Position numbers and translations under genes: made by a program. The notes under the pieces were generated by a model. That model searched no databases, was not told the origin of the DNA, and saw nothing but the letters and a program-made list of their open reading frames with translations. A stretch of DNA of 64,000 nt from Lacihabitans soyangensis (lineage in GTDB: Bacteria > Bacteroidota > Bacteroidia > Cytophagales > Spirosomataceae). The stretch covers positions 1 to 64,000 of the forward strand of contig NZ_RJUF01000005.1 in NCBI RefSeq assembly GCF_024343775.1, written 5' to 3'. Positions 1-64,000 of this stretch are shown one piece after another (the stretch's first letter is position 1; every line of letters begins with the position of its first letter).

Positions 1-2222
1 AAATTTATCGTCTGACCCACACAAACCGGGCTATTGCTTGCTGCCGTTGGTATTGGTAAGGTATTCACCACTACTGCCGTGGTAGCTGTAGCCGTACAAC
101 CTGCTGCATTTGTTACAGTTACGGTGTAGGTTCCTGCCATTGCAGTGGTCGATAATGTTCTAGTAGGATTTTGCAATGTCGATGTAAAACCACCAGGGCC
201 TGACCAGCTATATCCTGTTCCACCGCTTGAAGTTAAATTTATGGTTTGTCCCACACAAACTGGGCTATTGCTTGCCGCTGTTGGTGTTGGTAAGGCATTC
301 ACAGTAACATTCACTGTAGCTGTTTTTTGACATCCGTAAAAGTCGGTAGTGGTAATTGTGTAGATACCTGACTGGTTAGGTTGAGCATTAACTATAGTAT
401 TACTCAAATTTTGTGAGGTGTATCCATTTGGACCCGACCAACTATACCTCACAGGAGACAATTCGGCAGTAGGTATATTTATGAAGGTCGTTGATGGACT
501 CAATCGATATAGAATACCATAGTGGTCACCGCCAAAGCCTTCTTTTTGTAACAATTCAAAATAGTACTGTGTACCTGCAGTTAGAGATAGCGATGCAGTA
601 GTTTGACTAGCGTATTTGGTTAGTTCATTGACATTGGTCCAATCCGGTATGCTTGCTATCGTAGTAAGCGGACTAGTTGCACTACTTCCTGACCAAGATA
701 ACGTAGTTTGATCGTCTCCATATATTACAAACTGGTAACTTCCAGAAGTACTTGGAGTGAAATAATATCTAACTCTTGTTCCATAATTATCCGCAATTCC
801 CGAAGGACCAATTGTGGTGGATAAAATTTCGCTTACAGTTGGGCTATTGGGATAAGTCGCATTACTGGTTAAATCAGTAACTAAGACGCCTGAAATATTT
901 GGAAAAAATTCTCTTAAGACACCATTCGTTACTGTACCATTTAAGGTAAAACTTTGATTGGCACATAATGTGGTAGTTGAACTTGAAGCAGTAACAGTCG
1001 TTTGAGTTGCATTATTTAAAATACCAAAATTGGCTTGTGTTATATTAGATGTTCCAACTACTATACCTGTTAATATACCATTTACAGTGCCATCATTCCC
1101 TGAACCTGATCCCAAATTTTCACCCACATTGGTCCAACCAGTTGGTAAAGAAGCCGAAGGTGGGGCATTGCCGACAACTCCCTGTGTCGTGCTCAGAACT
1201 ATGTTGTAAGTCGTGTTTACGGGAACATCTACAATAGAATATGTACCATTACTTGAAACGGTTCCTACAGCAATTACCCTGTTTGTTGTTGGCTCAACCA
1301 AGTTAGCATATAGAGTTGTGTTTGCTGGATTTCCCAACCCAGTACCATTGATAATATTATCACTCAGACCATTACATTCATTAAAAACATTACCGGTTAT
1401 ATCAATAAGACTGGGACAACATACATCTATGGTACCAATTCTAATCGCCTGTTGGGCAGGAGATATAGCACTTGACCCTGCAATAAAGCTGATAGTTACG
1501 GATGTAACTGCTTGAGAGCTTGAAACAGTAAGCTGCCCTGCTGGATCGTTTTCTGACAAATTATTGTTTACACCACTGGTCCAAATTGCAGTGGCTGTTT
1601 GGCCGGATAAATTGACAAATCCACTTGCACCTAACGATAAGTTTAAAGGAACGTTTGTTCCAGTAATAGAAAGAGCAGAAACAGTAACAACATCTTGAAA
1701 AGAACTTTGACCTGTTGGGGCACGAGCTATATCAGCCGCGTCAATGTCATCTATTCTAAGATTGTTTAATAAAACAGGATATTGAAAATTTAATCTGATG
1801 TCAATCCTACTGCCGTTAGCATAAGGGGCATTGGTGGTATTATCACAGGTTGTACAGCCCCCATCAAAATTATCAATCACGACGGTTAAATAGGGCTGTC
1901 CATATAAGCCGTTGGTACCCGATCTTATTCTATCGTAAACATTTCCAACAACCTCAGTTATAGTTGTCGTAAAATTAAAAGGGTTTATGGAATTGACATT
2001 GGTACAGCCTGGTACGGCGTCAGTTACAGCTGCGGGTGGACCACCAGCAGTACCTACAGTCGGAATTATCGTTTGTGAGCCAGAGGCAGCGGCCTCCCAA
2101 GTAACCTGTGTTGTACCCACTGTGCATTGGGCAAACAGATTGGAGTGATTTAGGAAAACAATTGTTATCGTAATCTTAAGGATATTTATCCAACCAGAAA
2201 ACTTTTTATCAAATAATTGCAT
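1..2222 (-). CDS. Large secreted PA14 / Ig-like repeat surface protein (3' part missing)
   Basis: About 740 residues are visible, running off the left edge with no stop. The N-terminus MQLFDKKFSGWINILKITI begins a signal peptide ending near LFAQ. Around residues 270-346 there is a CNA-B/SdrD-B-like segment (ITGNVFNECNG). Residues about 430-572 look like a PA14 carbohydrate-binding domain (FPNISG, NYGTRVRYYF, GDDQTTLSW, YYFELLQKEG). From about 575 on come Ig-like units with YSWSGPGGFTS and GTYTVTVTNAAGC motifs; the last ones repeat with a 78-residue period. Architecture is typical of Bacteroidota surface adhesins exported by the type IX system, but the C-terminal sorting domain would lie outside the window. 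The ligand is unknown. A promoter-like sequence lies 84 nt upstream of the start. Confidence 0.85.
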   Translation of the reverse strand, partial: MQLFDKKFSGWINILKITITIVFLNHSNLFAQCTVGTTQVTWEAAASGSQTIIPTVGTAGGPPAAVTDAVPGCTNVNSINPFNFTTTITEVVGNVYDRIRSGTNGLYGQPYLTVVIDNFDGGCTTCDNTTNAPYANGSRIDIRLNFQYPVLLNNLRIDDIDAADIARAPTGQSSFQDVVTVSALSITGTNVPLNLSLGASGFVNLSGQTATAIWTSGVNNNLSENDPAGQLTVSSSQAVTSVTISFIAGSSAISPAQQAIRIGTIDVCCPSLIDITGNVFNECNGLSDNIINGTGLGNPANTTLYANLVEPTTNRVIAVGTVSSNGTYSIVDVPVNTTYNIVLSTTQGVVGNAPPSASLPTGWTNVGENLGSGSGNDGTVNGILTGIVVGTSNITQANFGILNNATQTTVTASSSTTTLCANQSFTLNGTVTNGVLREFFPNISGVLVTDLTSNATYPNSPTVSEILSTTIGPSGIADNYGTRVRYYFTPSTSGSYQFVIYGDDQTTLSWSGSSATSPLTTIASIPDWTNVNELTKYASQTTASLSLTAGTQYYFELLQKEGFGGDHYGILYRLSPSTTFINIPTAELSPVRYSWSGPNGYTSQNLSNTIVNAQPNQSGIYTITTTDFYGCQKTATVNVTVNALPTPTAASNSPVCVGQTINLTSSGGTGYSWSGPGGFTSTLQNPTRTLSTTAMAGTYTVTVTNAAGCTATATTAVVVNTLPIPTAASNSPVCVGQTIN

Positions 2223-2305
2223 TAGGTCAATGAATTTTTTCAATTTTTTATATTTTGGGGCACTAGGTTAAGACTACCTTTTGACGAAAAGTTTCTTGAG
2301 TTTTT

Positions 2306-2335
2306 CAAAAATATTTCTGAAATATCACCTCAAAA
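2306..2335 (-). promoter_or_regulatory. Bacteroidota-type promoter for the surface protein gene
   Basis: On the minus strand TTTTG (2331-2335) is followed after 17 nt by TATTTTTG (2306-2313), a full match to TAnnTTTG. It predicts a 5' leader of roughly 75 nt before the ATG at 2222. Recognised by motif only. Confidence 0.45.
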
Positions 2336-2441
2336 CTAACCTCAATTGGTCCTTTCTTTATTATTCAAAAACCGTGCCGTTTTTTTTAACGACTAATAAT
2401 TAAAGCTTTATGATTTATTTCAAAGATACTTTAGTCCAAAA

Positions 2442-2477
2442 AAAAGAGCAAAATGAGTAAAAACTCACCTTGCTCTT
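2442..2477 (-). terminator. Intrinsic terminator of the DUF937/OmpA-like gene
   Basis: A hairpin with arms 2444-2458 and 2463-2477 (AAGAGCAAGGTGAGT on the minus strand, a 4-nt loop) is followed on the minus strand by a run of eight or more U. It sits directly downstream of the stop at 2500. Confidence 0.8.
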
Positions 2478-2499
2478 ATAACCCTTTTCTTAAAATTTT

Positions 2500-3747
2500 C
2501 TATTTACTTACTACTTTTATTACTGGGAAATTACCACCAGAACCACCCGAGCCTGCATCAATCCTTATCGTGTTAACTCCTTTTTTCATTAGAACTTTTT
2601 TTACAGCAAACGCCCTCTTATTGTTTAGTTTAAGGTCCCCATTTTCCGAAAAAGCCGTGATTTTTATTTGTACCTTGTCGTTGCTGTTCATCAAGGTTGC
2701 CAAACTATCAATAATATTCATCGACGCACTTGTCAGGTCGAAGGTCTTATCGAGATATTGAATACTCTTGAAGTCAAACTCTTTACCTTCAGCTGTGGTG
2801 TTGTCGTCTACATAAATTTTAAAAGCCGTGAACTCAGAATTATTAAGTGGTACAGTTTTTGTAGTATCAGCCACATTTGCAGTAGCTAAAGAATCTTTGG
2901 CTAAATTGGCCAAAGAGTCAGCGAACATAAGTTCTTCATTCATAGACTCTACCGGTGCATCTTCTTTACTAAAAAAGCTAAAGTCTCCGTTTTGGGCCCA
3001 TAAATAATACAGAATACCGCCAACTAAAACCAAAACCCCCAAACCCAAAAGTATTTTTTTATTGAAAAAGGTCTCCGATGAAGAATCATCTTCATAATCA
3101 TTTGCAACCGAAACCATCTTCGCTGGAGTTTCCGTTTCTTCCGCAGATGACTTAACAGCAGCTTCTGGCTTTTTAGGTGCAATAATTTTGGTATTTATCA
3201 ACTCCTGAAGACCAAGAGCAGGTATCATTTTTTCCATCAAAGATTCCGGTGCTTTTTGAAGCAAAACCTCGTGGTGCTGTTTCAGATAATACATCATCCC
3301 TTCTTTATCCAAGTTTTCCTTGGTAATTTTCTTTCCTAACAAGTCAACCAGTAAAGATGCAGTAAGACCAGAAGTAATGACGGTCACATTTTTGCTCGTG
3401 CTTGCATAAGAACCAATCATGCTCAACAATGGACTTTTGTAGGCCGGAAAAATCTGACTGATGATTTTTGAGCCATCCTCAGCCACTTTTTCTATCAGAC
3501 CCTTTTGACTGAAAAGCTCGGATTTATCTTCAGGGATAGAACTTTTATTATATTTTTCTTTGATTTGATTGTAGAGCATCCCGGCACTCATGTCGCTGTT
3601 TGTTCGTCTGATTAGACCAGCCACTAACGTATAGAAAACACCTTTAACGGCCACTTCAATATCTCCCAGATTATCGTTGGTATGTGATTTTAATTTTGAA
3701 ATAAAATCATCATTGATAATATCTTCAAAGTTTTCGAAAAGATTCAT
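2500..3747 (-). CDS. DUF937 - transmembrane - OmpA-like protein
   Basis: 415 residues from MNLFENFEDI; an upstream in-frame ATG at 3786 adds an unlikely 13-residue leader. Residues about 1-175 resemble DUF937 (helical, cytoplasmic). An acidic, Ser/Ala-rich linker follows, then one membrane helix (ILLGLGVLVLVGGILYYLWA, near residue 235). The C-terminal 120 residues look like a weak OmpA-type peptidoglycan-binding fold (FDLTSASMNIIDSLATL, ITAFSENGDLKLNNKRAFAV). I infer an inner-membrane protein with a cytoplasmic DUF937 part and a periplasmic OmpA-like part. Its function is not known. It is divergently arranged with the dehydratase gene and ends at a strong terminator. Confidence 0.75.
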   Translation of the reverse strand: MNLFENFEDIINDDFISKLKSHTNDNLGDIEVAVKGVFYTLVAGLIRRTNSDMSAGMLYNQIKEKYNKSSIPEDKSELFSQKGLIEKVAEDGSKIISQIFPAYKSPLLSMIGSYASTSKNVTVITSGLTASLLVDLLGKKITKENLDKEGMMYYLKQHHEVLLQKAPESLMEKMIPALGLQELINTKIIAPKKPEAAVKSSAEETETPAKMVSVANDYEDDSSSETFFNKKILLGLGVLVLVGGILYYLWAQNGDFSFFSKEDAPVESMNEELMFADSLANLAKDSLATANVADTTKTVPLNNSEFTAFKIYVDDNTTAEGKEFDFKSIQYLDKTFDLTSASMNIIDSLATLMNSNDKVQIKITAFSENGDLKLNNKRAFAVKKVLMKKGVNTIRIDAGSGGSGGNFPVIKVVSK

Positions 3748-3857
3748 TTTTGTGTTAAAGTTTAAAATTAGCGTGCAAAAAAACAAAAAAAACGTTGTTT
3801 TACCTATATTTATGCGGGCTATTTATAATTTTACGGTCAAATTTTATTCAATCATTA

Positions 3858-5585
3858 ATGGAAAACGACAACAAAGACGGATTAAGGAGTAGAGACTGGT
3901 TCGGAAAAACCGGAAAAGACGGTTTTATTTATCGTTCATGGATTAAAAATCAGGGCTATCCTGCACATCAATTTAAAGGCAAACCCGTCATAGGTATTTG
4001 CAACACCTGGTCTGAAACCACCCCCTGCAATGGACATTTTAGGGAAATCGCACAATTTGTAAAAAACGGAATTTATGAGGCGGGCGGTTTTCCGCTGGAG
4101 TTTCCGGTGATGTCTCTTGGAGAAACAATCATCAGACCAACCGCCATGTTATATAGAAACTTAGCGGCTATGACCGTTGAAGAAAGTATTCGAGGCAATC
4201 CTTTTGATGCAGTGGTACTTCTGACAGGTTGCGACAAAACCACACCTTCTCTGGTAATGGGAGCTGCAAGCGTAGACCTACCGACAATAGTTGTTCCGGG
4301 TGGACCAATGCTCAACGGAAAGTTCCAGGGCAAGGACATAGGTTCTGGAACTGATGTTTGGAAGTTCGCAGACGATTTCAGGACAGGTAAAATGTCTGCC
4401 GAAGACTTTGAAGAAGCAGAAGCATGCATGAGCCGTTCAGCAGGACACTGCTCTACCATGGGCACAGCCTCTACAATGGCCGTAATGTGCGAAGCTTTAG
4501 GTCTCACACTACCAGGTATTTCGGCTATACCAGCCGTCGATTCTCGCAAAAAAATGCTGGCCCACATGACCGGTATGAGAATTGTCGAAATGGCTAAAGA
4601 AAATCTAAAAATCTCGGATATTCTGACAAAAGGAGCTTTTGAAAACGCCATAAAAATAAATGCAGCGGTTGGAGGTTCTACCAACCTTATTCTTCACTTA
4701 TTGGCCATTGCAGCCCGTATTGGCGTGGATTTAAAGTTGGAGGACTTTGATGACTTGGGTAGTAAAATCCCTCTTTTGGTTAACTTGATGCCTTCTGGCA
4801 AGTTCTTGATGGAGGATTTCTATTATGCAGGTGGACTTCCTGTAGTAATAAAAGAAATGTCTGAAGTTCTTAGAAAAGATACCATCAGTGTGAATGGTAA
4901 AAGTATTGTGGAAAACTCGGAAAAAGCCAGAAACTGGAATCCAGAAGTAATATTCCCGTACAACAACCCGCTCAAAGAAGAAGCAGGAATAACGGTTGTT
5001 AGAGGTAATCTTTGCCCTGATGGATCGGTTATTAAGGTTTCTGCCGCAACAGATAAACTACTGACGCACAGAGGAAAAGCAGTAGTTTTTGAAACAATTG
5101 AAGATTATCACGCTCGAATAGATGACCCAGAACTAGATATTGACGAAAACTCAATTATGGTTCTGAAAAACTCTGGCCCTAAAGGTTACCCGGGTATGCC
5201 TGAAGTAGGCAGCATGGCTCTTCCGAAAAAAATATTGGAAAAAGGCATAACCGACTTGGTGAGGATTTCAGATGCTCGTATGAGCGGTACTGCCTTTGGT
5301 ACGGTTTTCTTGCATGTTTCACCAGAGTCTGCCGTGGGTGGCCCGTTGGCATTCGTACAAAACGGCGATATGATTACTGTGGATGTTCCAAACAAAATAT
5401 TAAATTTAGATATTTCGGAAGAAGAAATGGAAACCCGCAGAAAAAATTGGAAGCCATTGGATCTGGGCTATGTGAGAGGCTATGCTAAGATGTACATCGA
5501 GTCGGTGAATCAAGCACATTTAGGTGCCGATTTTGACTATTTGGTGGGCAAATCAGGCAGTAAGGTTAATAGAGAGTCCCATTAA
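3858..5585 (+). CDS. IlvD/Edd-family dehydratase (probable pentonate/hexonate dehydratase)
   Basis: 575 residues starting MENDNKDGLRSRDWFGKTG; a longer frame from 3795 adds 21 hydrophobic residues and is less likely. The family binds an Fe-S cluster and Mg2+ and removes water from sugar acids or dihydroxy acids. Expected cysteine motifs are present: GICNTWSETTPC, TGCDKTTPS and SAGHCSTMGTAST. The last motif, and the GYPAHQFKGKPVIGI opening, fit the L-arabinonate/D-xylonate/galactonate branch better than branched-chain IlvD, which has a CGGMYTANTM-type motif. No other sugar-acid genes are adjacent, so the substrate is not settled. The next gene starts 1 nt after the stop, suggesting cotranscription. 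Confidence 0.88.
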   Translation: MENDNKDGLRSRDWFGKTGKDGFIYRSWIKNQGYPAHQFKGKPVIGICNTWSETTPCNGHFREIAQFVKNGIYEAGGFPLEFPVMSLGETIIRPTAMLYRNLAAMTVEESIRGNPFDAVVLLTGCDKTTPSLVMGAASVDLPTIVVPGGPMLNGKFQGKDIGSGTDVWKFADDFRTGKMSAEDFEEAEACMSRSAGHCSTMGTASTMAVMCEALGLTLPGISAIPAVDSRKKMLAHMTGMRIVEMAKENLKISDILTKGAFENAIKINAAVGGSTNLILHLLAIAARIGVDLKLEDFDDLGSKIPLLVNLMPSGKFLMEDFYYAGGLPVVIKEMSEVLRKDTISVNGKSIVENSEKARNWNPEVIFPYNNPLKEEAGITVVRGNLCPDGSVIKVSAATDKLLTHRGKAVVFETIEDYHARIDDPELDIDENSIMVLKNSGPKGYPGMPEVGSMALPKKILEKGITDLVRISDARMSGTAFGTVFLHVSPESAVGGPLAFVQNGDMITVDVPNKILNLDISEEEMETRRKNWKPLDLGYVRGYAKMYIESVNQAHLGADFDYLVGKSGSKVNRESH

Positions 5586-5586
5586 T

Positions 5587-6564
5587 ATGTCAGATTTCCG
5601 AACTTCAATTGAAAAAATAAACCCAGAGTTTAATTTTAATTTACAGTCTAAAATCCTAACCCTTGGCTCTTGTTTTTCAGATGTGTTGGGAAAATATTTG
5701 TTAGATAACAAAATAGAATGCGTTGCAAATCCATTTGGAAATGTTTACAACATTCAATCCATAGCCGATATTATTGAAGGAATTCTAGATAAATCAGAGC
5801 CTAACAAAGACGCCATTATCGAAAACGATGGCGTCTTTTATCATTATAACTACCATTCTGAAATCCGAGATTACTCCGAAAAAAAACTTCTTGAAAAGTT
5901 AGAATCCATCATTAACTCTACAAAAAAAACACTACAAGAAGCTGATTATTTGATACTTACTTTTGGCACAAGTTGGGTCTATGAAAAAATAGATACCCAA
6001 AGCATTGTATCCAATTGTCACAAGCAAAAAGCTTCTTTATTCAAGAAAAGGTTATTGTCGGAAAAGGAACAATTAGATGTATTTCAAAATATCTATTTAT
6101 CTGTAAAAAAGGCTAATCCAGCACTCAAAATAATACTTACTGTAAGCCCAGTTAGGCATATAAAAGACACCCTACAACTCAACAGCGTCTCGAAAGCCAT
6201 TCTTAGATCACTTTGCTACTACCTCACTCAATCCCACGAAGATGTATTCTATTTTCCATCTTACGAAATTATGATCGACGATTTACGAGATTACAGGTTT
6301 TACAAGGCGGATTTGATACATCCAAACGAGCAAGCCGAAAAATACATTTTAGATATTTTCTCTGAAACCTATTTCGACGAAAACCTAAAAGCATTCATTA
6401 ACGACTGGCAAAAAATCAAAGCAGGTATTGAACACAGACCCTTCAACCCGAAATCCGAAAGTCACCAAAAATTCTTAAAGAATTTACTAACCAAAATACA
6501 ATCATTTGAAAACCAGATAGATATTTCAAAAGAAAAAGTTGCAATTCAAAATCAGATCCTCTAG
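5587..6564 (+). CDS. GSCFA domain protein
   Basis: 325 residues from MSDFRTSIEKI, the ATG 1 nt after the dehydratase stop; an upstream in-frame ATG would overlap that gene by 62 nt. The N-terminus carries the family signature as LGSCFSDVLGKYLLDNKI followed by NPFGNVYNI. Further conserved blocks are TFGTSWVYE, LTVSPVRHIKDTLQLNSVSKAILR and ADLIHPNEQAEKYI. GSCFA proteins are thought to be SGNH-hydrolase relatives; the late D-x-x-H (DLIHPN) would supply the Asp/His pair with the Ser of GSCF. Substrate unknown. The family is common in Bacteroidota. Confidence 0.88.
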   Translation: MSDFRTSIEKINPEFNFNLQSKILTLGSCFSDVLGKYLLDNKIECVANPFGNVYNIQSIADIIEGILDKSEPNKDAIIENDGVFYHYNYHSEIRDYSEKKLLEKLESIINSTKKTLQEADYLILTFGTSWVYEKIDTQSIVSNCHKQKASLFKKRLLSEKEQLDVFQNIYLSVKKANPALKIILTVSPVRHIKDTLQLNSVSKAILRSLCYYLTQSHEDVFYFPSYEIMIDDLRDYRFYKADLIHPNEQAEKYILDIFSETYFDENLKAFINDWQKIKAGIEHRPFNPKSESHQKFLKNLLTKIQSFENQIDISKEKVAIQNQIL

Positions 6565-6627
6565 TTTTTTAAATTCTCGAACTTTAAGCCTTTTGACAAT
6601 GTTTCTTATTTCAGTACAAAACTATAC

Positions 6628-7731
6628 ATGGGAGAATTTACAGTTACAAAAGAAAAATTATTACTCGCACTAAGCACGGTTGAAGAACCCGATCTAAAAA
6701 AGGATTTGGTCACACTCAACATGATTTCGGACATAGAAATTGGTGTCAATCAGGTTACTTTTACGGTAATTCTTACCACGCCTGCTTGTCCGCTTAAAGA
6801 GTTGATCAAACAAAGGTGTGTGGATGCCATTCACAGAGACTTGGGCGATGATTTTGAAATAAATATCAACATGACGTCTAATGTTACGTCTATTTTAAAT
6901 AAAAATTTACTACTGCCTCAGGTCAAAAATATAATTGCCATATCATCAGGTAAAGGTGGCGTAGGAAAGTCTACGGTTACAGTAAACCTTGCAATGGCCT
7001 TGAAAAAATCAGGTGCTAAAGTTGGAATCATTGATGCGGATATATCTGGACCTTCAATTCCGATAATGTTCGGTGCCGAGGATTTGCAGCCTTTGGTTTC
7101 TGTAAAAGACGGCAAAAACTTCATATCACCCATTATGCAGTACGGCATAAAAATGATCTCCATAGGTTTTCTAACTCCGCCCGACAGTGCAGTAGTTTGG
7201 AGAGGCCCTATGGCCAGCCAAGCCCTAAAACAGTTTTTTGGTGATGTAGATTGGGGTGAACTCGACTACCTTTTACTAGACTTACCTCCAGGGACGGGAG
7301 ACATACACCTTACTTTGGTACAAACTGTTCCTGTTACCGGTGCTGTGATAGTTACTACGCCACAAAAAGTGGCTTTAGCAGATGCCACAAAAGGTGGATC
7401 AATGTTTAGTCAGGCCAATATTAATGTACCTATTTTGGGTATTATAGAAAACATGGCGTACTTTACACCAGCAGAACTACCTGACAACAAGTACTTTATA
7501 TTCGGAGAAGGCGGCGGCCAGCAATTGGCTGACAAATTTAATGTGCCGGTGCTTGGGCAAATACCTCTAGTTCAGAAGATTAGAGAAGGTGGTGACTCCG
7601 GAAGACCAATCATGATGGACGAGAGCGAAGTGGTATCAACAGCATTCTTTTCTGCAGCAGAAAATTTGGCTCAGCAAATCGCCATCAGAAATGCCAATTT
7701 ACCTAAAACAGAGCCTGTCAAAATGAGATAA
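6628..7731 (+). CDS. mrp: Mrp/ApbC-type Fe-S cluster carrier ATPase
   Basis: 367 residues. Residues about 1-85 form a DUF59/MIP18-like domain, and the rest is a P-loop NTPase of the Mrp/NBP35 family. The deviant Walker A SSGKGGVGKSTVTVNLA lies near residue 108, followed by DADISGPSIP, MSIGF-type and LLLDLPPGTGDIHLT motifs. The family carries [4Fe-4S] clusters to apoproteins in the cytoplasm. The cluster-binding CxxC expected shortly after ENM is absent: the sequence reads ENMAYFTPAELPDNKYFIFG. I recall the same substitution in other Bacteroidota Mrp proteins, so it is probably not damage. A hairpin terminator follows. Confidence 0.92.
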   Translation: MGEFTVTKEKLLLALSTVEEPDLKKDLVTLNMISDIEIGVNQVTFTVILTTPACPLKELIKQRCVDAIHRDLGDDFEININMTSNVTSILNKNLLLPQVKNIIAISSGKGGVGKSTVTVNLAMALKKSGAKVGIIDADISGPSIPIMFGAEDLQPLVSVKDGKNFISPIMQYGIKMISIGFLTPPDSAVVWRGPMASQALKQFFGDVDWGELDYLLLDLPPGTGDIHLTLVQTVPVTGAVIVTTPQKVALADATKGGSMFSQANINVPILGIIENMAYFTPAELPDNKYFIFGEGGGQQLADKFNVPVLGQIPLVQKIREGGDSGRPIMMDESEVVSTAFFSAAENLAQQIAIRNANLPKTEPVKMR

Positions 7732-7754
7732 AAGCTCTACAGATATTTTTCCTA

Positions 7755-7782
7755 AAAGACTTCCAATCGGAGGTCTTTTTTT
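7755..7782 (+). terminator. Intrinsic terminator after mrp
   Basis: Arms AAAGACTTCC (7755-7764) and GGAGGTCTTT (7769-7778) with a 4-nt loop and one G-U pair, followed by a T tract. Confidence 0.8.
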
Positions 7783-7851
7783 GTTTGATGAATTTGGAAG
7801 AGAAATCGAAAAATTCCTTACCTTTCTGATTGAAACTTCAACCTTAATAAT

Positions 7852-9195
7852 ATGAAAAATTCTAGAAGACAGTTCGTTAGGAATGTGGCTCTATCGAGCC
7901 TTGCATTTCCGAGTTTATCTACAGCCCTTGCTCATTCCCGACCGAAAAAGGTTGCTCCATCAGATCAAATGAAGATTGGCTTAATAGGGTGCAAAGGTAT
8001 GGGTTTCTCTAACCTCCAACGCCACATAAAAAACAAAGGCATAGAATGCATTGGGCTCTGTGATGTTGACCAGAACGTTCTCGATGAACGCTCTGCTCAA
8101 CTTGAAAAGATGCAAGGAAGCAAGGCAAAAACCTACGGCGATTACAGAGAAATGCTTGACAACAAAGACATTGACTATGTGATAGTTGGAACACCTGACC
8201 ACTGGCACTGCCTCAATATGATCGGAGCATTAGATGCAGGTAAGCATGTGTATGTCGAAAAACCCATCGCTCACAACATGGACGAGTGTAATCTGATGGT
8301 AAAGGCGGCAAAAAAATATGGAAAAATAGTACAAGTGGGTCAATGGCAACGCAGCGGACCACACTACGAAGAAGCATTTAAAATGGTGAAATCGGGCATG
8401 TTAGGCAAAATCAGACTCGTAAAAGTGTGGGCTTACCAAGGCTGGATGAAACCTGTAAATGTATTGCCCGACACCGCAGTACCAAAGGGTGTAAATTACG
8501 ATATGTGGCAAGGTCCAGCTAAGAGACATCCTTTCAACGAAAATCGTTTTCACTTTAATTTTAGATGGTTTTGGGACTATGCCGGCGGATTAATGACCGA
8601 TTGGGGTGTTCACGAAATCGACATTGCCTTACACGCCATGGGGGCAAAAGCTCCTATATCTGTAATGGCTTCTGGTGGAAAATTTGCCTATCCCGACGAT
8701 GCCTCTGAAACCCCAGATACACTACAAACTGTTTTTCAATACGACGGCTTCAATATGCTTTGGGAGCACGCTACAGGCATTGACGGTGGTAATTATGGCA
8801 AAACTGAAGGCATAGCTTTCATCGGAAACAACGGCACTTTGGTTGTTCACAGAGGCGGTTGGGAATTAATTCCTGAAACTTACACCGAAAATAAAATTAA
8901 GAAAACCAAGGTAGAACCACTCCCAACTTTCACTAAAAAGGCTGAAGACGATTATCTCTACAACCATGCAGAGAATTTCATCAATGCGATTAGAAACAAC
9001 GACCCCAACTCGTTAAAATGTGGAATAGAGACAGGAAGTGTGGCTGCTATAAATGCTATCATGGGGAATATATCTTACAAGCTGGGAAGAAAAGTTTTTT
9101 GGGATGCCGCAGCTGGTAATTTCAAAAATGATAAAGAGGCCAATGCTTTGATGAAGTCAGACTATAAAAATGGTTACACTTTACCAAAAATTTAA
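7852..9195 (+). CDS. Gfo/Idh/MocA-family oxidoreductase with Tat-type leader
   Basis: 447 residues. The leader has a twin-arginine-like motif (NSRRQFVRNVALSSLAFPS), so export of a folded, cofactor-loaded protein is likely. The Rossmann start is MKIGLIGCKGMGFSNLQ. The conserved EKP motif (KHVYVEKPIAHNMDECN) supplies the catalytic lysine, and the C-terminal part has GGLMTDWGVHEIDIALHAMG. The family uses NAD(P)H on sugars and related compounds; the secreted versions are abundant in Bacteroidota and Planctomycetes, and their substrates are mostly unknown. It stands alone between a terminator upstream and a lipoprotein gene. A near-consensus promoter (TTTG, 22 nt, TACCTTTC) lies at 7793-7826. Confidence 0.9.
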   Translation: MKNSRRQFVRNVALSSLAFPSLSTALAHSRPKKVAPSDQMKIGLIGCKGMGFSNLQRHIKNKGIECIGLCDVDQNVLDERSAQLEKMQGSKAKTYGDYREMLDNKDIDYVIVGTPDHWHCLNMIGALDAGKHVYVEKPIAHNMDECNLMVKAAKKYGKIVQVGQWQRSGPHYEEAFKMVKSGMLGKIRLVKVWAYQGWMKPVNVLPDTAVPKGVNYDMWQGPAKRHPFNENRFHFNFRWFWDYAGGLMTDWGVHEIDIALHAMGAKAPISVMASGGKFAYPDDASETPDTLQTVFQYDGFNMLWEHATGIDGGNYGKTEGIAFIGNNGTLVVHRGGWELIPETYTENKIKKTKVEPLPTFTKKAEDDYLYNHAENFINAIRNNDPNSLKCGIETGSVAAINAIMGNISYKLGRKVFWDAAAGNFKNDKEANALMKSDYKNGYTLPKI

Positions 9196-9295
9196 GCTCA
9201 CTTACAGATAATTACAAAAGGTATTTTCGTTAAGGCTGAAATTATAGGTTGGAACAAAATTTGTTAAGTAATAAACAAATTGCCCATAAAATCAG

Positions 9296-9781
9296 ATGCG
9301 AAAATACCTTTTGTTACTTCTTACCGCTACAGACATGTCTTGTAGCAATCCCGTTACACCAGAAGAAGAGACATTATTGACCTCAAAAGAGGAGTTTTTA
9401 AAATATGTCAACCAAGCTCGAGCCAAAAGCCGCAAATGCGGAACTCAAAGTTTTGCGGCCGCATCTCCTGTAATTTGGAACAATAACCTCGAAAAAGCTG
9501 CCTATCTGCATAGCAAAGACATGTTTGAGAACAAATATTTTTCTCATATTTCCAAAAACGGCACCGACCCGGGAGCAAGAATTCTAGCTCAGAATTATCC
9601 ATTCAAATCCTTCGGCGAAAACATCTACTCAGCCACTGGCTTCAACCCTACTCCACAGGAAATTATCGATCAATGGTTAAACAGCCCAACGCATTGCGTA
9701 AACATCATGGCCCCACACTTTAAAGAAATGGCCGTGGGCGAATACAACAACTATTGGACACAATTATTTGGATCAAAATGA
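9296..9781 (+). CDS. CAP/SCP-domain lipoprotein
   Basis: 161 residues. The short hydrophobic leader MRKYLLLLLTATDMSCSN suggests lipidation at Cys16, although the lipobox (DMSC) is not canonical. A CAP domain follows: VNQARAKSRKCG, LEKAAYLHSKDM, FSHISKNGTDPGARI, FGENIYSATG, IIDQWLNSPTHCVNIM, FKEMAVGEYNNYWTQLFG. The His and Glu residues typical of the CAP cavity are present in HSKDM, GEN and THC. Bacterial CAP proteins are secreted and mostly of unknown function. The NFU gene begins 49 nt after the stop. Confidence 0.85.
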   Translation: MRKYLLLLLTATDMSCSNPVTPEEETLLTSKEEFLKYVNQARAKSRKCGTQSFAAASPVIWNNNLEKAAYLHSKDMFENKYFSHISKNGTDPGARILAQNYPFKSFGENIYSATGFNPTPQEIIDQWLNSPTHCVNIMAPHFKEMAVGEYNNYWTQLFGSK

Positions 9782-9830
9782 ACAAATATGGGTCAAATAT
9801 TGTAATATTGTAGGAACTTTCACCTATCCG

Positions 9831-10082
9831 ATGGACGAATTAATAGAAAAAGTAGAACTGGCTCTAAACAACATCAGACCTTATCTCATCGCAGATGGAG
9901 GCAATGTTGACGTTTTGGAAATCACTCCTGACTTTACCGTGAAGTTAGAATTTACAGGTTCATGTGGCTCTTGTCCTATGTCTTCAATGACCTTCAAAGC
10001 GGGTATTGAAGAAGCTATTCTGAAAAATGTACCCGAAATCAAAAAAGTGGAAGCCATAAATATGGTCGCCTTTGGTGCATAA
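9831..10082 (+). CDS. NifU-like C-terminal (NFU) Fe-S scaffold protein
   Basis: 83 residues from MDELIEKVELALNNIRPYL. A start at 9768 would add 21 residues and overlap the CAP gene; the shorter form matches the family length. It contains IADGGNVDVLEI and the cluster-binding CxxC in TGSCGSCPMSSMT. NFU proteins hold or deliver [4Fe-4S] clusters. The Fe-S carrier Mrp lies 2 kb upstream on the same strand, though not in one operon. Confidence 0.92.
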   Translation: MDELIEKVELALNNIRPYLIADGGNVDVLEITPDFTVKLEFTGSCGSCPMSSMTFKAGIEEAILKNVPEIKKVEAINMVAFGA

Positions 10083-10110
10083 TCTATAAAAAAATCCGCT
10101 CCTTGCTTCC

Positions 10111-10137
10111 AATTTGTCTTTTTGGCAAATTCTTTTT
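10111..10137 (+). terminator. Weak hairpin after the NFU gene
   Basis: AATTTG (10111-10116) pairs with CAAATT (10126-10131), followed by CTTTTT. The stem is short, so this is only a possible terminator. Confidence 0.35.
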
Positions 10138-10182
10138 CATAACTTGCACATTATTTTCATATCTACATGTCCCTAAATCACT

Positions 10183-11952
10183 ATGGATAACAAAATAAAA
10201 GTTGGTATTTTTTTTGGCGGTCAGTCTCGAGAGAGAGAAATATCGTTTTTGGGTGGTAGAACTGCCTATGAACACATCGATAGGCGGTATTTTGAACCCG
10301 TAACCATTTTTGTAGATAGCATAGGCAATTTCATAAAAATTGACCCACAAATGCTCTACGAAGAGGATATCAGGAGTTTCTATCCTTCAAAAAACCAAAA
10401 CAACGGTTATAAAGTCTACATTGAGTCTTTAGGTCCATTAAGAGATACACAACTCTACAAACTGATCTACAAAATCGGCACACAGATCAAAATAGAGGAG
10501 CTCAAGGAGCACATTGATTTCGCTTTTATGGTCATGCATGGTCCTTATTCTGAGGACGGTAACATACAAGGTCTCATGGAATGGCTCAACATACCATATA
10601 TGGGCCCAGGTATACTTGGTTCAGGAGTTGGTATAGACAAACCCGTACAAAACCGCCTCATGGAGTTGGCCACCGGTCAAACCAAAAAATATAAAACGAT
10701 TTCAAAAGACACATGGGAGTCATCAGATAAATCAAAACTCTTCGCCAATCTAATCGCCGAATTGGGCTTTCCTTTGGTAGTAAAAGCCCCTCATCAAGGC
10801 TCGTCTATCGGAGTAGCTATTGTGAAAAAACGCAGTCTTGAGGAGTTTTCGAAAAGTATGAGTCAGTGTTTTTTCGAAACTCAGATTCTCAAAAAAGATT
10901 GGGTAAAACTAAGCCCGAGGCAAAAGAAAAATTTGATGGAAAAAACATCAAATTTAGACGAGGGAATAGGCTTTCCGGTGATTTTGGATGGCGAAATTAT
11001 TTACCATCCGGCTGACTTACTTAAAAGATTAGACATTTATCTAAATTTTCATGAAAATGCGACCATCAGCTCAACAAATGCTGAAGATTATGTGCTGATT
11101 GAAGAGTTTATTTCGGGTCAAGAGTTTTCTGTAGGCGTAATTCAAGACGATTCGGGAAAAGCATACGCTCTACCCCCTGCCGAAGTTTATGGCGACGTAC
11201 AAACATTCGATTTTAAATCGAAATACAAGTCTACTGTTAGCAAGAAGCGTATTCCGGTGGAAACCAAGTATGAGAACCTTGAAAAAATTCATGAAAATAT
11301 ACTGAAGGCATTTGAAATTACTAGCATGAGCGTTATCAGTCGAATCGATGGGTTCCTGACAGCGGACGATGTAGTAATTTTGCATGACCCCAATACCATT
11401 CCGGGGATGTCGCCGGCCTCGTTTATTTTTAAACAAATGGCTGAGATAGGCTTTGGAATAACGGACTCTATTACTTATCTCATTAGACAGTCCATCAGAG
11501 AAAGAATCAGAAGCGGAAAGAATGTTTTCAATCTCAGAAACTTGCTTAAAGAAGTTGACCATAAGATTAATACAGCAAAAGGAAAACCTAGAAAAAAGCT
11601 GGCTATTTTGTTTGGCGAAAACGAGGAAGAGTACAAAATAGCTCGGGCCAAATTTGGTCAGTTCGGAGGGAATGAGGAATTCGAACCTGTGGCTGTTTGT
11701 TCGGCACTTAACGGTGGTAAATACAGAATTCCGCTCAATTTGATGTTCAAGCCCGACATAATGGAATTCGGAATGTCCATCGGTAAACCTAAACATCCAT
11801 TTATTCAGAAAAACATAGAAAGCACGGCAGCTATTCGCCAATTCTATGTGGGTGATGTCGATTTTTCAGTTTCAAAAATATCAGAAGAAGCTTTTATAAA
11901 CGACTTTGTGGCCGTATTCGACTGCAAAACTCAGGAGCTTATCTCAGCATAG
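10183..11952 (+). CDS. ddl: D-alanine-D-alanine ligase family protein, enlarged
   Basis: 589 residues against about 310-370 for ordinary Ddl. The enzyme joins two D-alanines with ATP for peptidoglycan. The usual landmarks are here: FFGGQSREREISFLGGRTA, MHGPYSEDGNIQGLMEWLNIPYMG, VKAPHQGSSIGVAIV (about 200-214), RIDGFL and NTIPGMSPASF (about 403). The metal-ligand motif reads HDPNTIPGM, with Asp in place of the usual Glu. Differences: an extra segment at about 50-110, about 70 residues inserted after GSSIGV, and about 120 residues after residue 467. This tail opens RKKLAILFGENEEEYKIARAKF, resembling the start of a second Ddl N-terminal domain. rnhA follows after 3 nt. Ddl activity is likely but the variant is unusual. 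Confidence 0.8.
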   Translation: MDNKIKVGIFFGGQSREREISFLGGRTAYEHIDRRYFEPVTIFVDSIGNFIKIDPQMLYEEDIRSFYPSKNQNNGYKVYIESLGPLRDTQLYKLIYKIGTQIKIEELKEHIDFAFMVMHGPYSEDGNIQGLMEWLNIPYMGPGILGSGVGIDKPVQNRLMELATGQTKKYKTISKDTWESSDKSKLFANLIAELGFPLVVKAPHQGSSIGVAIVKKRSLEEFSKSMSQCFFETQILKKDWVKLSPRQKKNLMEKTSNLDEGIGFPVILDGEIIYHPADLLKRLDIYLNFHENATISSTNAEDYVLIEEFISGQEFSVGVIQDDSGKAYALPPAEVYGDVQTFDFKSKYKSTVSKKRIPVETKYENLEKIHENILKAFEITSMSVISRIDGFLTADDVVILHDPNTIPGMSPASFIFKQMAEIGFGITDSITYLIRQSIRERIRSGKNVFNLRNLLKEVDHKINTAKGKPRKKLAILFGENEEEYKIARAKFGQFGGNEEFEPVAVCSALNGGKYRIPLNLMFKPDIMEFGMSIGKPKHPFIQKNIESTAAIRQFYVGDVDFSVSKISEEAFINDFVAVFDCKTQELISA

Positions 11953-11955
11953 TTT

Positions 11956-12579
11956 ATGGCCAAGAAAGTCAAATTTTATGCTGTCTGGGCTGGTCGAGAA
12001 AAAGGCGTTTTTAGTTCATGGGATGACTGCAAAAAACAAGTAGATGGCTTTGAAGGTGCTCAATACAAATCTTTTGAAAGCAAAACTGAGGCCGAAAACG
12101 CACTCAAAAGAAATTACTACGCAGTAGTTAACCCTAAGCCCACACCTGGACAAGCCAGTATAAAACAGCCTTCCCCAACCATAGCAGCTTGGGCGGTAGA
12201 TGCAGCCTGGAATACCAAAAGCGGCGATATGGAGTACCAAGGCGTTGACTTACAAACTAAAACATTGGTATTCAGAAAAGGACCTTTCTTTGATGGAACC
12301 AACAATATCGGTGAATTTCTGGCTATCGTACATGCACTAGCTTTATTGAAAAAACACAATTCAGAGGTTCCAATTTTTTCGGACTCCAAAACGGCCATTT
12401 CTTGGGTTAAAGCAAAAAAAGCCAATACAAAACTAGACCCAACAGGTAGAAATGCCGAACTTTTTGAACTTATAAAAAGAGCGGAAGATTGGCTCAAAGA
12501 CAATACCTACAAAAACAAAATATTGAAGTGGGAAACCAAATGGTGGGGCGAAAACCCCGCTGACTTCGGCAGAAAATAA
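11956..12579 (+). CDS. rnhA: Ribonuclease H with N-terminal viroplasmin-type domain
   Basis: 207 residues. Residues 1-55 (KFYAVWAGREKGVFSSWDDCKKQVDGF...KSFESKTEAENAL) are the RNA/DNA-hybrid-binding domain found at the N-terminus of eukaryotic RNase H1 and some bacterial enzymes. The RNase H fold begins near residue 75, with catalytic acidic residues in AVDAAWN, NNIGEFLAIVHAL, FSDSKTAISWV and WGENPADFGRK. It removes RNA from RNA/DNA hybrids such as R-loops and primers. Its stop overlaps the next ATG by 1 nt (TAATG), implying translational coupling. Confidence 0.92.
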   Translation: MAKKVKFYAVWAGREKGVFSSWDDCKKQVDGFEGAQYKSFESKTEAENALKRNYYAVVNPKPTPGQASIKQPSPTIAAWAVDAAWNTKSGDMEYQGVDLQTKTLVFRKGPFFDGTNNIGEFLAIVHALALLKKHNSEVPIFSDSKTAISWVKAKKANTKLDPTGRNAELFELIKRAEDWLKDNTYKNKILKWETKWWGENPADFGRK

Positions 12580-13280
12580 TGTTCAGTTTTAAAAACTTCG
12601 TTGTAAAACAAGAACGTGCCGCCATGAAGGTCTGCACCGACTCCTGCCTATTTGGTGCATTGGTTTCTGTAAAAAATAAAGACAGCGTTTTGGATATTGG
12701 CTGCGGAACTGGACTTTTGAGCCTGATTCTCGCTCAAAAAAGTAAAGATTTACGAATTACAGCCATCGAAATAGACGCCGATGCCGTTTTGGATGCCAAA
12801 GAAAACATACTTGAAAGTCCTTACAGAAATCAGATAGATTTGGTTCATCAATCTGTTCAAGATTTTTCGAAAAAATCAAAGGAAAAGTTCGATTTAATAG
12901 TTTGCAATCCACCATTTTATCAAAACAATCTTAAATCTGACAAAAGTAGTAAAAACATAGCCCACCACGCCGATGAGCTCACTTTCAATGACTTAACTAA
13001 AAGTATTGACCAGCTTTTAACTCCCGAAGGCAGTACTTGGATACTTTTACCACCTTTTGAAATGAGCACTTTCTTGAAACTTTCCTCTGAAAGAGGTTTG
13101 TTCCAGAAAAGAAAATACTCGGTAAAACATGACGAAAACAAGCCCGTTTTTCGAGAAATAGTTGAATTACAAAGAATAAAAACCGAACAAGTGGAAATCT
13201 CCGCCATAAATATTTATGAAAACCACCAATATAGCCCTATTTTTGTAGAGCTTTTAAGAGACTATTACCTGATTTTTTAA
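12579..13280 (+). CDS. trmN6: TrmN6/YfiC-like tRNA1(Val) adenine-N6 methyltransferase
   Basis: 233 residues, class I SAM-dependent methyltransferase. The N-terminus has FKNFVVKQERAAMKVCTDSCLFGALV, typical of the family. SAM-binding motif I is VLDIGCGTGLLSLILAQ, the acidic end of beta-2 is AIEIDADAVLDAKEN, and the N6-adenine catalytic motif is NPPFY. The family methylates A37 of tRNA1(Val). The gene overlaps rnhA by 1 nt and is 11 nt from the glycosyltransferase gene. Confidence 0.88.
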   Translation: MFSFKNFVVKQERAAMKVCTDSCLFGALVSVKNKDSVLDIGCGTGLLSLILAQKSKDLRITAIEIDADAVLDAKENILESPYRNQIDLVHQSVQDFSKKSKEKFDLIVCNPPFYQNNLKSDKSSKNIAHHADELTFNDLTKSIDQLLTPEGSTWILLPPFEMSTFLKLSSERGLFQKRKYSVKHDENKPVFREIVELQRIKTEQVEISAINIYENHQYSPIFVELLRDYYLIF

Positions 13281-13291
13281 GAAATATAAGA

Positions 13292-14248
13292 ATGAGCAAA
13301 GTGGACATTTCGGTTGTTATTCCTTTTTACAATGAAGACGAGTCTCTCGCTGAGCTACATGCTTGGATCAAAAAAGTCATGGATGAGAATGCATTTTCGT
13401 ATGAGGTGCTTTTGATAGACGACGGAAGTAGAGATGAAAGCTGGAACATTGTAAAAAAACTCAAAGAGACCAATCCAGAAGTTAGAGGGTTTAAATTCTC
13501 AAAGAATAACGGAAAAACTGCCGCACTACAAGTTGGTTTTAACGAATGTGTAGGCGAGGTGGTTATCACAATGGATGCCGATTTACAAGACAGTCCCGAC
13601 GAAATACCTGGCCTATACAAAATGATCAAAGAGGAGAAATACGACATCGTATCAGGTTGGAAGCAAAAACGTTATGACCCCATCACCAAAACGCTCCCCA
13701 CCAAACTTTTCAACGCCACTACTCGCTATATATCAGATATTTACCTCCACGACTTCAACTGTGGACTGAAGGCTTACGACAGTAAAGTAGTTAAAAACAT
13801 CACTATTTACGGCGAAATGCATCGCTATATTCCAGTTATAGCCAAATGGAATGGTTTTTCTAAAATAGGTGAAAAAGTGGTGCAACACCGCTCTAGAAAA
13901 TATGGCACGACGAAGTTTGGTTTAGAGCGATTCCTGAATGGCTTTTTAGATTTGCTATCCATAACTTTCATTAACAAGTTCGGAAAGCGTCCTATGCATT
14001 TCTTTGGTCTTTTTGGTGTAATTTCCTTCTTTCTCGGGTCGTTTATGACGATTTTTCTAATTGCCGAAAAAATAATATCTATCTATAACCGCCAGCCATA
14101 CAGAAACGTAACCGACAATCCTTTGTTTTATCTTGCCTTGGTGGCCATCATCATCGGCTCGCAGTTATTCCTCGCAGGATTCTTAGGAGAATTATTTGTA
14201 AAACAAGGCGTTAGTAAAGACGACTATTTCGTTTCTGAAAAAGTTTAA
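13292..14248 (+). CDS. Family 2 glycosyltransferase with two C-terminal membrane helices (GtrB/DPM1 type)
   Basis: 318 residues. The GT-A fold is clear: VVIPFYNEDESL, LLIDDGSRDESW, the DxD-like DADLQDSPDEIP, and a later HRSRKYGTTKFG motif. Two membrane segments follow (HFFGLFGVISFFLGSFMTIFLIA and PLFYLALVAIIIGSQLFLAGFLGEL). These enzymes move a sugar from a nucleotide donor to polyprenyl phosphate at the inner membrane, for surface glycan modification. The donor sugar cannot be read from the sequence. Confidence 0.9.
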   Translation: MSKVDISVVIPFYNEDESLAELHAWIKKVMDENAFSYEVLLIDDGSRDESWNIVKKLKETNPEVRGFKFSKNNGKTAALQVGFNECVGEVVITMDADLQDSPDEIPGLYKMIKEEKYDIVSGWKQKRYDPITKTLPTKLFNATTRYISDIYLHDFNCGLKAYDSKVVKNITIYGEMHRYIPVIAKWNGFSKIGEKVVQHRSRKYGTTKFGLERFLNGFLDLLSITFINKFGKRPMHFFGLFGVISFFLGSFMTIFLIAEKIISIYNRQPYRNVTDNPLFYLALVAIIIGSQLFLAGFLGELFVKQGVSKDDYFVSEKV

Positions 14249-14276
14249 TCAATTTTTAAACACAAATATATCTACA

Positions 14277-14804
14277 ATGAAAAAACAGTTTTTTATTCTT
14301 TTAGGGGTGGTTGGACTTGGCTTGGCGTCTTGTTCGAAAGAAGATGATGTAACACCTTCGAGTCTTGAGGGAACGTACAATTTAGAGACTATAGCTCTAA
14401 AAACAAAGGTAGTGGATGAGGCTCTGGAAGAAGAAAACGAGAATGTGGCTTCACAGAAAATGTACTATACTTTCAGTGCTGATGGTACTTATAAAACCAA
14501 CGCTTATTGGTCAATTGGTGAAATAGCCACAGATGGCACGGTTTCCACTGGAAAATATACCGTGAAAGGAAATACTTTGAACATTACTTACAAGGACGAA
14601 GATCTTGGAAAAGAAATGACTCAAAGCATGCAAATAAAAACCAACTCTGACACGCAATTGGTTCTTTTCATTGGATTAGATGAGCTTAAAGATAGTTTCA
14701 AAGCAGCCGGAACAGGCTTAGATCCATTCACTAAGGCATTTTTGGATTTATTTTTGAGCCAAATGGTTCAATTTGAATATACTTTGACTTTCAAAAAAGC
14801 CTAA
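14277..14804 (+). CDS. Lipocalin-like lipoprotein
   Basis: 175 residues with a clean lipoprotein leader, MKKQFFILLGVVGLGLASCSKEDD (lipobox LASC). The mature part opens SLEGTYNLETIAL, has TFSADGTYKTNAYWSIGE and STGKYTVKGNTLNITY, and ends with a strand YTLTFKKA. The pattern matches lipocalin-like small beta-barrel lipoproteins common in Bacteroidota. Function and ligand unknown. It ends at a bidirectional terminator shared with rarA. Confidence 0.8.
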   Translation: MKKQFFILLGVVGLGLASCSKEDDVTPSSLEGTYNLETIALKTKVVDEALEEENENVASQKMYYTFSADGTYKTNAYWSIGEIATDGTVSTGKYTVKGNTLNITYKDEDLGKEMTQSMQIKTNSDTQLVLFIGLDELKDSFKAAGTGLDPFTKAFLDLFLSQMVQFEYTLTFKKA

Positions 14805-14824
14805 ATTTTTCATGAACATCCCAA

Positions 14825-14854
14825 AGAAAAAGGAGCTTTCGAGCTCCTTTTTCT
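14825..14854. terminator. Bidirectional terminator between lipoprotein gene and rarA
   Basis: A nearly perfect 13-bp stem (14825-14837 with 14842-14854) closed by a TTCG tetraloop. A tract on one side and T tract on the other serve both converging genes. The last bases overlap the rarA stop codon. Confidence 0.88.
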
Positions 14855-16124
14855 ATTCATAACCGTACCAATCTCCCCACCAATTTTGCAAACTTCTTTT
14901 GATCTCGTTTTCCCTAGCGTTGTTGCTTGGTTCATACAGTTTTTCGCCTTTCAGTTCATCTGGTAGAAAATTCTGTTTGGCAAAATTCCCTTCATAATTA
15001 TGCGAATACTGGTAGTTTTTACCATAACCAATCTCTTTCATCAGTTTGGTAGGTGCATTTCGCAAATCAACAGGAACTGGTAAATGTGATGTTTTTTCGG
15101 CCAATGCAATGGCCATATCAATCGCTACATAAGACGCGTTAGACTTAGGCGAGGTAGCTAAATAAATGGCAGTTTGCGAGAGAATAATTCTTCCCTCAGG
15201 ATATCCGATTTTCATGATGGCATCCATGCAAGAGTTGGCCACCATCATGGCAGTGGGATTGGCCAAACCGATATCCTCACTTGCCAAAATCAACATTCTT
15301 CGGGCAATAAACTTGGGATCCTCGCCAGCAATAATCATCCTCGCCATCCAATACAGGGCCGCGTTGGGATCTGAACCACGGATAGATTTTATAAAAGCCG
15401 AAATAATGTCGTAATGTTGCTCACCTGATTTGTCATATCGAGCCAAGTTTTTCTGCACCACTTCCTCCACCAAATCGTTGTTGATGACCATCTCGGGTTG
15501 ACCTACTTGTGCATTCACTACCAATTCCAAAAGATTCAAAAGCTTTCGACCATCTCCTCCAGAAATCCTAAAAAGTGAATCAGAAGAATCCACTCTTATA
15601 TTTTTATCTTTTAGCCAAGTATCTGATTTTAAAGCCCTATCGAGTAGTGATTCTAATTCTTTCTTACCAAAAGCCTCCAAAATATAAACCTGACAACGAG
15701 ATAATAAAGCTGAATTTACCTCAAAGGAAGGATTCTCGGTTGTTGCACCAATTAGCGTCACTTGGCCTTTTTCAACAGCCCCCAAAAGCGAATCTTGTTG
15801 AGATTTATTAAATCGGTGAATCTCATCAATGAACAAAATCGGGGGAAATAATCCCGAAGGCTTTGACAAAACTTCACGTAAATCTTTCACTCCCGCACTG
15901 ATGGCACTCAGACTGTGAAACTGGCGTTTGGTAATCTCGGCCATCATCAAAGCCAATGTAGTTTTACCTACCCCTGGAGGCCCCCAAAGAATCATAGAAG
16001 GCACAATACCCGACTCAAGCGTGCGTCTGAGCGGCTTATTTTTACCTAAAATATGTTCCTGACCAATGTATTCGTCCAGATTTCGAGGCCTAAGCCTTTC
16101 GGCTAATGGTGCAAAGGGTTCCAA
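14853..16124 (-). CDS. rarA: Replication-associated recombination protein A
   Basis: 423 residues, AAA+ ATPase of the RarA/MgsA/WRNIP1 family. Opening LAERLRPRNLDEYIGQEHILG is characteristic. Walker A is WGPPGVGKTTLAL, Walker B is ILFIDEIHRFNKSQQDSLL, sensor 1 is LIGATTENPSFEVNSALLSRC. The C-terminal tetramerisation region has RGSDPNAALYWMARMI and ASEDIGLANP. The protein acts at stalled replication forks in the cytoplasm. The -7 element TACATTTG at 16141-16148 lies just upstream, back to back with the toxin-antitoxin promoter. Confidence 0.95.
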   Translation of the reverse strand: MEPFAPLAERLRPRNLDEYIGQEHILGKNKPLRRTLESGIVPSMILWGPPGVGKTTLALMMAEITKRQFHSLSAISAGVKDLREVLSKPSGLFPPILFIDEIHRFNKSQQDSLLGAVEKGQVTLIGATTENPSFEVNSALLSRCQVYILEAFGKKELESLLDRALKSDTWLKDKNIRVDSSDSLFRISGGDGRKLLNLLELVVNAQVGQPEMVINNDLVEEVVQKNLARYDKSGEQHYDIISAFIKSIRGSDPNAALYWMARMIIAGEDPKFIARRMLILASEDIGLANPTAMMVANSCMDAIMKIGYPEGRIILSQTAIYLATSPKSNASYVAIDMAIALAEKTSHLPVPVDLRNAPTKLMKEIGYGKNYQYSHNYEGNFAKQNFLPDELKGEKLYEPSNNARENEIKRSLQNWWGDWYGYE

Positions 16125-16136
16125 GTATTGTTTTTA

Positions 16137-16169
16137 TTTGCAAATGTATTTATTTAATGAATATATTTG
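16137..16169 (+). promoter_or_regulatory. Promoter of the yoeB toxin-antitoxin operon
   Basis: TTTG (16137-16140) and TATATTTG (16162-16169) are separated by 21 nt, a full match to the Bacteroidota promoter. The minus-strand -7 match for rarA (16141-16148) lies inside the spacer, so the two divergent promoters interleave. Confidence 0.5.
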
Positions 16170-16175
16170 TTTTAG

Positions 16176-16196
16176 AATTGGGAAATTTCCTCAATT
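16176..16196. promoter_or_regulatory. Candidate operator palindrome upstream of the toxin-antitoxin genes
   Basis: The centre GGAAATTTCC (16181-16190) is a perfect 10-bp palindrome, flanked by AATTG and CAATT. It lies just downstream of the promoter and 26 nt before the antitoxin start, a usual place for autoregulation. No regulator binding is shown. Confidence 0.3.
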
Positions 16197-16221
16197 ACTA
16201 AAAAAATAATAATTTTCGAAA

Positions 16222-16437
16222 ATGGAAACATTGATAATTGAAGCCGAAAATCAAAAAATAAAAGCCCTTAAAACCTTGCTGACTGCATTTGGCGTTAATT
16301 ATAGGGTTGCTAAAAAAAGTGAATTGGACACAACTGATTACCTTCTTAAAAGTAAGAAAAACAGAAAATCCCTATTAGAATCCATCGGGGAGCTTAAAAA
16401 AGGGGAAATCATAAATCGGGAATTATTAGAATTATGA
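16222..16437 (+). CDS. YefM-like antitoxin with a non-Phd N-terminus
   Basis: 71 residues. The C-terminal half DYLLKSKKNRKSLLESIGEL closely parallels the toxin-wrapping tail of E. coli YefM (as I recall it, [20 protein letters not shown]). The N-terminal METLIIEAENQKIKALKTLL does not look like the Phd/YefM DNA-binding fold; it resembles short DUF2683-type sequences. It therefore should neutralise the YoeB toxin encoded just downstream, while its DNA binding is uncertain. Its stop overlaps the toxin start by 4 nt (ATGA), so the two are coupled. Confidence 0.8.
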   Translation: METLIIEAENQKIKALKTLLTAFGVNYRVAKKSELDTTDYLLKSKKNRKSLLESIGELKKGEIINRELLEL

Positions 16438-16688
16438 ATCTCACTTGGACACACACAGCTTGGAAAGAATACGTTGAATGGCAAGATATTGACCGAAAAA
16501 TGGTTAGGAAAATCAATGAACTAATCAAAGAATGTCTAAGAACTCCATTTGAAGGAACAGGAAAACCAGAACCCTTAAAAAATGAATTATCTGGTTATTG
16601 GTCTAGACGAATTACTGCAGAACATCGCCTCGTCTATGAAATCACAAAAGACAGTATATGTATAATTCAGTGTAAATACCATTATTGA
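16434..16688 (+). CDS. yoeB: YoeB toxin (ribosome-dependent mRNA endonuclease)
   Basis: 84 residues, the same length as E. coli YoeB and alignable end to end without gaps. It carries RTPFEGTGKPEPLKNELSGY and the ending CKYHY. The catalytic residues known from E. coli fall at identical positions: Glu46, Arg65, His83 and Tyr84. YoeB enters the ribosomal A site and cleaves mRNA when the antitoxin is degraded. All active-site residues are intact, so an active toxin is expected. Confidence 0.95.
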   Translation: MNLTWTHTAWKEYVEWQDIDRKMVRKINELIKECLRTPFEGTGKPEPLKNELSGYWSRRITAEHRLVYEITKDSICIIQCKYHY

Positions 16689-16866
16689 AACTTATGTAAA
16701 TTATTGGCTAAAAACACATTAAACTTCAACATCACAACTTAGACGAAAAACTATTTGCTTCGAATGAATTATTATTTGTTTTTTCAAATCAATAATTGAA
16801 AAACAATCTTCTTAATTTCAATTATCATTTACACAACATTTTACTTCTAAAACCCCCAATTTTTAC

Positions 16867-16874
16867 TAATTTTG
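16867..16874 (+). promoter_or_regulatory. -7 promoter element before the aldo/keto reductase pair
   Basis: TAATTTTG matches TAnnTTTG 22 nt before the ATG at 16897. No TTG is found at the right distance upstream, so support is partial. The rest of the 208-nt spacer from 16689 shows nothing else recognisable. Confidence 0.35.
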
Positions 16875-16896
16875 AAAACTCAACCTAAACAAATAA

Positions 16897-17883
16897 ATGA
16901 ATTTTAGAAGATTCGGTAAAACCAATCAAAATATCTCAGAAATAGGCCTCGGCACCTGGCAAGTGGGTGGAAAATGGGGTTCAACCTTTGACCACAAATT
17001 AGCTGAAAACATCCTCAATACTGCTGCCGACAATGGCATAAACTTCATAGACTCCGCCGATGTGTATAGCGATGGTGAAAGCGAAAGAGCAATCGGTAAT
17101 TTCCTAAAAACACGCTCAGAGAAGTTTTTTGTGGCTACGAAATGCGGTCGTCAGATCAATCCGCATACCAACGAAGGCTACACGCCTGCAGTTTTACGAA
17201 AATATGTGGAAGACAGCCTAAAAAGACTACAATTAGAAACACTAGACTTGGTTCAGCTCCACTGCCCTCCTACTCAGGTGTTTTACAGACCCGAAATCTT
17301 TGGTCTTTTCGAGGACCTAAAAACCGAAGGGAAAGTGCAAAATCTGGGTATAAGTGTGGAAAAAGTAGAAGAGGCCTTGAAAGGTATTGAATTTAACAAT
17401 GTCGTTTCGGTACAAATCATATTCAATATGTTTCGCCAAAGGCCATGCGAATTGTTTTTCGAACAAGCGAAAAAGAAGGACGTGGGTGTAATCGTAAGAG
17501 TTCCTTTGGCCAGTGGATTATTGACAGGCAAATATACCAAAGACACCAGTTTTGAAGCAGGCGACCACCGCTTTTTCAATCGCAATGGCGAAATGTTCGA
17601 CAAAGGCGAGACTTTCTCGGGTATAGACTATAACACTGGTTTAGAAGCTGTTGCAGTACTAAAAGAATTATTCTCTGGCCAGTTAAATTTAGCAGAAATA
17701 GCCTTGAGATGGATTTTGATGTTCGAAAATGTGAGTACCGTAATACCAGGAGCCTCCAGACCAGAACAGGTGGTAGAAAACCTCAATTGCCTACAACAAC
17801 CAGCTTTGAGTGACCTACAAATGAGCCAAGCAAAAGAGATTTACCTTAAATATTTTAAAAATACAATACACCAGTGGTGGTAA
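16897..17883 (+). CDS. Aldo/keto reductase
   Basis: 328 residues, a full-length (beta/alpha)8 barrel of the AKR superfamily, NADPH-dependent reduction of carbonyls. Motifs: GLGTWQVGGKWG, NFIDSADVYSDGESERAIG (catalytic Asp and Tyr), FVATKCGRQ (Lys), LDLVQLHCPP (His), and NADP-binding VIPGASRPEQVVENL near the end. The tetrad is intact. Substrate unknown. A second, distinct aldo/keto reductase gene starts 1 nt after its stop, so the two are one operon. Confidence 0.92.
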   Translation: MNFRRFGKTNQNISEIGLGTWQVGGKWGSTFDHKLAENILNTAADNGINFIDSADVYSDGESERAIGNFLKTRSEKFFVATKCGRQINPHTNEGYTPAVLRKYVEDSLKRLQLETLDLVQLHCPPTQVFYRPEIFGLFEDLKTEGKVQNLGISVEKVEEALKGIEFNNVVSVQIIFNMFRQRPCELFFEQAKKKDVGVIVRVPLASGLLTGKYTKDTSFEAGDHRFFNRNGEMFDKGETFSGIDYNTGLEAVAVLKELFSGQLNLAEIALRWILMFENVSTVIPGASRPEQVVENLNCLQQPALSDLQMSQAKEIYLKYFKNTIHQWW

Positions 17884-17884
17884 A

Positions 17885-18874
17885 ATGATGTACATAGCAG
17901 ACGAAAAACGATACGAACAAATAAGCTACAGACGTTGTGGCAAAAGTGGCATCAGATTGCCAGAGATTTCATTGGGCCTTTGGCACAACTTCGGAGGTGT
18001 AGATACCTTCGAAAACTACCGAGCGATTCTCCGCACGGCCTTCGACAAAGGCGTTACACACTTTGACCTCGCCAACAACTACGGCCCACCTCCAGGCTCG
18101 GCTGAGGAAAATTTTGGCCTTTTGATGAAAAAAGACTTTGCCGCTTACCGCGACGAGCTCATCATATCCTCTAAAGCCGGCTACCTCATGTGGCCTGGCC
18201 CTTACGGTGAGTGGGGCTCAAGAAAGTACATCATAGCCAGTTGCGACCAAAGCCTCAAACGCATGGGCTTAGATTATGTGGACATATTCTACTCGCACCG
18301 CCCAGACCCCGACACCCCAATGGAGGAAACCATGGGTGCATTGGACACGCTCGTGAGACAAGGTAAAGCACTGTATGTGGGCTTATCGAACTACGACGCC
18401 GATCAAACCAAAGAAGCCTTAGCTATACTAAAGCAACTCGGCACGCCATGCCTTATACACCAACCAAAATACTCCATGCTCGTTCGTGACCCAGAAAACG
18501 GGCTATTGGATGTTTTGGGTGAAAATGGCGTGGGCTGTATCCCTTTCTCACCATTGGCACAAGGTATATTGACCAACAAATACCTCCACGGCATACCAGA
18601 GGACTCAAGAGCAGGAAAATCAACCGGATTTTTGCAAAAAGACCAAGTTACCACCGATACCATCAGCAAAGTAAAAGCCTTACACGAAATAGCCGAAAAA
18701 CGTGGCCAAAGCCTAGCCCAAATGGCCATAGCATGGCTACTGAAGGACCAAAGAGTAACCACAGTTTTGATAGGTGCCAGCCGAGTAGAACAACTTCTGG
18801 ACTCGCTTAAAGCTGTAGATAATAAACACTTTGATGCTTCTGAATTGGAGGGGATTGAGGGGATTTTGGGGTGA
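17885..18874 (+). CDS. YghZ/Gpr-type aldo/keto reductase (L-glyceraldehyde 3-phosphate reductase family)
   Basis: 329 residues. The start is ATGATG, with the first Met chosen. It follows E. coli YghZ closely: YRRCGKSGIRLPEISLGLWHNF, HFDLANNYGPPPGSAEENFG, ELIISSKAGYLMWPGPYG, YVDIFYSHRPDPDTPMEET, WLLKDQRVTTVLIGASRVEQL. In E. coli the enzyme reduces L-glyceraldehyde 3-phosphate and methylglyoxal; detoxification of such aldehydes is the best guess. Codon use here is noticeably more C-rich than in the HEPN gene that follows. Confidence 0.92.
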   Translation: MMYIADEKRYEQISYRRCGKSGIRLPEISLGLWHNFGGVDTFENYRAILRTAFDKGVTHFDLANNYGPPPGSAEENFGLLMKKDFAAYRDELIISSKAGYLMWPGPYGEWGSRKYIIASCDQSLKRMGLDYVDIFYSHRPDPDTPMEETMGALDTLVRQGKALYVGLSNYDADQTKEALAILKQLGTPCLIHQPKYSMLVRDPENGLLDVLGENGVGCIPFSPLAQGILTNKYLHGIPEDSRAGKSTGFLQKDQVTTDTISKVKALHEIAEKRGQSLAQMAIAWLLKDQRVTTVLIGASRVEQLLDSLKAVDNKHFDASELEGIEGILG

Positions 18875-18893
18875 TAATAGAGATTTAAGCGAA

Positions 18894-18924
18894 ATTCAGA
18901 GTCCCCTAAAGGGAGACTCTGAAT
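18894..18924 (+). terminator. Stable hairpin after the aldo/keto reductase operon
   Basis: ATTCAGAGTC (18894-18903) pairs with GACTCTGAAT (18915-18924), with CCC/GGG extending the stem around a TAAA loop. There is no T tract, so it may protect the 3' end or be a Rho-independent terminator of poor form. Confidence 0.45.
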
Positions 18925-19010
18925 GGATTGAAAAACTTAGAACTCTTTTCAATTTAACGATAATATAAAATTGTAGTTAGTAAACTTTCTAGTTAACCAC
19001 TATACATATA

Positions 19011-19997
19011 ATGACAACAAAAGAGATAAATCTTCCGTTAAGACTGACTACTGTTTATCCATTAAATAACCTAGGTGAAAGGAAGAAAAATAGACTAGAA
19101 GATTTCATAAATGACCTTTTATCAATTAACAATGAAGTTTATTTACAATTAAATATCTATGGGAAGATTTATTTAAATTTTAAATTTGTAAAAAAAGTAG
19201 ATTTCCCAGAATTTGGTAATAAACACGAGCTTTATCTAGTAATTGAATCAACAGCAGAAATTGATTTTCACAAAATCTCTGAACAAATTGAATTTAATTC
19301 AGAACTTGATAAACAAATAAAACCTGAGCAATTGGTTTTACCATATTTTAGAGTATTATATAATGCACAGTTGCGTCATTTTTTAAAATTTACACAAATA
19401 TCTCATCCAGGGACAATATGGCTTGGAGCAGGTTTCGTTTATTTATATGATAAGCTTATTGATAAAGTCGAAGGAATTTCGTCTATACTTGAAGAGAATG
19501 ATTTTTTAAAAGATGCTTGGCCTGAAAAAACTACTGTTAAGATAATTGAAGTGTGGAATTACATATTGAATAAAACAACTCTACTGGAAAAATTTAGTAG
19601 CACTAAAATTGAAAGGGCATTATGTAGTTTCACATATTTATTTTCTGATAGTTATCATAGTGATATACCCGTGGCATTATTTTGGGCAATAAGTGGATTA
19701 GAAGCTTTGTTTGTAGAAGGAGATACTGGAATAACCCAACAACTAAATGATAAAATACCAGTTTTTCTAGGCGAAATAGAAACAGACAAAAAAAGATTAA
19801 AAAAATTATATAATTTTCGTTCATCTTTAATCCACGGGGGATTGAGTATTCCGATTAAAGAGGCAATAATCAATGACGAAAAACATAAAGAAGAATTATA
19901 TGAAATGAGTACTTTATCCTCATTTATCTTAGTTGCAAGTTTGCAGAAAATAATAAAAAATGATTTAAAAGAACTGAAATTTAAATATACCTTCTAA
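19011..19997 (+). CDS. Apea-like HEPN domain protein
   Basis: 328 residues. The C-terminal third matches the Apea-like HEPN pattern: HSDIPVALFWAISGLEALF, then FRSSLIHGGLSI. The latter gives the RxxxxH motif (Arg270, His275) found in HEPN ribonucleases. The N-terminal 180 residues are not recognised. The gene is strikingly AT-rich compared with its neighbours, which suggests recent acquisition. HEPN proteins of this kind occur in toxin-antitoxin and phage defence systems, but no partner gene is adjacent here. A role in RNA cleavage is inference. Confidence 0.65.
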   Translation: MTTKEINLPLRLTTVYPLNNLGERKKNRLEDFINDLLSINNEVYLQLNIYGKIYLNFKFVKKVDFPEFGNKHELYLVIESTAEIDFHKISEQIEFNSELDKQIKPEQLVLPYFRVLYNAQLRHFLKFTQISHPGTIWLGAGFVYLYDKLIDKVEGISSILEENDFLKDAWPEKTTVKIIEVWNYILNKTTLLEKFSSTKIERALCSFTYLFSDSYHSDIPVALFWAISGLEALFVEGDTGITQQLNDKIPVFLGEIETDKKRLKKLYNFRSSLIHGGLSIPIKEAIINDEKHKEELYEMSTLSSFILVASLQKIIKNDLKELKFKYTF

Positions 19998-20122
19998 AGA
20001 ATAGTTTTTTTTCTAATTCACCAATCCAATGTAGATTTTCGCCCTAGCAGAATCTCCCTTTAGGCTTAAGTTTGCCCACAAAAACCTCTAAATTCTTGAT
20101 TTACAATTAAAAACGAAAAAAA

Positions 20123-20572
20123 ATGAACATCCTTACCACCCTAACCAACACCAAATACGAAACTGAAAAGTATTTTGACTTGTCTGAAGAAGATTTGGCA
20201 AAAACTTATGGAGAAGGCAAATGGACTGTCAAGCAAATATTGGTGCATTTAGCCGATGCCGATAGTGTGTTATTGGATAGAATTAAAAGAGTAATTTCTG
20301 AGCCTAAGCAAGTCATTTGGGCTTTTGACCAAGACCTTTGGAATGAGAATTTAGATTATAAAAACTTCCCTTTAGAAATTAGCAAAGCTGTATATCTGGC
20401 TAATAGACAAATGGTTATTCATCTGGCTGAAAAATATTATGAGACCTTGGGTCCCAAGGAATTTATCCATAGTGAAACAGGACTTAGAACTCTTAAAGAC
20501 GAATTTGATAAAGTCGTATGGCACAATCAAGGGCATTTGGATCAGATAAAACTCTCCCTCGAAAGTAAATAA
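20123..20572 (+). CDS. DinB-like domain protein
   Basis: 149 residues, four-helix bundle of the DinB/YfiT-like superfamily. The motifs WTVKQILVHLADADSVLLDRI and VVWHNQGHLDQIKLSL supply the three histidines that usually bind a divalent metal (HLADAD, then HxxxxH-type spacing in WHNQGHLDQ). Family members include thiol-dependent transferases of bacillithiol-type pathways; the substrate here is not known. It stands alone and converges with the GH43 gene. Confidence 0.82.
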   Translation: MNILTTLTNTKYETEKYFDLSEEDLAKTYGEGKWTVKQILVHLADADSVLLDRIKRVISEPKQVIWAFDQDLWNENLDYKNFPLEISKAVYLANRQMVIHLAEKYYETLGPKEFIHSETGLRTLKDEFDKVVWHNQGHLDQIKLSLESK

Positions 20573-20586
20573 TTCCCAAATAAACT

Positions 20587-21576
20587 CTACTTCAACTTAC
20601 GTTTAACGCCTTCAAAAGTCATTTTTACATTTTCGATTTTTCCGTCTTTGTCAAAAAACATTCTGTCGATACACACCACACGGTGGTCACGGTCGAGATT
20701 CGGAATAGGGCGACGGTGATATACCATGTACCATTCGTCGGTATTCGGAATATTTATTACGGAATGATGCCCAGCACCCGTGGCGATACTTTCATCAGCT
20801 TCAAGAACAGTTGAAACACGTTCAAAAGGGCCAAAGACTGAATCCGAAACGCCATAAGCAACTTTGTATGTACCGTTTGTCCAGCCGCCTTCTGACCACA
20901 TGAGGTAATATTTTCCATTTCTGATAAACATTGTTGGGCCTTCCACATAGTTCTTTGGAGTAATTTCTTTTACCAAATTACCATCTGCAAATGGCACCAA
21001 AGCAGTGAAATCATCGTTCAATTTACTAATATTGCAGCGTCCCCATCCGCCATAAATGATATAAAACTGGTTGTCTTTGTCTTGAAATACATATTGGTCA
21101 ATCGGCTGGGCATTGTTATAAAACTGATTGATAAGCGGCTTGCCCAAATGATCTTTGTAAGGCCCTTCTGGTTTGTTGGCCACTGCGATTCCAATGCCTC
21201 CAATATGGTCATCTTCTTTTCCGTTTCGGGCTTTACTTTGAATATCGTTTGCTGAGAAAAATAAATAGTACTTCTTGTCCTTTTTGACAATAGAAGGTGC
21301 CCACATGGCCATGTAAGCCCATTTTATGACCGTCGTATCTATGATGTGTTCATGCTTTTTCCATGTAACCATGTCTTTTGACGAAAACGCATCCAAGAAA
21401 ACTTGTTGGCGATATTTGGCCGAAAAAGTAGGAAAAACCCAATATTGCTTATCTAAAATCACACCCTCAGGGTCGGCATACCAACCTTCAATTATTGGAT
21501 TTTTTGATTGTGCTAAGCCAGCCGGGATTTTAAAGAGGGCTATTAGGATGATTAAAAAAATCAGACTTTTTTTCAT
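20587..21576 (-). CDS. Secreted glycoside hydrolase family 43-like protein
   Basis: 329 residues from MKKSLIFLIILIALFKIPAG, a signal peptide ending near GLAQ; three upstream codons are dropped. The five-bladed propeller pattern fits GH43: NPIIEGWYADPEGVILDKQYW (general base Asp), YMAMWAPSIVKKDKKYYLFF, PIDQYVFQDKDNQFYIIYGG, and NYVEGPTMFIRNGKYYLMWSEG (acid Glu). The final part has GAGHHSVINIPNTDEWYMVYHRR. The family cuts arabinose- and xylose-containing glycans. No SusC/SusD pair is nearby, so the target polysaccharide is unknown. Confidence 0.88.
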   Translation of the reverse strand: MKKSLIFLIILIALFKIPAGLAQSKNPIIEGWYADPEGVILDKQYWVFPTFSAKYRQQVFLDAFSSKDMVTWKKHEHIIDTTVIKWAYMAMWAPSIVKKDKKYYLFFSANDIQSKARNGKEDDHIGGIGIAVANKPEGPYKDHLGKPLINQFYNNAQPIDQYVFQDKDNQFYIIYGGWGRCNISKLNDDFTALVPFADGNLVKEITPKNYVEGPTMFIRNGKYYLMWSEGGWTNGTYKVAYGVSDSVFGPFERVSTVLEADESIATGAGHHSVINIPNTDEWYMVYHRRPIPNLDRDHRVVCIDRMFFDKDGKIENVKMTFEGVKRKLK

Positions 21577-21599
21577 TACGTACAAGTTTTTCCTTTGAG

Positions 21600-21607
21600 C
21601 AAATTTA
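21600..21607 (-). promoter_or_regulatory. -7 promoter element of the GH43 gene
   Basis: TAAATTTG on the minus strand, 23 nt upstream of the ATG at 21576. No -33 TTG at the usual spacing, so support is partial. Confidence 0.35.
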
Positions 21608-21668
21608 CATTAGAAGTCGATTCCTAACTTTCAGGTGACGGAGAATTATTTTGAGAAGACAACTGTAG

Positions 21669-21727
21669 AGCGATTTTTCTAATCGCTGTTACGCATTATT
21701 TTCTTTGTGCGATTTGAAAAATCGCAC
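21669..21727. repeat. Two related inverted repeats in the GH43 upstream region
   Basis: AGCGATT...AATCGCT (21669-21687) and GTGCGATT...AATCGCAC (21707-21727) form two hairpins with nearly the same stem, and each could also pair with the other. The second abuts the stop of the DJ-1-like gene at 21732, so it may end that transcript; neither is followed by a clear T tract. Confidence 0.55.
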
Positions 21728-21731
21728 TACT

Positions 21732-22496
21732 TTAATTCTGTTTAAAGTCTTGTAGATAAAACTCATCCACTTCTTTGTTTTCTTGCCAAGTATATTCAAT
21801 TTCATAGGCTATTTTCCTGGCCAAATCTATCCCATGCACATCACTTATGAAACCCAAAGTCATGTCCATACCAGCCGAAACACCTGAAGAAGTGTAATAT
21901 TTCCCGTCAACGGCCCATCTTGCTTTTTTGATCCAATTCACTTTAGAACCCTGAGAAACTACCCAATCAAAGGAGCGTTTGTTAGATGTGGCTGACAGAC
22001 CATTAATTTGACCCGTTTTAGCCAAAAGTGCAGAACCTGTACAAACTGTCAGAACATGGGTGGACAAAGATGAGATATCTGAGATGGTAGAAATCATTTC
22101 TGGGTGGTCCACTTCTTTTCTGGTACCCATTCCACCGGGAATTAAGAATATGTCAAATTGGTCTTTTTCTGAAAGTTTCTGTGTTAATATCTTCACATTT
22201 TGGGTACTGGTTACGACCCCACCTTCCAAGGAATAGAATTCGATATGATACAAATCCTTTAACCTCCCGAATATTTCTACAGGGCCAAAGACATCTAAGG
22301 TTTCGAAGTTATTAAAAAGTAAAATGCCTATATTTTTCATTTTGATATTGTTTTTTTGAGGCGTAGAAATACCCTTTGATTCCAATTTTACACTGGTCGG
22401 ACTTTGATTTTCCTTTAAATTTTGATCATTTTTTTGACCAAATGCTGAAAAAGTCATCAAATTTAAAATCAGATAGAGACGCAAGACATTTTTCAT
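21732..22496 (-). CDS. Secreted DJ-1/PfpI (GATase1-like) protein
   Basis: 254 residues from MKNVLRLYLILNLMTFSAFG, a signal peptide; a longer frame to 22583 has no sensible leader. After a linker the DJ-1/PfpI domain starts at KNIGILLFNNFETLDVFGPVEIFG. The nucleophile elbow is VLTVCTGSALLAKTGQINGL with the candidate catalytic Cys, and the end has SSGVSAGMDMTLGFISDVHG. This resembles the isonitrile hydratase and GlxA N-terminal branch. Those proteins are normally cytoplasmic, so an exported form is unusual. Function unknown. Confidence 0.8.
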   Translation of the reverse strand: MKNVLRLYLILNLMTFSAFGQKNDQNLKENQSPTSVKLESKGISTPQKNNIKMKNIGILLFNNFETLDVFGPVEIFGRLKDLYHIEFYSLEGGVVTSTQNVKILTQKLSEKDQFDIFLIPGGMGTRKEVDHPEMISTISDISSLSTHVLTVCTGSALLAKTGQINGLSATSNKRSFDWVVSQGSKVNWIKKARWAVDGKYYTSSGVSAGMDMTLGFISDVHGIDLARKIAYEIEYTWQENKEVDEFYLQDFKQN

Positions 22497-22585
22497 GGTT
22501 TGAAATTGAGTTTTAAACACCAATGTGCGGTCTTCCATGGGTATTTGATTTAAAATTTGAATACTTATTAGCTTTTGAAACATAA

Positions 22586-22610
22586 AAAAACCGACTCAAT
22601 TGAGCCGGCT
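22586..22610 (-). terminator. Intrinsic terminator after infC
   Basis: On the minus strand AAGCCGGCTC, loop AATT, GAGTCGGTTT followed by further T. One G-U pair. It lies between the infC stop (22616) and the next gene, closing the thrS-infC transcript. Confidence 0.8.
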
Positions 22611-22615
22611 TAATA

Positions 22616-23173
22616 TTATTTTTTAGATTTTGGTGCGATAATCACGTTCAATCTTTTTCCTTCTAATTTCGGTGGTGCTTCTGGTTTTCCTAAGTCTTCA
22701 AGGGCTTTTACAAACTTTTCCAAAAGTTTAAATCCTTGTTCTTTAAAAACTATCTGGCGACCGATGAACTGTACATATGCCTTCACTTTTGAGTTTTCTT
22801 TCAAAAAGTTTTCAGCATGTTTTAGCTTAAACTCGTAATCGTGATCATCAGTTTGAGGACCAAACCTGATTTCTTTGATAACCGTCTTTACTTGCTTGGC
22901 TTTAAGTTCTTTCTGTTTTTTCTTTTGCTCGTATTTAAATTTAGAATAATCTACGATTCGGCAAACCGGCGGCACTGAATTCGGAACAATCTCTACTAAA
23001 TCCAAATTTTGCTCTCTCGCTATTTCTACGGCTTTGACGAACGGATAAACTCCAACTTCTATATTTTCTCCTACTAATCTTACTTCTGCAACACCTCTAA
23101 TTTTTTCGTTAATCCTGTGTTCGTCTTCTTTTCTAACCGGTGGACGATACGGTTTTTTCATGTTTTTTGCCAT
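22616..23173 (-). CDS. infC: Translation initiation factor IF-3
   Basis: 185 residues. The N-terminal domain has [22 protein letters not shown] and [27 protein letters not shown]; the C-terminal domain has [26 protein letters not shown] and a [19 protein letters not shown] stretch. IF-3 binds the 30S subunit and keeps initiation accurate. MAKNMKK may start at the first or second Met. It lies 69 nt after thrS as in many bacteria. The usual next genes rpmI and rplT are not here; a terminator follows. Confidence 0.96.
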
Positions 23174-23242
23174 AAAAGAATTTAAATGTGAGATTTTAAG
23201 CTACTTACAACTTAAAATTTCATCAAATTTATTATTTACTTT

Positions 23243-25195
23243 TCAATTTTTACCAAAAGTCGGTATATTTTTATTTATTTCTGTCTTGGCAAAAGCCACA
23301 AACTCATCAATGGTAAAACTACCCAAGTCACCTTCTCCCTTTTTCCTAAGTGATATTTTGCCTTCAGCCGCTTCTTTTTCTCCAATAATGAGCATCAAAG
23401 GCACTTTAGCCACTTCTGCGTCACGAATTTTCCTGCCAATTTTTTCTGAACGATGGTCCACGTATCCTCTGATGTCGTTTTCTTGTAAACTCAAAAACAC
23501 ATCGTTGGCGTAGTCCTCGTATTTCTCAGATATTGGCAAAACAGCAATTTGCTCTGGTGAAAGCCAGAATGGGAAATTACCCGCCGTATTTTCTATCAAA
23601 ATAGCTATGAATCTCTCCATTGATCCAAATGGTGCACGGTGAATCATGACAGGTCTATGTTTCTGATTGTCAGCTCCTGTGTATTCTAGCTCAAATCTGT
23701 TTGGCAACTGATAATCTACCTGAATAGTACCCAACTGCCACTTGCGACCTAGGGCGTCTTTGACCATGAAGTCTAGCTTTGGACCATAGAAAGCCGCTTC
23801 GCCATATTCTACAACAGTCTTGAGTCCTTTTTCATCGGCCGCTTTTATGATGGCTGACTCGGCTTTGTCCCAATCTTCATCAGAACCGATGTATTTCGAA
23901 CTTTTCTCTTTGCTTCGCAATGAAACCTGAGCACTGTAATCGTCAAAACCGAGCGATTTGAAAACATAAAGTACCAAGTCAATAACTTTCATAAACTCCG
24001 CCTCCACTTGATCGTTGGCACAGAAAATATGGGCGTCGTCTTGTGTAAATCCACGTACACGGGTCAAGCCGTGCAACTCACCACTTTGCTCATAACGGTA
24101 AACTGTACCGAATTCTGCCAAACGTAAAGGCAAATCTCTGTAGCTACGTGGCTTAGATTTGTAAATTTCGCAGTGATGAGGGCAGTTCATTGGTTTCAGC
24201 ATAAACTCCTCCCCTTCCTCTGGAGTTTTGATAGGCTGGAAAGAATCCTCTCCATACTTTTCCCAGTGGCCAGAAGTCACGTAAAGGGCCTTACTACCGA
24301 TGTGCGGAGTTACAACAGGCAAGTAGCCAGATCTCAATTGAGCTTTTTTCAAGAAATTCTCCAAACGCTCTCTCAACATAGCACCCTTTGGCAACCAAAG
24401 TGGAAGGCCTTTTCCAACTTTCTCTGAAAACGTAAAAAACTCAAGTTCAGCACCTAACTTACGGTGATCACGGCGTTTGGCTTCTTCCAAAAGCGTCAAA
24501 TACTCTTCAAGTTCTTTGGCTTTCGGAAACGTTACCCCATAAATACGGGTAAGCATTTTGTTGTTTTGGTCGCCTTTGAAATACGCTGCCGCGGCATTCA
24601 TTATTTTTGCGGCCTTTATGAAACCAGTGTTAGGAATATGCGGCCCGCGGCACAAATCCGTGAAGTTACCTTGTTGATACAAAGTAATGTTTCCATCTTC
24701 TAAGCCTGAAAGCAAATCCAATTTGTATTCGTCTCCTTTATCACCAAAGTATTTCAAAGCATCGGCTTTGGTGATTGGAATTCTTTTGAATTCGTTTTTC
24801 TGACGGGCAAGTTCCAACATTTTATCCTCGATCATCTTGAAATCGTCCGAAGAAATGCTCTTTTCGCCTGTGTCTATATCGTAATAAAATCCATTTTCTA
24901 CTGGTGGACCTACCCAAAACTTCACGCCTGGATACAAAACCTCCAGGGCCTCGGCCATCAGGTGAGCCGATGAATGCCAAAATGTAGACTTACCTTCGGT
25001 GTCGTTCCATGTGAGTAATTGTAGCTCTACGCTTTTCTCCAAAGGTGTGTTCAAATCAACTACTTGACCGTCAACTTTGGCTGCCAAAACGTTTCTAGCC
25101 AAGCCTTCGCTTATAGATAAGGCCACGTCCATGGGAGTGGCTCCATTCTCGTATTCTCTTTTACTGCCGTCCGGCAGAGTAACGCTGATCATCAT
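23243..25195 (-). CDS. thrS: Threonyl-tRNA synthetase
   Basis: 650 residues from [18 protein letters not shown]; the frame extends 10 codons further but would then overlap the preceding gene. Order: TGS domain (1-60), editing domain with [16 protein letters not shown] (zinc-type HxxxH), class II catalytic core with [54 protein letters not shown] and [11 protein letters not shown], then the anticodon-binding domain. It charges tRNA-Thr and edits mis-acylated Ser-tRNA. It starts 4 nt after the stop of the TPR gene, so the two are cotranscribed. Confidence 0.96.
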
Positions 25196-25199
25196 ATTC

Positions 25200-26396
25200 T
25201 TAGTTTCTAGTGGTGTCTTTACCAATCGTAATTTGACTCCGTTTTTGTATTTTTTCTATAGTTCCGATATCAAATATTCTTCTTTGAGGTTCTGGCTCCG
25301 CTGCATCCTCCACTTTCTTTTTACGTGTGTTGGAGTAAAACTGTTGGCCAGTCTCTGAATAAGCATTGGCTTTTTGTTCCAGCAAATTGTTTACTAACTC
25401 CAACCTCATGGCCAATTCCTTGTTATCGGGCAATTTCTCTACCGCACCTTCCAAATACGTTTTGGCGTTGGTGTAGCGTTCTTGTAGTTCGTAACAATAG
25501 GCAGCCTTCAGATAAGCCTTTTCATTGTCTGGAACTGCTTTGCTCCATTTGTCATAAATCAAAAATGCTGCCGCATAGTTTTTTTTACGTAAATAAATGT
25601 TCCCAACTTTTTCCAAAACATCATACCTTGAGGGTTCCAACCTCAAAAATGACTGATAAACCTTGGTGGCACTGTCTAAGGCACCCACATTTTCCAAAAT
25701 TTGGGCTTTGTTATAAACTAGCTCCCTATTGGTTGGAAATTTCTTCAATGCTTTTTCGTTATACGTCAGAGCCGAGTCTACCAGATGAGCCGCATTAAAT
25801 ATCTTTATGAGGTGGTCGTAAGGCTCAAAACTATGCGGTCTGAGTACCAAGGCCCTTTTGAAATTATTGACTGCCGTAGCGGTGTCATTTTGCATGGCGT
25901 GGTATTTACCTTTAATCAGAAACAACTCCGAGTTGTAAGGATAAATGACCTCTGCCTTTTGCATATATTGCTGAGACATGCGAAAGTTCTTTTCTTTGAG
26001 ATACAAATCGGCAATGAGTATGTAAAGAGAAGGCGAGCTAAACTGCTGACTTTCGGCATCCAGGGCATTCTTCAAAGCACCTTTTTCATTTAATACGTTC
26101 TGAATCCGGGCCTTTTGAAATAAAAACAAACCAGAATTGGGATTTAATCTCTCAGCTCTTGTGATATCTACCAAAGCATCTTTGTGATTTCCCAAGTCGT
26201 ATTGCAACACCGCTCTTTTGTAGTAATTATCAGGATCACTTGGGTTGTTTTTTATGGCATCTGAAAGGATACTTAGAGCCGCCAAATGCTGATTTTCTTC
26301 ATTTTGTTTTTGACCGACAGGAATATCGTAGCCATCTCGTGATTGGTCGGCACAAGCAAAAAGTGTGAGAAAACATAAAAACAAAACGTACCTCAT
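25200..26396 (-). CDS. TPR-repeat lipoprotein
   Basis: 398 residues. Leader [18 protein letters not shown] carries a lipobox (LFAC). About eight tetratricopeptide repeats follow, such as [33 protein letters not shown] and [32 protein letters not shown]. The tail (residues 340-398) is charged and low in complexity ([16 protein letters not shown]). TPRs bind protein partners; a place at the outer membrane or periplasm is implied. The gene sits immediately ahead of thrS, with no obvious functional link. Confidence 0.88.
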
Positions 26397-26498
26397 AAGG
26401 GGAACTCAAAAAATTGAACCGCAAAAATCCGAATTTTTTAACAAAATGGGAAGTAAATGCCTGCAAACTTTCAATAAAACTGCAATAAGGGGTAAGAA

Positions 26499-28058
26499 TC
26501 AATTTTGACTGTAAGAACCCGAGGCTATTTTGGTAATGTATATGGTTTTACGGACTTGGGTGAAAGTCGGACTTTGCTTCTTTTTACGCTTTCTCTCCTT
26601 GACCTTTTCACCATTTGGAAGTTTGAGAACCTCCAACTTATTCTTTGAGCCATTGGCAATGAAATAATTATCATACCAAAATTTTACTTCTTGAAACGCA
26701 GGCAAAAAAGATTGATTGGCAGCAGAGGGTTCTTCGTCTGACAATTTATACAAAATAGGTTTTGTACCAATATTAAAGTTTTTTGTGGCCAGATTTCCTC
26801 TCACGCAATATGCCACCGAACCTGCACTATTGAAACTTAGTGGCTGCTTGATTTGTGGACTCATTTGTTTGATATCTATTCTATTCGAAAAAACTTTTCC
26901 GGTGCTCATCTGCACATTGGCAATAAAGCCAACGGCATAATTATAACCAGAGAAAACAGTTTGGGTTCTTGTATTAGACCTTCCAAAACCAGGATTTCTG
27001 GTTGGAGAAAAATTATCATAAGGATTATAAACTTGCTGCGAAACCGTCTTGTATTCTGGTTTATAAAAAGCCCCACCCATTGTCAAACTTTGGTTACTAA
27101 AAATGGGTTCATGCATTAGAAAGGTATATTCCTTCAGGACTTTCTGGAGTTCGGCTTCAGGAATTTCAGACTGAACTTGCAGCAAATCATTATAAGACTT
27201 AAAGGTAATATTGGAGACATTTTTCTTATAATCAGGCAAATAAAACATACCCCTTTGTCCGGTCTTTGATTGATAAGTACCGACAATAACCCTAGAATCA
27301 TCGGCCATTAGAACACTTTTGGCAGTCATTGGAAAATTCCCTGATTTTTGAGAAATCTTACTGGCTTCCAAAACATTGGCAGCAGTATCAAACACCGAAA
27401 CATTCATAAAGGCATCTTTAATAAATTCTCCTTTCTTCTTTTTGGCATTGACATACCCTATTTCCTTAACAGACCAAATACTGTGAATTTTGCCCGTTTT
27501 TTCGTCAAAAATCATTTCTTGCAAAGCCACTTTACCCTTAATATCGAGCTGAATCATTTTTCCTTCTTCACTCTCAAAATCAAAAGTATAGAAAGCCGCA
27601 CCTTCTTTGGTGGCACCGGCAAGCATCACCTTATTCTTCAAAAAAACATAGTTCTGATCATCAAAAAAATCTCGGAGTTCGAAACCTCGGTTTTTAAAAG
27701 CACCAGTCGCCAAATCAAAAATCAGTACTTGGTAGTACATTCCGCTGGTTTCCCTAAAAAGAAAAGTGATTTGTTCTTGATCAAAAGTGTAGGCCGTAGG
27801 AGCTCGTTCGACATCCAAAAAAACATCTGATTCCCATTTTTTTTGCAAATCCCCATCGTACATCACTGCTTTGGCTTTTGCTTGATCGGTTTTAATAAAA
27901 AGCATCAGACCATTTTTGCCAATCGGAATAACATTTTGCCAAGACGGCTTTCCTACTACCTCCAATTCAACGCTTTGGATTATCTGAGCTGTCAGATTCG
28001 TTGAAATCAAAATAAAGAGCAATACAAGTCTCACTGGGCTATTTTTTGGATAAAACAT
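26499..28058 (-). CDS. Secreted hypothetical protein, paralog of the next gene upstream
   Basis: 519 residues from MFYPKNSPVRLVLLFILIST, a signal peptide ending near LTAQ; this start overlaps the preceding gene by 28 nt. No known domain recognised. It is rich in beta strands of propeller type. It shares with the product of 28031-29548 the same length, a VGTYQSKTGQRGMFYLPDYKKN block, a YNPYDNFSPTRNPGFGRS block, a FWYDNYFIANG motif near the end and a final strand (IYITKIASG against CFIQKIAQ). The pair arose by duplication. A basic segment ERKRKKKQ lies near the C-terminus. Function unknown. Confidence 0.75.
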   Translation of the reverse strand: MFYPKNSPVRLVLLFILISTNLTAQIIQSVELEVVGKPSWQNVIPIGKNGLMLFIKTDQAKAKAVMYDGDLQKKWESDVFLDVERAPTAYTFDQEQITFLFRETSGMYYQVLIFDLATGAFKNRGFELRDFFDDQNYVFLKNKVMLAGATKEGAAFYTFDFESEEGKMIQLDIKGKVALQEMIFDEKTGKIHSIWSVKEIGYVNAKKKKGEFIKDAFMNVSVFDTAANVLEASKISQKSGNFPMTAKSVLMADDSRVIVGTYQSKTGQRGMFYLPDYKKNVSNITFKSYNDLLQVQSEIPEAELQKVLKEYTFLMHEPIFSNQSLTMGGAFYKPEYKTVSQQVYNPYDNFSPTRNPGFGRSNTRTQTVFSGYNYAVGFIANVQMSTGKVFSNRIDIKQMSPQIKQPLSFNSAGSVAYCVRGNLATKNFNIGTKPILYKLSDEEPSAANQSFLPAFQEVKFWYDNYFIANGSKNKLEVLKLPNGEKVKERKRKKKQSPTFTQVRKTIYITKIASGSYSQN

Positions 28059-29548
28059 GTTTGCTTGAAATTCGAGTCGTTGTTTTTGATAATTCCCCAA
28101 TTGAAGAAATAGTTATCGTACCAGTGTTCAAAATTTTCGAATTCCGATTTTCTACTTTTTTGAAATATCTCTGGGCTATTTTTTTCAAATGACTCATTTT
28201 GAAGCATTTCACCAGTATTTGTAAACTCTTTGATGTTGAGTTTTTCAGCATTGGTGTAAGACAGAAACGTATTCTTGCCAGCCTGACTAACCTTTATGTG
28301 TGGTCGGAGCTCATAATATTTCAGGTTTTTGTATTGAACAGAGTTGTCCCATTTCAGGTCACCGTTGCCATCAATGGCTATTACCACACCCTCGATGTAT
28401 TTAAAGCCGTCGAAAATGGAAGAATTCCGATTACGAAAACCCCACATAGACGGACTGTTCATCCAATAATAATTATTGATATACTGCCTGCCCCAAACCG
28501 AAGTTGGGTAGAAAAACGGGCTGCTGTACAAGGGTGAGTTCAAAGAATTGTTTCGGAATTCTGGCACAAAAACCTCCGAGGAAATCAACAAATCTTCACC
28601 TGAAGGAATGAGTTCATTGATATGTAAACGGTAATTGAAGTTATATTCAGAACCTTTTTCTTTTTTTCTTTTAACCTGTTTTTCGAGTTTCTCTTTCTGA
28701 CGCTCGTTTAGAAATCCAAAAAAGTTCTTAAACTTATCAAAACTATAATACTTAATATTCTTTAATTGGTCCAAATCAGCCACATAGATCCCTTGTGAGC
28801 TTTGTGAACCATCGCTATTGGCTTTCCCTATTCCGTAGTTTCCGACTAGCAATCTTTTATTTTTAGAGTTAAAAAATTTGGCAGAAAGAAAAGTGTAAGG
28901 CTCTGCTGCTAAAATCGGCATAGATTTCTTTATTTTTCCTGAGAAAAAATATTCCCTGAAAAATATCTGCGTGCTTTTTTTCTGTTTGTTCAGAAAAGCT
29001 ATAACCAATCCGTCGTTGCTCAAATCCACAGACTGAATCAGCGTCTCGCCTTTCAGATTACTCGAATAGTATTTGGGAGCATTGGACTCACTTTCGATAA
29101 ATATCAAAAAAGGCTCATTTTTGACAGAACCACCCAGGCATACCCCAGCATCAGATGCCACAAAATGGCTCAAGGCAAAACCGTTAACTGTTTTTATGGT
29201 AGACTTTTGCACAGCCGCAAACGAAGTAGAAATCTTAAGAAGCTGATAATTTATAGAGTTTTTTTGCTCAAGAAGAAGATATAAAAACTTACCATCATAA
29301 AACTCATCCAGAAAATTCACTCGGTTTGAGATGTCTGTCTCGACCTCCCAGGCCATATGGAGGTCTTTGTCAATCTTCTTTATTTTTAAAAGTCCGGCAT
29401 TTGATTTATCCAATAAAACGAGGCCGTTTTGTTTCAAATTTACAATCCTGACTTGGTTGTTGGCTCCTTGAATGCCAATCTGAACCATATTTTGGGCTTT
29501 TGTACCCAGAAAACAAAAAACAAAAAATACAAAAAGTTTAAATTTCAT
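28031..29548 (-). CDS. Secreted hypothetical protein, paralog of the downstream gene
   Basis: 505 residues. Signal peptide MKFKLFVFFVFCFLGTKAQ. No known domain recognised; repeated strand pairs such as GLVLLDKSNAGLLKIKKIDKDL and GVVIAIDGNGDLKWDNSVQYKN suggest a beta propeller. Motifs shared with its neighbour are VGNYGIGKANSDGSQSSQGIYVADL, VFVPEFRNN and HWYDNYFFNWG. A basic stretch (EKLEKQVKRKKEKG, about 290) is unlike the rest. It overlaps the EVE gene by 11 nt and the second paralog by 28 nt, so all three are translated from one transcript. Function unknown. Confidence 0.75.
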   Translation of the reverse strand: MKFKLFVFFVFCFLGTKAQNMVQIGIQGANNQVRIVNLKQNGLVLLDKSNAGLLKIKKIDKDLHMAWEVETDISNRVNFLDEFYDGKFLYLLLEQKNSINYQLLKISTSFAAVQKSTIKTVNGFALSHFVASDAGVCLGGSVKNEPFLIFIESESNAPKYYSSNLKGETLIQSVDLSNDGLVIAFLNKQKKSTQIFFREYFFSGKIKKSMPILAAEPYTFLSAKFFNSKNKRLLVGNYGIGKANSDGSQSSQGIYVADLDQLKNIKYYSFDKFKNFFGFLNERQKEKLEKQVKRKKEKGSEYNFNYRLHINELIPSGEDLLISSEVFVPEFRNNSLNSPLYSSPFFYPTSVWGRQYINNYYWMNSPSMWGFRNRNSSIFDGFKYIEGVVIAIDGNGDLKWDNSVQYKNLKYYELRPHIKVSQAGKNTFLSYTNAEKLNIKEFTNTGEMLQNESFEKNSPEIFQKSRKSEFENFEHWYDNYFFNWGIIKNNDSNFKQTCFIQKIAQ

Positions 29549-29948
29549 TTGCTAATTCCATGATTCTATCGAATTCCTCAACCTTGACCGGCACCACCGA
29601 AAGTCTCGAGAGTTTCACCATGGCCATGTTTTGAAGAATCGGATCTGTTTTAATTGTCTTTAAAGAGACAGGTTTCGGTAGTTTTTCAACTGGCACCAAA
29701 TCCACCACAACCCATCTTGGGTCATCAGCGGTTGGGTCAGGGTAATGTTCTTTAACCACTTTGGCTATACCGACTATCTCCAAACCTTCGTTTGAATGAT
29801 AAAAAAGCACCAAGTCGCCCTCTTTCATTGCTACAAGGTTTAGCCTTGCCGCATAATTCCTGACTCCGTCCCACATATCTCCGCCTTTACTAACGAAAAA
29901 GTCCCAAGAAAATTTAAACGGCTCCGATTTTACCAACCAATAATTCAT
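29538..29948 (-). CDS. EVE (PUA-like) domain protein
   Basis: 136 residues from MNYWLVKSEPFKFSWDFF, with three upstream codons dropped. The family opening YWLVKSEP is followed by WDGVRNYAARLNLVAMKEGDLVLFYHS, EIVGIAKVVKEHYPDPTADDPRWVVVDLVPV and a final MVKLSRLSVVPVKVEEFDRI. EVE domains bind modified bases in DNA or RNA (THYN1 family). The single-domain form is widespread as a housekeeping protein. It begins 11 nt after the DUF2452 gene. Confidence 0.92.
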   Translation of the reverse strand: MNYWLVKSEPFKFSWDFFVSKGGDMWDGVRNYAARLNLVAMKEGDLVLFYHSNEGLEIVGIAKVVKEHYPDPTADDPRWVVVDLVPVEKLPKPVSLKTIKTDPILQNMAMVKLSRLSVVPVKVEEFDRIMELANEI

Positions 29949-29959
29949 AAATACCACTA

Positions 29960-30409
29960 TTATAATTCTACATCAATTTCTTCTTCATTCATAAATTCCA
30001 CTTTCCAGGTATGGTCAGCCAATAGATAAACCTTTGCCAAAAACCTCGTAAAAGGAAATTTCCTACCCCACTCATTCTGCCCAACCATAGAGAGGACGTC
30101 GCCACCATCCGGCCGCTCGTAGAGATAATAGGTATGATTGATGATAGGCTCGAAACTCATTTGAGCATCATATATACGTTCAGAAATTTCTATACGATTG
30201 TTAATTTCTTGAGCTTGCTTGCCCAAAAGCTCTATCTGTCTATAAATTTTATGCAAAGAATCTTGCGTCTGTTGACGCATGGCCATTTGGGCCTTTCCCT
30301 TTACTTTGCCCATGTCTTCTGGCCTGATAACTGCAGAACCAGCAGTATGTGCATACCCTATCAAACCTGGGTTTCTCGAAACATTTTTTTTGTCTAAAGC
30401 GTCGCTCAC
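29960..30409 (-). CDS. DUF2452 protein
   Basis: 149 residues. The conserved DUF2452 pattern is visible: NPGLIGYAHTAGSAVIRPEDMGKVKGKAQMAMRQQT, a helical stretch HKIYRQIELLGKQAQEINNRIEISERIYDA, then FEPIINHTYYLYERPDGGDVLSMVGQNEWGR. The fold has a long predicted coiled region in the middle. No signal peptide, so probably cytoplasmic. Function unknown. First gene of the tightly packed minus-strand run that ends with infC. Confidence 0.85.
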   Translation of the reverse strand: MSDALDKKNVSRNPGLIGYAHTAGSAVIRPEDMGKVKGKAQMAMRQQTQDSLHKIYRQIELLGKQAQEINNRIEISERIYDAQMSFEPIINHTYYLYERPDGGDVLSMVGQNEWGRKFPFTRFLAKVYLLADHTWKVEFMNEEEIDVEL

Positions 30410-30584
30410 AATTAATTTTTTATTGGGTAAACCGTATTAAAATAGAAATGTTTTCTTTCGTAAAAATAAGAAATCTTTGTCGAACGTTAAAAACAATGAT
30501 ATCAAAAGAATATTTCAACCATAAAAGGTCGATTTACGTATCCTATATTTTATCTTTACAAAATCTTAAAATTTATCAATAACA

Positions 30585-31043
30585 ATGACGAACAACTCAA
30601 CTATCGACAGAAAAGACTTCCTCAAACAAGTAGGAATGGGATTTGGAGCTATAATGCTCATGAACTGCCTTCAAAGTTGCTCAGAAACTGAAATACCAGA
30701 TCCAAACCCAATGCCAAACACCGGTAAATTAGATTTTTCAATAGATATTACAGCGTCTGGTAATACTGCATTGCAAACCAAAGGTGGTTTTTTGGTAGTT
30801 TCAGACAAAAAAGTAATCATAGCGAGAACTTTGGCCGATCAGTGGATAGCCGTTTCATCGGCCTGTACTCACCAAGGTACCACTATTAATTACAGAGCTA
30901 ACTCAAATGATTTCTTATGTCCAAACCATCAATCTACTTTTAGTGCAACAGGTGCGGTTACAAAATCTCCAGCGTCCTCGCCGCTTACCAAATACAATGT
31001 AACCTTCTCTGCCAACACTAACACCATTCGCGTGTTTGAATAA
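30585..31043 (+). CDS. Rieske [2Fe-2S] lipoprotein
   Basis: 152 residues. The leader has a twin-arginine-like DRKDFLKQVGMGFG and a lipobox-like LQSC near residue 32. The Rieske cluster ligands are in CTHQGT and CPNHQS (CxH...CxxH), spaced as usual. The rest shows FLVVSDKKVIIARTL and a final strand. Likely a membrane-anchored electron carrier facing the periplasm. No cytochrome b gene is nearby, so its partner is unknown. menE starts 3 nt after the stop. Confidence 0.9.
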   Translation: MTNNSTIDRKDFLKQVGMGFGAIMLMNCLQSCSETEIPDPNPMPNTGKLDFSIDITASGNTALQTKGGFLVVSDKKVIIARTLADQWIAVSSACTHQGTTINYRANSNDFLCPNHQSTFSATGAVTKSPASSPLTKYNVTFSANTNTIRVFE

Positions 31044-31046
31044 AAT

Positions 31047-32102
31047 ATGCTATATTTTTCTAAAGAAGGTGAACTGATAAATACTGAAAATGGCAATTTG
31101 TATTATAAAAAAGCCATGCAGATACTGGACGATTGGAATTTCGGCAAGACTGAATTTGAAATAAAAACAAGCGGTTCTACCGGAATTCCAAAAACCATAC
31201 AACTTAAAAGAGAATTAATAAAGGCCTCTGTAGAAATGACCCAAGAGGCATTTGGCCTATACGATGGTCACCTGTTTTTTTGCTGCCTAAATATCGAAAA
31301 CATTGCTGGTTTGATGATGCTCCTGCGTTCACAACAGCTGAAAGGCGAGTTAATGTTGGTAGAACCCAGCTCTGACCCCTTAGAAAAACTTGGAAATCTG
31401 GATTATCTCTTCTCGGACAACCGAGGTCGGAATGTCTTCGCATTTGTGCCTCTGCAACTGCAAAAGCTATTAGAAAATGAAAAGTACATCCAAATTCTAA
31501 AAACAGCAAAAACAATTTTGGTTGGTGGAGCAGCCATGAATGCCGAACTAAAAGCAAAAATTGCAGAATTATACTTGCCAGTTTATGAAACCTATGGCAT
31601 GACCGAAACTATCAGCCACATTGCCATAAAAAACATTCGTTTGGAAGAAGATGCCTTTAAAACTTTGGAAGGTGTTGAGATTAAGCTTAACGATTCAGGG
31701 TGTTTAATGATTAAAGCCCCCACAACGAACTTCGAATGGATAAGCACCAACGACATTGTGGAAATCATTGACAGTAAAACCTTTAGACTTATCGGTAGAT
31801 TCGACAATATCATCAATAGTGGTGGCGTAAAGATTCAACTAGAAGAAGTTGAAAGGAAAATAGAGGAGAATCTTAAGATAGGAAACAGGTATTTTTGTTA
31901 CGGAATGCCAGACGAAAAACTGGGTCAAAAGTTGGTTCTGATTGTAGAATCCAAAGAAATGTCGATTTCTAAAGAGCAATTGTCGACTATATTGAGTAAA
32001 TTTGAGGTTCCAAAAGAAATTTATTTTGTAGAGAAATTCTCGGAAACCTCCTCTTCAAAAGTTGACAAACGCAAAACCATAGATGAAATCCTTAATTCTT
32101 AG
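31047..32102 (+). CDS. menE: o-Succinylbenzoate-CoA ligase-like AMP-binding enzyme
   Basis: 351 residues, an ANL-superfamily enzyme of the short kind seen as MenE in Bacteroidota. The P-loop is EIKTSGSTGIPKTIQL; further motifs are ILVGGAAMN, YETYGMTETISHIA, and the hinge RLIGRFDNIINSGGVKIQLEEVE. The C-terminal domain Lys is in SSSKVDKRKT. MenE makes the CoA ester in menaquinone synthesis. Other men genes are not adjacent, so assignment rests on length and motifs. It overlaps the next gene by 20 nt. Confidence 0.82.
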   Translation: MLYFSKEGELINTENGNLYYKKAMQILDDWNFGKTEFEIKTSGSTGIPKTIQLKRELIKASVEMTQEAFGLYDGHLFFCCLNIENIAGLMMLLRSQQLKGELMLVEPSSDPLEKLGNLDYLFSDNRGRNVFAFVPLQLQKLLENEKYIQILKTAKTILVGGAAMNAELKAKIAELYLPVYETYGMTETISHIAIKNIRLEEDAFKTLEGVEIKLNDSGCLMIKAPTTNFEWISTNDIVEIIDSKTFRLIGRFDNIINSGGVKIQLEEVERKIEENLKIGNRYFCYGMPDEKLGQKLVLIVESKEMSISKEQLSTILSKFEVPKEIYFVEKFSETSSSKVDKRKTIDEILNS

Positions 32103-32790
32103 ATTCCAAACCTCAGCACTGATCCCGGCCCCTTACGCCCATGCTATTGAAGTTACTTTCTCGTTGGCTCAGAAAAATTTGGAGTATAAGTTTGAGCTTG
32201 AATACCTTGATAGAGACCAGTTAACCAAGGAGGAAATATTGGATGAGGGTTTTTCGATGGAAGATAACCTCACCCTTTCGGGTCAATTGCCCACAGTTTG
32301 GAAAGAACAATTGGAAAATTTGGTACTTAAAACCGAAAAAACTTATCCGCAAGAGTTAGAAGACGACCAAGAATTTTGGGATTTAGAAATCGGTAAGGAG
32401 AACTTTTATCCTAAGAACACCAAACACTGGAAAGAGTTTATAGAAGAACTACAACAAGCTGTAATTGAGCAAAATAAACTAGAAAACCCGCTTCAAATTA
32501 CCATAATAAGAGCCGATAACCAGACTCAAAAAGAATACAAAATCGAGGGAAATTTTGAGCACAAATCGCTGACAATTGAAAGTTCAGAGAAACAGTCCCA
32601 ACTGCCTTGGACTAAACTGAAGCCTTTGTTGAGAGACTTTTATTCGGCAGAGTTTGACTACGAAAAAGCCACTGAAAAGCTACCAAAAAAGACAGGTTTG
32701 TTCCTAAACTTTGGAGATGAATATTGGTTTGAATTGGGGAAATCTTATTTGACAAAACCTTCAAAAATTACTTCTTGGCTCGAAAACTAA
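32083..32790 (+). CDS. Conserved hypothetical protein
   Basis: 235 residues, acidic, no signal peptide and no membrane segment, so probably cytoplasmic. I do not recognise a family. Visible features are a start MKSLILRFQTSALIPAPYAHAIEVTFS, an acidic stretch EDDQEFWDLEIG, and a late LFLNFGDEYWFELGKSYL. The start overlaps menE by 20 nt, implying translational coupling. Its 3' end overlaps the convergent XRE gene by 23 nt. Confidence 0.7.
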   Translation: MKSLILRFQTSALIPAPYAHAIEVTFSLAQKNLEYKFELEYLDRDQLTKEEILDEGFSMEDNLTLSGQLPTVWKEQLENLVLKTEKTYPQELEDDQEFWDLEIGKENFYPKNTKHWKEFIEELQQAVIEQNKLENPLQITIIRADNQTQKEYKIEGNFEHKSLTIESSEKQSQLPWTKLKPLLRDFYSAEFDYEKATEKLPKKTGLFLNFGDEYWFELGKSYLTKPSKITSWLEN

Positions 32791-33637
32791 GAAGAAAATC
32801 AAGTTCCGTTTTTAGACTATCTACCTTATCTTGAATACTTTCCAAAGAAATATCTGGTAAAGGCATGGCCTTGCTGATGTAACTTATTGGCTTCCAAATT
32901 TCTTTTATTTCAGAAGCTTTTATTTCCTGACTTTGGGTATTGGCTTTGTCTGAACTCGTCAACAAGACACCTTTGATATGAATCTGATTATATAATCTTC
33001 TGTACTTAAATCCATATAATCTACTAATGAGCAAGTGATTTTCACCTTCGACTATTTGGTTAAAATCCGATACTTTTTCAGCTATGAGAATACAGTTTTC
33101 TAAAGGAAAATCAACAGGAGCATCAAAGGCTCGTAGATTTTCTTGCGTAAAAAAGGGCAAACTGATAGAAGGCAAATTCTCAGCAAATTGCTCAAAGGTT
33201 TCCCCGCTCAGGTACTTTTCAAAAAGATTGGCATTTATGTATTTTATTCCCTTCTCTTTTGCTGGAAATGTACTAACAGAAACCGACTTAACCGGCTCAA
33301 AAAGTGAAGGTTGCACACTTGGAATTTCCCTGTTTGTATGTTGAAATGCCGTACGTTTCTCTATCGGGAATGGAGCCTCTTCTTTACTATCAGAATTAAA
33401 AGAACCTGCATCAGGCCTTTTATTAAACTCTCTCTCGTAGGAATAATTAATGAGTTGATCCAGAGTTATTCCAAAAACTCTTGAAATCTTATTCAAGTTT
33501 TCGGCTGGCGGAACAGCCCTATTCTCTTCATAGGCCCCAATTAATGAACGTTTTATACCCAAAACCTCGGCAAACTTCTCCTGGGTCATTCCCATTCGTT
33601 TGCGTAAAACTTTGATATTTTCGTTAACTAAAGGCAT
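32768..33637 (-). CDS. XRE-family regulator with degenerate S24-like C-terminal domain
   Basis: 289 residues. The helix-turn-helix is at 6-62 (NIKVLRKRMGMTQEKFAEVLGIKRSLIGAYEENRAVPPAENLNKISRVFGI). A variable linker follows. Residues about 150-250 look like the peptidase S24/LexA sensor fold (SLPFFTQENLRAFDAP, NCILIAEKV, YRRLYNQIHIKGVLLTS) without a clear Ser-Lys catalytic pair. A short coiled coil ends the protein (LESIQDKVDSLKTELDFLL). Target genes unknown. TATATTTG at 33655-33662 gives a -7 element 18 nt ahead of the start. Confidence 0.85.
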   Translation of the reverse strand: MPLVNENIKVLRKRMGMTQEKFAEVLGIKRSLIGAYEENRAVPPAENLNKISRVFGITLDQLINYSYEREFNKRPDAGSFNSDSKEEAPFPIEKRTAFQHTNREIPSVQPSLFEPVKSVSVSTFPAKEKGIKYINANLFEKYLSGETFEQFAENLPSISLPFFTQENLRAFDAPVDFPLENCILIAEKVSDFNQIVEGENHLLISRLYGFKYRRLYNQIHIKGVLLTSSDKANTQSQEIKASEIKEIWKPISYISKAMPLPDISLESIQDKVDSLKTELDFLLSFRAKK

Positions 33638-33654
33638 TTAAAAAGAATAATATT

Positions 33655-33662
33655 CAAATATA
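33655..33662 (-). promoter_or_regulatory. -7 promoter element of the XRE regulator gene
   Basis: TATATTTG on the minus strand; the nearest upstream TTG is only 13 nt away, shorter than usual. Confidence 0.35.
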
Positions 33663-33699
33663 ATTGTATTAAAAGCAACTGAAAGTATTTTGCTAAAAT

Positions 33700-34236
33700 T
33701 TATATCGTTTCTATAACCAAATTGTGATTGGTATAAATACAAATATCCGCAGCAATGGTCAAACCTTCTTTCACCATTTCCTCCGCGGTTAAATGGGTGG
33801 CATGTTTTTTCAAAGCTAAGGCTGCAGACTGTGCATACATGCTTCCAGAACCTATAGCGGCCACATTGTTGTCAGGCTCTAATACGTCGCCAGTGCCAGA
33901 TATTATCAACATCTCCTCGGCGTTGGCCACGATCATCATGGCTTCCAATCTACGCAAATATCGGTCTGTTCTCCAGTCTTTGGCCAATTCTATGGCCGCA
34001 CGCTTCATGTTGCCCCCATAGCTGTTTATTTTCTCCTCAAATTTCTCAATTAGCGTAAACGCATCGGCTGTAGAACCAGCAAAGCCTGCCAAAATTTTAC
34101 CACCAACCAATCTTCTGATTTTCTTTACATTAGACTTGGCCACGGTATTGCCCATAGTTGCTTGTCCGTCTGCTCCCAAGGCAATTTTGCCATTGTGCAG
34201 AATTCCCAAGACGGTTGTCGATTTAATTTTTTCCAT
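33700..34236 (-). CDS. hslV: ATP-dependent protease subunit HslV
   Basis: 178 residues. The N-terminus [29 protein letters not shown] places the catalytic Thr (TTVLGI) after a short propeptide, as usual. Other motifs: [41 protein letters not shown] and [17 protein letters not shown]. HslV forms the proteasome-like peptidase core with the HslU ATPase. No hslU gene is next to it here. Confidence 0.96.
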
Positions 34237-34246
34237 TGTTTATAAA

Positions 34247-34288
34247 AAAATAAATCCCTCCGAAATAGATGCGAAGGGATTCAATTTA
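34247..34288 (-). terminator. Terminator between pdhC and hslV
   Basis: AAATAAAT-CCC and GGGATT...ATTTATTT arms flank an inner CG pair, and the minus strand continues with T. The stem is interrupted. It would end the pdhC transcript before hslV. Confidence 0.5.
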
Positions 34289-34300
34289 TTTCGTTTTGTA

Positions 34301-35941
34301 TTAAACCAAAAGTTTGTAAGGTTGCTCCAAAAGCTCTTTAAGCGTCACTAAAAATGCTGCTCCTGTGGCTCCATCTACCACTCTGTGGTCACAAGTCAAA
34401 GTTACCTTCATTACATTGGTAGCATAAAACTGTCCGTTTTTCACTGCCACCGTTTCTTTAATTCCTCCTACAGAAAGAATACACGATTCATTTTTCGGAT
34501 TGTTAATAATTGAGGTAAATTGTTCAATTCCAAACATGCCTAAGTTACTTACGGTAAAGGTATTACCTTCCCAATCAGCAGGTTGCAATTTGCCATTCTT
34601 TGCTTTTCCACCCAGATCTTTGGTAGTGGCTGCCAACACAGACAAAGGCAAGGTATCAGCGAAACGAATCACTGGTACGATTAAACCTTCAGGAATAGCC
34701 ACTGCCATACCGATGTGTACATGGTTATTTTTACGAATACTATCTCCTCTCCATGATGAGTTCACGTTTGGATGTTTTTTCAAAGCAACTCCACAAGCTT
34801 TCAATACCATGTCGTTGAATGATATCTTCACTGGTGATGACTCGTTCATGATTCCTCGTGCTTCGATAGACTTGTCCATGTTGATTTCCATGGTTAGAGA
34901 AAAATCAACCGCTGTAGATTGAGAATCGGCCAAACTTCTGGCGATTGCCTTACGCATTTGTGTAAGACCTGTTTCCTCAAAGCTTTCAACACCTGAACTA
35001 GTCGGTACCGGAGCACCAGTTGATGCAGCAGCCTGAGGTTTAGCAGAAGGAACATATCCATCCACGTCAGCTTTTACTATTCTACCGCCTTCACCCGAAC
35101 CTTTAATGTCACCTATATTGATGCCTTTTTCTTTGGCCAAACTTTTTGCCAAAGGAGATGCAAGAATTCTTCCGTCTGAATTTTGAGTTTCAACAACTGG
35201 TGCTGAAACAGGTGCTACCACCGGAGCTGGAGTACTGATGGCAGGAGCAGCGGCAACTTTCGGAGCCTCTGGTGCGGGTGCGGCCACAGTGGCTTTGGGA
35301 GTACTTTGGGCTTTTATCAAAGTTTCAAAATCAGCACCTTCCTCGCCTATGACAGCAATTACTGAGTTTACTGGAGCTGCTTCACCTTCTTTGACACCTA
35401 TATATAACAATTTACCATCCTCATAAGCTTCTATTTCCATGGTAGCTTTGTCGGTTTCTATCTCGGCCAACATATCGCCAGATTTTATAGAATCACCCAC
35501 TTTTTTCAACCATTTGTGAATCACACCTTCAGTCATGGTATCACTCAAAAGTGGCATTTGCACAACGGTGGCTTTTATATTAGAAGTATCAATGACTGCA
35601 ACCGCAGCTGGAGTAGCAACTTCAACCACTGGAGCAGCTTCAACCGCCGCAGGGGTAGCAACAGGGGCCGAACCTCCGCTAAGAAGGGCTTGGTAATCCT
35701 CACCAGGGGCACCTATAACCGCTATTACAGCGTCAATCGGCACCGCCTTACCTTTTTCAACTCCAATATACAATATCGTACCATCGTAGTAAGACTCCAT
35801 GTCCATGGTGGCTTTGTCAGTTTCTACTTCCGCCAAAATATCACCTGATTTTACGACATCACCCACTTTGACATTCCATGCGGCTATTACGCCTTCTTCC
35901 ATGGTATCACTCATTTTGGGCATTCTAATAACTTCTGCCAT
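34301..35941 (-). CDS. pdhC: Dihydrolipoamide acetyltransferase, pyruvate dehydrogenase E2
   Basis: 546 residues with two tandem lipoyl domains (lipoyl-Lys in ETDKATMDMES near 40 and ETDKATMEIEA near 158), Ala/Pro-rich linkers, an E1/E3-binding domain (ILASPLAKSLAKEKGINIGDIKGSGEGGRIVKADV, about 258-292) and the acyltransferase domain ending in TCDHRVVDGATGAAFLVTL (catalytic His and Asp). It transfers acetyl to CoA in the pyruvate dehydrogenase complex. Two lipoyl domains and MAEVIRMPKMSDTMEEG opening are typical for Bacteroidota. E1 and E3 genes are not adjacent. Confidence 0.94.
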   Translation of the reverse strand: MAEVIRMPKMSDTMEEGVIAAWNVKVGDVVKSGDILAEVETDKATMDMESYYDGTILYIGVEKGKAVPIDAVIAVIGAPGEDYQALLSGGSAPVATPAAVEAAPVVEVATPAAVAVIDTSNIKATVVQMPLLSDTMTEGVIHKWLKKVGDSIKSGDMLAEIETDKATMEIEAYEDGKLLYIGVKEGEAAPVNSVIAVIGEEGADFETLIKAQSTPKATVAAPAPEAPKVAAAPAISTPAPVVAPVSAPVVETQNSDGRILASPLAKSLAKEKGINIGDIKGSGEGGRIVKADVDGYVPSAKPQAAASTGAPVPTSSGVESFEETGLTQMRKAIARSLADSQSTAVDFSLTMEINMDKSIEARGIMNESSPVKISFNDMVLKACGVALKKHPNVNSSWRGDSIRKNNHVHIGMAVAIPEGLIVPVIRFADTLPLSVLAATTKDLGGKAKNGKLQPADWEGNTFTVSNLGMFGIEQFTSIINNPKNESCILSVGGIKETVAVKNGQFYATNVMKVTLTCDHRVVDGATGAAFLVTLKELLEQPYKLLV

Positions 35942-36142
35942 ATTTATTATTTTTTTGCTTAGAATTAAATGCTTTAGGCTAAAATTGATTTTCGTCTCAA
36001 AGTTCCCTAAAAACTTTTTTATATTTTAATATTCTATCCTATTTTATTCTGAAATAATGCTCTAAAAAACTACAGAACAATATTCCGCAGAATCAACCGC
36101 CATAATATTGACTATTACAATCAAGTCGGGTTGAATTTATGC

Positions 36143-37933
36143 CTACTGATTAATTTTCAAAACAGCCATAAATGCCTCTTGAGGAACTTCCACAGAACCA
36201 ATTTGACGCATTCTCTTCTTACCCTTTTTCTGTTTTTCTAACAATTTACGCTTTCTACTGATGTCACCTCCATAACATTTGGCTGTAACATCTTTCCTCA
36301 TAGCCTTCACAGTTTCTCTTGCGATGATTTTCGCTCCAATAGCTGCCTGAATGGCGATTTCGAACTGTTGACGCGGCAAAAGCTCTTTTAATTTTTCACA
36401 CAATTTTTTGCCCCAATCATAGGCCTTGTCTCTATGGACAATAGCCGAAAGTGCATCCACAGGGTCACCGTTTAGTAGAACATCCAATTTGACCAATGCA
36501 GATTCTCTGTAGCCAATTAGTGAATAATCTAAAGAAGCGTATCCACGAGAAATTGTTTTTAATCTATCAAAAAAGTCAAATACAACCTCCGAAAGTGGCA
36601 TATCAAAAGTCAATTCAACCCTAGTTGCAGTCAGATAAACTTGGTTTTTAACCTCTCCTCTTTTGTCCATACAAAGCTTCATAATCGGTCCGACATAATC
36701 TGAAGCCGTAATAATTTGAGCCTTGATGTAGGGTTCCTCTATAGAAACTACCAAGTTTGGATCAGGCATTTCTGAAGGGGCAGACACCTGAAGAACCTCA
36801 CCTTTTCTGGTTTTTACTGTGAATCTTACCGATGGAACCGTAGTGATTACCGTCATGTCGAATTCTCTCTCCAGACGCTCTTGCACAATTTCCATGTGTA
36901 GCATTCCTAAGAAACCACATCTGAAACCAAAACCGAGTGCAGCAGAGGTCTCTGGCTCCCAAATAAGTGAAGCGTCGTTGAGTTGAAGTTTCTCCATCGA
37001 CTCTCTAAGCTCCTCAAAGTCAGTAGTATCTACAGGATAAATACCCGCAAAAACCATTGGCTTCACCTCTTCAAATCCTTGGATTTCTTCGGTAGAAGGT
37101 CTGTCGACATGTGTAATGGTATCTCCAACCTTTACTTCTTTGGCTACTTTAATACCAGAAATCAGGTATCCAACATCTCCACACTCAACCACATCCTTGG
37201 GTTGTTTTTTTAGTTTCAAACTACCGATTTCATCAGCAATATATTCTTTCCCAGTGGCAACAAACTTAACTTTGTCTCCCTTGCGGATAGTACCATTTTT
37301 TACTCTAAAAATAACCTCAATACCTCTATAAGAGTTAAAAACCGAGTCGAAAATCAAACCCTGTAGTTCGGCTTTTGGATCACCCACTGGAGCTGGAACT
37401 CTTTCAATAATGGCCGTAAGGATGTCATCTATACCGATACCCTCTTTGGCACTGGCTAAAACTATACCGTCTGGATCAATTCCAATAAGGTCAACAATTT
37501 GATCTTTAACTTCCTCAATCATGGCACCTGGCAAATCAATTTTATTGATTACCGGAATAATCTCCAAGTTATGCTCAAGAGCCAAAAAAAGATTGGAAAT
37601 CGTCTGAGCTTCAATACCTTGTGCTGCATCTACAATCAAAAGTGCTCCTTCGCATGCAGCAATTGATCGCGATACCTCATAACTAAAGTCGACATGACCT
37701 GGGGTGTCAATAAGGTTAAGTGTGTATTTTTCTCCCTTGAAAATATAGTCCATCTGAATAGCGTGGCTCTTGATGGTGATACCTCTTTCTCTTTCAAGAT
37801 CCATGTCATCCAACAACTGAGCCTGCATTTCTCGTGCTGTAACCGTGCCTGTAAATTCTAACAATCGGTCAGCAAGTGTGCTTTTTCCGTGATCAATATG
37901 GGCTATTATACAAAAATTACGAATATTTTTCAC
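36143..37933 (-). CDS. lepA: Elongation factor 4
   Basis: 596 residues, full length. The GTPase domain has [47 protein letters not shown] and [11 protein letters not shown]. Later come [26 protein letters not shown] and the LepA-specific C-terminal [23 protein letters not shown]. The protein back-translocates or remodels stalled ribosomes. It is flanked by 200 and 100 nt of non-coding DNA, so probably transcribed alone. TATTTTTG at 37970-37977 is a -7 candidate. Confidence 0.97.
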
Positions 37934-37969
37934 AAAAAATTATTTAATCCAAACAATGAAATTGAGGTG

Positions 37970-37977
37970 CAAAAATA
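37970..37977 (-). promoter_or_regulatory. -7 promoter element of lepA
   Basis: TATTTTTG on the minus strand 36 nt upstream of the lepA ATG, without a well-placed TTG. Confidence 0.35.
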
Positions 37978-38036
37978 GCACAAAAAAGCAGAAATTCGGT
38001 GGAAAAAATTAATATATTTTACGAAAAAACCAACAA

Positions 38037-39521
38037 TTACCAGATCTTTTTGAAGGACACAAATGCACCGTAATTGTCATAGATAAGGTCGCCTTGCTCA
38101 ATACCAACGCCGACGTTGATAATTCCCTTAAGTTTTGGGGCAGGAATGGCGGCCTTGGTGGCAATAGAAAACTGATCGGCCTTTAGGGGATTATTACCCG
38201 TACCATAATTTCTACTAAAAGACATTCTTGACTCTAAGAGAATGGTATTCAGCTTATTGGACATTCCAATATAACCAGCTTTTATGTTGTTATTGTTGGC
38301 GTAAAGTTGTATTAGTCCATTATCCTTGTTCTCATAACGAATATCGGGATTGGGAATCAAAAACGGCGAACCAATAGTAAGTCCATTGTAAGACCAGCCC
38401 TCAAAGTACTGACCATGATTAAAATAGAAGTTTTGATTTCTCCCGTAATGTTTACCCTGAAAACCAATTAGACGAAGAAAACCCGACCTATAGAGGCCTT
38501 GATTGGTGGTTTGCAGAAACTCAAAAACTACCTTATTGATTTTACTTTCGGGTTTGAGCGAAGATATTGAAATACCGTACAGTCCGTCGTCAATATTCGT
38601 AAGACTACTAAAGGTCTGGCCAGTTTCAAAAATAATTTGCTTGTAGAAAAGCATTTTTAGTTTCTTCAGAATGAGTTCTCCACCCATATCTATTTGTCCC
38701 AAATGATTACCGTAACGGTTTTCATAATCATAAGGGCTGGTATTGGGATTTACCAAAGAATCCTTGGAGGGGTTAGTAAAGGGCAACAAAATATTTCTGT
38801 ATACATACCATCCTGTTGGGAATTTGCCATTGACATAGCGGGTATCCCAGTCTGGAATCCCGTACTTTGGAGTCCCTCCCCATTGGGCATGATGAAGTAT
38901 GCCTCCGTAAAGTTTAACTTTGGAATTTGGCCTACCTATTCTGCCATAAAGGCTTTTTTGGTGCAAATAATAACCTCTTACACTGGTCTGATTGCCAAAC
39001 CACGCATGTGAGAAATGGCCCTTAAAACTCAAAAAGGGAAACAAGACTTTGGTGTATTCAGGCACTGAGAGCTGTATTTCTGGTAATGGCAGTGCATTTC
39101 CCGACCATGTTATGGAACCACTGCTGAGGGTCGAATCTACCAAACCGTGCACTTGCTTTCTACGCCCAACCGTAAGGGCAAATTTCTTATAATCAACACG
39201 ATAGAAGGCTTCTGGAATTATAATTTTTGCCTGTGAACCCACAAACAGCACCATATCAAAACAATAGGAAGTTTTAAAATTGGCTTTACTCGTGTCTTTT
39301 CGTGATTCTAAATTTTGCCTAAACAAAACCGTATTATCAGTATTGGGAAATGCTCCGAATTGATTACTTCTCAGCCAAAAAGGAATTGTGTTATTGATAG
39401 AGTAGAACCCGCCCAACTCCACCGAATATTTGGCTTTTTGTTTTTTTTGAGCAAAAAGAGTTCCAGTACACCAAAAGGTGCAAAGTATTAGAAGTATGAT
39501 TCTCAGCAAATTCTTAATCAT
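38037..39521 (-). CDS. Wzi-family capsule assembly / outer-membrane barrel protein
   Basis: 494 residues from MIKNLLRIILLILCTFWCTG, signal peptide ending near FAQ. The sequence is an alternating beta-strand pattern typical of an 18-strand barrel: YSVELGGFYSINNTIPFWLRSNQFG at the start, EAFYRVDYKKFALTVGRRKQ, and VSFKKIW at the end. It fits the capsule assembly protein Wzi family (PF14052), which holds capsule or exopolysaccharide at the cell surface in Bacteroidota. No capsule genes are adjacent, so it is an outlying copy. Confidence 0.85.
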   Translation of the reverse strand: MIKNLLRIILLILCTFWCTGTLFAQKKQKAKYSVELGGFYSINNTIPFWLRSNQFGAFPNTDNTVLFRQNLESRKDTSKANFKTSYCFDMVLFVGSQAKIIIPEAFYRVDYKKFALTVGRRKQVHGLVDSTLSSGSITWSGNALPLPEIQLSVPEYTKVLFPFLSFKGHFSHAWFGNQTSVRGYYLHQKSLYGRIGRPNSKVKLYGGILHHAQWGGTPKYGIPDWDTRYVNGKFPTGWYVYRNILLPFTNPSKDSLVNPNTSPYDYENRYGNHLGQIDMGGELILKKLKMLFYKQIIFETGQTFSSLTNIDDGLYGISISSLKPESKINKVVFEFLQTTNQGLYRSGFLRLIGFQGKHYGRNQNFYFNHGQYFEGWSYNGLTIGSPFLIPNPDIRYENKDNGLIQLYANNNNIKAGYIGMSNKLNTILLESRMSFSRNYGTGNNPLKADQFSIATKAAIPAPKLKGIINVGVGIEQGDLIYDNYGAFVSFKKIW

Positions 39522-39580
39522 TTGATACCGAATAAACATAATGATCGGCAGCCTAAATTAACGCAAAAACCAAGCCAAAT

Positions 39581-40828
39581 TTATGACAAAACCCAGTGCA
39601 TCAAAAGTGCCGTTAAATATCCACCGTAAGTACCTATAGCATAGCCTAAGACCGCAAAAATAACTCCAATGGGAACCAAGGAAGGATGAAAAGCTCCAGC
39701 AACAACCGAGGCCGAGGCCGCACCACCAATGTTGGCTTGTGAACCAACCGCAAGCATAAAGAAAGGTGCTTTCAATAATTTACTAGCTAGCACCACAAAA
39801 AGGACATGGATAAGAATCCAAATAATGCCGACCAGAAAAAGCCATTTATTGTCAGCTACGGCCGAAAGATCCATTTGCATGCCAATAGAAGCCACCAAAA
39901 TGTATAGAAAAAGCGAGCCAAGCTTGGAAGCTCCGACATATTCTAACTCTCTCAGTTTTGTCCTTGAAGCTATTATTCCGAATATAGTTATAAAAAACAC
40001 CACCCAAAAGAAATTTGAAGTCAGACTGAATTTCTCCAAATGTGCATAATTTTCTTTCACGAAAGGAGTAATTATTTCAGACAAATAATAAGAAATGCCC
40101 GTAAAAATAAAAGCAACTGCTACAAGTTTAAGATAATCATCAAAGGCTGGAATCCTCTCCTTTTGATTCTTCAATTCAGTGATTTTTTCTTTCATTTCTT
40201 CTACAACCGCATTGTCAGCTCCCAACCAAGTGTTAATTTTAGCATTATTAACTACACCAACAAGTAGCAAAGCCAGCCAAGTTTCGGCCACCAACACATC
40301 TACAGCCACACATTGAGAAAAAACATATGCACTTGGCTGAAGTATTTCCTTCAAAGCAGTCTGATTGGCTCCGCCCCCAATCCAACTTCCTGCAATTGTG
40401 CCCAATCCTCGCCAAACCTCGTTTTCGGTACCCATGTAAAAAACCTCCGGCTTAAAACTGCTCACGATTTTAACAGCCAACGGTCCACCGATTATCACGC
40501 CTAAAGTTCCCGCCAAAAAAACCAAAAGGGCTTTCAAGCCAAGCTTTTTGAGCATTCCTAGGTCTAAACTAAGCGTAAACAATAACAAACAAGCGGGTAA
40601 TAAATATTTAGAGACAAAAGGATAAACTCCTGAACTTTCTCCTGAAATAATGCCAAAGGTATTAAGCACTCCAGGCAAAAAATAGCACAATAATATGGGT
40701 GGAAAAATTTTAAATAAACCTTGTATGAGCTTGTTTGGCGACTTGGCCAGCTGAAAAATAAAAAGCAAAAGTGCGAAAAGAATGGCGGCCACAACGGCAT
40801 CGTTGGTAAAAATGGGCTCGGGTTTCAT
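39581..40828 (-). CDS. DUF819-family integral membrane protein
   Basis: 415 residues from MKPEPIFTNDAVVAAIL. The longer start at 40846 lies inside the -7 promoter element and is rejected. About eleven membrane segments are visible, with a hydrophilic loop near residue 210-235 (EEMKEKITELKNQKERIPAFDDY). Typical blocks are LGTIAGSWIGGGANQTALKE and MLAVGSQANIGGAASASVVAGAFHPSLVPIGVIFAVLGYAIGTYGGY. The family (YjcL-like) is presumed to transport an unknown solute. It stands alone. Confidence 0.88.
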   Translation of the reverse strand: MKPEPIFTNDAVVAAILFALLLFIFQLAKSPNKLIQGLFKIFPPILLCYFLPGVLNTFGIISGESSGVYPFVSKYLLPACLLLFTLSLDLGMLKKLGLKALLVFLAGTLGVIIGGPLAVKIVSSFKPEVFYMGTENEVWRGLGTIAGSWIGGGANQTALKEILQPSAYVFSQCVAVDVLVAETWLALLLVGVVNNAKINTWLGADNAVVEEMKEKITELKNQKERIPAFDDYLKLVAVAFIFTGISYYLSEIITPFVKENYAHLEKFSLTSNFFWVVFFITIFGIIASRTKLRELEYVGASKLGSLFLYILVASIGMQMDLSAVADNKWLFLVGIIWILIHVLFVVLASKLLKAPFFMLAVGSQANIGGAASASVVAGAFHPSLVPIGVIFAVLGYAIGTYGGYLTALLMHWVLS

Positions 40829-40843
40829 AGGATGATTTTTGGT

Positions 40844-40877
40844 CAAATATACATATTCTAAAATGCCCTAAAAACAA
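40844..40877 (-). promoter_or_regulatory. Promoter of the DUF819 gene
   Basis: TTG (40875-40877) and TATATTTG (40844-40851), 23 nt apart. Transcription would start near 40837, just before the ATG at 40828, so the leader is very short. This decides the start codon. Confidence 0.5.
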
Positions 40878-40878
40878 A

Positions 40879-40908
40879 ACACACAATCTACAAGGTGAGA
40901 CTGTGTGT
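40879..40908. repeat. Short inverted repeat upstream of the DUF819 promoter
   Basis: ACACACA (40879-40885) and TGTGTGT (40902-40908) can pair across a 16-nt loop. It lies just upstream of the -33 element. No known role. Confidence 0.35.
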
Positions 40909-40982
40909 CGCAATTACACTTCATCAACAAACTAAAAACCAAATAATATTTTTGTTAAAATATTTTTCTGTAACAAATATGC

Positions 40983-41036
40983 AAAAAAAAGGGCATGAAA
41001 AAAATAATTCAAACATTTTTCTTTCTCACGCCCTTT
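40983..41036 (-). terminator. Strong intrinsic terminator of the tRNA-like RNA gene
   Basis: AAAGGGCGTGAGAAA (41036 back to 41022) pairs with TTTTTCATGCCCTTT (41002 back to 40988) with two mismatches, followed on the minus strand by a U8 tract. It begins only 4 nt after the encoded CCA. Confidence 0.85.
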
Positions 41037-41039
41037 GCA

Positions 41040-41210
41040 TGGCTGTAGGAGGGGGAGTCGAACCGCCCACGATGCAGTTAGCCAAAGAGCAAAATTTGGT
41101 GGTCAACCCCAGTCGGAACTGAAAAAACCCGTTCGGCTTTACTCTACGTTTATCCTGTAACCATCACCCCCGAGACAGGAGGGCACGGCTGCCAATTTCG
41201 TCATCCTACA
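41040..41210 (-). ncRNA. Stand-alone RNA with tRNA-like ends and a 99-nt variable-region insertion
   Basis: The minus strand gives a 7-bp acceptor (TGTAGGA with TCCTACA), TG, a D-arm (ACG, loop AAATTGGCAGC with the G18G19-like pair, CGT), an anticodon-like stem CCCTC/GGGGG around loop CTGTCTC, then about 99 nt, a T-stem GGCGG/CCCCC with one C-C mismatch and loop TTCGACT, discriminator G and encoded CCA. Length is 171 nt. The D-arm resembles tRNA-Leu. Inside the insertion are hairpins at 41110-41121 (CAGT-TCCG-ACTG) and 41082-41099 (CCAAA/TTTGG). CCTGT/ACAGG (41154-41179) could compete with the anticodon-like stem. It is too long for a tRNA, and no tmRNA signature or tag frame is seen. Function unknown. 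Confidence 0.7.
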
Positions 41211-41256
41211 GTATTATTAAGAACTAAATTGTTTTCGCCTCTCTCTGAAAACATTA

Positions 41257-41283
41257 CAAAGGTAATACCAATATTTGATTCAA
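41257..41283 (-). promoter_or_regulatory. Promoter of the tRNA-like RNA gene
   Basis: TACCTTTG (41264 back to 41257) is a perfect -7 match, with TTG (41283 back to 41281) 16 nt upstream. Transcription would begin near 41250, about 40 nt before the mature 5' end at 41210, leaving a short leader for RNase P to remove. Confidence 0.5.
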
Positions 41284-41328
41284 TAAAAATTATTTATCAT
41301 TTTATTCAAAATTTATCATTTCATTTAT

Positions 41329-41336
41329 TATTTTTG
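41329..41336 (+). promoter_or_regulatory. -7 promoter element of the Lrp/AsnC gene
   Basis: TATTTTTG lies 64 nt upstream of the ATG at 41401; no TTG at the right distance. Partial support. Confidence 0.3.
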
Positions 41337-41400
41337 ACATATAACTAAATATTATTTAGAAACAATAAGATAACTATCGTTTTAACTAAACATTTTTTAG

Positions 41401-41862
41401 ATGTTAAAAGAAAATATTGACGAAATAGACCTAAAGATTCTTAGAATATTAATAGAAGACGCCAAAGTTTCATATGGCGAAATAGGTGAAAAAGTGTTTC
41501 TGTCGCCCGGGGCGGTGCATACACGGGTAAAAAAAATGGAAACCACTGGGATAATTACGGGTAGTAGCATCAGTGTAGACACCAAAAAACTAGGCTGGGA
41601 CATAGCGGCTTTTCTTGGAATTTACCTCGAAAAAAGTGAGCAGTATGACGACGTAGCCGCACAACTAAAAATAATTCCAGAGATAGTGAGTATCAATTAC
41701 ACCACCGGAAATTACAGTATCTTTGTGAAATTAATGTGCCGTGACACCGCTCATTTGAGGAATGTTTTGCACGATAAAATACAAAAAGTACAAGGAATTC
41801 AACGAACCGAGACCTTTATTTCGTTAGAAGAAAGTCTCTCCAGAACAGCACCAATTATTTAA
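41401..41862 (+). CDS. Lrp/AsnC-family transcriptional regulator
   Basis: 153 residues. N-terminal helix-turn-helix (IDLKILRILIEDAKVSYGEIGEKVFLSPGAVHTRVKKMETTGII) and a C-terminal RAM/AsnC ligand-binding domain (FLGIYLEKSEQYDDVAAQL, VSINYTTGNYSIFVKLMCRD). Such proteins form multimers that bind amino acids and regulate amino-acid genes. The next gene follows after 1 nt, a coupling that need not mean a shared function. Effector unknown. Confidence 0.92.
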   Translation: MLKENIDEIDLKILRILIEDAKVSYGEIGEKVFLSPGAVHTRVKKMETTGIITGSSISVDTKKLGWDIAAFLGIYLEKSEQYDDVAAQLKIIPEIVSINYTTGNYSIFVKLMCRDTAHLRNVLHDKIQKVQGIQRTETFISLEESLSRTAPII

Positions 41863-41863
41863 A

Positions 41864-42673
41864 ATGAAACCGTTTTTACTGATCTTAATCTTCTTTTTCT
41901 CAGGACTTAGCTCATTTGCTCAGTTTAATCAAAAACTGGTGGAAGAAAAACTAAAACTACCTCAAAAGACGAGCATCGATGAAACAATTCTACAGATTGG
42001 GCAAACTTTTCTTGGTTTACCTTATGAAGGCGGCACGCTCGAAGGCCCAGAAGAAAAACTGATCTGCAAACTCGATGCATTTGATTGTTACACTTTTGTC
42101 GAAAATGTATTGGCCATCAGCTTGGCTAAGCATTCTGAAAAACCCACTTTTGAAAACTACATGAAGATTTTGCAAAACTTAAGATACCGAAATAGCAAAA
42201 TTGATGGTTACGGTTCACGGATACATTACTTTACGGATTGGGCAAAAACTGCAGAAAAGAATAACATCCTGAAAGATCTAAGTCCGATTTTAGGCATGAA
42301 AATGGACAAAACCATAAATTTCATGAGCCAGCATAGAAATCTTTACCCATCCTTTGCAACAGACGATAAAGTACTGTTCGACATAGTGTTAATGGAAAAA
42401 AACCTAGCAAAAAAAGCCCTATATCACATCAAAAAAGAAGATTTTAATACCTACGAACCAGCCATAAAAAATGGAGACATTGTAGCATTTACAAGCACAG
42501 TGGCTGGTCTAGACGTAAATCACGAAGGATTTGCGATAAGGAAAAACGGCAAATTGTACTTAATGCATGCTTCCATAGAAAAGAAAAAGGTAATTATCTC
42601 GGAGGAAACGCTTCAGCAATATTTGATGAGAATTAAAAAGCATGCTGGAGTGATAGTTCTAAGGGTCAATTAA
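41864..42673 (+). CDS. DUF1460 amidase-like secreted protein
   Basis: 269 residues. Signal peptide MKPFLLILIFFFSGLSSFAQ. DUF1460 (NlpC/P60-related) pattern: FLGLPYEGGTLE, the probable catalytic Cys in KLDAFDCYTFVENVLAISLA, RIHYFTDWA, and the later HEGFAIRKNGKLYLMHAS with the catalytic His. The family includes N-acetylmuramoyl-L-alanine amidase-like enzymes acting on cell-wall fragments in the periplasm. Its last 4 nt overlap the convergent subtilase gene. Confidence 0.88.
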   Translation: MKPFLLILIFFFSGLSSFAQFNQKLVEEKLKLPQKTSIDETILQIGQTFLGLPYEGGTLEGPEEKLICKLDAFDCYTFVENVLAISLAKHSEKPTFENYMKILQNLRYRNSKIDGYGSRIHYFTDWAKTAEKNNILKDLSPILGMKMDKTINFMSQHRNLYPSFATDDKVLFDIVLMEKNLAKKALYHIKKEDFNTYEPAIKNGDIVAFTSTVAGLDVNHEGFAIRKNGKLYLMHASIEKKKVIISEETLQQYLMRIKKHAGVIVLRVN

Positions 42674-44205
42674 TTTCTCCAAATAATTTCAATTAACTTA
42701 TCTTTAAAAACCACTGTCGTTTGATTGACATTTCCAACCCTTTCAATCTCCAACCTTCCTTTTAAAGCCTGACGAATTTCCTGAGAAATAACATTTTGTT
42801 TATCCTTTTTGTGAAAAATCACAATCCCCTCTTTCTCAGTCGTTTTAATGACCACACTTTTTCTAACTTTTTTGGTTTCTATTTTCTTAGAAAGCATGCT
42901 CTTGTTTTCCAATTGATAAACAATCTTTTCACAATCTGGTAATCCATATCCCACAAAATTATTTGGTGATGTGGCCAAACTTCCTGAAAGCCTCAAAATT
43001 TCTTTAACCTCTGCTGGCTTAAGGTTTGGTTTCTTTTCGAGCATTAAGGCCACTATTCCGGTCACGATTGGTGCGGCTAGTGAAGTTCCATATTCGGAGT
43101 AAACCGTCAAATCAGGCTTTATAAAATTCACAAAATCAACGCCTTTACTACTATAGGCCATTCGCATCCCATTATTATCATTGGCACCGACACTTATTAC
43201 TTCCTCCACATCGCCAGGTGTAGACACCACACCACCCCAAGTTTTATTCTCACCCTCGTTGCCAGCCGAAACCACCAAAATCATCCCCTTTTCGTTGACC
43301 GCCATTTTAGCTCCTTGGGCTATCAGACTCGTTTTGCCGTCCATTTGCTCAGGCTTATAACTTTCCGAAGGATTTGTAAAACCAGTGGCATAGCCTAAAG
43401 AAGAATTCGCCAACCTAACACCCAAACTATCCAGCCACTCTATGGCCGCAATCCAATTATCCTCTTCAATTCTAGACTCCCTTTGTGAGGATTCTGTGCG
43501 TGCGAAGTAGAAATTAGATTTTAGACCTAAACCAAAAAGTTGCTTTTTCTCAGAATTGAAACCTGCAATGGCTGTCGTTACCAAACTGCCATGAATTTCT
43601 CCGTCAGATTTTTTATCTCCATAAAAATCTACTTTTGGTGGACTAAAAAAATCCTTGACGTTTTTAACTTTGTTGTAATCAAACAAATGATGAAGATTCG
43701 GATCATTTGGTGCGTCAAAAAAACCACCATCTATCACACCGATGTCCACTCCTTGCCCCATCCATCCTTTTTTTATAAAAGCCCCCGCATTGATTTGATG
43801 CAAAGGATAAGAAAGATAAATTCCGTCAAAAGTAGGAGTTTTATTTAAAGCTAAATTTTGATAAGTAGTAATTCTTCGAATTTCTTTTACAAATGGATAA
43901 TGACCTATCTTAATTATTTCATCATCAGACAAATAAACCGAAATGGCATTAAACCAACGACTGGTATTTTGTACCCTAAAACCTGCATCAGAAAGCACCT
44001 TGACCTCTTTATGAAAAGGTCCGAAATCAGATTCTTGAAATATTGCTAAGCCGAGACTTTCCATATTTTTATACGTTTTGTTTGAAACTGGTTGATGTTG
44101 AGACAAATCTCTTTCTTTAAAAAACACCCAATACTTTTCCTGGGCATGAGAAACAGCAAATGCCAAAACTAAAAAAAACAAAATTATACCTTTCAAACTA
44201 TTCAA
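42670..44205 (-). CDS. Secreted subtilisin-like serine protease
   Basis: 511 residues. Leader MNSLKGIILFFLVLAFAVSHAQ is a signal peptide. A propeptide-like region (EKYWVFFKERDLSQ to about 120) precedes the S8 domain. The triad is visible: Asp in IGVIDGGFF (about 157), His in GEIHGSLVTTAIAG (about 205) and Ser in GTSLAAPIVTGIVALML (about 375); the oxyanion Asn is in VVSAGNEGE. The C-terminal 90 residues are strand-rich but I do not see a clear type IX sorting signal. Substrate unknown. Confidence 0.92.
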   Translation of the reverse strand: MNSLKGIILFFLVLAFAVSHAQEKYWVFFKERDLSQHQPVSNKTYKNMESLGLAIFQESDFGPFHKEVKVLSDAGFRVQNTSRWFNAISVYLSDDEIIKIGHYPFVKEIRRITTYQNLALNKTPTFDGIYLSYPLHQINAGAFIKKGWMGQGVDIGVIDGGFFDAPNDPNLHHLFDYNKVKNVKDFFSPPKVDFYGDKKSDGEIHGSLVTTAIAGFNSEKKQLFGLGLKSNFYFARTESSQRESRIEEDNWIAAIEWLDSLGVRLANSSLGYATGFTNPSESYKPEQMDGKTSLIAQGAKMAVNEKGMILVVSAGNEGENKTWGGVVSTPGDVEEVISVGANDNNGMRMAYSSKGVDFVNFIKPDLTVYSEYGTSLAAPIVTGIVALMLEKKPNLKPAEVKEILRLSGSLATSPNNFVGYGLPDCEKIVYQLENKSMLSKKIETKKVRKSVVIKTTEKEGIVIFHKKDKQNVISQEIRQALKGRLEIERVGNVNQTTVVFKDKLIEIIWRN

Positions 44206-44249
44206 TTGGGCCTATTTTTTATATTATTGCAAATATAATCTGAAATAAA

Positions 44250-45524
44250 ATGAGGTACGAAAAAATCGCAAATAGCTTTTACATAGAAAACCGGAAGAAG
44301 TTTGCAGATAAAATCTTACCCAATTCTGTAGCTGTATTTTCGACCAATGATCCATTACCCACCAACGCTGACGGCACTTTTGGATTTATTCAAAACAGTA
44401 CATTCTTTTATTTGACAGGAATTGACCAAGAGGATGGTTATTTGATTATCGACAAACGCAAAACTCCTCACCAAGAAATACTTTTTGTAAGAGAAACCAA
44501 CGAAAAAATACGAGTTTGGGAAGGCGAAATGCTTTCCAAAGAAGAAGCCAGCGAGATTTCAGGAATTGAAAACGTAGAATGGAGTTCAGAGTTTTGGAAA
44601 AAAGTAGAACACAATTTAAATAATTGCCTAAATATTTACACGCACATAGATTTAAGTCAAGGAAAAGGAACAGCCTTCAGGTCAAGAGAAAAATATCTGA
44701 CTACACTTTTGAAAAGAAAATTTCAGAATAAAAATTTTATTAATTCATCAGAAATAATTGACAATCTGAGAGTTATTAAGCATCCTTTAGAAATAATTCA
44801 AATTATAAAAGCAATCGAAATTACCAATGCGGGATTTGAAAGAGGTGCGAAATTTCTAAAAAGTGGTATTTTTGAATTTGAACTAGAAGCAGAAATCAGT
44901 CACGAGTTTTTTAAGCGAAGGTCAAGAAATCATGCTTTTCAAGCCATAATGGCATCTGGTAAAAATGCTTGTGTGTTGCATTATATCACCAACAATGAGA
45001 TTTGCAAAAATGGAGACTTGATCCTGATGGATTTCGGAGCGGAATATGGCAATTATAAAGCTGATATGACCAGAACCTTGCCCATAAATGGTAAATTTTC
45101 TGAGAGACAAGCCGAAGTTTACCAATCTGTTTTGGATGTTATGCAAGCCATTAAAAAACAAATGGTGGTGGGAAACACTATTGACGATTTAAAAAAAGAA
45201 ACCCAGAACTTGATTGGAAAAGAACTCATAAAACTTGGACTTTGCTCTGCATCTAAACTAAAAAATGAGCCAAAAACTATTCTCAAATATTTTCCACATG
45301 GTGTTTCACATCATTTGGGCTTAGATGTTCACGATGTTGGAGATAGAAAAAGACCTCTGGAAGCCGGAATGTTGCTAACTTTGGAGCCAGGAATATATAT
45401 CCAAGAGGAAAATCTCGGAATCAGGTTAGAAAATGATGTTTTGATTACCGAAAATGGAAATGAAGATTTGATGGAAGGAATTCCTTTGGAAATAGTAGAA
45501 ATAGAAAATTTAATGAAAAAATAA
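44250..45524 (+). CDS. pepP: Xaa-Pro aminopeptidase (aminopeptidase P)
   Basis: 424 residues, peptidase M24B with an N-terminal creatinase-like domain (RKKFADKILPNSVAVF, NSTFFYLTGI). The pita-bread metal ligands are all present: LMDFGAEYGNYKADMTRTLP (two Asp), HGVSHHLGLDVHDVG (His), TLEPGIYI (Glu) and GIRLENDVLIT (Glu). It removes N-terminal residues preceding proline and uses two Mn2+ ions in the cytoplasm. It stands alone with 40-60 nt on each side. Confidence 0.94.
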   Translation: MRYEKIANSFYIENRKKFADKILPNSVAVFSTNDPLPTNADGTFGFIQNSTFFYLTGIDQEDGYLIIDKRKTPHQEILFVRETNEKIRVWEGEMLSKEEASEISGIENVEWSSEFWKKVEHNLNNCLNIYTHIDLSQGKGTAFRSREKYLTTLLKRKFQNKNFINSSEIIDNLRVIKHPLEIIQIIKAIEITNAGFERGAKFLKSGIFEFELEAEISHEFFKRRSRNHAFQAIMASGKNACVLHYITNNEICKNGDLILMDFGAEYGNYKADMTRTLPINGKFSERQAEVYQSVLDVMQAIKKQMVVGNTIDDLKKETQNLIGKELIKLGLCSASKLKNEPKTILKYFPHGVSHHLGLDVHDVGDRKRPLEAGMLLTLEPGIYIQEENLGIRLENDVLITENGNEDLMEGIPLEIVEIENLMKK

Positions 45525-45586
45525 AGTTTAGCAGAGCTAAATAATAAACTTGGCGGCTTTGCCACTTTATAAGAAAAACAAAAAAT

Positions 45587-46003
45587 ATGAAAACCTCAAA
45601 AATTATTTACAACGGTGGCTTAAACACCGAAATGACTCACCTGAAATCAGGAAAAACAGTAGTAACCGACGCTCCGACGGACAATAACGGCAAAGGTGAA
45701 GCCTTCTCTCCTACCGACTTGGCTGCAACTTCACTGGGTGCTTGTGCCATCACAGTAATTGGCATCGCAGCACAAAATGCTGGTCACGAGTTTAAAAATT
45801 CTGAAGTACAAATTACCAAAATAATGACTTCGGAAGCCCCGAGAAAAATAGCCAAAATTATAGCCGAGTTTGACTTTACTTGTGAGCCTCCACTTTCGGA
45901 TTCTGATAAAAAAAGATATGAAAGAGTGGCATTAACTTGTCCGGTTTCGTTGAGTTTACATCCTGATATTGAGCAAGAAATGATTTTCAATTGGTTGAAT
46001 TAA
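45587..46003 (+). CDS. OsmC/Ohr-family protein
   Basis: 138 residues. OsmC fold with the two reactive cysteines in TSLGACAITVIG and ALTCPVSLSLHPDIE. Family enzymes reduce organic hydroperoxides in the cytoplasm using these thiols. The 62-nt spacer before it has nothing notable. xerD starts 2 nt after the stop, so the two are probably one transcript. Confidence 0.9.
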   Translation: MKTSKIIYNGGLNTEMTHLKSGKTVVTDAPTDNNGKGEAFSPTDLAATSLGACAITVIGIAAQNAGHEFKNSEVQITKIMTSEAPRKIAKIIAEFDFTCEPPLSDSDKKRYERVALTCPVSLSLHPDIEQEMIFNWLN

Positions 46004-46005
46004 GC

Positions 46006-46896
46006 ATGACATGGCTCGACGATATCAAAAACTTCAAGAATTACCTGAAACTCGAACGCGGTTTGTCAGGTAATTCTGTTGAATCCTATGTCAGAGATGC
46101 CGAAAAACTCTTTCAGTTTTGTGGAGAAACCAAACATGTTTCATCTCTAAAAGATGAAGACATTCATAATTTCTTGGTTTTTTTAAACGATTTGGGACTT
46201 TCAGCCACGAGCCAAGCCCGGATTTTGAGTGGAATCAAAGCTTTTTTTGAGTTTCTATTTATCGAAAAATTAATAATCGCTGACCCCACTGAACTTATTT
46301 CTTCTCCAAGAATTACCAGAAAATTACCAGAAACGCTTCATTTGCATGAAATAGAAGCAATGATGGCCAGCATTGACCTGAGTACTCACGAAGGTCCTCG
46401 AAACAAAGCAATTATAGAGGTAATGTACAGCTGTGGCTTACGCGTTTCGGAGCTAATTAACCTAAAAATATCTGATTGTTTGTTTCAAGAAGGTTTTATT
46501 AGAGTGGTTGGAAAAGGCAACAAAATGCGGTTGGTACCCATTGGAAATGAAGCCATTAAGTATTCCAAAATCTACCTGCACCAAGTAAGAATACAACTAG
46601 ACATTCAGCAAGGTCACGAAGATTATCTTTTCTTGAATCGCCGTGGAAAAGCTCTTAGTCGGGTGATGGTTTTTATAATCATAAAAGATCTGGCCGAGAA
46701 AGCGGGAATTCATAAAAGTATCTCTCCGCATACGCTTAGGCACAGTTTCGCTACGCACTTGGTCGAGGGAGGTGCAGACCTTAGGGCTGTTCAGGAGATG
46801 CTCGGGCATGAATCCATTATTACCACCGAAATCTACACGCATTTGGACAGAGCCTTTTTGCAACAAACTTTGAAGGAATTTCATCCGAGGGGATGA
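46006..46896 (+). CDS. xerD: Tyrosine recombinase XerD
   Basis: 296 residues from MTWLDDIKNFKNYLKLERGLSGNSVESY; the in-frame ATG at 45991 would overlap osmC. Core-binding domain to about 105, catalytic domain after. Catalytic residues: Arg in MYSCGLRVSELINL, Lys in VGKGNKMRLVPIG, HxxR in SPHTLRHSFATHLVEGG, His in LGHESIITTEIYTHLD, nucleophile Tyr in IYTHLD. The standard length and clean motif set fit the chromosomal XerD that resolves dimers at dif, rather than a phage integrase. No tRNA or attachment site flanks it. Confidence 0.93.
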   Translation: MTWLDDIKNFKNYLKLERGLSGNSVESYVRDAEKLFQFCGETKHVSSLKDEDIHNFLVFLNDLGLSATSQARILSGIKAFFEFLFIEKLIIADPTELISSPRITRKLPETLHLHEIEAMMASIDLSTHEGPRNKAIIEVMYSCGLRVSELINLKISDCLFQEGFIRVVGKGNKMRLVPIGNEAIKYSKIYLHQVRIQLDIQQGHEDYLFLNRRGKALSRVMVFIIIKDLAEKAGIHKSISPHTLRHSFATHLVEGGADLRAVQEMLGHESIITTEIYTHLDRAFLQQTLKEFHPRG

Positions 46897-46945
46897 AAAA
46901 GTATTGGAGTCATACTTAATTTTACTATTTTGATCAATCTTCATT

Positions 46946-48040
46946 ATGAGACGAATTACCGTATTTTTCAATTTAATTTTCTCTTTTTCTTTCGCCCAAA
47001 CACCTATTTTTACTTCTGGCACACAAGGATATCAGTCGTTCAGAATACCAGCAATGGTTGTTGCAAAAAACGGTTGTTTGATAGCATTTGCCGAAGGCAG
47101 AGTAAACAATGCTGGAGATTTTGGAAATATAGATTTAGTAATGCGAAAAAGTTGCGATAATGGGAAAACTTGGAGCAAATTAAAAATCGTAATAGACAAT
47201 GACAAACTCCAAGCCGGTAACCCAGCCCCAGTTTTTGATTTCTTGGACCCCGAATTTCCAGAAGGTCGATTGTTCCTTTTTTATAACATAGGAAACAACC
47301 ATGAAAACGAGGTTCGAAAAGGCAATGGAAAAAGAGAAGTCCTTTACGTCACCTCCATTGACAACGGAGACACTTGGTCTTCTCCAGTAGATATTACTTC
47401 ACAAACACATAAACCCTCAGAGTGGCGATCGTACACAAATACGCCTGGACATGCTTTACAATTGACGAAAGGCTCAAAAAAAGGGAGATTATTTGTGCCT
47501 GCCAATCACAGTGAAGGCGAACCTTTAGCACATTTTGAGGATTATCATTCGCATGCATTTTATTCTGATGACCACGGAAGAACTTTCAAGTTGAGTCAAA
47601 GTCTGGAACTAAAGGGAAGTAATGAAGCCACTGCGGCACAATTGTCCAATGATAAATTAATGCTTAATGCTCGAAATCAAAAAGGCGATGTAAAGCAAAG
47701 AATTGTTGCCATCAGTAAGGATAATGGTGAAACGTGGACCTCTGAATATTTTGATGAAAAACTTATTGACCCAGTTTGTGAAGGTAGTATTTTAAATATT
47801 GGTGGCAAAAAACTTGCTTTCACCAATGCATCGGATATAAAAAACCGCAATAACCTTACGCTTAGAATTAGTAAAGACGAGGGAAAAAATTGGTCAAAAT
47901 CAATTTTAATAGATGGAAATGACGGTAGTGGCGACTTTACGGCTTATTCTGATATCGTAAAAATAAGTAAAAGGAAAATTGGTATTCTCTATGAAAGAGA
48001 CAATTATAAAGAGATTGTTTTTAGGGTAGTGAAATGGTAA
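46946..48040 (+). CDS. Secreted sialidase (GH33)
   Basis: 364 residues. Leader MRRITVFFNLIFSFSFAQ. The FRIP motif (YQSFRIPAMVVAKNGCLIAFAEGR) gives the first active-site Arg. Asp boxes (S-x-D-x-G-x-T/N-W type) are SCDNGKTWS, SIDNGDTWS, SDDHGRTF, SKDNGETWT and SKDEGKNWS. Catalytic Glu and Tyr candidates are in KGSNEATAAQ and DFTAYSDIVKIS, with a late Glu in ILYERD. The enzyme releases sialic acid from glycoconjugates. No nan genes or SusCD pair are adjacent. Confidence 0.92.
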   Translation: MRRITVFFNLIFSFSFAQTPIFTSGTQGYQSFRIPAMVVAKNGCLIAFAEGRVNNAGDFGNIDLVMRKSCDNGKTWSKLKIVIDNDKLQAGNPAPVFDFLDPEFPEGRLFLFYNIGNNHENEVRKGNGKREVLYVTSIDNGDTWSSPVDITSQTHKPSEWRSYTNTPGHALQLTKGSKKGRLFVPANHSEGEPLAHFEDYHSHAFYSDDHGRTFKLSQSLELKGSNEATAAQLSNDKLMLNARNQKGDVKQRIVAISKDNGETWTSEYFDEKLIDPVCEGSILNIGGKKLAFTNASDIKNRNNLTLRISKDEGKNWSKSILIDGNDGSGDFTAYSDIVKISKRKIGILYERDNYKEIVFRVVKW

Positions 48041-48208
48041 ACAAAATACGTATGGAACCCAAGTTGGTTTAATTAAGCTCAGATTTCAAATCCCTCTCCA
48101 TAAGGAAATGCACTTATTGAAGAAGCCACCTTAAACAATATCAAATTAAGAATTGAAATTTTCTTTTTTCAAATCTGTTTTTTTATAACTTGATTAAAAA
48201 TATTCTTA

Positions 48209-48436
48209 ATGAATTACAATTTCAAAATACATCTCCATAAAGAAACAGAGGGCGGTTTTATGGTGACCGTTCCTTCATTACCGGGTTGTATAACACAAGG
48301 AGACGACTTGGATGACGCCATAGCTATGGCTAAAGAAGCTATTGAACTTTACATTGAAGAACTTAAAGAAAGGGGTGAAAATATACCTGACGACACCAAC
48401 ACATTCGAATATTCTTTAAACCTTGCTGTGGCGTGA
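48209..48436 (+). CDS. hicB: HicB-family antitoxin
   Basis: 75 residues with the HicB/UPF0150 pattern: KIHLHKETEGGFMVTVPSLPGCITQGDDLDDAIAMAKEAIELYIEELKERG. It belongs to the short form with no clear C-terminal DNA-binding domain. HicB neutralises the HicA mRNA endonuclease. Its stop codon overlaps the GTG start of hicA (GTGA). The 168-nt spacer before it shows no other feature. The order hicB-hicA is the reverse of the E. coli arrangement but common elsewhere. Confidence 0.88.
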   Translation: MNYNFKIHLHKETEGGFMVTVPSLPGCITQGDDLDDAIAMAKEAIELYIEELKERGENIPDDTNTFEYSLNLAVA

Positions 48437-48632
48437 ACCAGTCTCCAAAATTTCTAATAAAGCTTTTAGAGCAAAATGGGTATATATTCAAACGTTCGAA
48501 AGGTTCTCATCATGTTTACTTCAATCCACTTAATAACAAAACAGCTATAGTTCCTGTACATGGAAATAAATATATTAAAAAGGCACATTTCTGGCTATTT
48601 TAAAGCAAGCCGGAATTGATTTTAATCTATAA
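48433..48632 (+). pseudogene. hicA: Frameshifted hicA toxin gene
   Basis: Read from GTG at 48433 it gives VNQSPKFLIKLLEQNGYIFK, then RSKGSHHVYFNP (the catalytic His of the HicA dsRBD-like fold), IVPVHGNKYIKK, and ends at 48601-48603 after HFWLF (56 residues). One frame over, the sequence continues GTFLAILKQAGIDFNL to a stop at 48630-48632, exactly the usual HicA ending. The break is in a run of five A near 48577-48581; six A would restore a 66-residue HicA. So the C-terminal helix is lost. A homopolymer sequencing error is possible. Confidence 0.85.
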
Positions 48633-48639
48633 TTTGGTT

Positions 48640-50742
48640 CTATTTCAAAAACCAATAAACAGCAAACGCAGAAACATAAGCCAAGGCACTCATATAAACC
48701 AACTGGATAATTGGCCATTTCCATGACTTGGTCTCTCTATAAACTACCGCAATGGTACTCATGCACATCATGGCAAATACGTAAAATATAAGTAAAGAAT
48801 ATGAAGTTGCCACAGAAAATACTGGCTCTCCTGTTTCTGGATTTATTTCGTTTTTCAGTCGAGATTTTATGGTCGAATCGTCGGCATCGTCAGCACCAAT
48901 GCTATAAATGGTGGAAATAGTCCCCACAAAAACCTCTCTTGCCGCAAACGAAGTAATTAGAGCAATGCCTATTTTCCAATCATAACCTAAGGGTTTGATA
49001 GCAGGTTCAATAAATTTACCAAACAAACCCGCATAAGAATTTTGAAGTTTTTCAGCGGCAATCTTAGGCTCTAATTCATCTGAACTTAGGCCAATATTTT
49101 GTGCTGCAACTCTTTCCTCCGCTTTTGAAAAACCTTCCCCTGGCCCATAAGAAGCTAAAACCCATAATATAATCGAAATGGCCACTATAACCTTACCCGC
49201 CTCAAAAACAAAGGTTTTTACTTTTTCTAAAATCGTAAAACCTACCTGTTTCCATCTTGGTTTTTTGTATGTTGGAAGTTCCATGACAAAGAAAGTCCGT
49301 TCGTTGGTTTTGAGTATTTTTTTCAAAAACCAACCTCCAATCAAAGCAGAAAAGAAACCTAAAAGGTACAGTCCCATCAAGGCCAAGCCTTGGAATCCAA
49401 ACAAGCCAAATAACTTATCATCAGGCACTACCAGAGCAATAAGTATAGTATAAATTGGTAAACGGGCCGAACAACTCATCAACGGCGTCACCATAATGGT
49501 AATCAATCTATCCTTCCAATTCCCAATAGTTCTAGCAGACATGATAGCGGGCACGGCACAAGCCATACTCGAAATCAAAGGCACCACACTTTTGCCGCTC
49601 ATGCCAAATCTACGTATGAGTTTGTCCATCAAAACCACCACGCGAGCCATATAACCCGATTCCTCCAGAATGGATATAAATGCAAATAAAAAGGCAATTT
49701 GAGGTATAAAAATAACCACTCCGCCAATTCCAGCTATCAAACCATCTGTCAATAAATCAGTAATTTTGGATTCAGGAAGGATAGATTTCAAGAAATCGTT
49801 CAATGAAGCTATTCCTCCATCAATCAAATCCATCGGATAGTTAGCCAGCGTAAATACCGACTGAAAAATCAAGAATAGTATTCCAAGAAATATTACGTAA
49901 CCCCAAAATCTATGAATGAGGACATTGTCAATTTTCTGGGTAAGTGTAAGTGAATTGTGCTTTTCAGACTCTATTTCAACAACCTGACTCAAGGTTTGGC
50001 CAATATCTCTGTAGCGATCCATTACCTCTTTTGCCTGAAATCCATCGGCATCCAATTTCAAATCCGTAGCAATGTCCTCCAAAAATCTTTGATCATTTTG
50101 TCCTAAAAACGAAAGCTTATCAGTTTGTGTTAAATAATGAAGAGCCGCATAATCTGTCTTTAAGGAAAACTTTTCTTTAATCTGTTTTACCGCTGGTTTC
50201 ATTTCCTCTGAGACCAACTCGAGGTTCTGATGAACTTGCTTTTTCTCCAAAGCTCTAAAAATAGTCAGTTTCAAGCCTTCTAGGCCGATTCCTTCTCTTG
50301 CATTAACCTCCACAACGGGTATTCCGAGCAGTTTTTCTAACTTTGGAGTGTTTATTGAGACTCCGATTTCGTTGGCCACATCCAGCATATTCAAAGCCAA
50401 AACAGTAGGAATACCAAGATCGTTTACTTCTTCAAAAAGTAAAAGATTACGTTTAAGATTGGAAGAATCAACAACAATAACTGCTAAATCCGGATAGTCT
50501 GAATGGTTTTGATTGGTAAGAACTTCAAGAACCACCTGCTCGTCTAGCGAATTAGGGTATAAGCTGTAGGTTCCAGGTAAATCTATAACCTGAATATCAG
50601 AGCCATCGCTTATTTTACAAAAACCGACTTTTTTATCAACAGTTACACCCGGAAAATTCCCGATTTTTTGTCTAAGACCCGTGAGATGATTGAAAAGTGA
50701 AGATTTACCGCAATTGGGATTTCCTATTAATGCAACAATCAT
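48640..50742 (-). CDS. feoB: Ferrous iron transporter FeoB
   Basis: 700 residues. The N-terminal G domain has G1 LIGNPNCGKSSLFNHLTG, G2-region FPGVTVDKKVG, G3 VIDLPGTYSL and G4-like ALNMLDVANE. A FeoB-associated linker follows. The membrane part starts near residue 280, with gate motifs in SGKSVVPLISSMACAVPAIMSARTI and the second gate in GWFLKKILKTNE to AAREVFVGTISTIYSIG. It imports Fe2+ across the inner membrane. It starts 4 nt after feoA. Confidence 0.96.
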   Translation of the reverse strand: MIVALIGNPNCGKSSLFNHLTGLRQKIGNFPGVTVDKKVGFCKISDGSDIQVIDLPGTYSLYPNSLDEQVVLEVLTNQNHSDYPDLAVIVVDSSNLKRNLLLFEEVNDLGIPTVLALNMLDVANEIGVSINTPKLEKLLGIPVVEVNAREGIGLEGLKLTIFRALEKKQVHQNLELVSEEMKPAVKQIKEKFSLKTDYAALHYLTQTDKLSFLGQNDQRFLEDIATDLKLDADGFQAKEVMDRYRDIGQTLSQVVEIESEKHNSLTLTQKIDNVLIHRFWGYVIFLGILFLIFQSVFTLANYPMDLIDGGIASLNDFLKSILPESKITDLLTDGLIAGIGGVVIFIPQIAFLFAFISILEESGYMARVVVLMDKLIRRFGMSGKSVVPLISSMACAVPAIMSARTIGNWKDRLITIMVTPLMSCSARLPIYTILIALVVPDDKLFGLFGFQGLALMGLYLLGFFSALIGGWFLKKILKTNERTFFVMELPTYKKPRWKQVGFTILEKVKTFVFEAGKVIVAISIILWVLASYGPGEGFSKAEERVAAQNIGLSSDELEPKIAAEKLQNSYAGLFGKFIEPAIKPLGYDWKIGIALITSFAAREVFVGTISTIYSIGADDADDSTIKSRLKNEINPETGEPVFSVATSYSLLIFYVFAMMCMSTIAVVYRETKSWKWPIIQLVYMSALAYVSAFAVYWFLK

Positions 50743-50746
50743 GGGC

Positions 50747-50968
50747 TCAGTCGATAAGAATGGTAAGGGCTTCAGATTTTCTAAGTGAAAGTTGATAGTC
50801 TTCCGAAACAGAAATACAGTAAGGACAACCCAAAGGTGCTTTGTGATCCAGTTTCACTTCCGTTCCTGGCAAACAACCCATTTCGAGCAATTTCAGTGCA
50901 AGTTTATTATCTAAAAATGCGGAAATTACCCCCTTTTCTCCCTCTTTTAAATCAGCTACGCTCTTCAA
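50747..50968 (-). CDS. feoA: FeoA domain protein
   Basis: 73 residues, an SH3-like FeoA protein: LKEGEKGVISAFLDNKLALKLLEMGCLPGTEVKLDHKAPLGCPYCISV, ending LSLRKSEALTILID. It assists FeoB and probably controls its GTPase. Separate feoA and feoB genes contrast with the FeoA-FeoB fusions of some Bacteroidota. A 10-bp palindrome lies just upstream of the start. Confidence 0.94.
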   Translation of the reverse strand: MKSVADLKEGEKGVISAFLDNKLALKLLEMGCLPGTEVKLDHKAPLGCPYCISVSEDYQLSLRKSEALTILID

Positions 50969-51005
50969 TCTAATTAGACTTATTACAAATAGTAACGCAA
51001 AAGTA
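50969..51005 (-). promoter_or_regulatory. feoAB upstream region: -7 element and palindrome
   Basis: TACTTTTG on the minus strand (51005 back to 50998) is a full -7 match. TCTAATTAGA (50969-50978) is a perfect palindrome directly upstream of the feoA ATG. Its position suits a metal-dependent repressor, but no known Fur consensus is recognised. Confidence 0.35.
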
Positions 51006-51123
51006 GCTTATTTTGTTCTTAGAATGGTTCATCTTATTGTAAAATATCTCAAAATATGACCAAAATCAGAATCTTTAAAACTTAATCCGCCACTTTTTAG
51101 AATTAGCCTTGCTATCTTTCTAA

Positions 51124-51148
51124 TTGTCTCATCTAACTTGTAATTTTG
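51124..51148 (+). promoter_or_regulatory. Promoter-like sequence before the tatD-type gene
   Basis: TAATTTTG (51141-51148) lies 15 nt before the ATG at 51164; TTG at 51124-51126 is only 14 nt upstream of it, shorter than usual. Confidence 0.35.
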
Positions 51149-51163
51149 CAAAAAAGAATTTAA

Positions 51164-51955
51164 ATGTCGAAAATAATAGAAACGCACGCCCATATCTACG
51201 ATGAACAATTCGAAAACGACCGTGACGAAATGTTACATAGAGCATTTGAGGCAGGCGTGGAACAAATATGGATGCCCAATTGTAATCACGAAACCATTGA
51301 AGGCATGCTATCTCTTGAAGCCCAGTATCCGGGAAAATGTTTATCGATGATCGGACTTCATCCTTGCTATGTGGGTGAGGATTATGAAAAAGAATTAGAA
51401 ATAATTGAGAAATGGCTGAGTGAAAGACCTTTCATAATGATTGGAGAAATCGGCTTGGATTTTTATTGGGATTTGGCATTTGTTCCACAACAAGAAAAGG
51501 TCTTTTTACACCAACTTTCGCTTGCGAAAAAATACAAATTGCCGATTTGTATTCATTCCAGAAACTCAAAAGACAATTCGCTGAACGCCATTCAAAGGTG
51601 TTGCGACTTGATTGAAGATTTTGGATGGAAAGAACTCCGGGGAATTTTTCATTGTTTTTCGGGAGATGCAGCAGATGCAAAAAGAGTAACTTCAATCAAC
51701 TTCCTTTTGGGTATTGGTGGAGTTGTTACTTTCAAAAATGGCGGCTTGGATAAATTCTTGGCAGATATACCCCTAAAAATGATAGTTTTGGAGACGGATT
51801 CGCCATACCTAGCTCCAGTACCACATAGAGGCAAAAGAAACGAAGTCAGTTATTTGGATTTGGTCGTCACTAAGATTGGCGACATTTATGAAATTTCTGA
51901 AGATAAGGTAAAGTCACAAACTACGGAAAATGCAAAAAAACTGATTCAGAAATGA
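51164..51955 (+). CDS. TatD-family metal-dependent hydrolase (deoxyribonuclease)
   Basis: 263 residues. All metal-ligand motifs of TatD are visible: ETHAHIYD (HxH), IGEIGLDFYWD (Glu), CIHSRNS (His), GIFHCFSGDA (His) and LETDSPYLAP (Asp). TatD enzymes are 3'-5' exonucleases that use two divalent metals in the cytoplasm. The stop overlaps the next ATG by 4 nt, so the two are coupled. Confidence 0.93.
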   Translation: MSKIIETHAHIYDEQFENDRDEMLHRAFEAGVEQIWMPNCNHETIEGMLSLEAQYPGKCLSMIGLHPCYVGEDYEKELEIIEKWLSERPFIMIGEIGLDFYWDLAFVPQQEKVFLHQLSLAKKYKLPICIHSRNSKDNSLNAIQRCCDLIEDFGWKELRGIFHCFSGDAADAKRVTSINFLLGIGGVVTFKNGGLDKFLADIPLKMIVLETDSPYLAPVPHRGKRNEVSYLDLVVTKIGDIYEISEDKVKSQTTENAKKLIQK

Positions 51956-52842
51956 AAAAAACAAGTACGAGTCTCCAATTTATTCTTTTAGGAATTGTCT
52001 TTGCTATATTTTGGTCTTCCGCATCGGTGGCAGCCAAAATAGGAGTAAAAAGTATGGAGCCATTAGTTTTGTTTCAGTTTAGGTTCTTTTTGGCGGGGAT
52101 TCTTCTGTTGGCTTATCATGCCGTTTTTGAAAAATGGCAATGGCCTAATCGCCAAGAGGTCATAGCACTCGGCATCTTTGGTTTTCTTAATGTAACGCTA
52201 TATCTAACACTATTCGTACTGGCTATCAACGAAGTAGCTGCTGGTATCGGTAGCTTATCGGTTTCTTTAGGGCCCGTTTTAATGGCCATTATTGGTGGAT
52301 TAATTTTAGGCAAGAAAATAGAACCTCGGCAAATATTTGGTTTATTATTTGGCATTGGTGGCGTATTTATAGCAGTCTGGCCTTTATTGCAAAATAGCTT
52401 CGCTACGTTCCGAGGACTAACCTATCTCTTTATAGGCATGCTGAGCTACAGTTTGGCCGCAGTATATTTCTCAGAAAAAAAATGGAATTTAAGTAGATAT
52501 GCAATAAATGGTTGGCAGGTTTTATTTGGAGGTATTTTCATGCTACCTCTAACCTTTTATTTCAAAAAAGAAACAATACAATTTTCAACAGAAAGTATAC
52601 TTTCTATCTTATGGCTAACTATTCCAGTATCACTTTTGGCCGTAAACCTTTGGTTAAAGCTCATCAAAATAGATGCTATAAAAGCCGCTTTTTTCCTTTT
52701 CTTGTGTCCGATTTTTGGTTTTACATTTTCATCCTTCATCCTCAAGGAACCATTCACTTGGCACACCATGGTGGGCTTGATATTGGTACTTATTGGTTTA
52801 TATTTAGGCCAAGAAAGAAAAATCAACCAAATAACTGATTAA
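51952..52842 (+). CDS. EamA-type drug/metabolite transporter
   Basis: 296 residues with ten membrane segments in two EamA repeats (FILLGIVFAIFWSSASVAAKIGVKSMEPLVLFQFRFFLAG, then AINGWQVLFGGIFMLPLTFYF). The second repeat ends FSSFILKEPFTWHTMVGLILVLIGLYLG. Family members export amino acids or nucleotide-type metabolites; the substrate is not readable from the sequence. It sits between tatD and the next gene, all on one strand. Confidence 0.9.
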   Translation: MKKTSTSLQFILLGIVFAIFWSSASVAAKIGVKSMEPLVLFQFRFFLAGILLLAYHAVFEKWQWPNRQEVIALGIFGFLNVTLYLTLFVLAINEVAAGIGSLSVSLGPVLMAIIGGLILGKKIEPRQIFGLLFGIGGVFIAVWPLLQNSFATFRGLTYLFIGMLSYSLAAVYFSEKKWNLSRYAINGWQVLFGGIFMLPLTFYFKKETIQFSTESILSILWLTIPVSLLAVNLWLKLIKIDAIKAAFFLFLCPIFGFTFSSFILKEPFTWHTMVGLILVLIGLYLGQERKINQITD

Positions 52843-52853
52843 AACTCAAAATT

Positions 52854-53603
52854 ATGCTCAAAAAAATTGGAATAATATTGGTAGTTATGTTTGCCATTTT
52901 GGCAAGCACATTCGGCATAATATATTTGACACAAAACGAAAAACTTCCTGTTGGAGACCAACCAGAAAAAGCAGACCAACTGGCGAAGAAAATGCTGGCG
53001 GCCTTATACAAACCAGCTTGGGATAGTACAAACATTGCAGCTTGGACTTTTGCGGGTGGCCACAAGTACGTTTGGGACAAGAAAAACGAAAAAGTATCTG
53101 TAAGATGGGGTGAAAACCTCGTCTATCTGAATTTACAGGAATGGAACAAAGGCAAAGCTTTTGTAAATAATAAAGAAGTAAAAGACAATAAACTGGATGT
53201 TTTGAGGGGAAAAGCCTACACTATGTTTTGTAATGATTCTTTTTGGTTTATAGCTCCTTATAAGGTTTTTGACGAAGGAGTTAGTAGAAAAATCGTTAAA
53301 CTAGCTGACGAAAAAGAAGCTTTGTTGGTGACTTACTCAACCGGTGGTGTTACTCCCGGCGATTCTTACCTATGGGTTTTAGATGAAAACCACACCCCGG
53401 TTTATTTTAAAATGTGGGTAAAAATCCTTCCAAACGGTGGCATCAAAGGAACTTGGGAAAATTGGATAACTACCACATCTGGTGCAAAAGTCGCAACAAA
53501 CCATAAAATTGGTCCAATACATAATATAATTTCTAATATCAAAACTGGCTCTCGTCTATCAGATTTAGATCTTCCAAGCCACTACTTTGACATAATTAAA
53601 TAG
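52854..53603 (+). CDS. Membrane-anchored hypothetical protein
   Basis: 249 residues. An N-terminal membrane anchor (KIGIILVVMFAILASTFGIIYLTQ) precedes a soluble domain of about 215 residues with a beta-rich pattern: WTFAGGHKYVWDKKNEKVSVRWG, YTMFCNDSFWFIAPYKVFDEG, LLVTYSTGGVTPGDSYLWVLDENHTPVYFKMWVK. The fold recalls LolA-like outer-membrane lipoprotein carriers but no motif proves it. It follows the transporter by 11 nt and ends at a terminator-like hairpin. Confidence 0.68.
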   Translation: MLKKIGIILVVMFAILASTFGIIYLTQNEKLPVGDQPEKADQLAKKMLAALYKPAWDSTNIAAWTFAGGHKYVWDKKNEKVSVRWGENLVYLNLQEWNKGKAFVNNKEVKDNKLDVLRGKAYTMFCNDSFWFIAPYKVFDEGVSRKIVKLADEKEALLVTYSTGGVTPGDSYLWVLDENHTPVYFKMWVKILPNGGIKGTWENWITTTSGAKVATNHKIGPIHNIISNIKTGSRLSDLDLPSHYFDIIK

Positions 53604-53618
53604 AGAATAAGAAAACTG

Positions 53619-53647
53619 AATCAATCGCATAACAACTTGATTTTTTT
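53619..53647 (+). terminator. Terminator after the tatD operon
   Basis: AATCAA (53619-53624) pairs with TTGATT (53637-53642) around a 12-nt loop, followed by a T7 tract. The short stem limits confidence. Confidence 0.55.
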
Positions 53648-53772
53648 GAATTATTTTTTGAAAAAATTAGACTAAAAGGTGTAGAAATTTAAATATTAGT
53701 TCTGATATTTAATAAAAATAAAGTTTATAATACTATTTCAACCAAAATGCATTTTTTGGTGTAAAAATAATA

Positions 53773-53800
53773 TTGAAATTAAATATTGTTTTTACTTTTG
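53773..53800 (+). promoter_or_regulatory. Promoter of the pnt operon
   Basis: TTG (53773-53775), 17 nt, then TACTTTTG (53793-53800), an ideal Bacteroidota promoter. Transcription would start near 53807, which excludes the upstream in-frame TTG at 53773 as a start codon and supports ATG 53833. Confidence 0.65.
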
Positions 53801-53832
53801 CAACCATAGTTAATCACTTTTTTCAAAAAAAC

Positions 53833-54957
53833 ATGAAAATAGGAGTTCTTAAAGAAACAAAACTACTAGAAACCCGAGTTGCTCTCACACCTGATACGGT
53901 AAAGCAACTTTTAAAAAAAGGCTTTGAGGTAGCTATTGAAACAGAGGCCGGTCTTCAATCTTCCTTCTCCGACCAAGATTATGTAGCTGCAGGTGCTAGT
54001 ATTGGCTCAAAAACAGAGATTTCACAGTCTGATGTTGTTCTTAAAGTAAACTCTTTTACAGAGGAGGAAGTAGGACAATTGAAAGAAGGCATTGTAACAA
54101 TTTCCTTCTTGTATGCGTACACTATCCCTGCCGTAGTAGATGCTCTTAAGGCCAAAAAAATCGCTGCATTTTCGATGGATGCCGTTCCTCGTATATCCAG
54201 AGCCCAGAAAATGGATGCATTAAGTTCTCAAGCCAACTTGGCTGGTTATAAAACTGTCATTCTTGGAGCCAATGCATTGGGAAAAATATTCCCTCTAATG
54301 ATGACAGCAGCGGGTACAATAACCCCAACAAAAGTACTGATTTTTGGAGCTGGAGTAGCTGGTTTACAAGCCATTGCCACTGCCAAAAGATTAGGAGCCG
54401 TAGTAGAGGTAACCGACGTGAGACCAGAAACCAAAGAACAAGTAGAATCACTAGGTGGTAGATTTTTGATGGTCGAAGGTGTAGAAGGTGTAAAGATAGA
54501 AGGTGGCTATGCCAAAGAAGTTTCGGCAGAGTTTCTTCAAAAACAGAAAGAATTGGTAGAATCAAAAATAAAAGATGCCGATTTGGTGATAACTACAGCT
54601 TTGGTTATTGGAAAGAAAGCACCTGTCTTGGTCTCTGAAGATATGGTAAAATCGATGAAAAAAGGCTCAGTGATAGTAGACATGGCCACGGAATCAGGTG
54701 GAAACTGTTCGATTTCAGAAAAAGACAAAACAGTAGTAAAACATGGCGTAACAATCATTGGAGATTCTAATTTACCAGCCCTTTTACCTATCAACGCCAG
54801 TCAACTTTATGGTACAAATATCATAACCTTATTGATGCACTTGGCAGACAAAGATGGCTTCAAGTGGGATATGGAAGAGGAAATCACCAAAGGCTCGCTT
54901 ATTACGCACAATGGTGAGTTGGTTCATGAATTTACAAAGTCAATTTTAAACAAATAA
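53833..54957 (+). CDS. pntAA: NAD(P) transhydrogenase subunit alpha part 1
   Basis: 374 residues from MKIGVLKETKLLETRVALTPDTVKQL; the longer frame from 53773 is ruled out by the promoter. It has the AlaDH/PNT N-terminal domain and the NAD(H)-binding domain with VLIFGAGVAGLQAIATAKRLGAVVEVTDVR, then SVIVDMATESGGNCS. The soluble dI subunit of the proton-pumping transhydrogenase; it transfers hydride between NADH and NADP+. The split into three genes pntAA-pntAB-pntB occurs in many bacteria. It is followed by pntAB 4 nt later. Confidence 0.95.
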   Translation: MKIGVLKETKLLETRVALTPDTVKQLLKKGFEVAIETEAGLQSSFSDQDYVAAGASIGSKTEISQSDVVLKVNSFTEEEVGQLKEGIVTISFLYAYTIPAVVDALKAKKIAAFSMDAVPRISRAQKMDALSSQANLAGYKTVILGANALGKIFPLMMTAAGTITPTKVLIFGAGVAGLQAIATAKRLGAVVEVTDVRPETKEQVESLGGRFLMVEGVEGVKIEGGYAKEVSAEFLQKQKELVESKIKDADLVITTALVIGKKAPVLVSEDMVKSMKKGSVIVDMATESGGNCSISEKDKTVVKHGVTIIGDSNLPALLPINASQLYGTNIITLLMHLADKDGFKWDMEEEITKGSLITHNGELVHEFTKSILNK

Positions 54958-54961
54958 GAAA

Positions 54962-55249
54962 ATGAATTTAGAAGCTTTAATACTTTTATTATACGTTTTG
55001 GTTTTGGGTAGTTATTTGGGTTTTGAACTAATCGCCAAAGTTCCGCCCACCCTACATACCCCTCTTATGTCTGGTTCAAACGCCATTTCTGGCATAACCA
55101 TCGTTGGGGCTATTTTAGCATCCAACGAACTCGGCTATACGCACGTTAGCAAGTGGCTAGGTATGTTAGCCATCATTTTAGCCACTATAAATGTGGTTGG
55201 TGGTTACGCGGTTACAGACAGAATGTTGAAAATGTTTAAAAAGAAATAA
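54962..55249 (+). CDS. pntAB: NAD(P) transhydrogenase subunit alpha part 2
   Basis: 95 residues with three or four membrane helices: LILLLYVLVLGSYLGFELIAKVPPTLHTPLMSGSNAISGITIVGAI, then a helix ending near GMLAIILATINVVGGYAVTDRMLKMF. This is the dIIa membrane segment of the transhydrogenase. It lies 2 nt before pntB. Confidence 0.95.
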   Translation: MNLEALILLLYVLVLGSYLGFELIAKVPPTLHTPLMSGSNAISGITIVGAILASNELGYTHVSKWLGMLAIILATINVVGGYAVTDRMLKMFKKK

Positions 55250-55251
55250 AA

Positions 55252-56640
55252 ATGAATATCTATATACAGTTTGCCTATTTGATAGCATCAGTTTTGTTTA
55301 TCATAGGCATCAAAAAAATGAATAAAACCTCCGAAGCTAGAACCGGAAATCAGCTGTCGGCAGTCGGAATGTTGATAGCCATCTTGGCTACGGTCGTTCA
55401 AGTGGAAGTATTGAGTTTGATTGATATATTTATTTGTATCATTATTGGCTCTGCCATAGGTTTATACGTGGCCTATAAAGTAGAAATGACTCAAATGCCA
55501 GAAATGGTAGCCTTGTTTAATGGTTTTGGAGGACTGGCATCGGTCGCTGTTTCTATATCTGACTATTGGCTAAAAAGCCAAGAAAACAACTTTGATATTG
55601 ACATAATAACTGGTGTGAGTATAGTTTTAAGTATTTTTATTGGCGGAATTACATTTACAGGATCAATGATTGCCTGGGGTAAACTTTCGGGAAAAGTAAA
55701 CGGTAATGCTATCATTTTTGGCGGCCAACATCCTTTAAATTTACTACTTTTTGTGGCGTCAATTGTTGCTTCTGTGTTAGCAGTAATGTATCAAGCTGAT
55801 CCAATTTATTTACTTATTTTAACTGCCCTTTCTTTACTTCTGGGAGTTTTGACAGTGATTCCGATAGGCGGTGCCGACATGCCTGTGGTTATATCGTTGC
55901 TTAATTCTTATTCGGGAATGGCTGCCTGTACAACTGGTTTTGTTCTCAATAACAACGTTTTGATTGTCGCAGGAGCCTTGGTTGGTGCATCTGGCATAAT
56001 CCTTACAAATATTATGTGTAAAGCCATGAACCGCTCTTTGGTAAGCGTTTTACTTGGCGGATTTGGAACAACCTCAAGCTCTGCTGCCGTTGAGGGTGGC
56101 TCAGAAATAGTGGTTAAAGAAGTTGGAGTAGAAGAAGCGGCAATGCTTTTTGATTCAGCTTCATCTGTTATAGTGGTTCCCGGTTATGGAATGGCTGTTG
56201 CTCAGGCCCAACATGTGATTAGGGAACTGAGTGAATTATGTGAAAAACGCAACATAGATTTTAGATTTGCGATACATCCTGTAGCAGGTCGAATGCCTGG
56301 CCACATGAACGTGCTATTGGCTGAGGCCAATGTACCTTATGATAAGCTTGTAGAAATGGATGACATCAATGATGAATTCTCGAATACAGATGTGGTGTTT
56401 ATTGTAGGTGCCAACGACGTGGTAAATCCAGCTGCAAGAACCAACCCTCAAAGTCCTATTTTTGGTATGCCGATACTTAACGCTGACAAAGCTCGAACTG
56501 TAATAGTAAGTAAGAGAAGTATGGGTAAAGGTTATGCTGGTGTTGAAAATGAGCTTTTTGGTTATCCAAATTGCTTAATGTTGTTTGGTGATGCAAAGCA
56601 AACTATTACAAAGTTGGTTGGTGAAATGAAGGAAATGTAG
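55252..56640 (+). CDS. pntB: NAD(P) transhydrogenase subunit beta
   Basis: 462 residues. Membrane part (dIIb) to about residue 260 with blocks such as GFGGLASVAVSISDYWL and GMAACTTGFVLNNNVLIVAGALVGASGIILTNIMCKAMNRS. The NADP(H)-binding domain III follows: SSVIVVPGYGMAVAQAQHVIREL, RFAIHPVAGRMPGHMNVLLAEANVPYD, VFIVGANDVVNPAA and VIVSKRSMGKGYAGVENELF. Together with pntAA and pntAB it couples proton flow to NADPH formation. The stop codon is followed at once by a tandem repeat array. Confidence 0.96.
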   Translation: MNIYIQFAYLIASVLFIIGIKKMNKTSEARTGNQLSAVGMLIAILATVVQVEVLSLIDIFICIIIGSAIGLYVAYKVEMTQMPEMVALFNGFGGLASVAVSISDYWLKSQENNFDIDIITGVSIVLSIFIGGITFTGSMIAWGKLSGKVNGNAIIFGGQHPLNLLLFVASIVASVLAVMYQADPIYLLILTALSLLLGVLTVIPIGGADMPVVISLLNSYSGMAACTTGFVLNNNVLIVAGALVGASGIILTNIMCKAMNRSLVSVLLGGFGTTSSSAAVEGGSEIVVKEVGVEEAAMLFDSASSVIVVPGYGMAVAQAQHVIRELSELCEKRNIDFRFAIHPVAGRMPGHMNVLLAEANVPYDKLVEMDDINDEFSNTDVVFIVGANDVVNPAARTNPQSPIFGMPILNADKARTVIVSKRSMGKGYAGVENELFGYPNCLMLFGDAKQTITKLVGEMKEM

Positions 56641-56962
56641 CTTCGACTCCGCTCAGCTACCGTACAGTGGCTCCGCTCTGCTACCTTTCGGTGAATCCGC
56701 TCTGCTACCTTACAGTGGCTAAGATAAGCTACCGTACAGTGGCTTCGCTAAGCTACCGTACAGTGACTCCGCTCAACTACCGTACAGTGGCTCCGATCAG
56801 CTACCGTAGGGTGGCTCAGCTACCTTACAGTGGCTCCGCTCCGCTACCTTTCGGTGACTCCGCTCTGCTACCGTAGGGTGGTTCTGCTCAGCTACTGTTC
56901 GTTGTCTTCGCTCAGCTACCGTATGGTGGCTTCGCTCAGATATCTTCCGTTAGCTTCGCTTG
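56641..56962. repeat. Degenerate 24-bp tandem repeat array
   Basis: About 13 copies of a 24-bp unit with consensus GCTACCGTACAGTGGCTCCG plus CTCA, from 56656, with a 15-bp partial lead copy starting right after the pntB stop. One copy (gctaccgtagggtggctca) lacks 5 bp. Copies vary at the third block (CCGTACAG, CTTTCGGT, CGTAGGGT). No intervening spacers, so it is not a CRISPR array. One frame stays open for about 70 codons with an 8-residue period, but this follows from the repeat and no gene is supported. It is clearly richer in G and C than its surroundings. Function unknown. Confidence 0.9.
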
Positions 56963-57217
56963 GCAATGGTAGTTCGTGAATAATTTAGGGCATCGAAGAG
57001 TTCAATTTTTTGGGTTATGATAAGATTCGGCATTTACCATTTTGAAATTAAACCTAGAGATTATTATTTTGATAAAGTTAACAATCGAAAAGCGATCATT
57101 CAAAGCCTTAAATATCCACTTATCAATAAAAAATGTATTTAGAGAAACCCTGTTACCTAATTGTTTGTTTTGTGTCTAAAGTTTAGTTATTTTGAATACA
57201 ATTAAATTTAAGAAAAG
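56963..57217. other. AT-rich spacer between the repeat array and the metallopeptidase gene
   Basis: I see no gene here. A TTTG around 57163 and TTATTTTG near 57187 form an imperfect promoter-like pair ahead of the ATG at 57218. Confidence 0.5.
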
Positions 57218-57919
57218 ATGATTTTAATAATTGGAGTTGTGTTTATGCTAATCGGAATGTTCGTTAGCAACAGACTGAAAAGCAAATTTGCCGAATATTC
57301 GAGAATCGGACTGGCAAATGGCCTAAGTGGTGCTGAAATCGCTCAAAAAATGTTGCACGATAACAACATTTATGATGTAAAAATTACCCAAGTTGAAGGC
57401 CAACTTACCGACCACTACAACCCACTTGACAAAACCGTTAACCTAAGTGCAGATGTTTTTCATGGTAGAAGTGCTGCTTCAGCCGCTGTTGCTGCTCACG
57501 AGTGCGGCCATGCTATTCAACATGCTCTTGCCTATGCACCACTAAAAATGAGATCGGCAATGGTTCCAGCAGTAAATGTGGCGTCGAAAGTAATGGGAAT
57601 GCTAAATATGTTCCTGATGTTCGGCGGTATCTATATGCTTTCGCAGGGAAGTACTATGGGTGATATTCTATTGATAGTTTTAATTGCTGCCAATGGTGCA
57701 ATGGCCGCCTTTGCTTTAATTACTCTTCCTGTTGAATACGATGCAAGTAAAAGAGCGTTGGCTTGGATGACGAACAGAAATGTTGTGAACCAAAGCGAGC
57801 ATGCTATGGCCAAAGATGCTTTGGACTGGGCAGCCAGAACCTATGTAGTTGGAGCTTTGGCGGCCATAGCCAACTTGATGTATTACGTTATGATGTTTTT
57901 GGGTAGAAGAGATGACTAA
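57218..57919 (+). CDS. Neutral zinc metallopeptidase, YugP family
   Basis: 233 residues, membrane protein. A first helix (MILIIGVVFMLIGMFVSN) is followed by NGLSGAEIAQKMLHDNNIYDVKIT and the zinc motif VAAHECGHAIQHA (HExxH; here HECGH). Three further membrane segments lie at MGMLNMFLMFGGIYMLS, DILLIVLIAANGAMAAFALITLP and the C-terminus. Members of this family are predicted metallopeptidases of the inner membrane; the substrate is unknown. It ends at a strong terminator. Confidence 0.9.
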   Translation: MILIIGVVFMLIGMFVSNRLKSKFAEYSRIGLANGLSGAEIAQKMLHDNNIYDVKITQVEGQLTDHYNPLDKTVNLSADVFHGRSAASAAVAAHECGHAIQHALAYAPLKMRSAMVPAVNVASKVMGMLNMFLMFGGIYMLSQGSTMGDILLIVLIAANGAMAAFALITLPVEYDASKRALAWMTNRNVVNQSEHAMAKDALDWAARTYVVGALAAIANLMYYVMMFLGRRDD

Positions 57920-57940
57920 AACGTTCTAAAATTATTGACA

Positions 57941-57971
57941 AAAACCTCGGCATGTATGCTGAGGTTTTTTT
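57941..57971 (+). terminator. Intrinsic terminator after the YugP gene
   Basis: AACCTCGGCAT and ATGCTGAGGTT pair with one G-U around a 2-nt GT, followed by a T tract. Confidence 0.85.
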
Positions 57972-58162
57972 ATATTTACTTTCAATAAGGTTTGTAAGAA
58001 AATCAGTTTTTTTTTGTTAAATTTATTAAATATTGAGCGAAAATAATTTTTAGCTTTTTTGTCGAATATTCATAACTTGACACCTATTTTAACAAAAACT
58101 TCATCTAAATTTTAGAAGTCGAAATATAGTAGTACCTTCGACAAGAAACAAAAACACAGATT

Positions 58163-58846
58163 TTGAAAAAGTTGTTCATCGTAGTGTTCTTCGTTTTTGC
58201 CATTATTGACGTTATTGGTGAGTACTATAACTATTTTAATGTGGTATTAGTCTCTCGGGTTCTAACATTTCCGATAGCATACTTAGGATACTTGTCATTT
58301 AAAAAATATAGGCTCGAGCCAATTGGGAGTTTAATTGCTGCAAGTATTATTGTTAGCATTGTTGGATTGATAGTCACGCATACTCAACCCTATGGTGTTA
58401 ACTATTTGACTAGAGTCCTTATTATCATTATTGTAGAGACTCAAATTCAACTCTTCATTATCACTCACTATTTTTATCCCAAAGACAAATCGATTAAGGA
58501 TGAATTCATTAAACTAACCATCATCTTCTCATTAGGAATGATATTCATTTACTTTTTCTTTCCATTGTTCAACTTTGGTACCCAAGCTATTGTTTTTATC
58601 AGAATTCTACAATTCAGTTTCTTTATTGCATACACCTATAATAATAAGCTTCTCAATTGGCAAATTCAATGGAGTGTGTGGTTGCTTCTATTTTCTAATA
58701 TTATTTCAATGTACTTCCTTTACATTTCCCCCTCCAAAATTTATCATGTTTTGGTTATGATTTCCTTATTTACATCCAAATTCCTATTTGTAAATGGAAT
58801 TATAGAATCGTTAAAAATCAAAAAAAATATGCAATTCAAAATTTAA
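58163..58846 (+). CDS. Hypothetical polytopic membrane protein
   Basis: 227 residues with TTG as the likely start (MKKLFIVVFFVFAIIDVIG). About seven hydrophobic helices are visible, such as GSLIAASIIVSIVGLIVTH, VLIIIIVETQIQLFIITHYF and WLLLFSNIISMYFLYI, with basic loops between. The pattern loosely recalls YhhN-like integral membrane proteins but no motif proves this. It is AT-rich. A near-match promoter (TACCTTCG) lies at 58130-58137. Function unknown. Confidence 0.65.
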   Translation: MKKLFIVVFFVFAIIDVIGEYYNYFNVVLVSRVLTFPIAYLGYLSFKKYRLEPIGSLIAASIIVSIVGLIVTHTQPYGVNYLTRVLIIIIVETQIQLFIITHYFYPKDKSIKDEFIKLTIIFSLGMIFIYFFFPLFNFGTQAIVFIRILQFSFFIAYTYNNKLLNWQIQWSVWLLLFSNIISMYFLYISPSKIYHVLVMISLFTSKFLFVNGIIESLKIKKNMQFKI

Positions 58847-58869
58847 GAATTTTTGAATTAAGGCAGTGT

Positions 58870-59409
58870 TTAAGAATTTTCAAGTCGTGTTTTTAAATTA
58901 CCTAAATAATCCACCCAATTTCCACCCGGAATCATATCTGAAATTTTGGATATCATATTTGGGGCAAATGACTTCACAAATTCAAAATACTGATTGTCAA
59001 CCATCCATTTTGGAGGTAGATCAATTCCGGTTTTCGAAAACAACCAAAGAAAAACACTTACACCAAAAAGAGCGGTAAATCCGCCCAAAAATGCTCCTAA
59101 AAGGCCATCGAGAGTGCCTAGAAAAGTTAGCCGAACGGCTTTTCTCATTAGCCAACCTGCTTTTCTTAGTAGGAAAATAGTTGGAAGAAATACTACAAAA
59201 AAACTTAAATATGGCGAAATTGAAACCAGTGTTTCTTTACCAAAAATATTCTCTAGAAAATCAGCTCCTAAGCTCAAAAACTTGAACCCAATAACAATGG
59301 CTACAACAAACGCCGCTATGCCAAAAATTTCCATTAGCAAGCCTTTCTTGTAGCCATTGAAGGCACCAATAATCACTGGCACCAGTAAAATCAGGTCTAT
59401 GATGGCCAT
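58870..59409 (-). CDS. cvpA: CvpA-family membrane protein
   Basis: 179 residues with four membrane helices: the first MAIIDLILLVPVIIGAFNGYKKGLLMEIFGIAAFVVAIVIG carries the conserved NGYKKG motif. Later come SPYLSFFVVFLPTIFLL and GTLDGLLGAFLGGFTALFGVSVFLWLF. In E. coli CvpA is needed for colicin V production and supports envelope stress tolerance. It lies 3 nt after yqeY in the minus direction, so both share a transcript. Confidence 0.92.
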   Translation of the reverse strand: MAIIDLILLVPVIIGAFNGYKKGLLMEIFGIAAFVVAIVIGFKFLSLGADFLENIFGKETLVSISPYLSFFVVFLPTIFLLRKAGWLMRKAVRLTFLGTLDGLLGAFLGGFTALFGVSVFLWLFSKTGIDLPPKWMVDNQYFEFVKSFAPNMISKISDMIPGGNWVDYLGNLKTRLENS

Positions 59410-59412
59410 TTA

Positions 59413-59862
59413 TTACTGAGCCAAAAGAGTTTTAACCATTTCAGAAATCGCTCTTCCCTCAGCTTTGCCGGCCAATTCTTTGCTGGCCACACCCATAACT
59501 TTGCCCATATCTGCCGGCGATTTCGCTCCAACTTTGGCAATAATATCAGCTATTATGCTTTTCAGTTCATCAGCAGACATAGCTGCAGGTAGGTAAGTTT
59601 CTATTATTGCAATTTCAGCCAATTCTTTTTCAAGAAGTTCTGGTCTATTTTGTGTTTTGTAGATTTCCGCGGAGTCTTTGCGTTGTTTAACAGCCTTTTG
59701 CAAAATTCTCATTTCGTCGGCCTCCGTTAAAGCTTCGGCACCTGGCTTCGTTTCTTCTATCAAAATAACCTTTTTTATATCTCTCAAGGCCAACAACTTA
59801 GCCGAATCACGAGCCAACATGGCTGCTTTTATATCTGCGTCTATTTGAGTTTTTAACGACAT
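59413..59862 (-). CDS. GatB/YqeY domain protein
   Basis: 149 residues, entirely helical: MSLKTQIDADIKAAMLARDSAKLLALRDIKKVILIEET, then DEMRILQKAVKQRKDSAEIYKTQNRPELLEKELAEIAIIETYLP and PADMGKVMGVASKELAGKAEGRAISEMVKTLLA. The family resembles the tail of GatB, which binds tRNA in the amidotransferase. A free-standing role in tRNA binding is plausible. First gene of a two-gene operon with cvpA. Confidence 0.93.
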   Translation of the reverse strand: MSLKTQIDADIKAAMLARDSAKLLALRDIKKVILIEETKPGAEALTEADEMRILQKAVKQRKDSAEIYKTQNRPELLEKELAEIAIIETYLPAAMSADELKSIIADIIAKVGAKSPADMGKVMGVASKELAGKAEGRAISEMVKTLLAQ

Positions 59863-59913
59863 TTGTTTTAATATTTATTGTAGTTATTAAAATTCATTCC
59901 AAAATAAAAATCG

Positions 59914-59921
59914 TAATTTTG
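59914..59921 (+). promoter_or_regulatory. -7 promoter element of pdxJ
   Basis: TAATTTTG lies 23 nt before the pdxJ ATG. No TTG at the usual spacing upstream. Confidence 0.4.
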
Positions 59922-59944
59922 GACCCATAAATGAGAATGCAAAA

Positions 59945-60664
59945 ATGACAAAATTATCGGTCAATATCAACAAAATAGCAACTTTAAGAAACTCAAGAGG
60001 TGGAAACATACCTGATTTGGTTAAAACAGCTATTGATTGTGAGATTTTCGGGGCACAGGGAATCACCGTTCACCCGAGACCGGACGAACGTCATATCAAG
60101 TATCAAGATGTTTTTGATTTAAAGAAGGTTGTAAAAACAGAATTCAACATTGAAGGAAACCCTACCGAGGGTAGATTTCAAGAGGTGGTTTTGGCTGTAA
60201 AACCAGAGCAAGTGACATTGGTTCCTGACGAACTCGGAGCCATTACCTCCAACGCAGGTTGGGACACCATTACCCACAAAAGCAAACTCAGAGAAATCGT
60301 AAATATCTATAAATCAGAAGGTATTAGGGTCTCTATATTTGTAGATGCAAACCCAGAAATGGTAGAAGCCGCTGCCGAAACTGGAACAGATAGAATAGAG
60401 CTTTACACGGAATCATACGCTGCTGAATATGCCGAAAGTCCTGAAAAAGCCATAGAAAACTTCATAAAAGCCGCAGAAATGGCACAGAAAGTAGGACTTG
60501 GCATCAACGCAGGACATGACCTAAGTCTTGAGAATTTGGCCTACTTTTATAAAAATATTCCTGGACTGTTGGAAGTATCTATCGGTCATGCTTTGATTAG
60601 TGATGCTCTTTATTATGGTTTAGAGAATACTATCCAACTATATTTGAGGCAGTTGGAGGGGTAA
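59945..60664 (+). CDS. pdxJ: Pyridoxine 5'-phosphate synthase
   Basis: 239 residues, standard length. Motifs: [113 protein letters not shown] and [20 protein letters not shown]. It condenses an aminoacetone derivative with deoxyxylulose phosphate to make pyridoxine phosphate. It is transcribed alone, divergent from yqeY-cvpA. Confidence 0.97.
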
Positions 60665-60772
60665 CCACCAAATTATTCGAAAACCTTAACCTAATTTCGA
60701 TGAAAACCAGTTTTTAGTTTTCTCCCCAATTTAGGTTGGCTTTGTTCGAGAAAATACTCCTTTGAAATTAAC

Positions 60773-63058
60773 TCATTCCACAATCCTCAACTTGGCAAAA
60801 CTGAGCAACAATGTCTTTTCTCCTTCCGAATCAAAGTGAATTACCGCCTTTGCTGTTGGCCCCAAATTGTCAAGTTTTTTAACTTCTCCGAAACCAAACT
60901 TTTGGTGTTCTACTTTGTCACCGGGCTTAAGGTTTTTGGTGTCTGAAGGCACAAAATCTACCGTAGGTACGTGTACGGGAGCTGGTTTGGCTTGAGACAC
61001 TGGTTTGAGATTTGCTATGGCTTGAGACCTTGTTGGTGGAGCAGTTACCACGGGCCTTTCTTTTCTCCCAAAAGATTCAAAATCAAAGCCTTTAGGTGTG
61101 TAACTTGAGCCACGGTCATCAAATTTTAAATATGCAGGGTCAATTTCGTCTATAAATCGGCTTTTCTCACAAAAATTGAGTTTTCCCCAATTATAACGTT
61201 GTTCCGCATAACTCAGTGTCAGTTTTTTCTCGGCTCTGGTGATGGCTACATAAAACAACCTGCGTTCTTCTTCCAAATCCTCCCTGCTACGTAGCATCAT
61301 CTGTGAAGGGAAAAGATTTTCTTCCAATCCTACCACAAAAACATGTTTAAATTCAAGGCCTTTTGCACCGTGAATAGTCATCATCGTTACTTTGTCTGGG
61401 TCGCCGTCTTCTTCCTGATCGGCATTAGTGAGCAAAGAAACAGTCTGAAGAAATGATCCCAAAGTTTTATCCTCGTTTTCAGGATTATCTACAAACTGCT
61501 TAATGGAATTGAGCAATTCCTGTACGTTTTCGTGCCTTGCCACACCCTCCACGGTTTTGTCGATATACAACTCGTGCAAAATACCGGTAGTTTTGGCTAT
61601 ATTCATGGCAATAGTATGGGCATCTTTGCCCTCCTCTTCCATGATGATATAACTCTTTATGAGGTTGGTAAAAGTCTCGATAGAGTTCATCGCCCTACCC
61701 TCCAGATACTGTTTTATATTGCAAATAATCTCCCAAACAGACTTTTGATTTTCAGAAGCCATAACCACAATCTTGGCTACGGTGGAATCACCGATTCCTC
61801 TTTTCGGGAGGTTAATTATTCGCTTAAAGGCCTCCTCATCTTGTTGGTTAACGGTGTATCTCAAATATCCCAAGAGGTCTTTTATTTCTTTTCTTTGGTA
61901 GAAAGACAAGCCCCCAATGATACGATATTTAATATTTAACTTACGTAGGGCTTCTTCAAAGGCTCTTGACTGAGCGTTGGTTCGATACAATATTGCAAAA
62001 TCTTGATTCCTAAGACCCTGATGTTTTGATTCAAATATGGTGTTGGCTATGATTTTTCCTTCTTCGTTGTCAGAATGAGCCTTTATCACCTCTATCCTAT
62101 CACCTTCTTCGTTATCAGAAAATGTTTTTTTCTCGAGCTGGGCTTTATTTTTGGCTATTAACGAATTGGCAGCATTTACAATATTCTTGGTTGAGCGATA
62201 ATTCTGCTCCAGCTTAACTACCTTCAAATCCGGGTAATCCTTCTTGAAATTGAGGATATTCTGAATGTTAGCACCACGGAAGGCGTAAATACTTTGGGCA
62301 TCATCACCCACCACACAAATGTTTTGATGAACTGCAGAAAGTTTACGAGTAATTAAGTACTGGCTGATGTTGGTATCTTGAAACTCATCTACCATTACAT
62401 GTTTAAATTTGTGTTGGTATTTGTTGAGAACATCCAAATAATCTCTAAAAAGAACGTTGGTATTGAACAACAAATCGTCAAAATCCATGGCATTGGCAGA
62501 GAAACAACGTTGTGCATAGGTTTTGTAAATTCGTCCTATTTCAGGCATTTGAGCAGAAATATCCTCTGCTTGAAAAACCGGATTCTCATTATACATCTGC
62601 CAAGATATCAAGTTGTTTTTGGCACCAGAGATCCTATTGAGTATAAAATTGGGCTTATAGGTTTTGTCGTCAAGGTTGAATTCCTTCACTATGGTTTTTA
62701 GGAGGGATTTACTATCATCGGTGTCATAAATAGTAAAATTTGACGTGTAACCCAATCTGAAACCTTCAAAACGTAGAATTTTAGCAAAAACAGAGTGAAA
62801 AGTCCCCATCCAAAGATTCTTCGCCTCAGAACCGATGATTTTTTCAATCCGGTGACGCATTTCTTCAGCGGCCTTGTTGGTAAAAGTCAAGGATAAAATA
62901 TTGAATGCATCAACCCCACTACCCATCAAATGAGCAATACGGTAGGTCAAAACACGGGTTTTACCCGAGCCTGCACCCGCAATAATCATCAAAGGTCCAT
63001 TCTCGTGTGTTACAGCCTGATGCTGTGGTTCGTTAAGTTCTGCTAAAAAATCTATCAC
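60773..63058 (-). CDS. pcrA: ATP-dependent DNA helicase, UvrD/PcrA family
   Basis: 761 residues, superfamily 1A. Motif I GAGSGKTRVLTYR, Ia LSLTFTNKAAEEM, II MVDEFQDTNISQY, III GDDAQSIYAFRGA, IV KLEQNYRSTKNI, V TIHGAKGLEFKHVFVVGLEE, VI ERRLFYVAITRAEKKL. The C-terminal KPGDKVEHQKFGFGEVKKLDNLGPTAKAVIHFD is the small Tudor-like domain of PcrA that contacts RNA polymerase. It works in repair and plasmid/rolling-circle replication. A -7 element TATCTTTG at 63078-63085 lies 20 nt upstream. Confidence 0.97.
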   Translation of the reverse strand: MIDFLAELNEPQHQAVTHENGPLMIIAGAGSGKTRVLTYRIAHLMGSGVDAFNILSLTFTNKAAEEMRHRIEKIIGSEAKNLWMGTFHSVFAKILRFEGFRLGYTSNFTIYDTDDSKSLLKTIVKEFNLDDKTYKPNFILNRISGAKNNLISWQMYNENPVFQAEDISAQMPEIGRIYKTYAQRCFSANAMDFDDLLFNTNVLFRDYLDVLNKYQHKFKHVMVDEFQDTNISQYLITRKLSAVHQNICVVGDDAQSIYAFRGANIQNILNFKKDYPDLKVVKLEQNYRSTKNIVNAANSLIAKNKAQLEKKTFSDNEEGDRIEVIKAHSDNEEGKIIANTIFESKHQGLRNQDFAILYRTNAQSRAFEEALRKLNIKYRIIGGLSFYQRKEIKDLLGYLRYTVNQQDEEAFKRIINLPKRGIGDSTVAKIVVMASENQKSVWEIICNIKQYLEGRAMNSIETFTNLIKSYIIMEEEGKDAHTIAMNIAKTTGILHELYIDKTVEGVARHENVQELLNSIKQFVDNPENEDKTLGSFLQTVSLLTNADQEEDGDPDKVTMMTIHGAKGLEFKHVFVVGLEENLFPSQMMLRSREDLEEERRLFYVAITRAEKKLTLSYAEQRYNWGKLNFCEKSRFIDEIDPAYLKFDDRGSSYTPKGFDFESFGRKERPVVTAPPTRSQAIANLKPVSQAKPAPVHVPTVDFVPSDTKNLKPGDKVEHQKFGFGEVKKLDNLGPTAKAVIHFDSEGEKTLLLSFAKLRIVE

Positions 63059-63077
63059 CTAATTCTCAATGTTTGCA

Positions 63078-63085
63078 CAAAGATA
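63078..63085 (-). promoter_or_regulatory. -7 promoter element of pcrA
   Basis: TATCTTTG on the minus strand, no well-placed TTG. Confidence 0.4.
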
Positions 63086-63425
63086 ATCAAGGAATACCAC
63101 CTAAGGAATTTTTAAATTGAGGGATAGGCAAACATTTATTGAGAAACGCATTTTGATTCAAAACATCAATAAATTAAACAGGTATTAACTTTCACCACAG
63201 AATACAAAATTCTATGTCATTCCATTTTAAATGATTTAAAGTACGAAAGCAAACCTCAAAGTGTAATTCAAGAACTTATCTAAAAAATAAAGTCAATTCA
63301 AGAGAACAAAAACACCTAATTCCCGTTCTTAACTAGCATTTGGTATCTGCGAAAAGTACAATTTGGTTTCTAAAAAATAAATGGCGAAATTTGTAAAAAC
63401 GGAATACCTAAAACTACCTTTTTAA
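63086..63425. other. Non-coding region between pcrA and the desaturase gene
   Basis: About 340 nt, AT-rich, divergent intergenic region that must hold the desaturase promoter. I see no exact TAnnTTTG match on the plus strand near the start codon, no gene and no structured RNA. Confidence 0.5.
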
Positions 63426-64000
63426 ATGCAAAAAATTAAGTTTATCAACAAAACCCAAGCCACGTTTTTCACCTCACTGAGAGCCCGAGTCGATGAATAT
63501 TTTCAACAAAATAATCTCCCAAAATCTGGCGGAAACAATTTGATAATCAAAGCTATTGTCATGCTTTCTTTATATTTCATCCCTTACTTTTTCGTAATTT
63601 TTGGCGGTTTCTCGACCTTAACAAATATCGGTTTGCTGGTTTTGATGGGAATTGGTATAGCCGGTACGGGTATGGGCGTTATGCACGATGCCATTCATGG
63701 TACTTTTTCAGATAAAAAATGGGTAAATAAACTTTTCGGTGGAAGTATATATTTTCTCGGTGGCAATGCCTACAACTGGGAAATGCAACACAACACGCTG
63801 CACCACACGTACACCAATATTTTAGACATGGATGAAGACATAACAGGTAAATTTATGTTGAGACTTAATGTTGCGGCCAAAAAGAAATTCTTCCACAGGT
63901 TTCAACATATTTATGCCTTCTTCTTGTACAGTTTAATGACCTTATCCTTTTTATGGAAAGACTTTAAAGAAATCGGTTTGTTTAATAAACTGGCTAAAGA
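63426..64000 (+). CDS. Acyl-lipid fatty acid desaturase (3' part missing)
   Basis: 191 residues are visible, then the window ends. Two membrane segments (LIIKAIVMLSLYFIPYFFVIFGG and IGLLVLMGIGIAGTGMGVMHD) are followed by the first histidine boxes: HDAIHGTFS and HNTLHHTYTN. The spacing fits the front-end or acyl-lipid desaturase branch of the FA_desaturase family, which inserts double bonds in membrane fatty acids with di-iron and O2. The third His box lies beyond the edge. A cold or membrane-fluidity role is an inference. Confidence 0.9.
   Translation, partial: MQKIKFINKTQATFFTSLRARVDEYFQQNNLPKSGGNNLIIKAIVMLSLYFIPYFFVIFGGFSTLTNIGLLVLMGIGIAGTGMGVMHDAIHGTFSDKKWVNKLFGGSIYFLGGNAYNWEMQHNTLHHTYTNILDMDEDITGKFMLRLNVAAKKKFFHRFQHIYAFFLYSLMTLSFLWKDFKEIGLFNKLAK

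Follow-up and report, generated by a model that had tools for sequence, protein, structure and literature searches.

Evidence for an unregistered tRNA-derived RNA family in Bacteroidota and phages, proposed to carry asparagine outside translation

A 64,000-nt stretch of the Lacihabitans soyangensis genome (contig NZ_RJUF01000005.1, positions 1–64,000; hereafter the window) contains, on its minus strand, an RNA gene that ends like a tRNA and holds about 100 nt where a variable loop would be expected. What kind of RNA is this, and what might it do if it does not decode? The initial annotation had described a tRNA-like RNA with a 7-bp acceptor, a D-arm with GG, a TTCGACT T-loop, G73, an encoded CCA and an insertion of ~99 nt, and had proposed it as a new RNA not made for ordinary decoding. 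The description held (the insertion is about 98 nt), and the proposal is supported by comparison, without transcript data. It had not recognised that the family is old and also occurs in phages, that it stands close to tRNA-Leu, or that it bears a signature of aspartate identity and GatCAB recognition.

A complete tRNA body with a structured variable arm

The gene encodes a complete class-II tRNA body with a structured variable arm of ~98 nt (Table 1) and is single-copy in its own genome. The acceptor has 7 bp (TGTAGGA/TCCTACA), the D-stem 3 bp (ACG/CGT) with GG in the D-loop, and the T-loop TTCGACT is followed by discriminator G73 and CCA. The T-stem mismatch of the initial annotation is more plausibly a bulge of one base (GGG-C-GG : CCCCC); in outgroups the stem either has no bulge or carries a TT bulge. 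The variable arm comprises stems V1 and V2, a conserved GAUAAA/CUAA internal loop, a further stem and a GGGGUUGACCACC hairpin. Encoded CCA is peculiar to the window RNA and some close relatives, and G73–C74 is kept in 117/117 distinct bacterial rows; a gene end of N73 plus C is also seen in most ordinary tRNA genes of the window's genome.

Table 1. Features of the RNA locus in window coordinates.
Feature	Position	Strand	Basis
27-nt element GGTTTTTAGTTTGTTGATGAAGTGTAA	40914..40940	(-)	one copy each in 23/39 relatives, at most 2 mismatches
Terminator-like hairpin and T run directly 3' of the RNA	40981..41038	(-)	read from sequence
Encoded C and A of CCA	41040-41041		adjoin mature RNA end C74
RNA, mature form U1 to C74	41042..41210	(-)	sequence, conservation, covariance model match of 144 bits
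3' acceptor strand TCCTACA, G73, C74	41042..41050	(-)	C71, A72, G73, C74 in 65/65
T arm with one bulged base	41051..41068	(-)	sequence; complete pairing of helix 7 across 18 sequences
Variable arm, about 98 nt	41069..41166	(-)	alignment and pair counts
Anticodon-like arm	41167..41183	(-)	CCCTC-CTGTCTC-GGGGG
Anticodon-like loop CTGTCTC	41172-41178	(-)	GUC at 34-36, U37, C38
5' acceptor strand TGTAGGA, starting U1 G2	41204..41210	(-)	U1, G2 in 65/65 unbiased bacterial rows
Bacteroidota-type promoter, TTG (41281-41283) and TACCTTTG (41257-41264)	41257..41283	(-)	promoter motif enriched in the upstream regions of relatives
Divergent Lrp/AsnC regulator gene, candidate regulator of the RNA	41401..41862	(+)	Pfam PF01037, E 6.1e-18

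Single-sequence folding of the window RNA was no better than that of shuffles (z 0.50), and comparative evidence was therefore used. We built a covariance model (R1) from 18 members. With the structure written by hand, 30 pairs were scored over 18 sequences and were 93.7% paired, against 84.7% in shuffled controls and 50–58% in slid registers, and 61 double-change cells were observed where shuffling gave 19.2 and slid registers 2–17. The acceptor, D, anticodon, T and variable-arm helices are backed by covariation, and the cloverleaf criterion (acceptor, D, anticodon and T helices) is met by pair counts and covariation together. Within the arm, V1 has one pair that alternates between GC and AU, followed by one found as UA, GC, AU or GU; all three pairs of V2 vary, with 87% of cells paired; and the three tested pairs of V3 are only 57% paired. 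The alignment of relatives shows a fixed tRNA frame around a greatly varying arm. A lack of compensatory changes would have counted against the initial annotation, and they are present.

The ~98 nt inserted in the variable region could suggest a pseudogene, an intron-bearing tRNA or a relative of tmRNA. We regard all three as virtually ruled out: the insertion is a paired, covarying arm that shrinks stepwise to nothing across the family, and a pseudogene is excluded because the RNA is strongly conserved. No Rfam family matched the window RNA at its gathering score; relaxing the limit to E 10 brought up only unrelated matches, all weak (best 0.18). There was no over-threshold match to tmRNA (RF00023) and none to the Rfam intron families, and the insertion lies in the variable region, not in the anticodon loop; an ordinary tmRNA is encoded separately in the same genome (contig C180, 109 bits). 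A match to a known Rfam family would have counted against the initial annotation. ARAGORN made no call anywhere in the window. The gathering score of the tRNA family (RF00005) was met neither by the window RNA nor by a short relative, L041, but was exceeded by one 77-nt member (L350; see below). Elsewhere in the window's genome, two adjacent sub-threshold tRNA-like matches were observed (G000:C19:68890-69034, locus L087; 20.3 and 18.4 bits), where ARAGORN is silent.

The smallest members have 77 nt and lack the long arm, and the largest complete one observed in bacteria has 196 nt. The 77-nt form (L350, genome G047) keeps the acceptor ends, the D-loop and a CTATCTC loop, is called tRNA-Asp(AUC) by ARAGORN and scores 40.8 bits with RF00005; some phage members of 91–96 nt are called tRNA-Asp(GUC). 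As these short forms keep the ends and the loop without the arm, the arm is best seen as an elaboration and not as a defining part.

The nearest ordinary tRNA, by model scores, is tRNA-Leu. In the window's genome, R1 scores three of the four tRNA-Leu genes highest among ordinary tRNAs (53.6, 46.3 and 44.0 bits), with tRNA-Ser and tRNA-Tyr at 25–34 bits; at E up to 10, neither the fourth tRNA-Leu nor the tRNA-Asp was matched. The RNA shares with tRNA-Leu the 3-bp D-stem, the D-loop AATTGGYAGAC and the position of a long variable arm, but differs in having G73 instead of A73, a GUC-type loop with pyrimidine 37, U1:A72 and an arm of up to about 100 nt.

Distribution in bacteria and phages

By blastn, the RNA was found in 43 of the 59 genomes searched as relatives, the window's own included. 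Searching the order with R1 (E 1e-22 or better) gave about 212/291 positive genomes, counted by eye. Two genomes were scored negative yet have a member, one split over a contig end (G049) and one in the 77-nt form (G047). Weaker R1 matches of 83–88 nt fit tRNA-Leu, as shown in the window's own genome. A phylum-wide sample contained about 31/296 positives (by eye), 11 of them from the order, 18 from families f23, f24 and f27 of the class and 2 from f66, which belongs to a different class; sampling that class gave 4/149 positives at E 1e-18. Scanning named genomes with a sequence pattern returned at least 120 rows, and the 80 listed are all Bacteroidota by title, including Spirosoma, Dyadobacter, Runella, Emticicia, Aquirufa, Algoriphagus, Cyclobacterium, Flammeovirga and Portibacter as well as Chitinophagaceae and Saprospiraceae bins. 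Plasmids gave no match.

Some hosts carry tandem arrays of two to five copies; those with three to five include L182 (3687-4630), L363, L364, L351 and L352. In other hosts (L152, L190, L198, L135, L171) a long form with a GGGUUGACCAC hairpin stands beside a short form without it, and a division of labour between the two is conceivable.

The TTG/TACCTTTG promoter proposed in the initial annotation is supported: counting only the first gene of an array, TANNTTTG occurs within 150 nt upstream in 129/151 distinct upstream regions, whereas 200 shuffles gave 18 on average and never more than 32. The terminator proposed after CCA is seen, by reading of the sequence, as a hairpin and T run; processing by RNase P, also proposed, is inferred and no more than plausible. 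Further downstream, the 27-nt element is followed by a second terminator-like hairpin and T run. Of the 23 relatives with this element, which span several families and have it once per genome, 22 keep it without a single change, and it lies about 13–110 nt past the 3' end of the RNA where this was compared. It may be a 3' trailer or a second element.

The family extends to phages. The 18-base anticodon arm is present in 84 stretches of viral contigs, and 79 of 80 listed viral loci match R1 over its full length (82–147 bits), the remaining one being cut by a contig end. A looser pattern returned at least 120 rows from viral contigs, and 49/55 new loci match R1 at E 1e-15 or better. Genes near the RNA support phage identity: terminase or portal genes at L281, L276 and L338, DNA ligases at L333 and L295, and a phage RNA ligase/tail gene at L322. 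Some phage copies sit within ordinary tRNA arrays; an ordinary tRNA-Asp is part of 12 such arrays, and 29/80 loci have no ARAGORN tRNA in the examined stretch. In an annotated phage collection, blastn found a single matching record, an unannotated 636-kb metagenomic phage with 71% identity. RNA-bearing phage contigs also encode a tryptophan-halogenase-like protein (L302, 3-1085) and a GroEL-like chaperonin (L295, 11958-13520).

A GACCAC motif occurs in the arm of 78/80 phage loci, and the 20-nt loops after it are rich in palindromes. Perfect palindromes of at least 6 nt are found in 37/43 distinct loops (26% in shuffles) and of at least 8 nt in 22/43 (7% in shuffles), and none of 500 shuffle sets reached the observed mean; related phages are not independent in these statistics. 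The palindromes include GCGCGC, GTGCAC, TGCATGCA, GCCGGCCGGC, TCCTGCAGGA and GTTGCAAC. As a six-base palindrome cannot close on itself, pairing between two RNA molecules is the natural reading, and phage forms may dimerise through a kissing loop that varies in sequence, an inference from the sequences. Six-base palindromes of this kind resemble the HIV-1 dimer initiation loop. Bacterial arms showed nothing beyond chance overall (palindromes of at least 8 nt in 26/122, mostly within shuffles), and one palindrome, CGAGCTCG, recurs in a few bacterial loci. An extra self-complementary D-loop hairpin was seen in some phage versions (L271, L302, L339, L270). GOLLD and ROOL are likewise structured RNAs found near phage tRNA arrays, and they self-associate as is proposed here for the phage forms, but they have no tRNA body and are much larger.

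Considering structure and distribution together, we are almost certain that the RNA represents a genuine family, derived from tRNA and so far unregistered, in Bacteroidota and phages. No description of it was found in the open-access literature searched (subscription papers and preprints were outside the scope).

Identity and decoding positions

We examined 65 distinct bacterial rows not chosen by any anticodon pattern (the unbiased rows of Table 1). U1, G2, U3, A70, C71, A72, G73, C74, U35, C36 and C38 are invariant (65/65), and G34 is present in 62/65, with A or C in the other three. The published aspartate identity set (PMC9976931, PMC6523644) is accordingly met at G73, G34, U35, C36, C38 and G2:C71. 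Two further features of tRNA-Asp are unmet: G10 is found in only 7/65 rows, and U1:A72 in 65/65 takes the place of G1:C72, a pair that bacterial tRNA-Asp is reported to keep strictly and that is said to help its positioning in AspRS.

The replacement of G1:C72 bears on a second enzyme, since U1:A72 is a determinant for the amidation of Asp-tRNA by GatCAB, and G1:C72 of tRNA-Asp is an antideterminant (PMC9976931, PMC4206432). In phages, U1:A72 is found in 59/59 distinct rows of one alignment (A3) and 42/44 readable rows of another (A4), where U1 is present in 43/45 and two members have A1:U72. Only tRNA-Asn and tRNA-Gln start with U among the 32 distinct ordinary tRNAs of the window's genome; U-starting tRNAs of phages are not limited to these two.

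The marks of a decoding tRNA are lost. U33 is present in 56/65 bacterial rows (A in 6, C in 2, G in 1), and position 37 is U in 60 and C in 5, never a purine. In the window's genome 31/32 ordinary tRNAs have U33 and 31/32 a purine at 37, and among phage tRNAs both counts are 275/284. The family does not meet the decoding criterion of U33 with purine 37, and the initial argument that pyrimidine 37 speaks against ordinary decoding held in all 65 rows. A working but unusual tRNA-Asp isoacceptor would explain the anticodon GUC of most members and the ARAGORN calls of short ones. We consider this very improbable given pyrimidine 37 in every row, the loss of U33 in 9/65, arms of up to about 100 nt, and an ordinary tRNA-Asp with A37 both in the window's genome (which also has its tRNA-Leu genes) and beside 12 phage copies. 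Beyond the shared identity positions, the RNA differs from tRNA-Asp in U1:A72, the absence of purine 37 and its Leu-like body.

Other synthetases were considered. The RNA shares U1:A72, G2:C71, G73 and U35 with the GlnRS identity set and lacks four others that the set lists, G3:C70, G36, A37 and U38 (table in PMC9976931). The tRNA-Leu discriminator A73 is unmet (G73 in 65/65), which speaks against LeuRS. Invariance at 35, 36 and 38 is not expected of a SerRS substrate. Charging by LeuRS or SerRS is not excluded by any test. A mimic of the anti-Shine-Dalgarno sequence (CCUCCU in the anticodon stem) was dropped because L041, L141 and L143 change that stem.

Charging might also be irrelevant, the RNA being a tRNA-shaped structural or regulatory molecule whose arm (in phages, through dimerisation) acts, for example, by binding a protein or a ribosome factor. 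The large conserved arm motifs, the palindromic phage loops and the 29/80 phage loci without ordinary tRNA favour this reading. We consider it unlikely, as the arm is dispensable (the 77-nt and 91–96-nt members keep the ends and the loop) and the identity positions are invariant.

GatCAB, an AsnC-type neighbour and the proposed role

An Lrp/AsnC gene lies divergently upstream in 73/107 usable loci, with a gap of 122–284 bp to the nearest RNA copy, and is kept (55–57% identity) in two f66 genomes of another class (L351, L352). It is absent beside the RNA in 34/107 loci, including Cyclobacteriaceae, Saprospiraceae and Flammeovirga; these 34 host loci have no shared neighbour gene, the largest family covering only three. 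We searched ten genomes with the window's regulator as query (E 1e-25). Five (G018, G028, G037, G042, G093) have no match and also lack the RNA. A match is kept in G047, G191, G227 and G315, and the one in G030 is of 34% only.

The window's genome encodes GatB, AsnRS and one AspRS. Searching for GatB only, we found it in 263/291 genomes of the order, the window's included, and in 207 of the 212 RNA-positive genomes (by eye). The RNA is thus carried by 207/263 GatB-positive and 5/28 GatB-negative genomes (Fisher 2e-10, not corrected for relatedness), and the five RNA-positive genomes without a GatB match are all fragmented assemblies. Ten RNA-negative genomes that we examined have ordinary unfused GatB and, where it was read, AspRS of the K type.

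A second, dedicated AspRS was not found in the relatives, each of the 39 having one copy over the cut-off, with the exception of G023. There, a second AspRS is spread across two contigs, and the 27-mer that normally follows the RNA is on one of them. Between the AmiA-like gene and the 27-mer/DUF819, where the RNA and the regulator would lie, G023 instead has a small frame, GatA (its best model match, under the cut-off) and GatB fused to AspRS; R1 found no RNA there. The small frame is possibly GatC-like, by reading of the sequence and with no model match behind it. Other genomes were examined because of unusually weak GatB scores. GatB::AspRS fusions were found in G028 (1106 aa), G030 (1105 aa) and G102 (a second GatB, 1126 aa), and G125 shares this divergent GatB, in a frame that is still open where its locus ends. 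The RNA is missing from all five genomes (G028, G102 and G125 by model; G023 and G030 by blastn only), and G023, G028 and G030 have no other GatB match. The four fused AspRS read RDHG, and the housekeeping enzymes read RDK in 35/36 readable cases and RDM in one; the His of RDH marks a non-discriminating AspRS. In these Cytophagales-type genomes, GatA adjoins fusions of about 1,105–1,126 aa at L380 (3422-7457) with L379 (2-598), L403, L404 and L409. The fusion and the RNA may represent two solutions to supplying GatCAB with an amidatable Asp-RNA, a fused non-discriminating AspRS or an RNA charged by a discriminating one. This is not proof: the fusions may have arisen independently only a few times, and the analysis did not extend to the second GatB matches of two RNA-positive genomes (G085, G218).

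As the best explanation, we propose a tRNA that does not decode, built on a scaffold like that of tRNA-Leu. It would be trimmed, completed with CCA and aspartylated by the housekeeping AspRS through GUC, C38, G73 and G2:C71, after which GatCAB would recognise U1:A72 and amidate Asp to Asn. On the ribosome a GUC anticodon would place Asn at Asp codons, and the RNA would be kept off it by pyrimidine 37 and the oversized arm, in several lineages also by the lost U33, and in the window's family by the bulged T-stem. It would thus be a dedicated carrier for tRNA-dependent asparagine synthesis under the neighbouring AsnC-type regulator, and phages would carry copies to raise the asparagine supply of the host. 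The tRNA-Asn of GatCAB-dependent asparagine synthesis (the transamidosome; PMC4206432, PMC9976931) shares U1:A72 and the step from Asp to Asn, here only proposed; our RNA differs in having C36 instead of U36, which makes it readable by a discriminating AspRS, and in its proposed exclusion from translation. A tRNA diverted from translation to another pathway is known in the non-decoding tRNA-Gly of the staphylococcal cell wall, which differs in amino acid, pathway and scaffold and is ordinary in size.

We favour this reading because it accounts for the identity positions, the lost decoding positions, U1:A72, the AsnC neighbour and the replacement by GatB::AspRS, and we give it a probability of roughly 0.5, as transcription, charging and amidation are all inferred. 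Against it stand the replaced G1:C72 and rare G10, the ordinary GatB of the ten RNA-negative genomes, the missing AsnC gene in 34/107 loci, the five RNA-positive genomes without GatB, the two phage members with A1:U72 and the three bacterial rows with A or C at 34. A bolder version, in which the RNA is an AsnC-regulated cofactor of amino-acid biosynthesis that is replaced in some lineages by the GatB::AspRS fusion and borne by many phages as an auxiliary metabolic RNA, dimerising in its phage versions, is one that we lean slightly against. It is also possible, though less likely, that the RNA is aspartylated and not amidated. It would then serve another transfer of Asp, or titrate or sense AspRS or aspartate, and the AsnC-type regulator would set how much of it is made. 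The same aspartate identity positions, lost decoding positions and AsnC-type neighbour support that alternative, but it leaves U1:A72 and the GatB::AspRS replacement unexplained.

The family is widespread, yet its long forms, where tested, are missed by ARAGORN and its short ones called ordinary tRNA-Asp. If the asparagine-carrier reading is true, this would be a tRNA that serves metabolism alone. Bacteria with both GatCAB and AsnRS sometimes also have GlnRS and no asparagine synthetase (PMC4206432), and the RNA would hint at what GatCAB is for where AsnRS is already present, a question raised in that work. Phages, in turn, would alter the amino-acid supply of their hosts by means of an RNA and not a protein.
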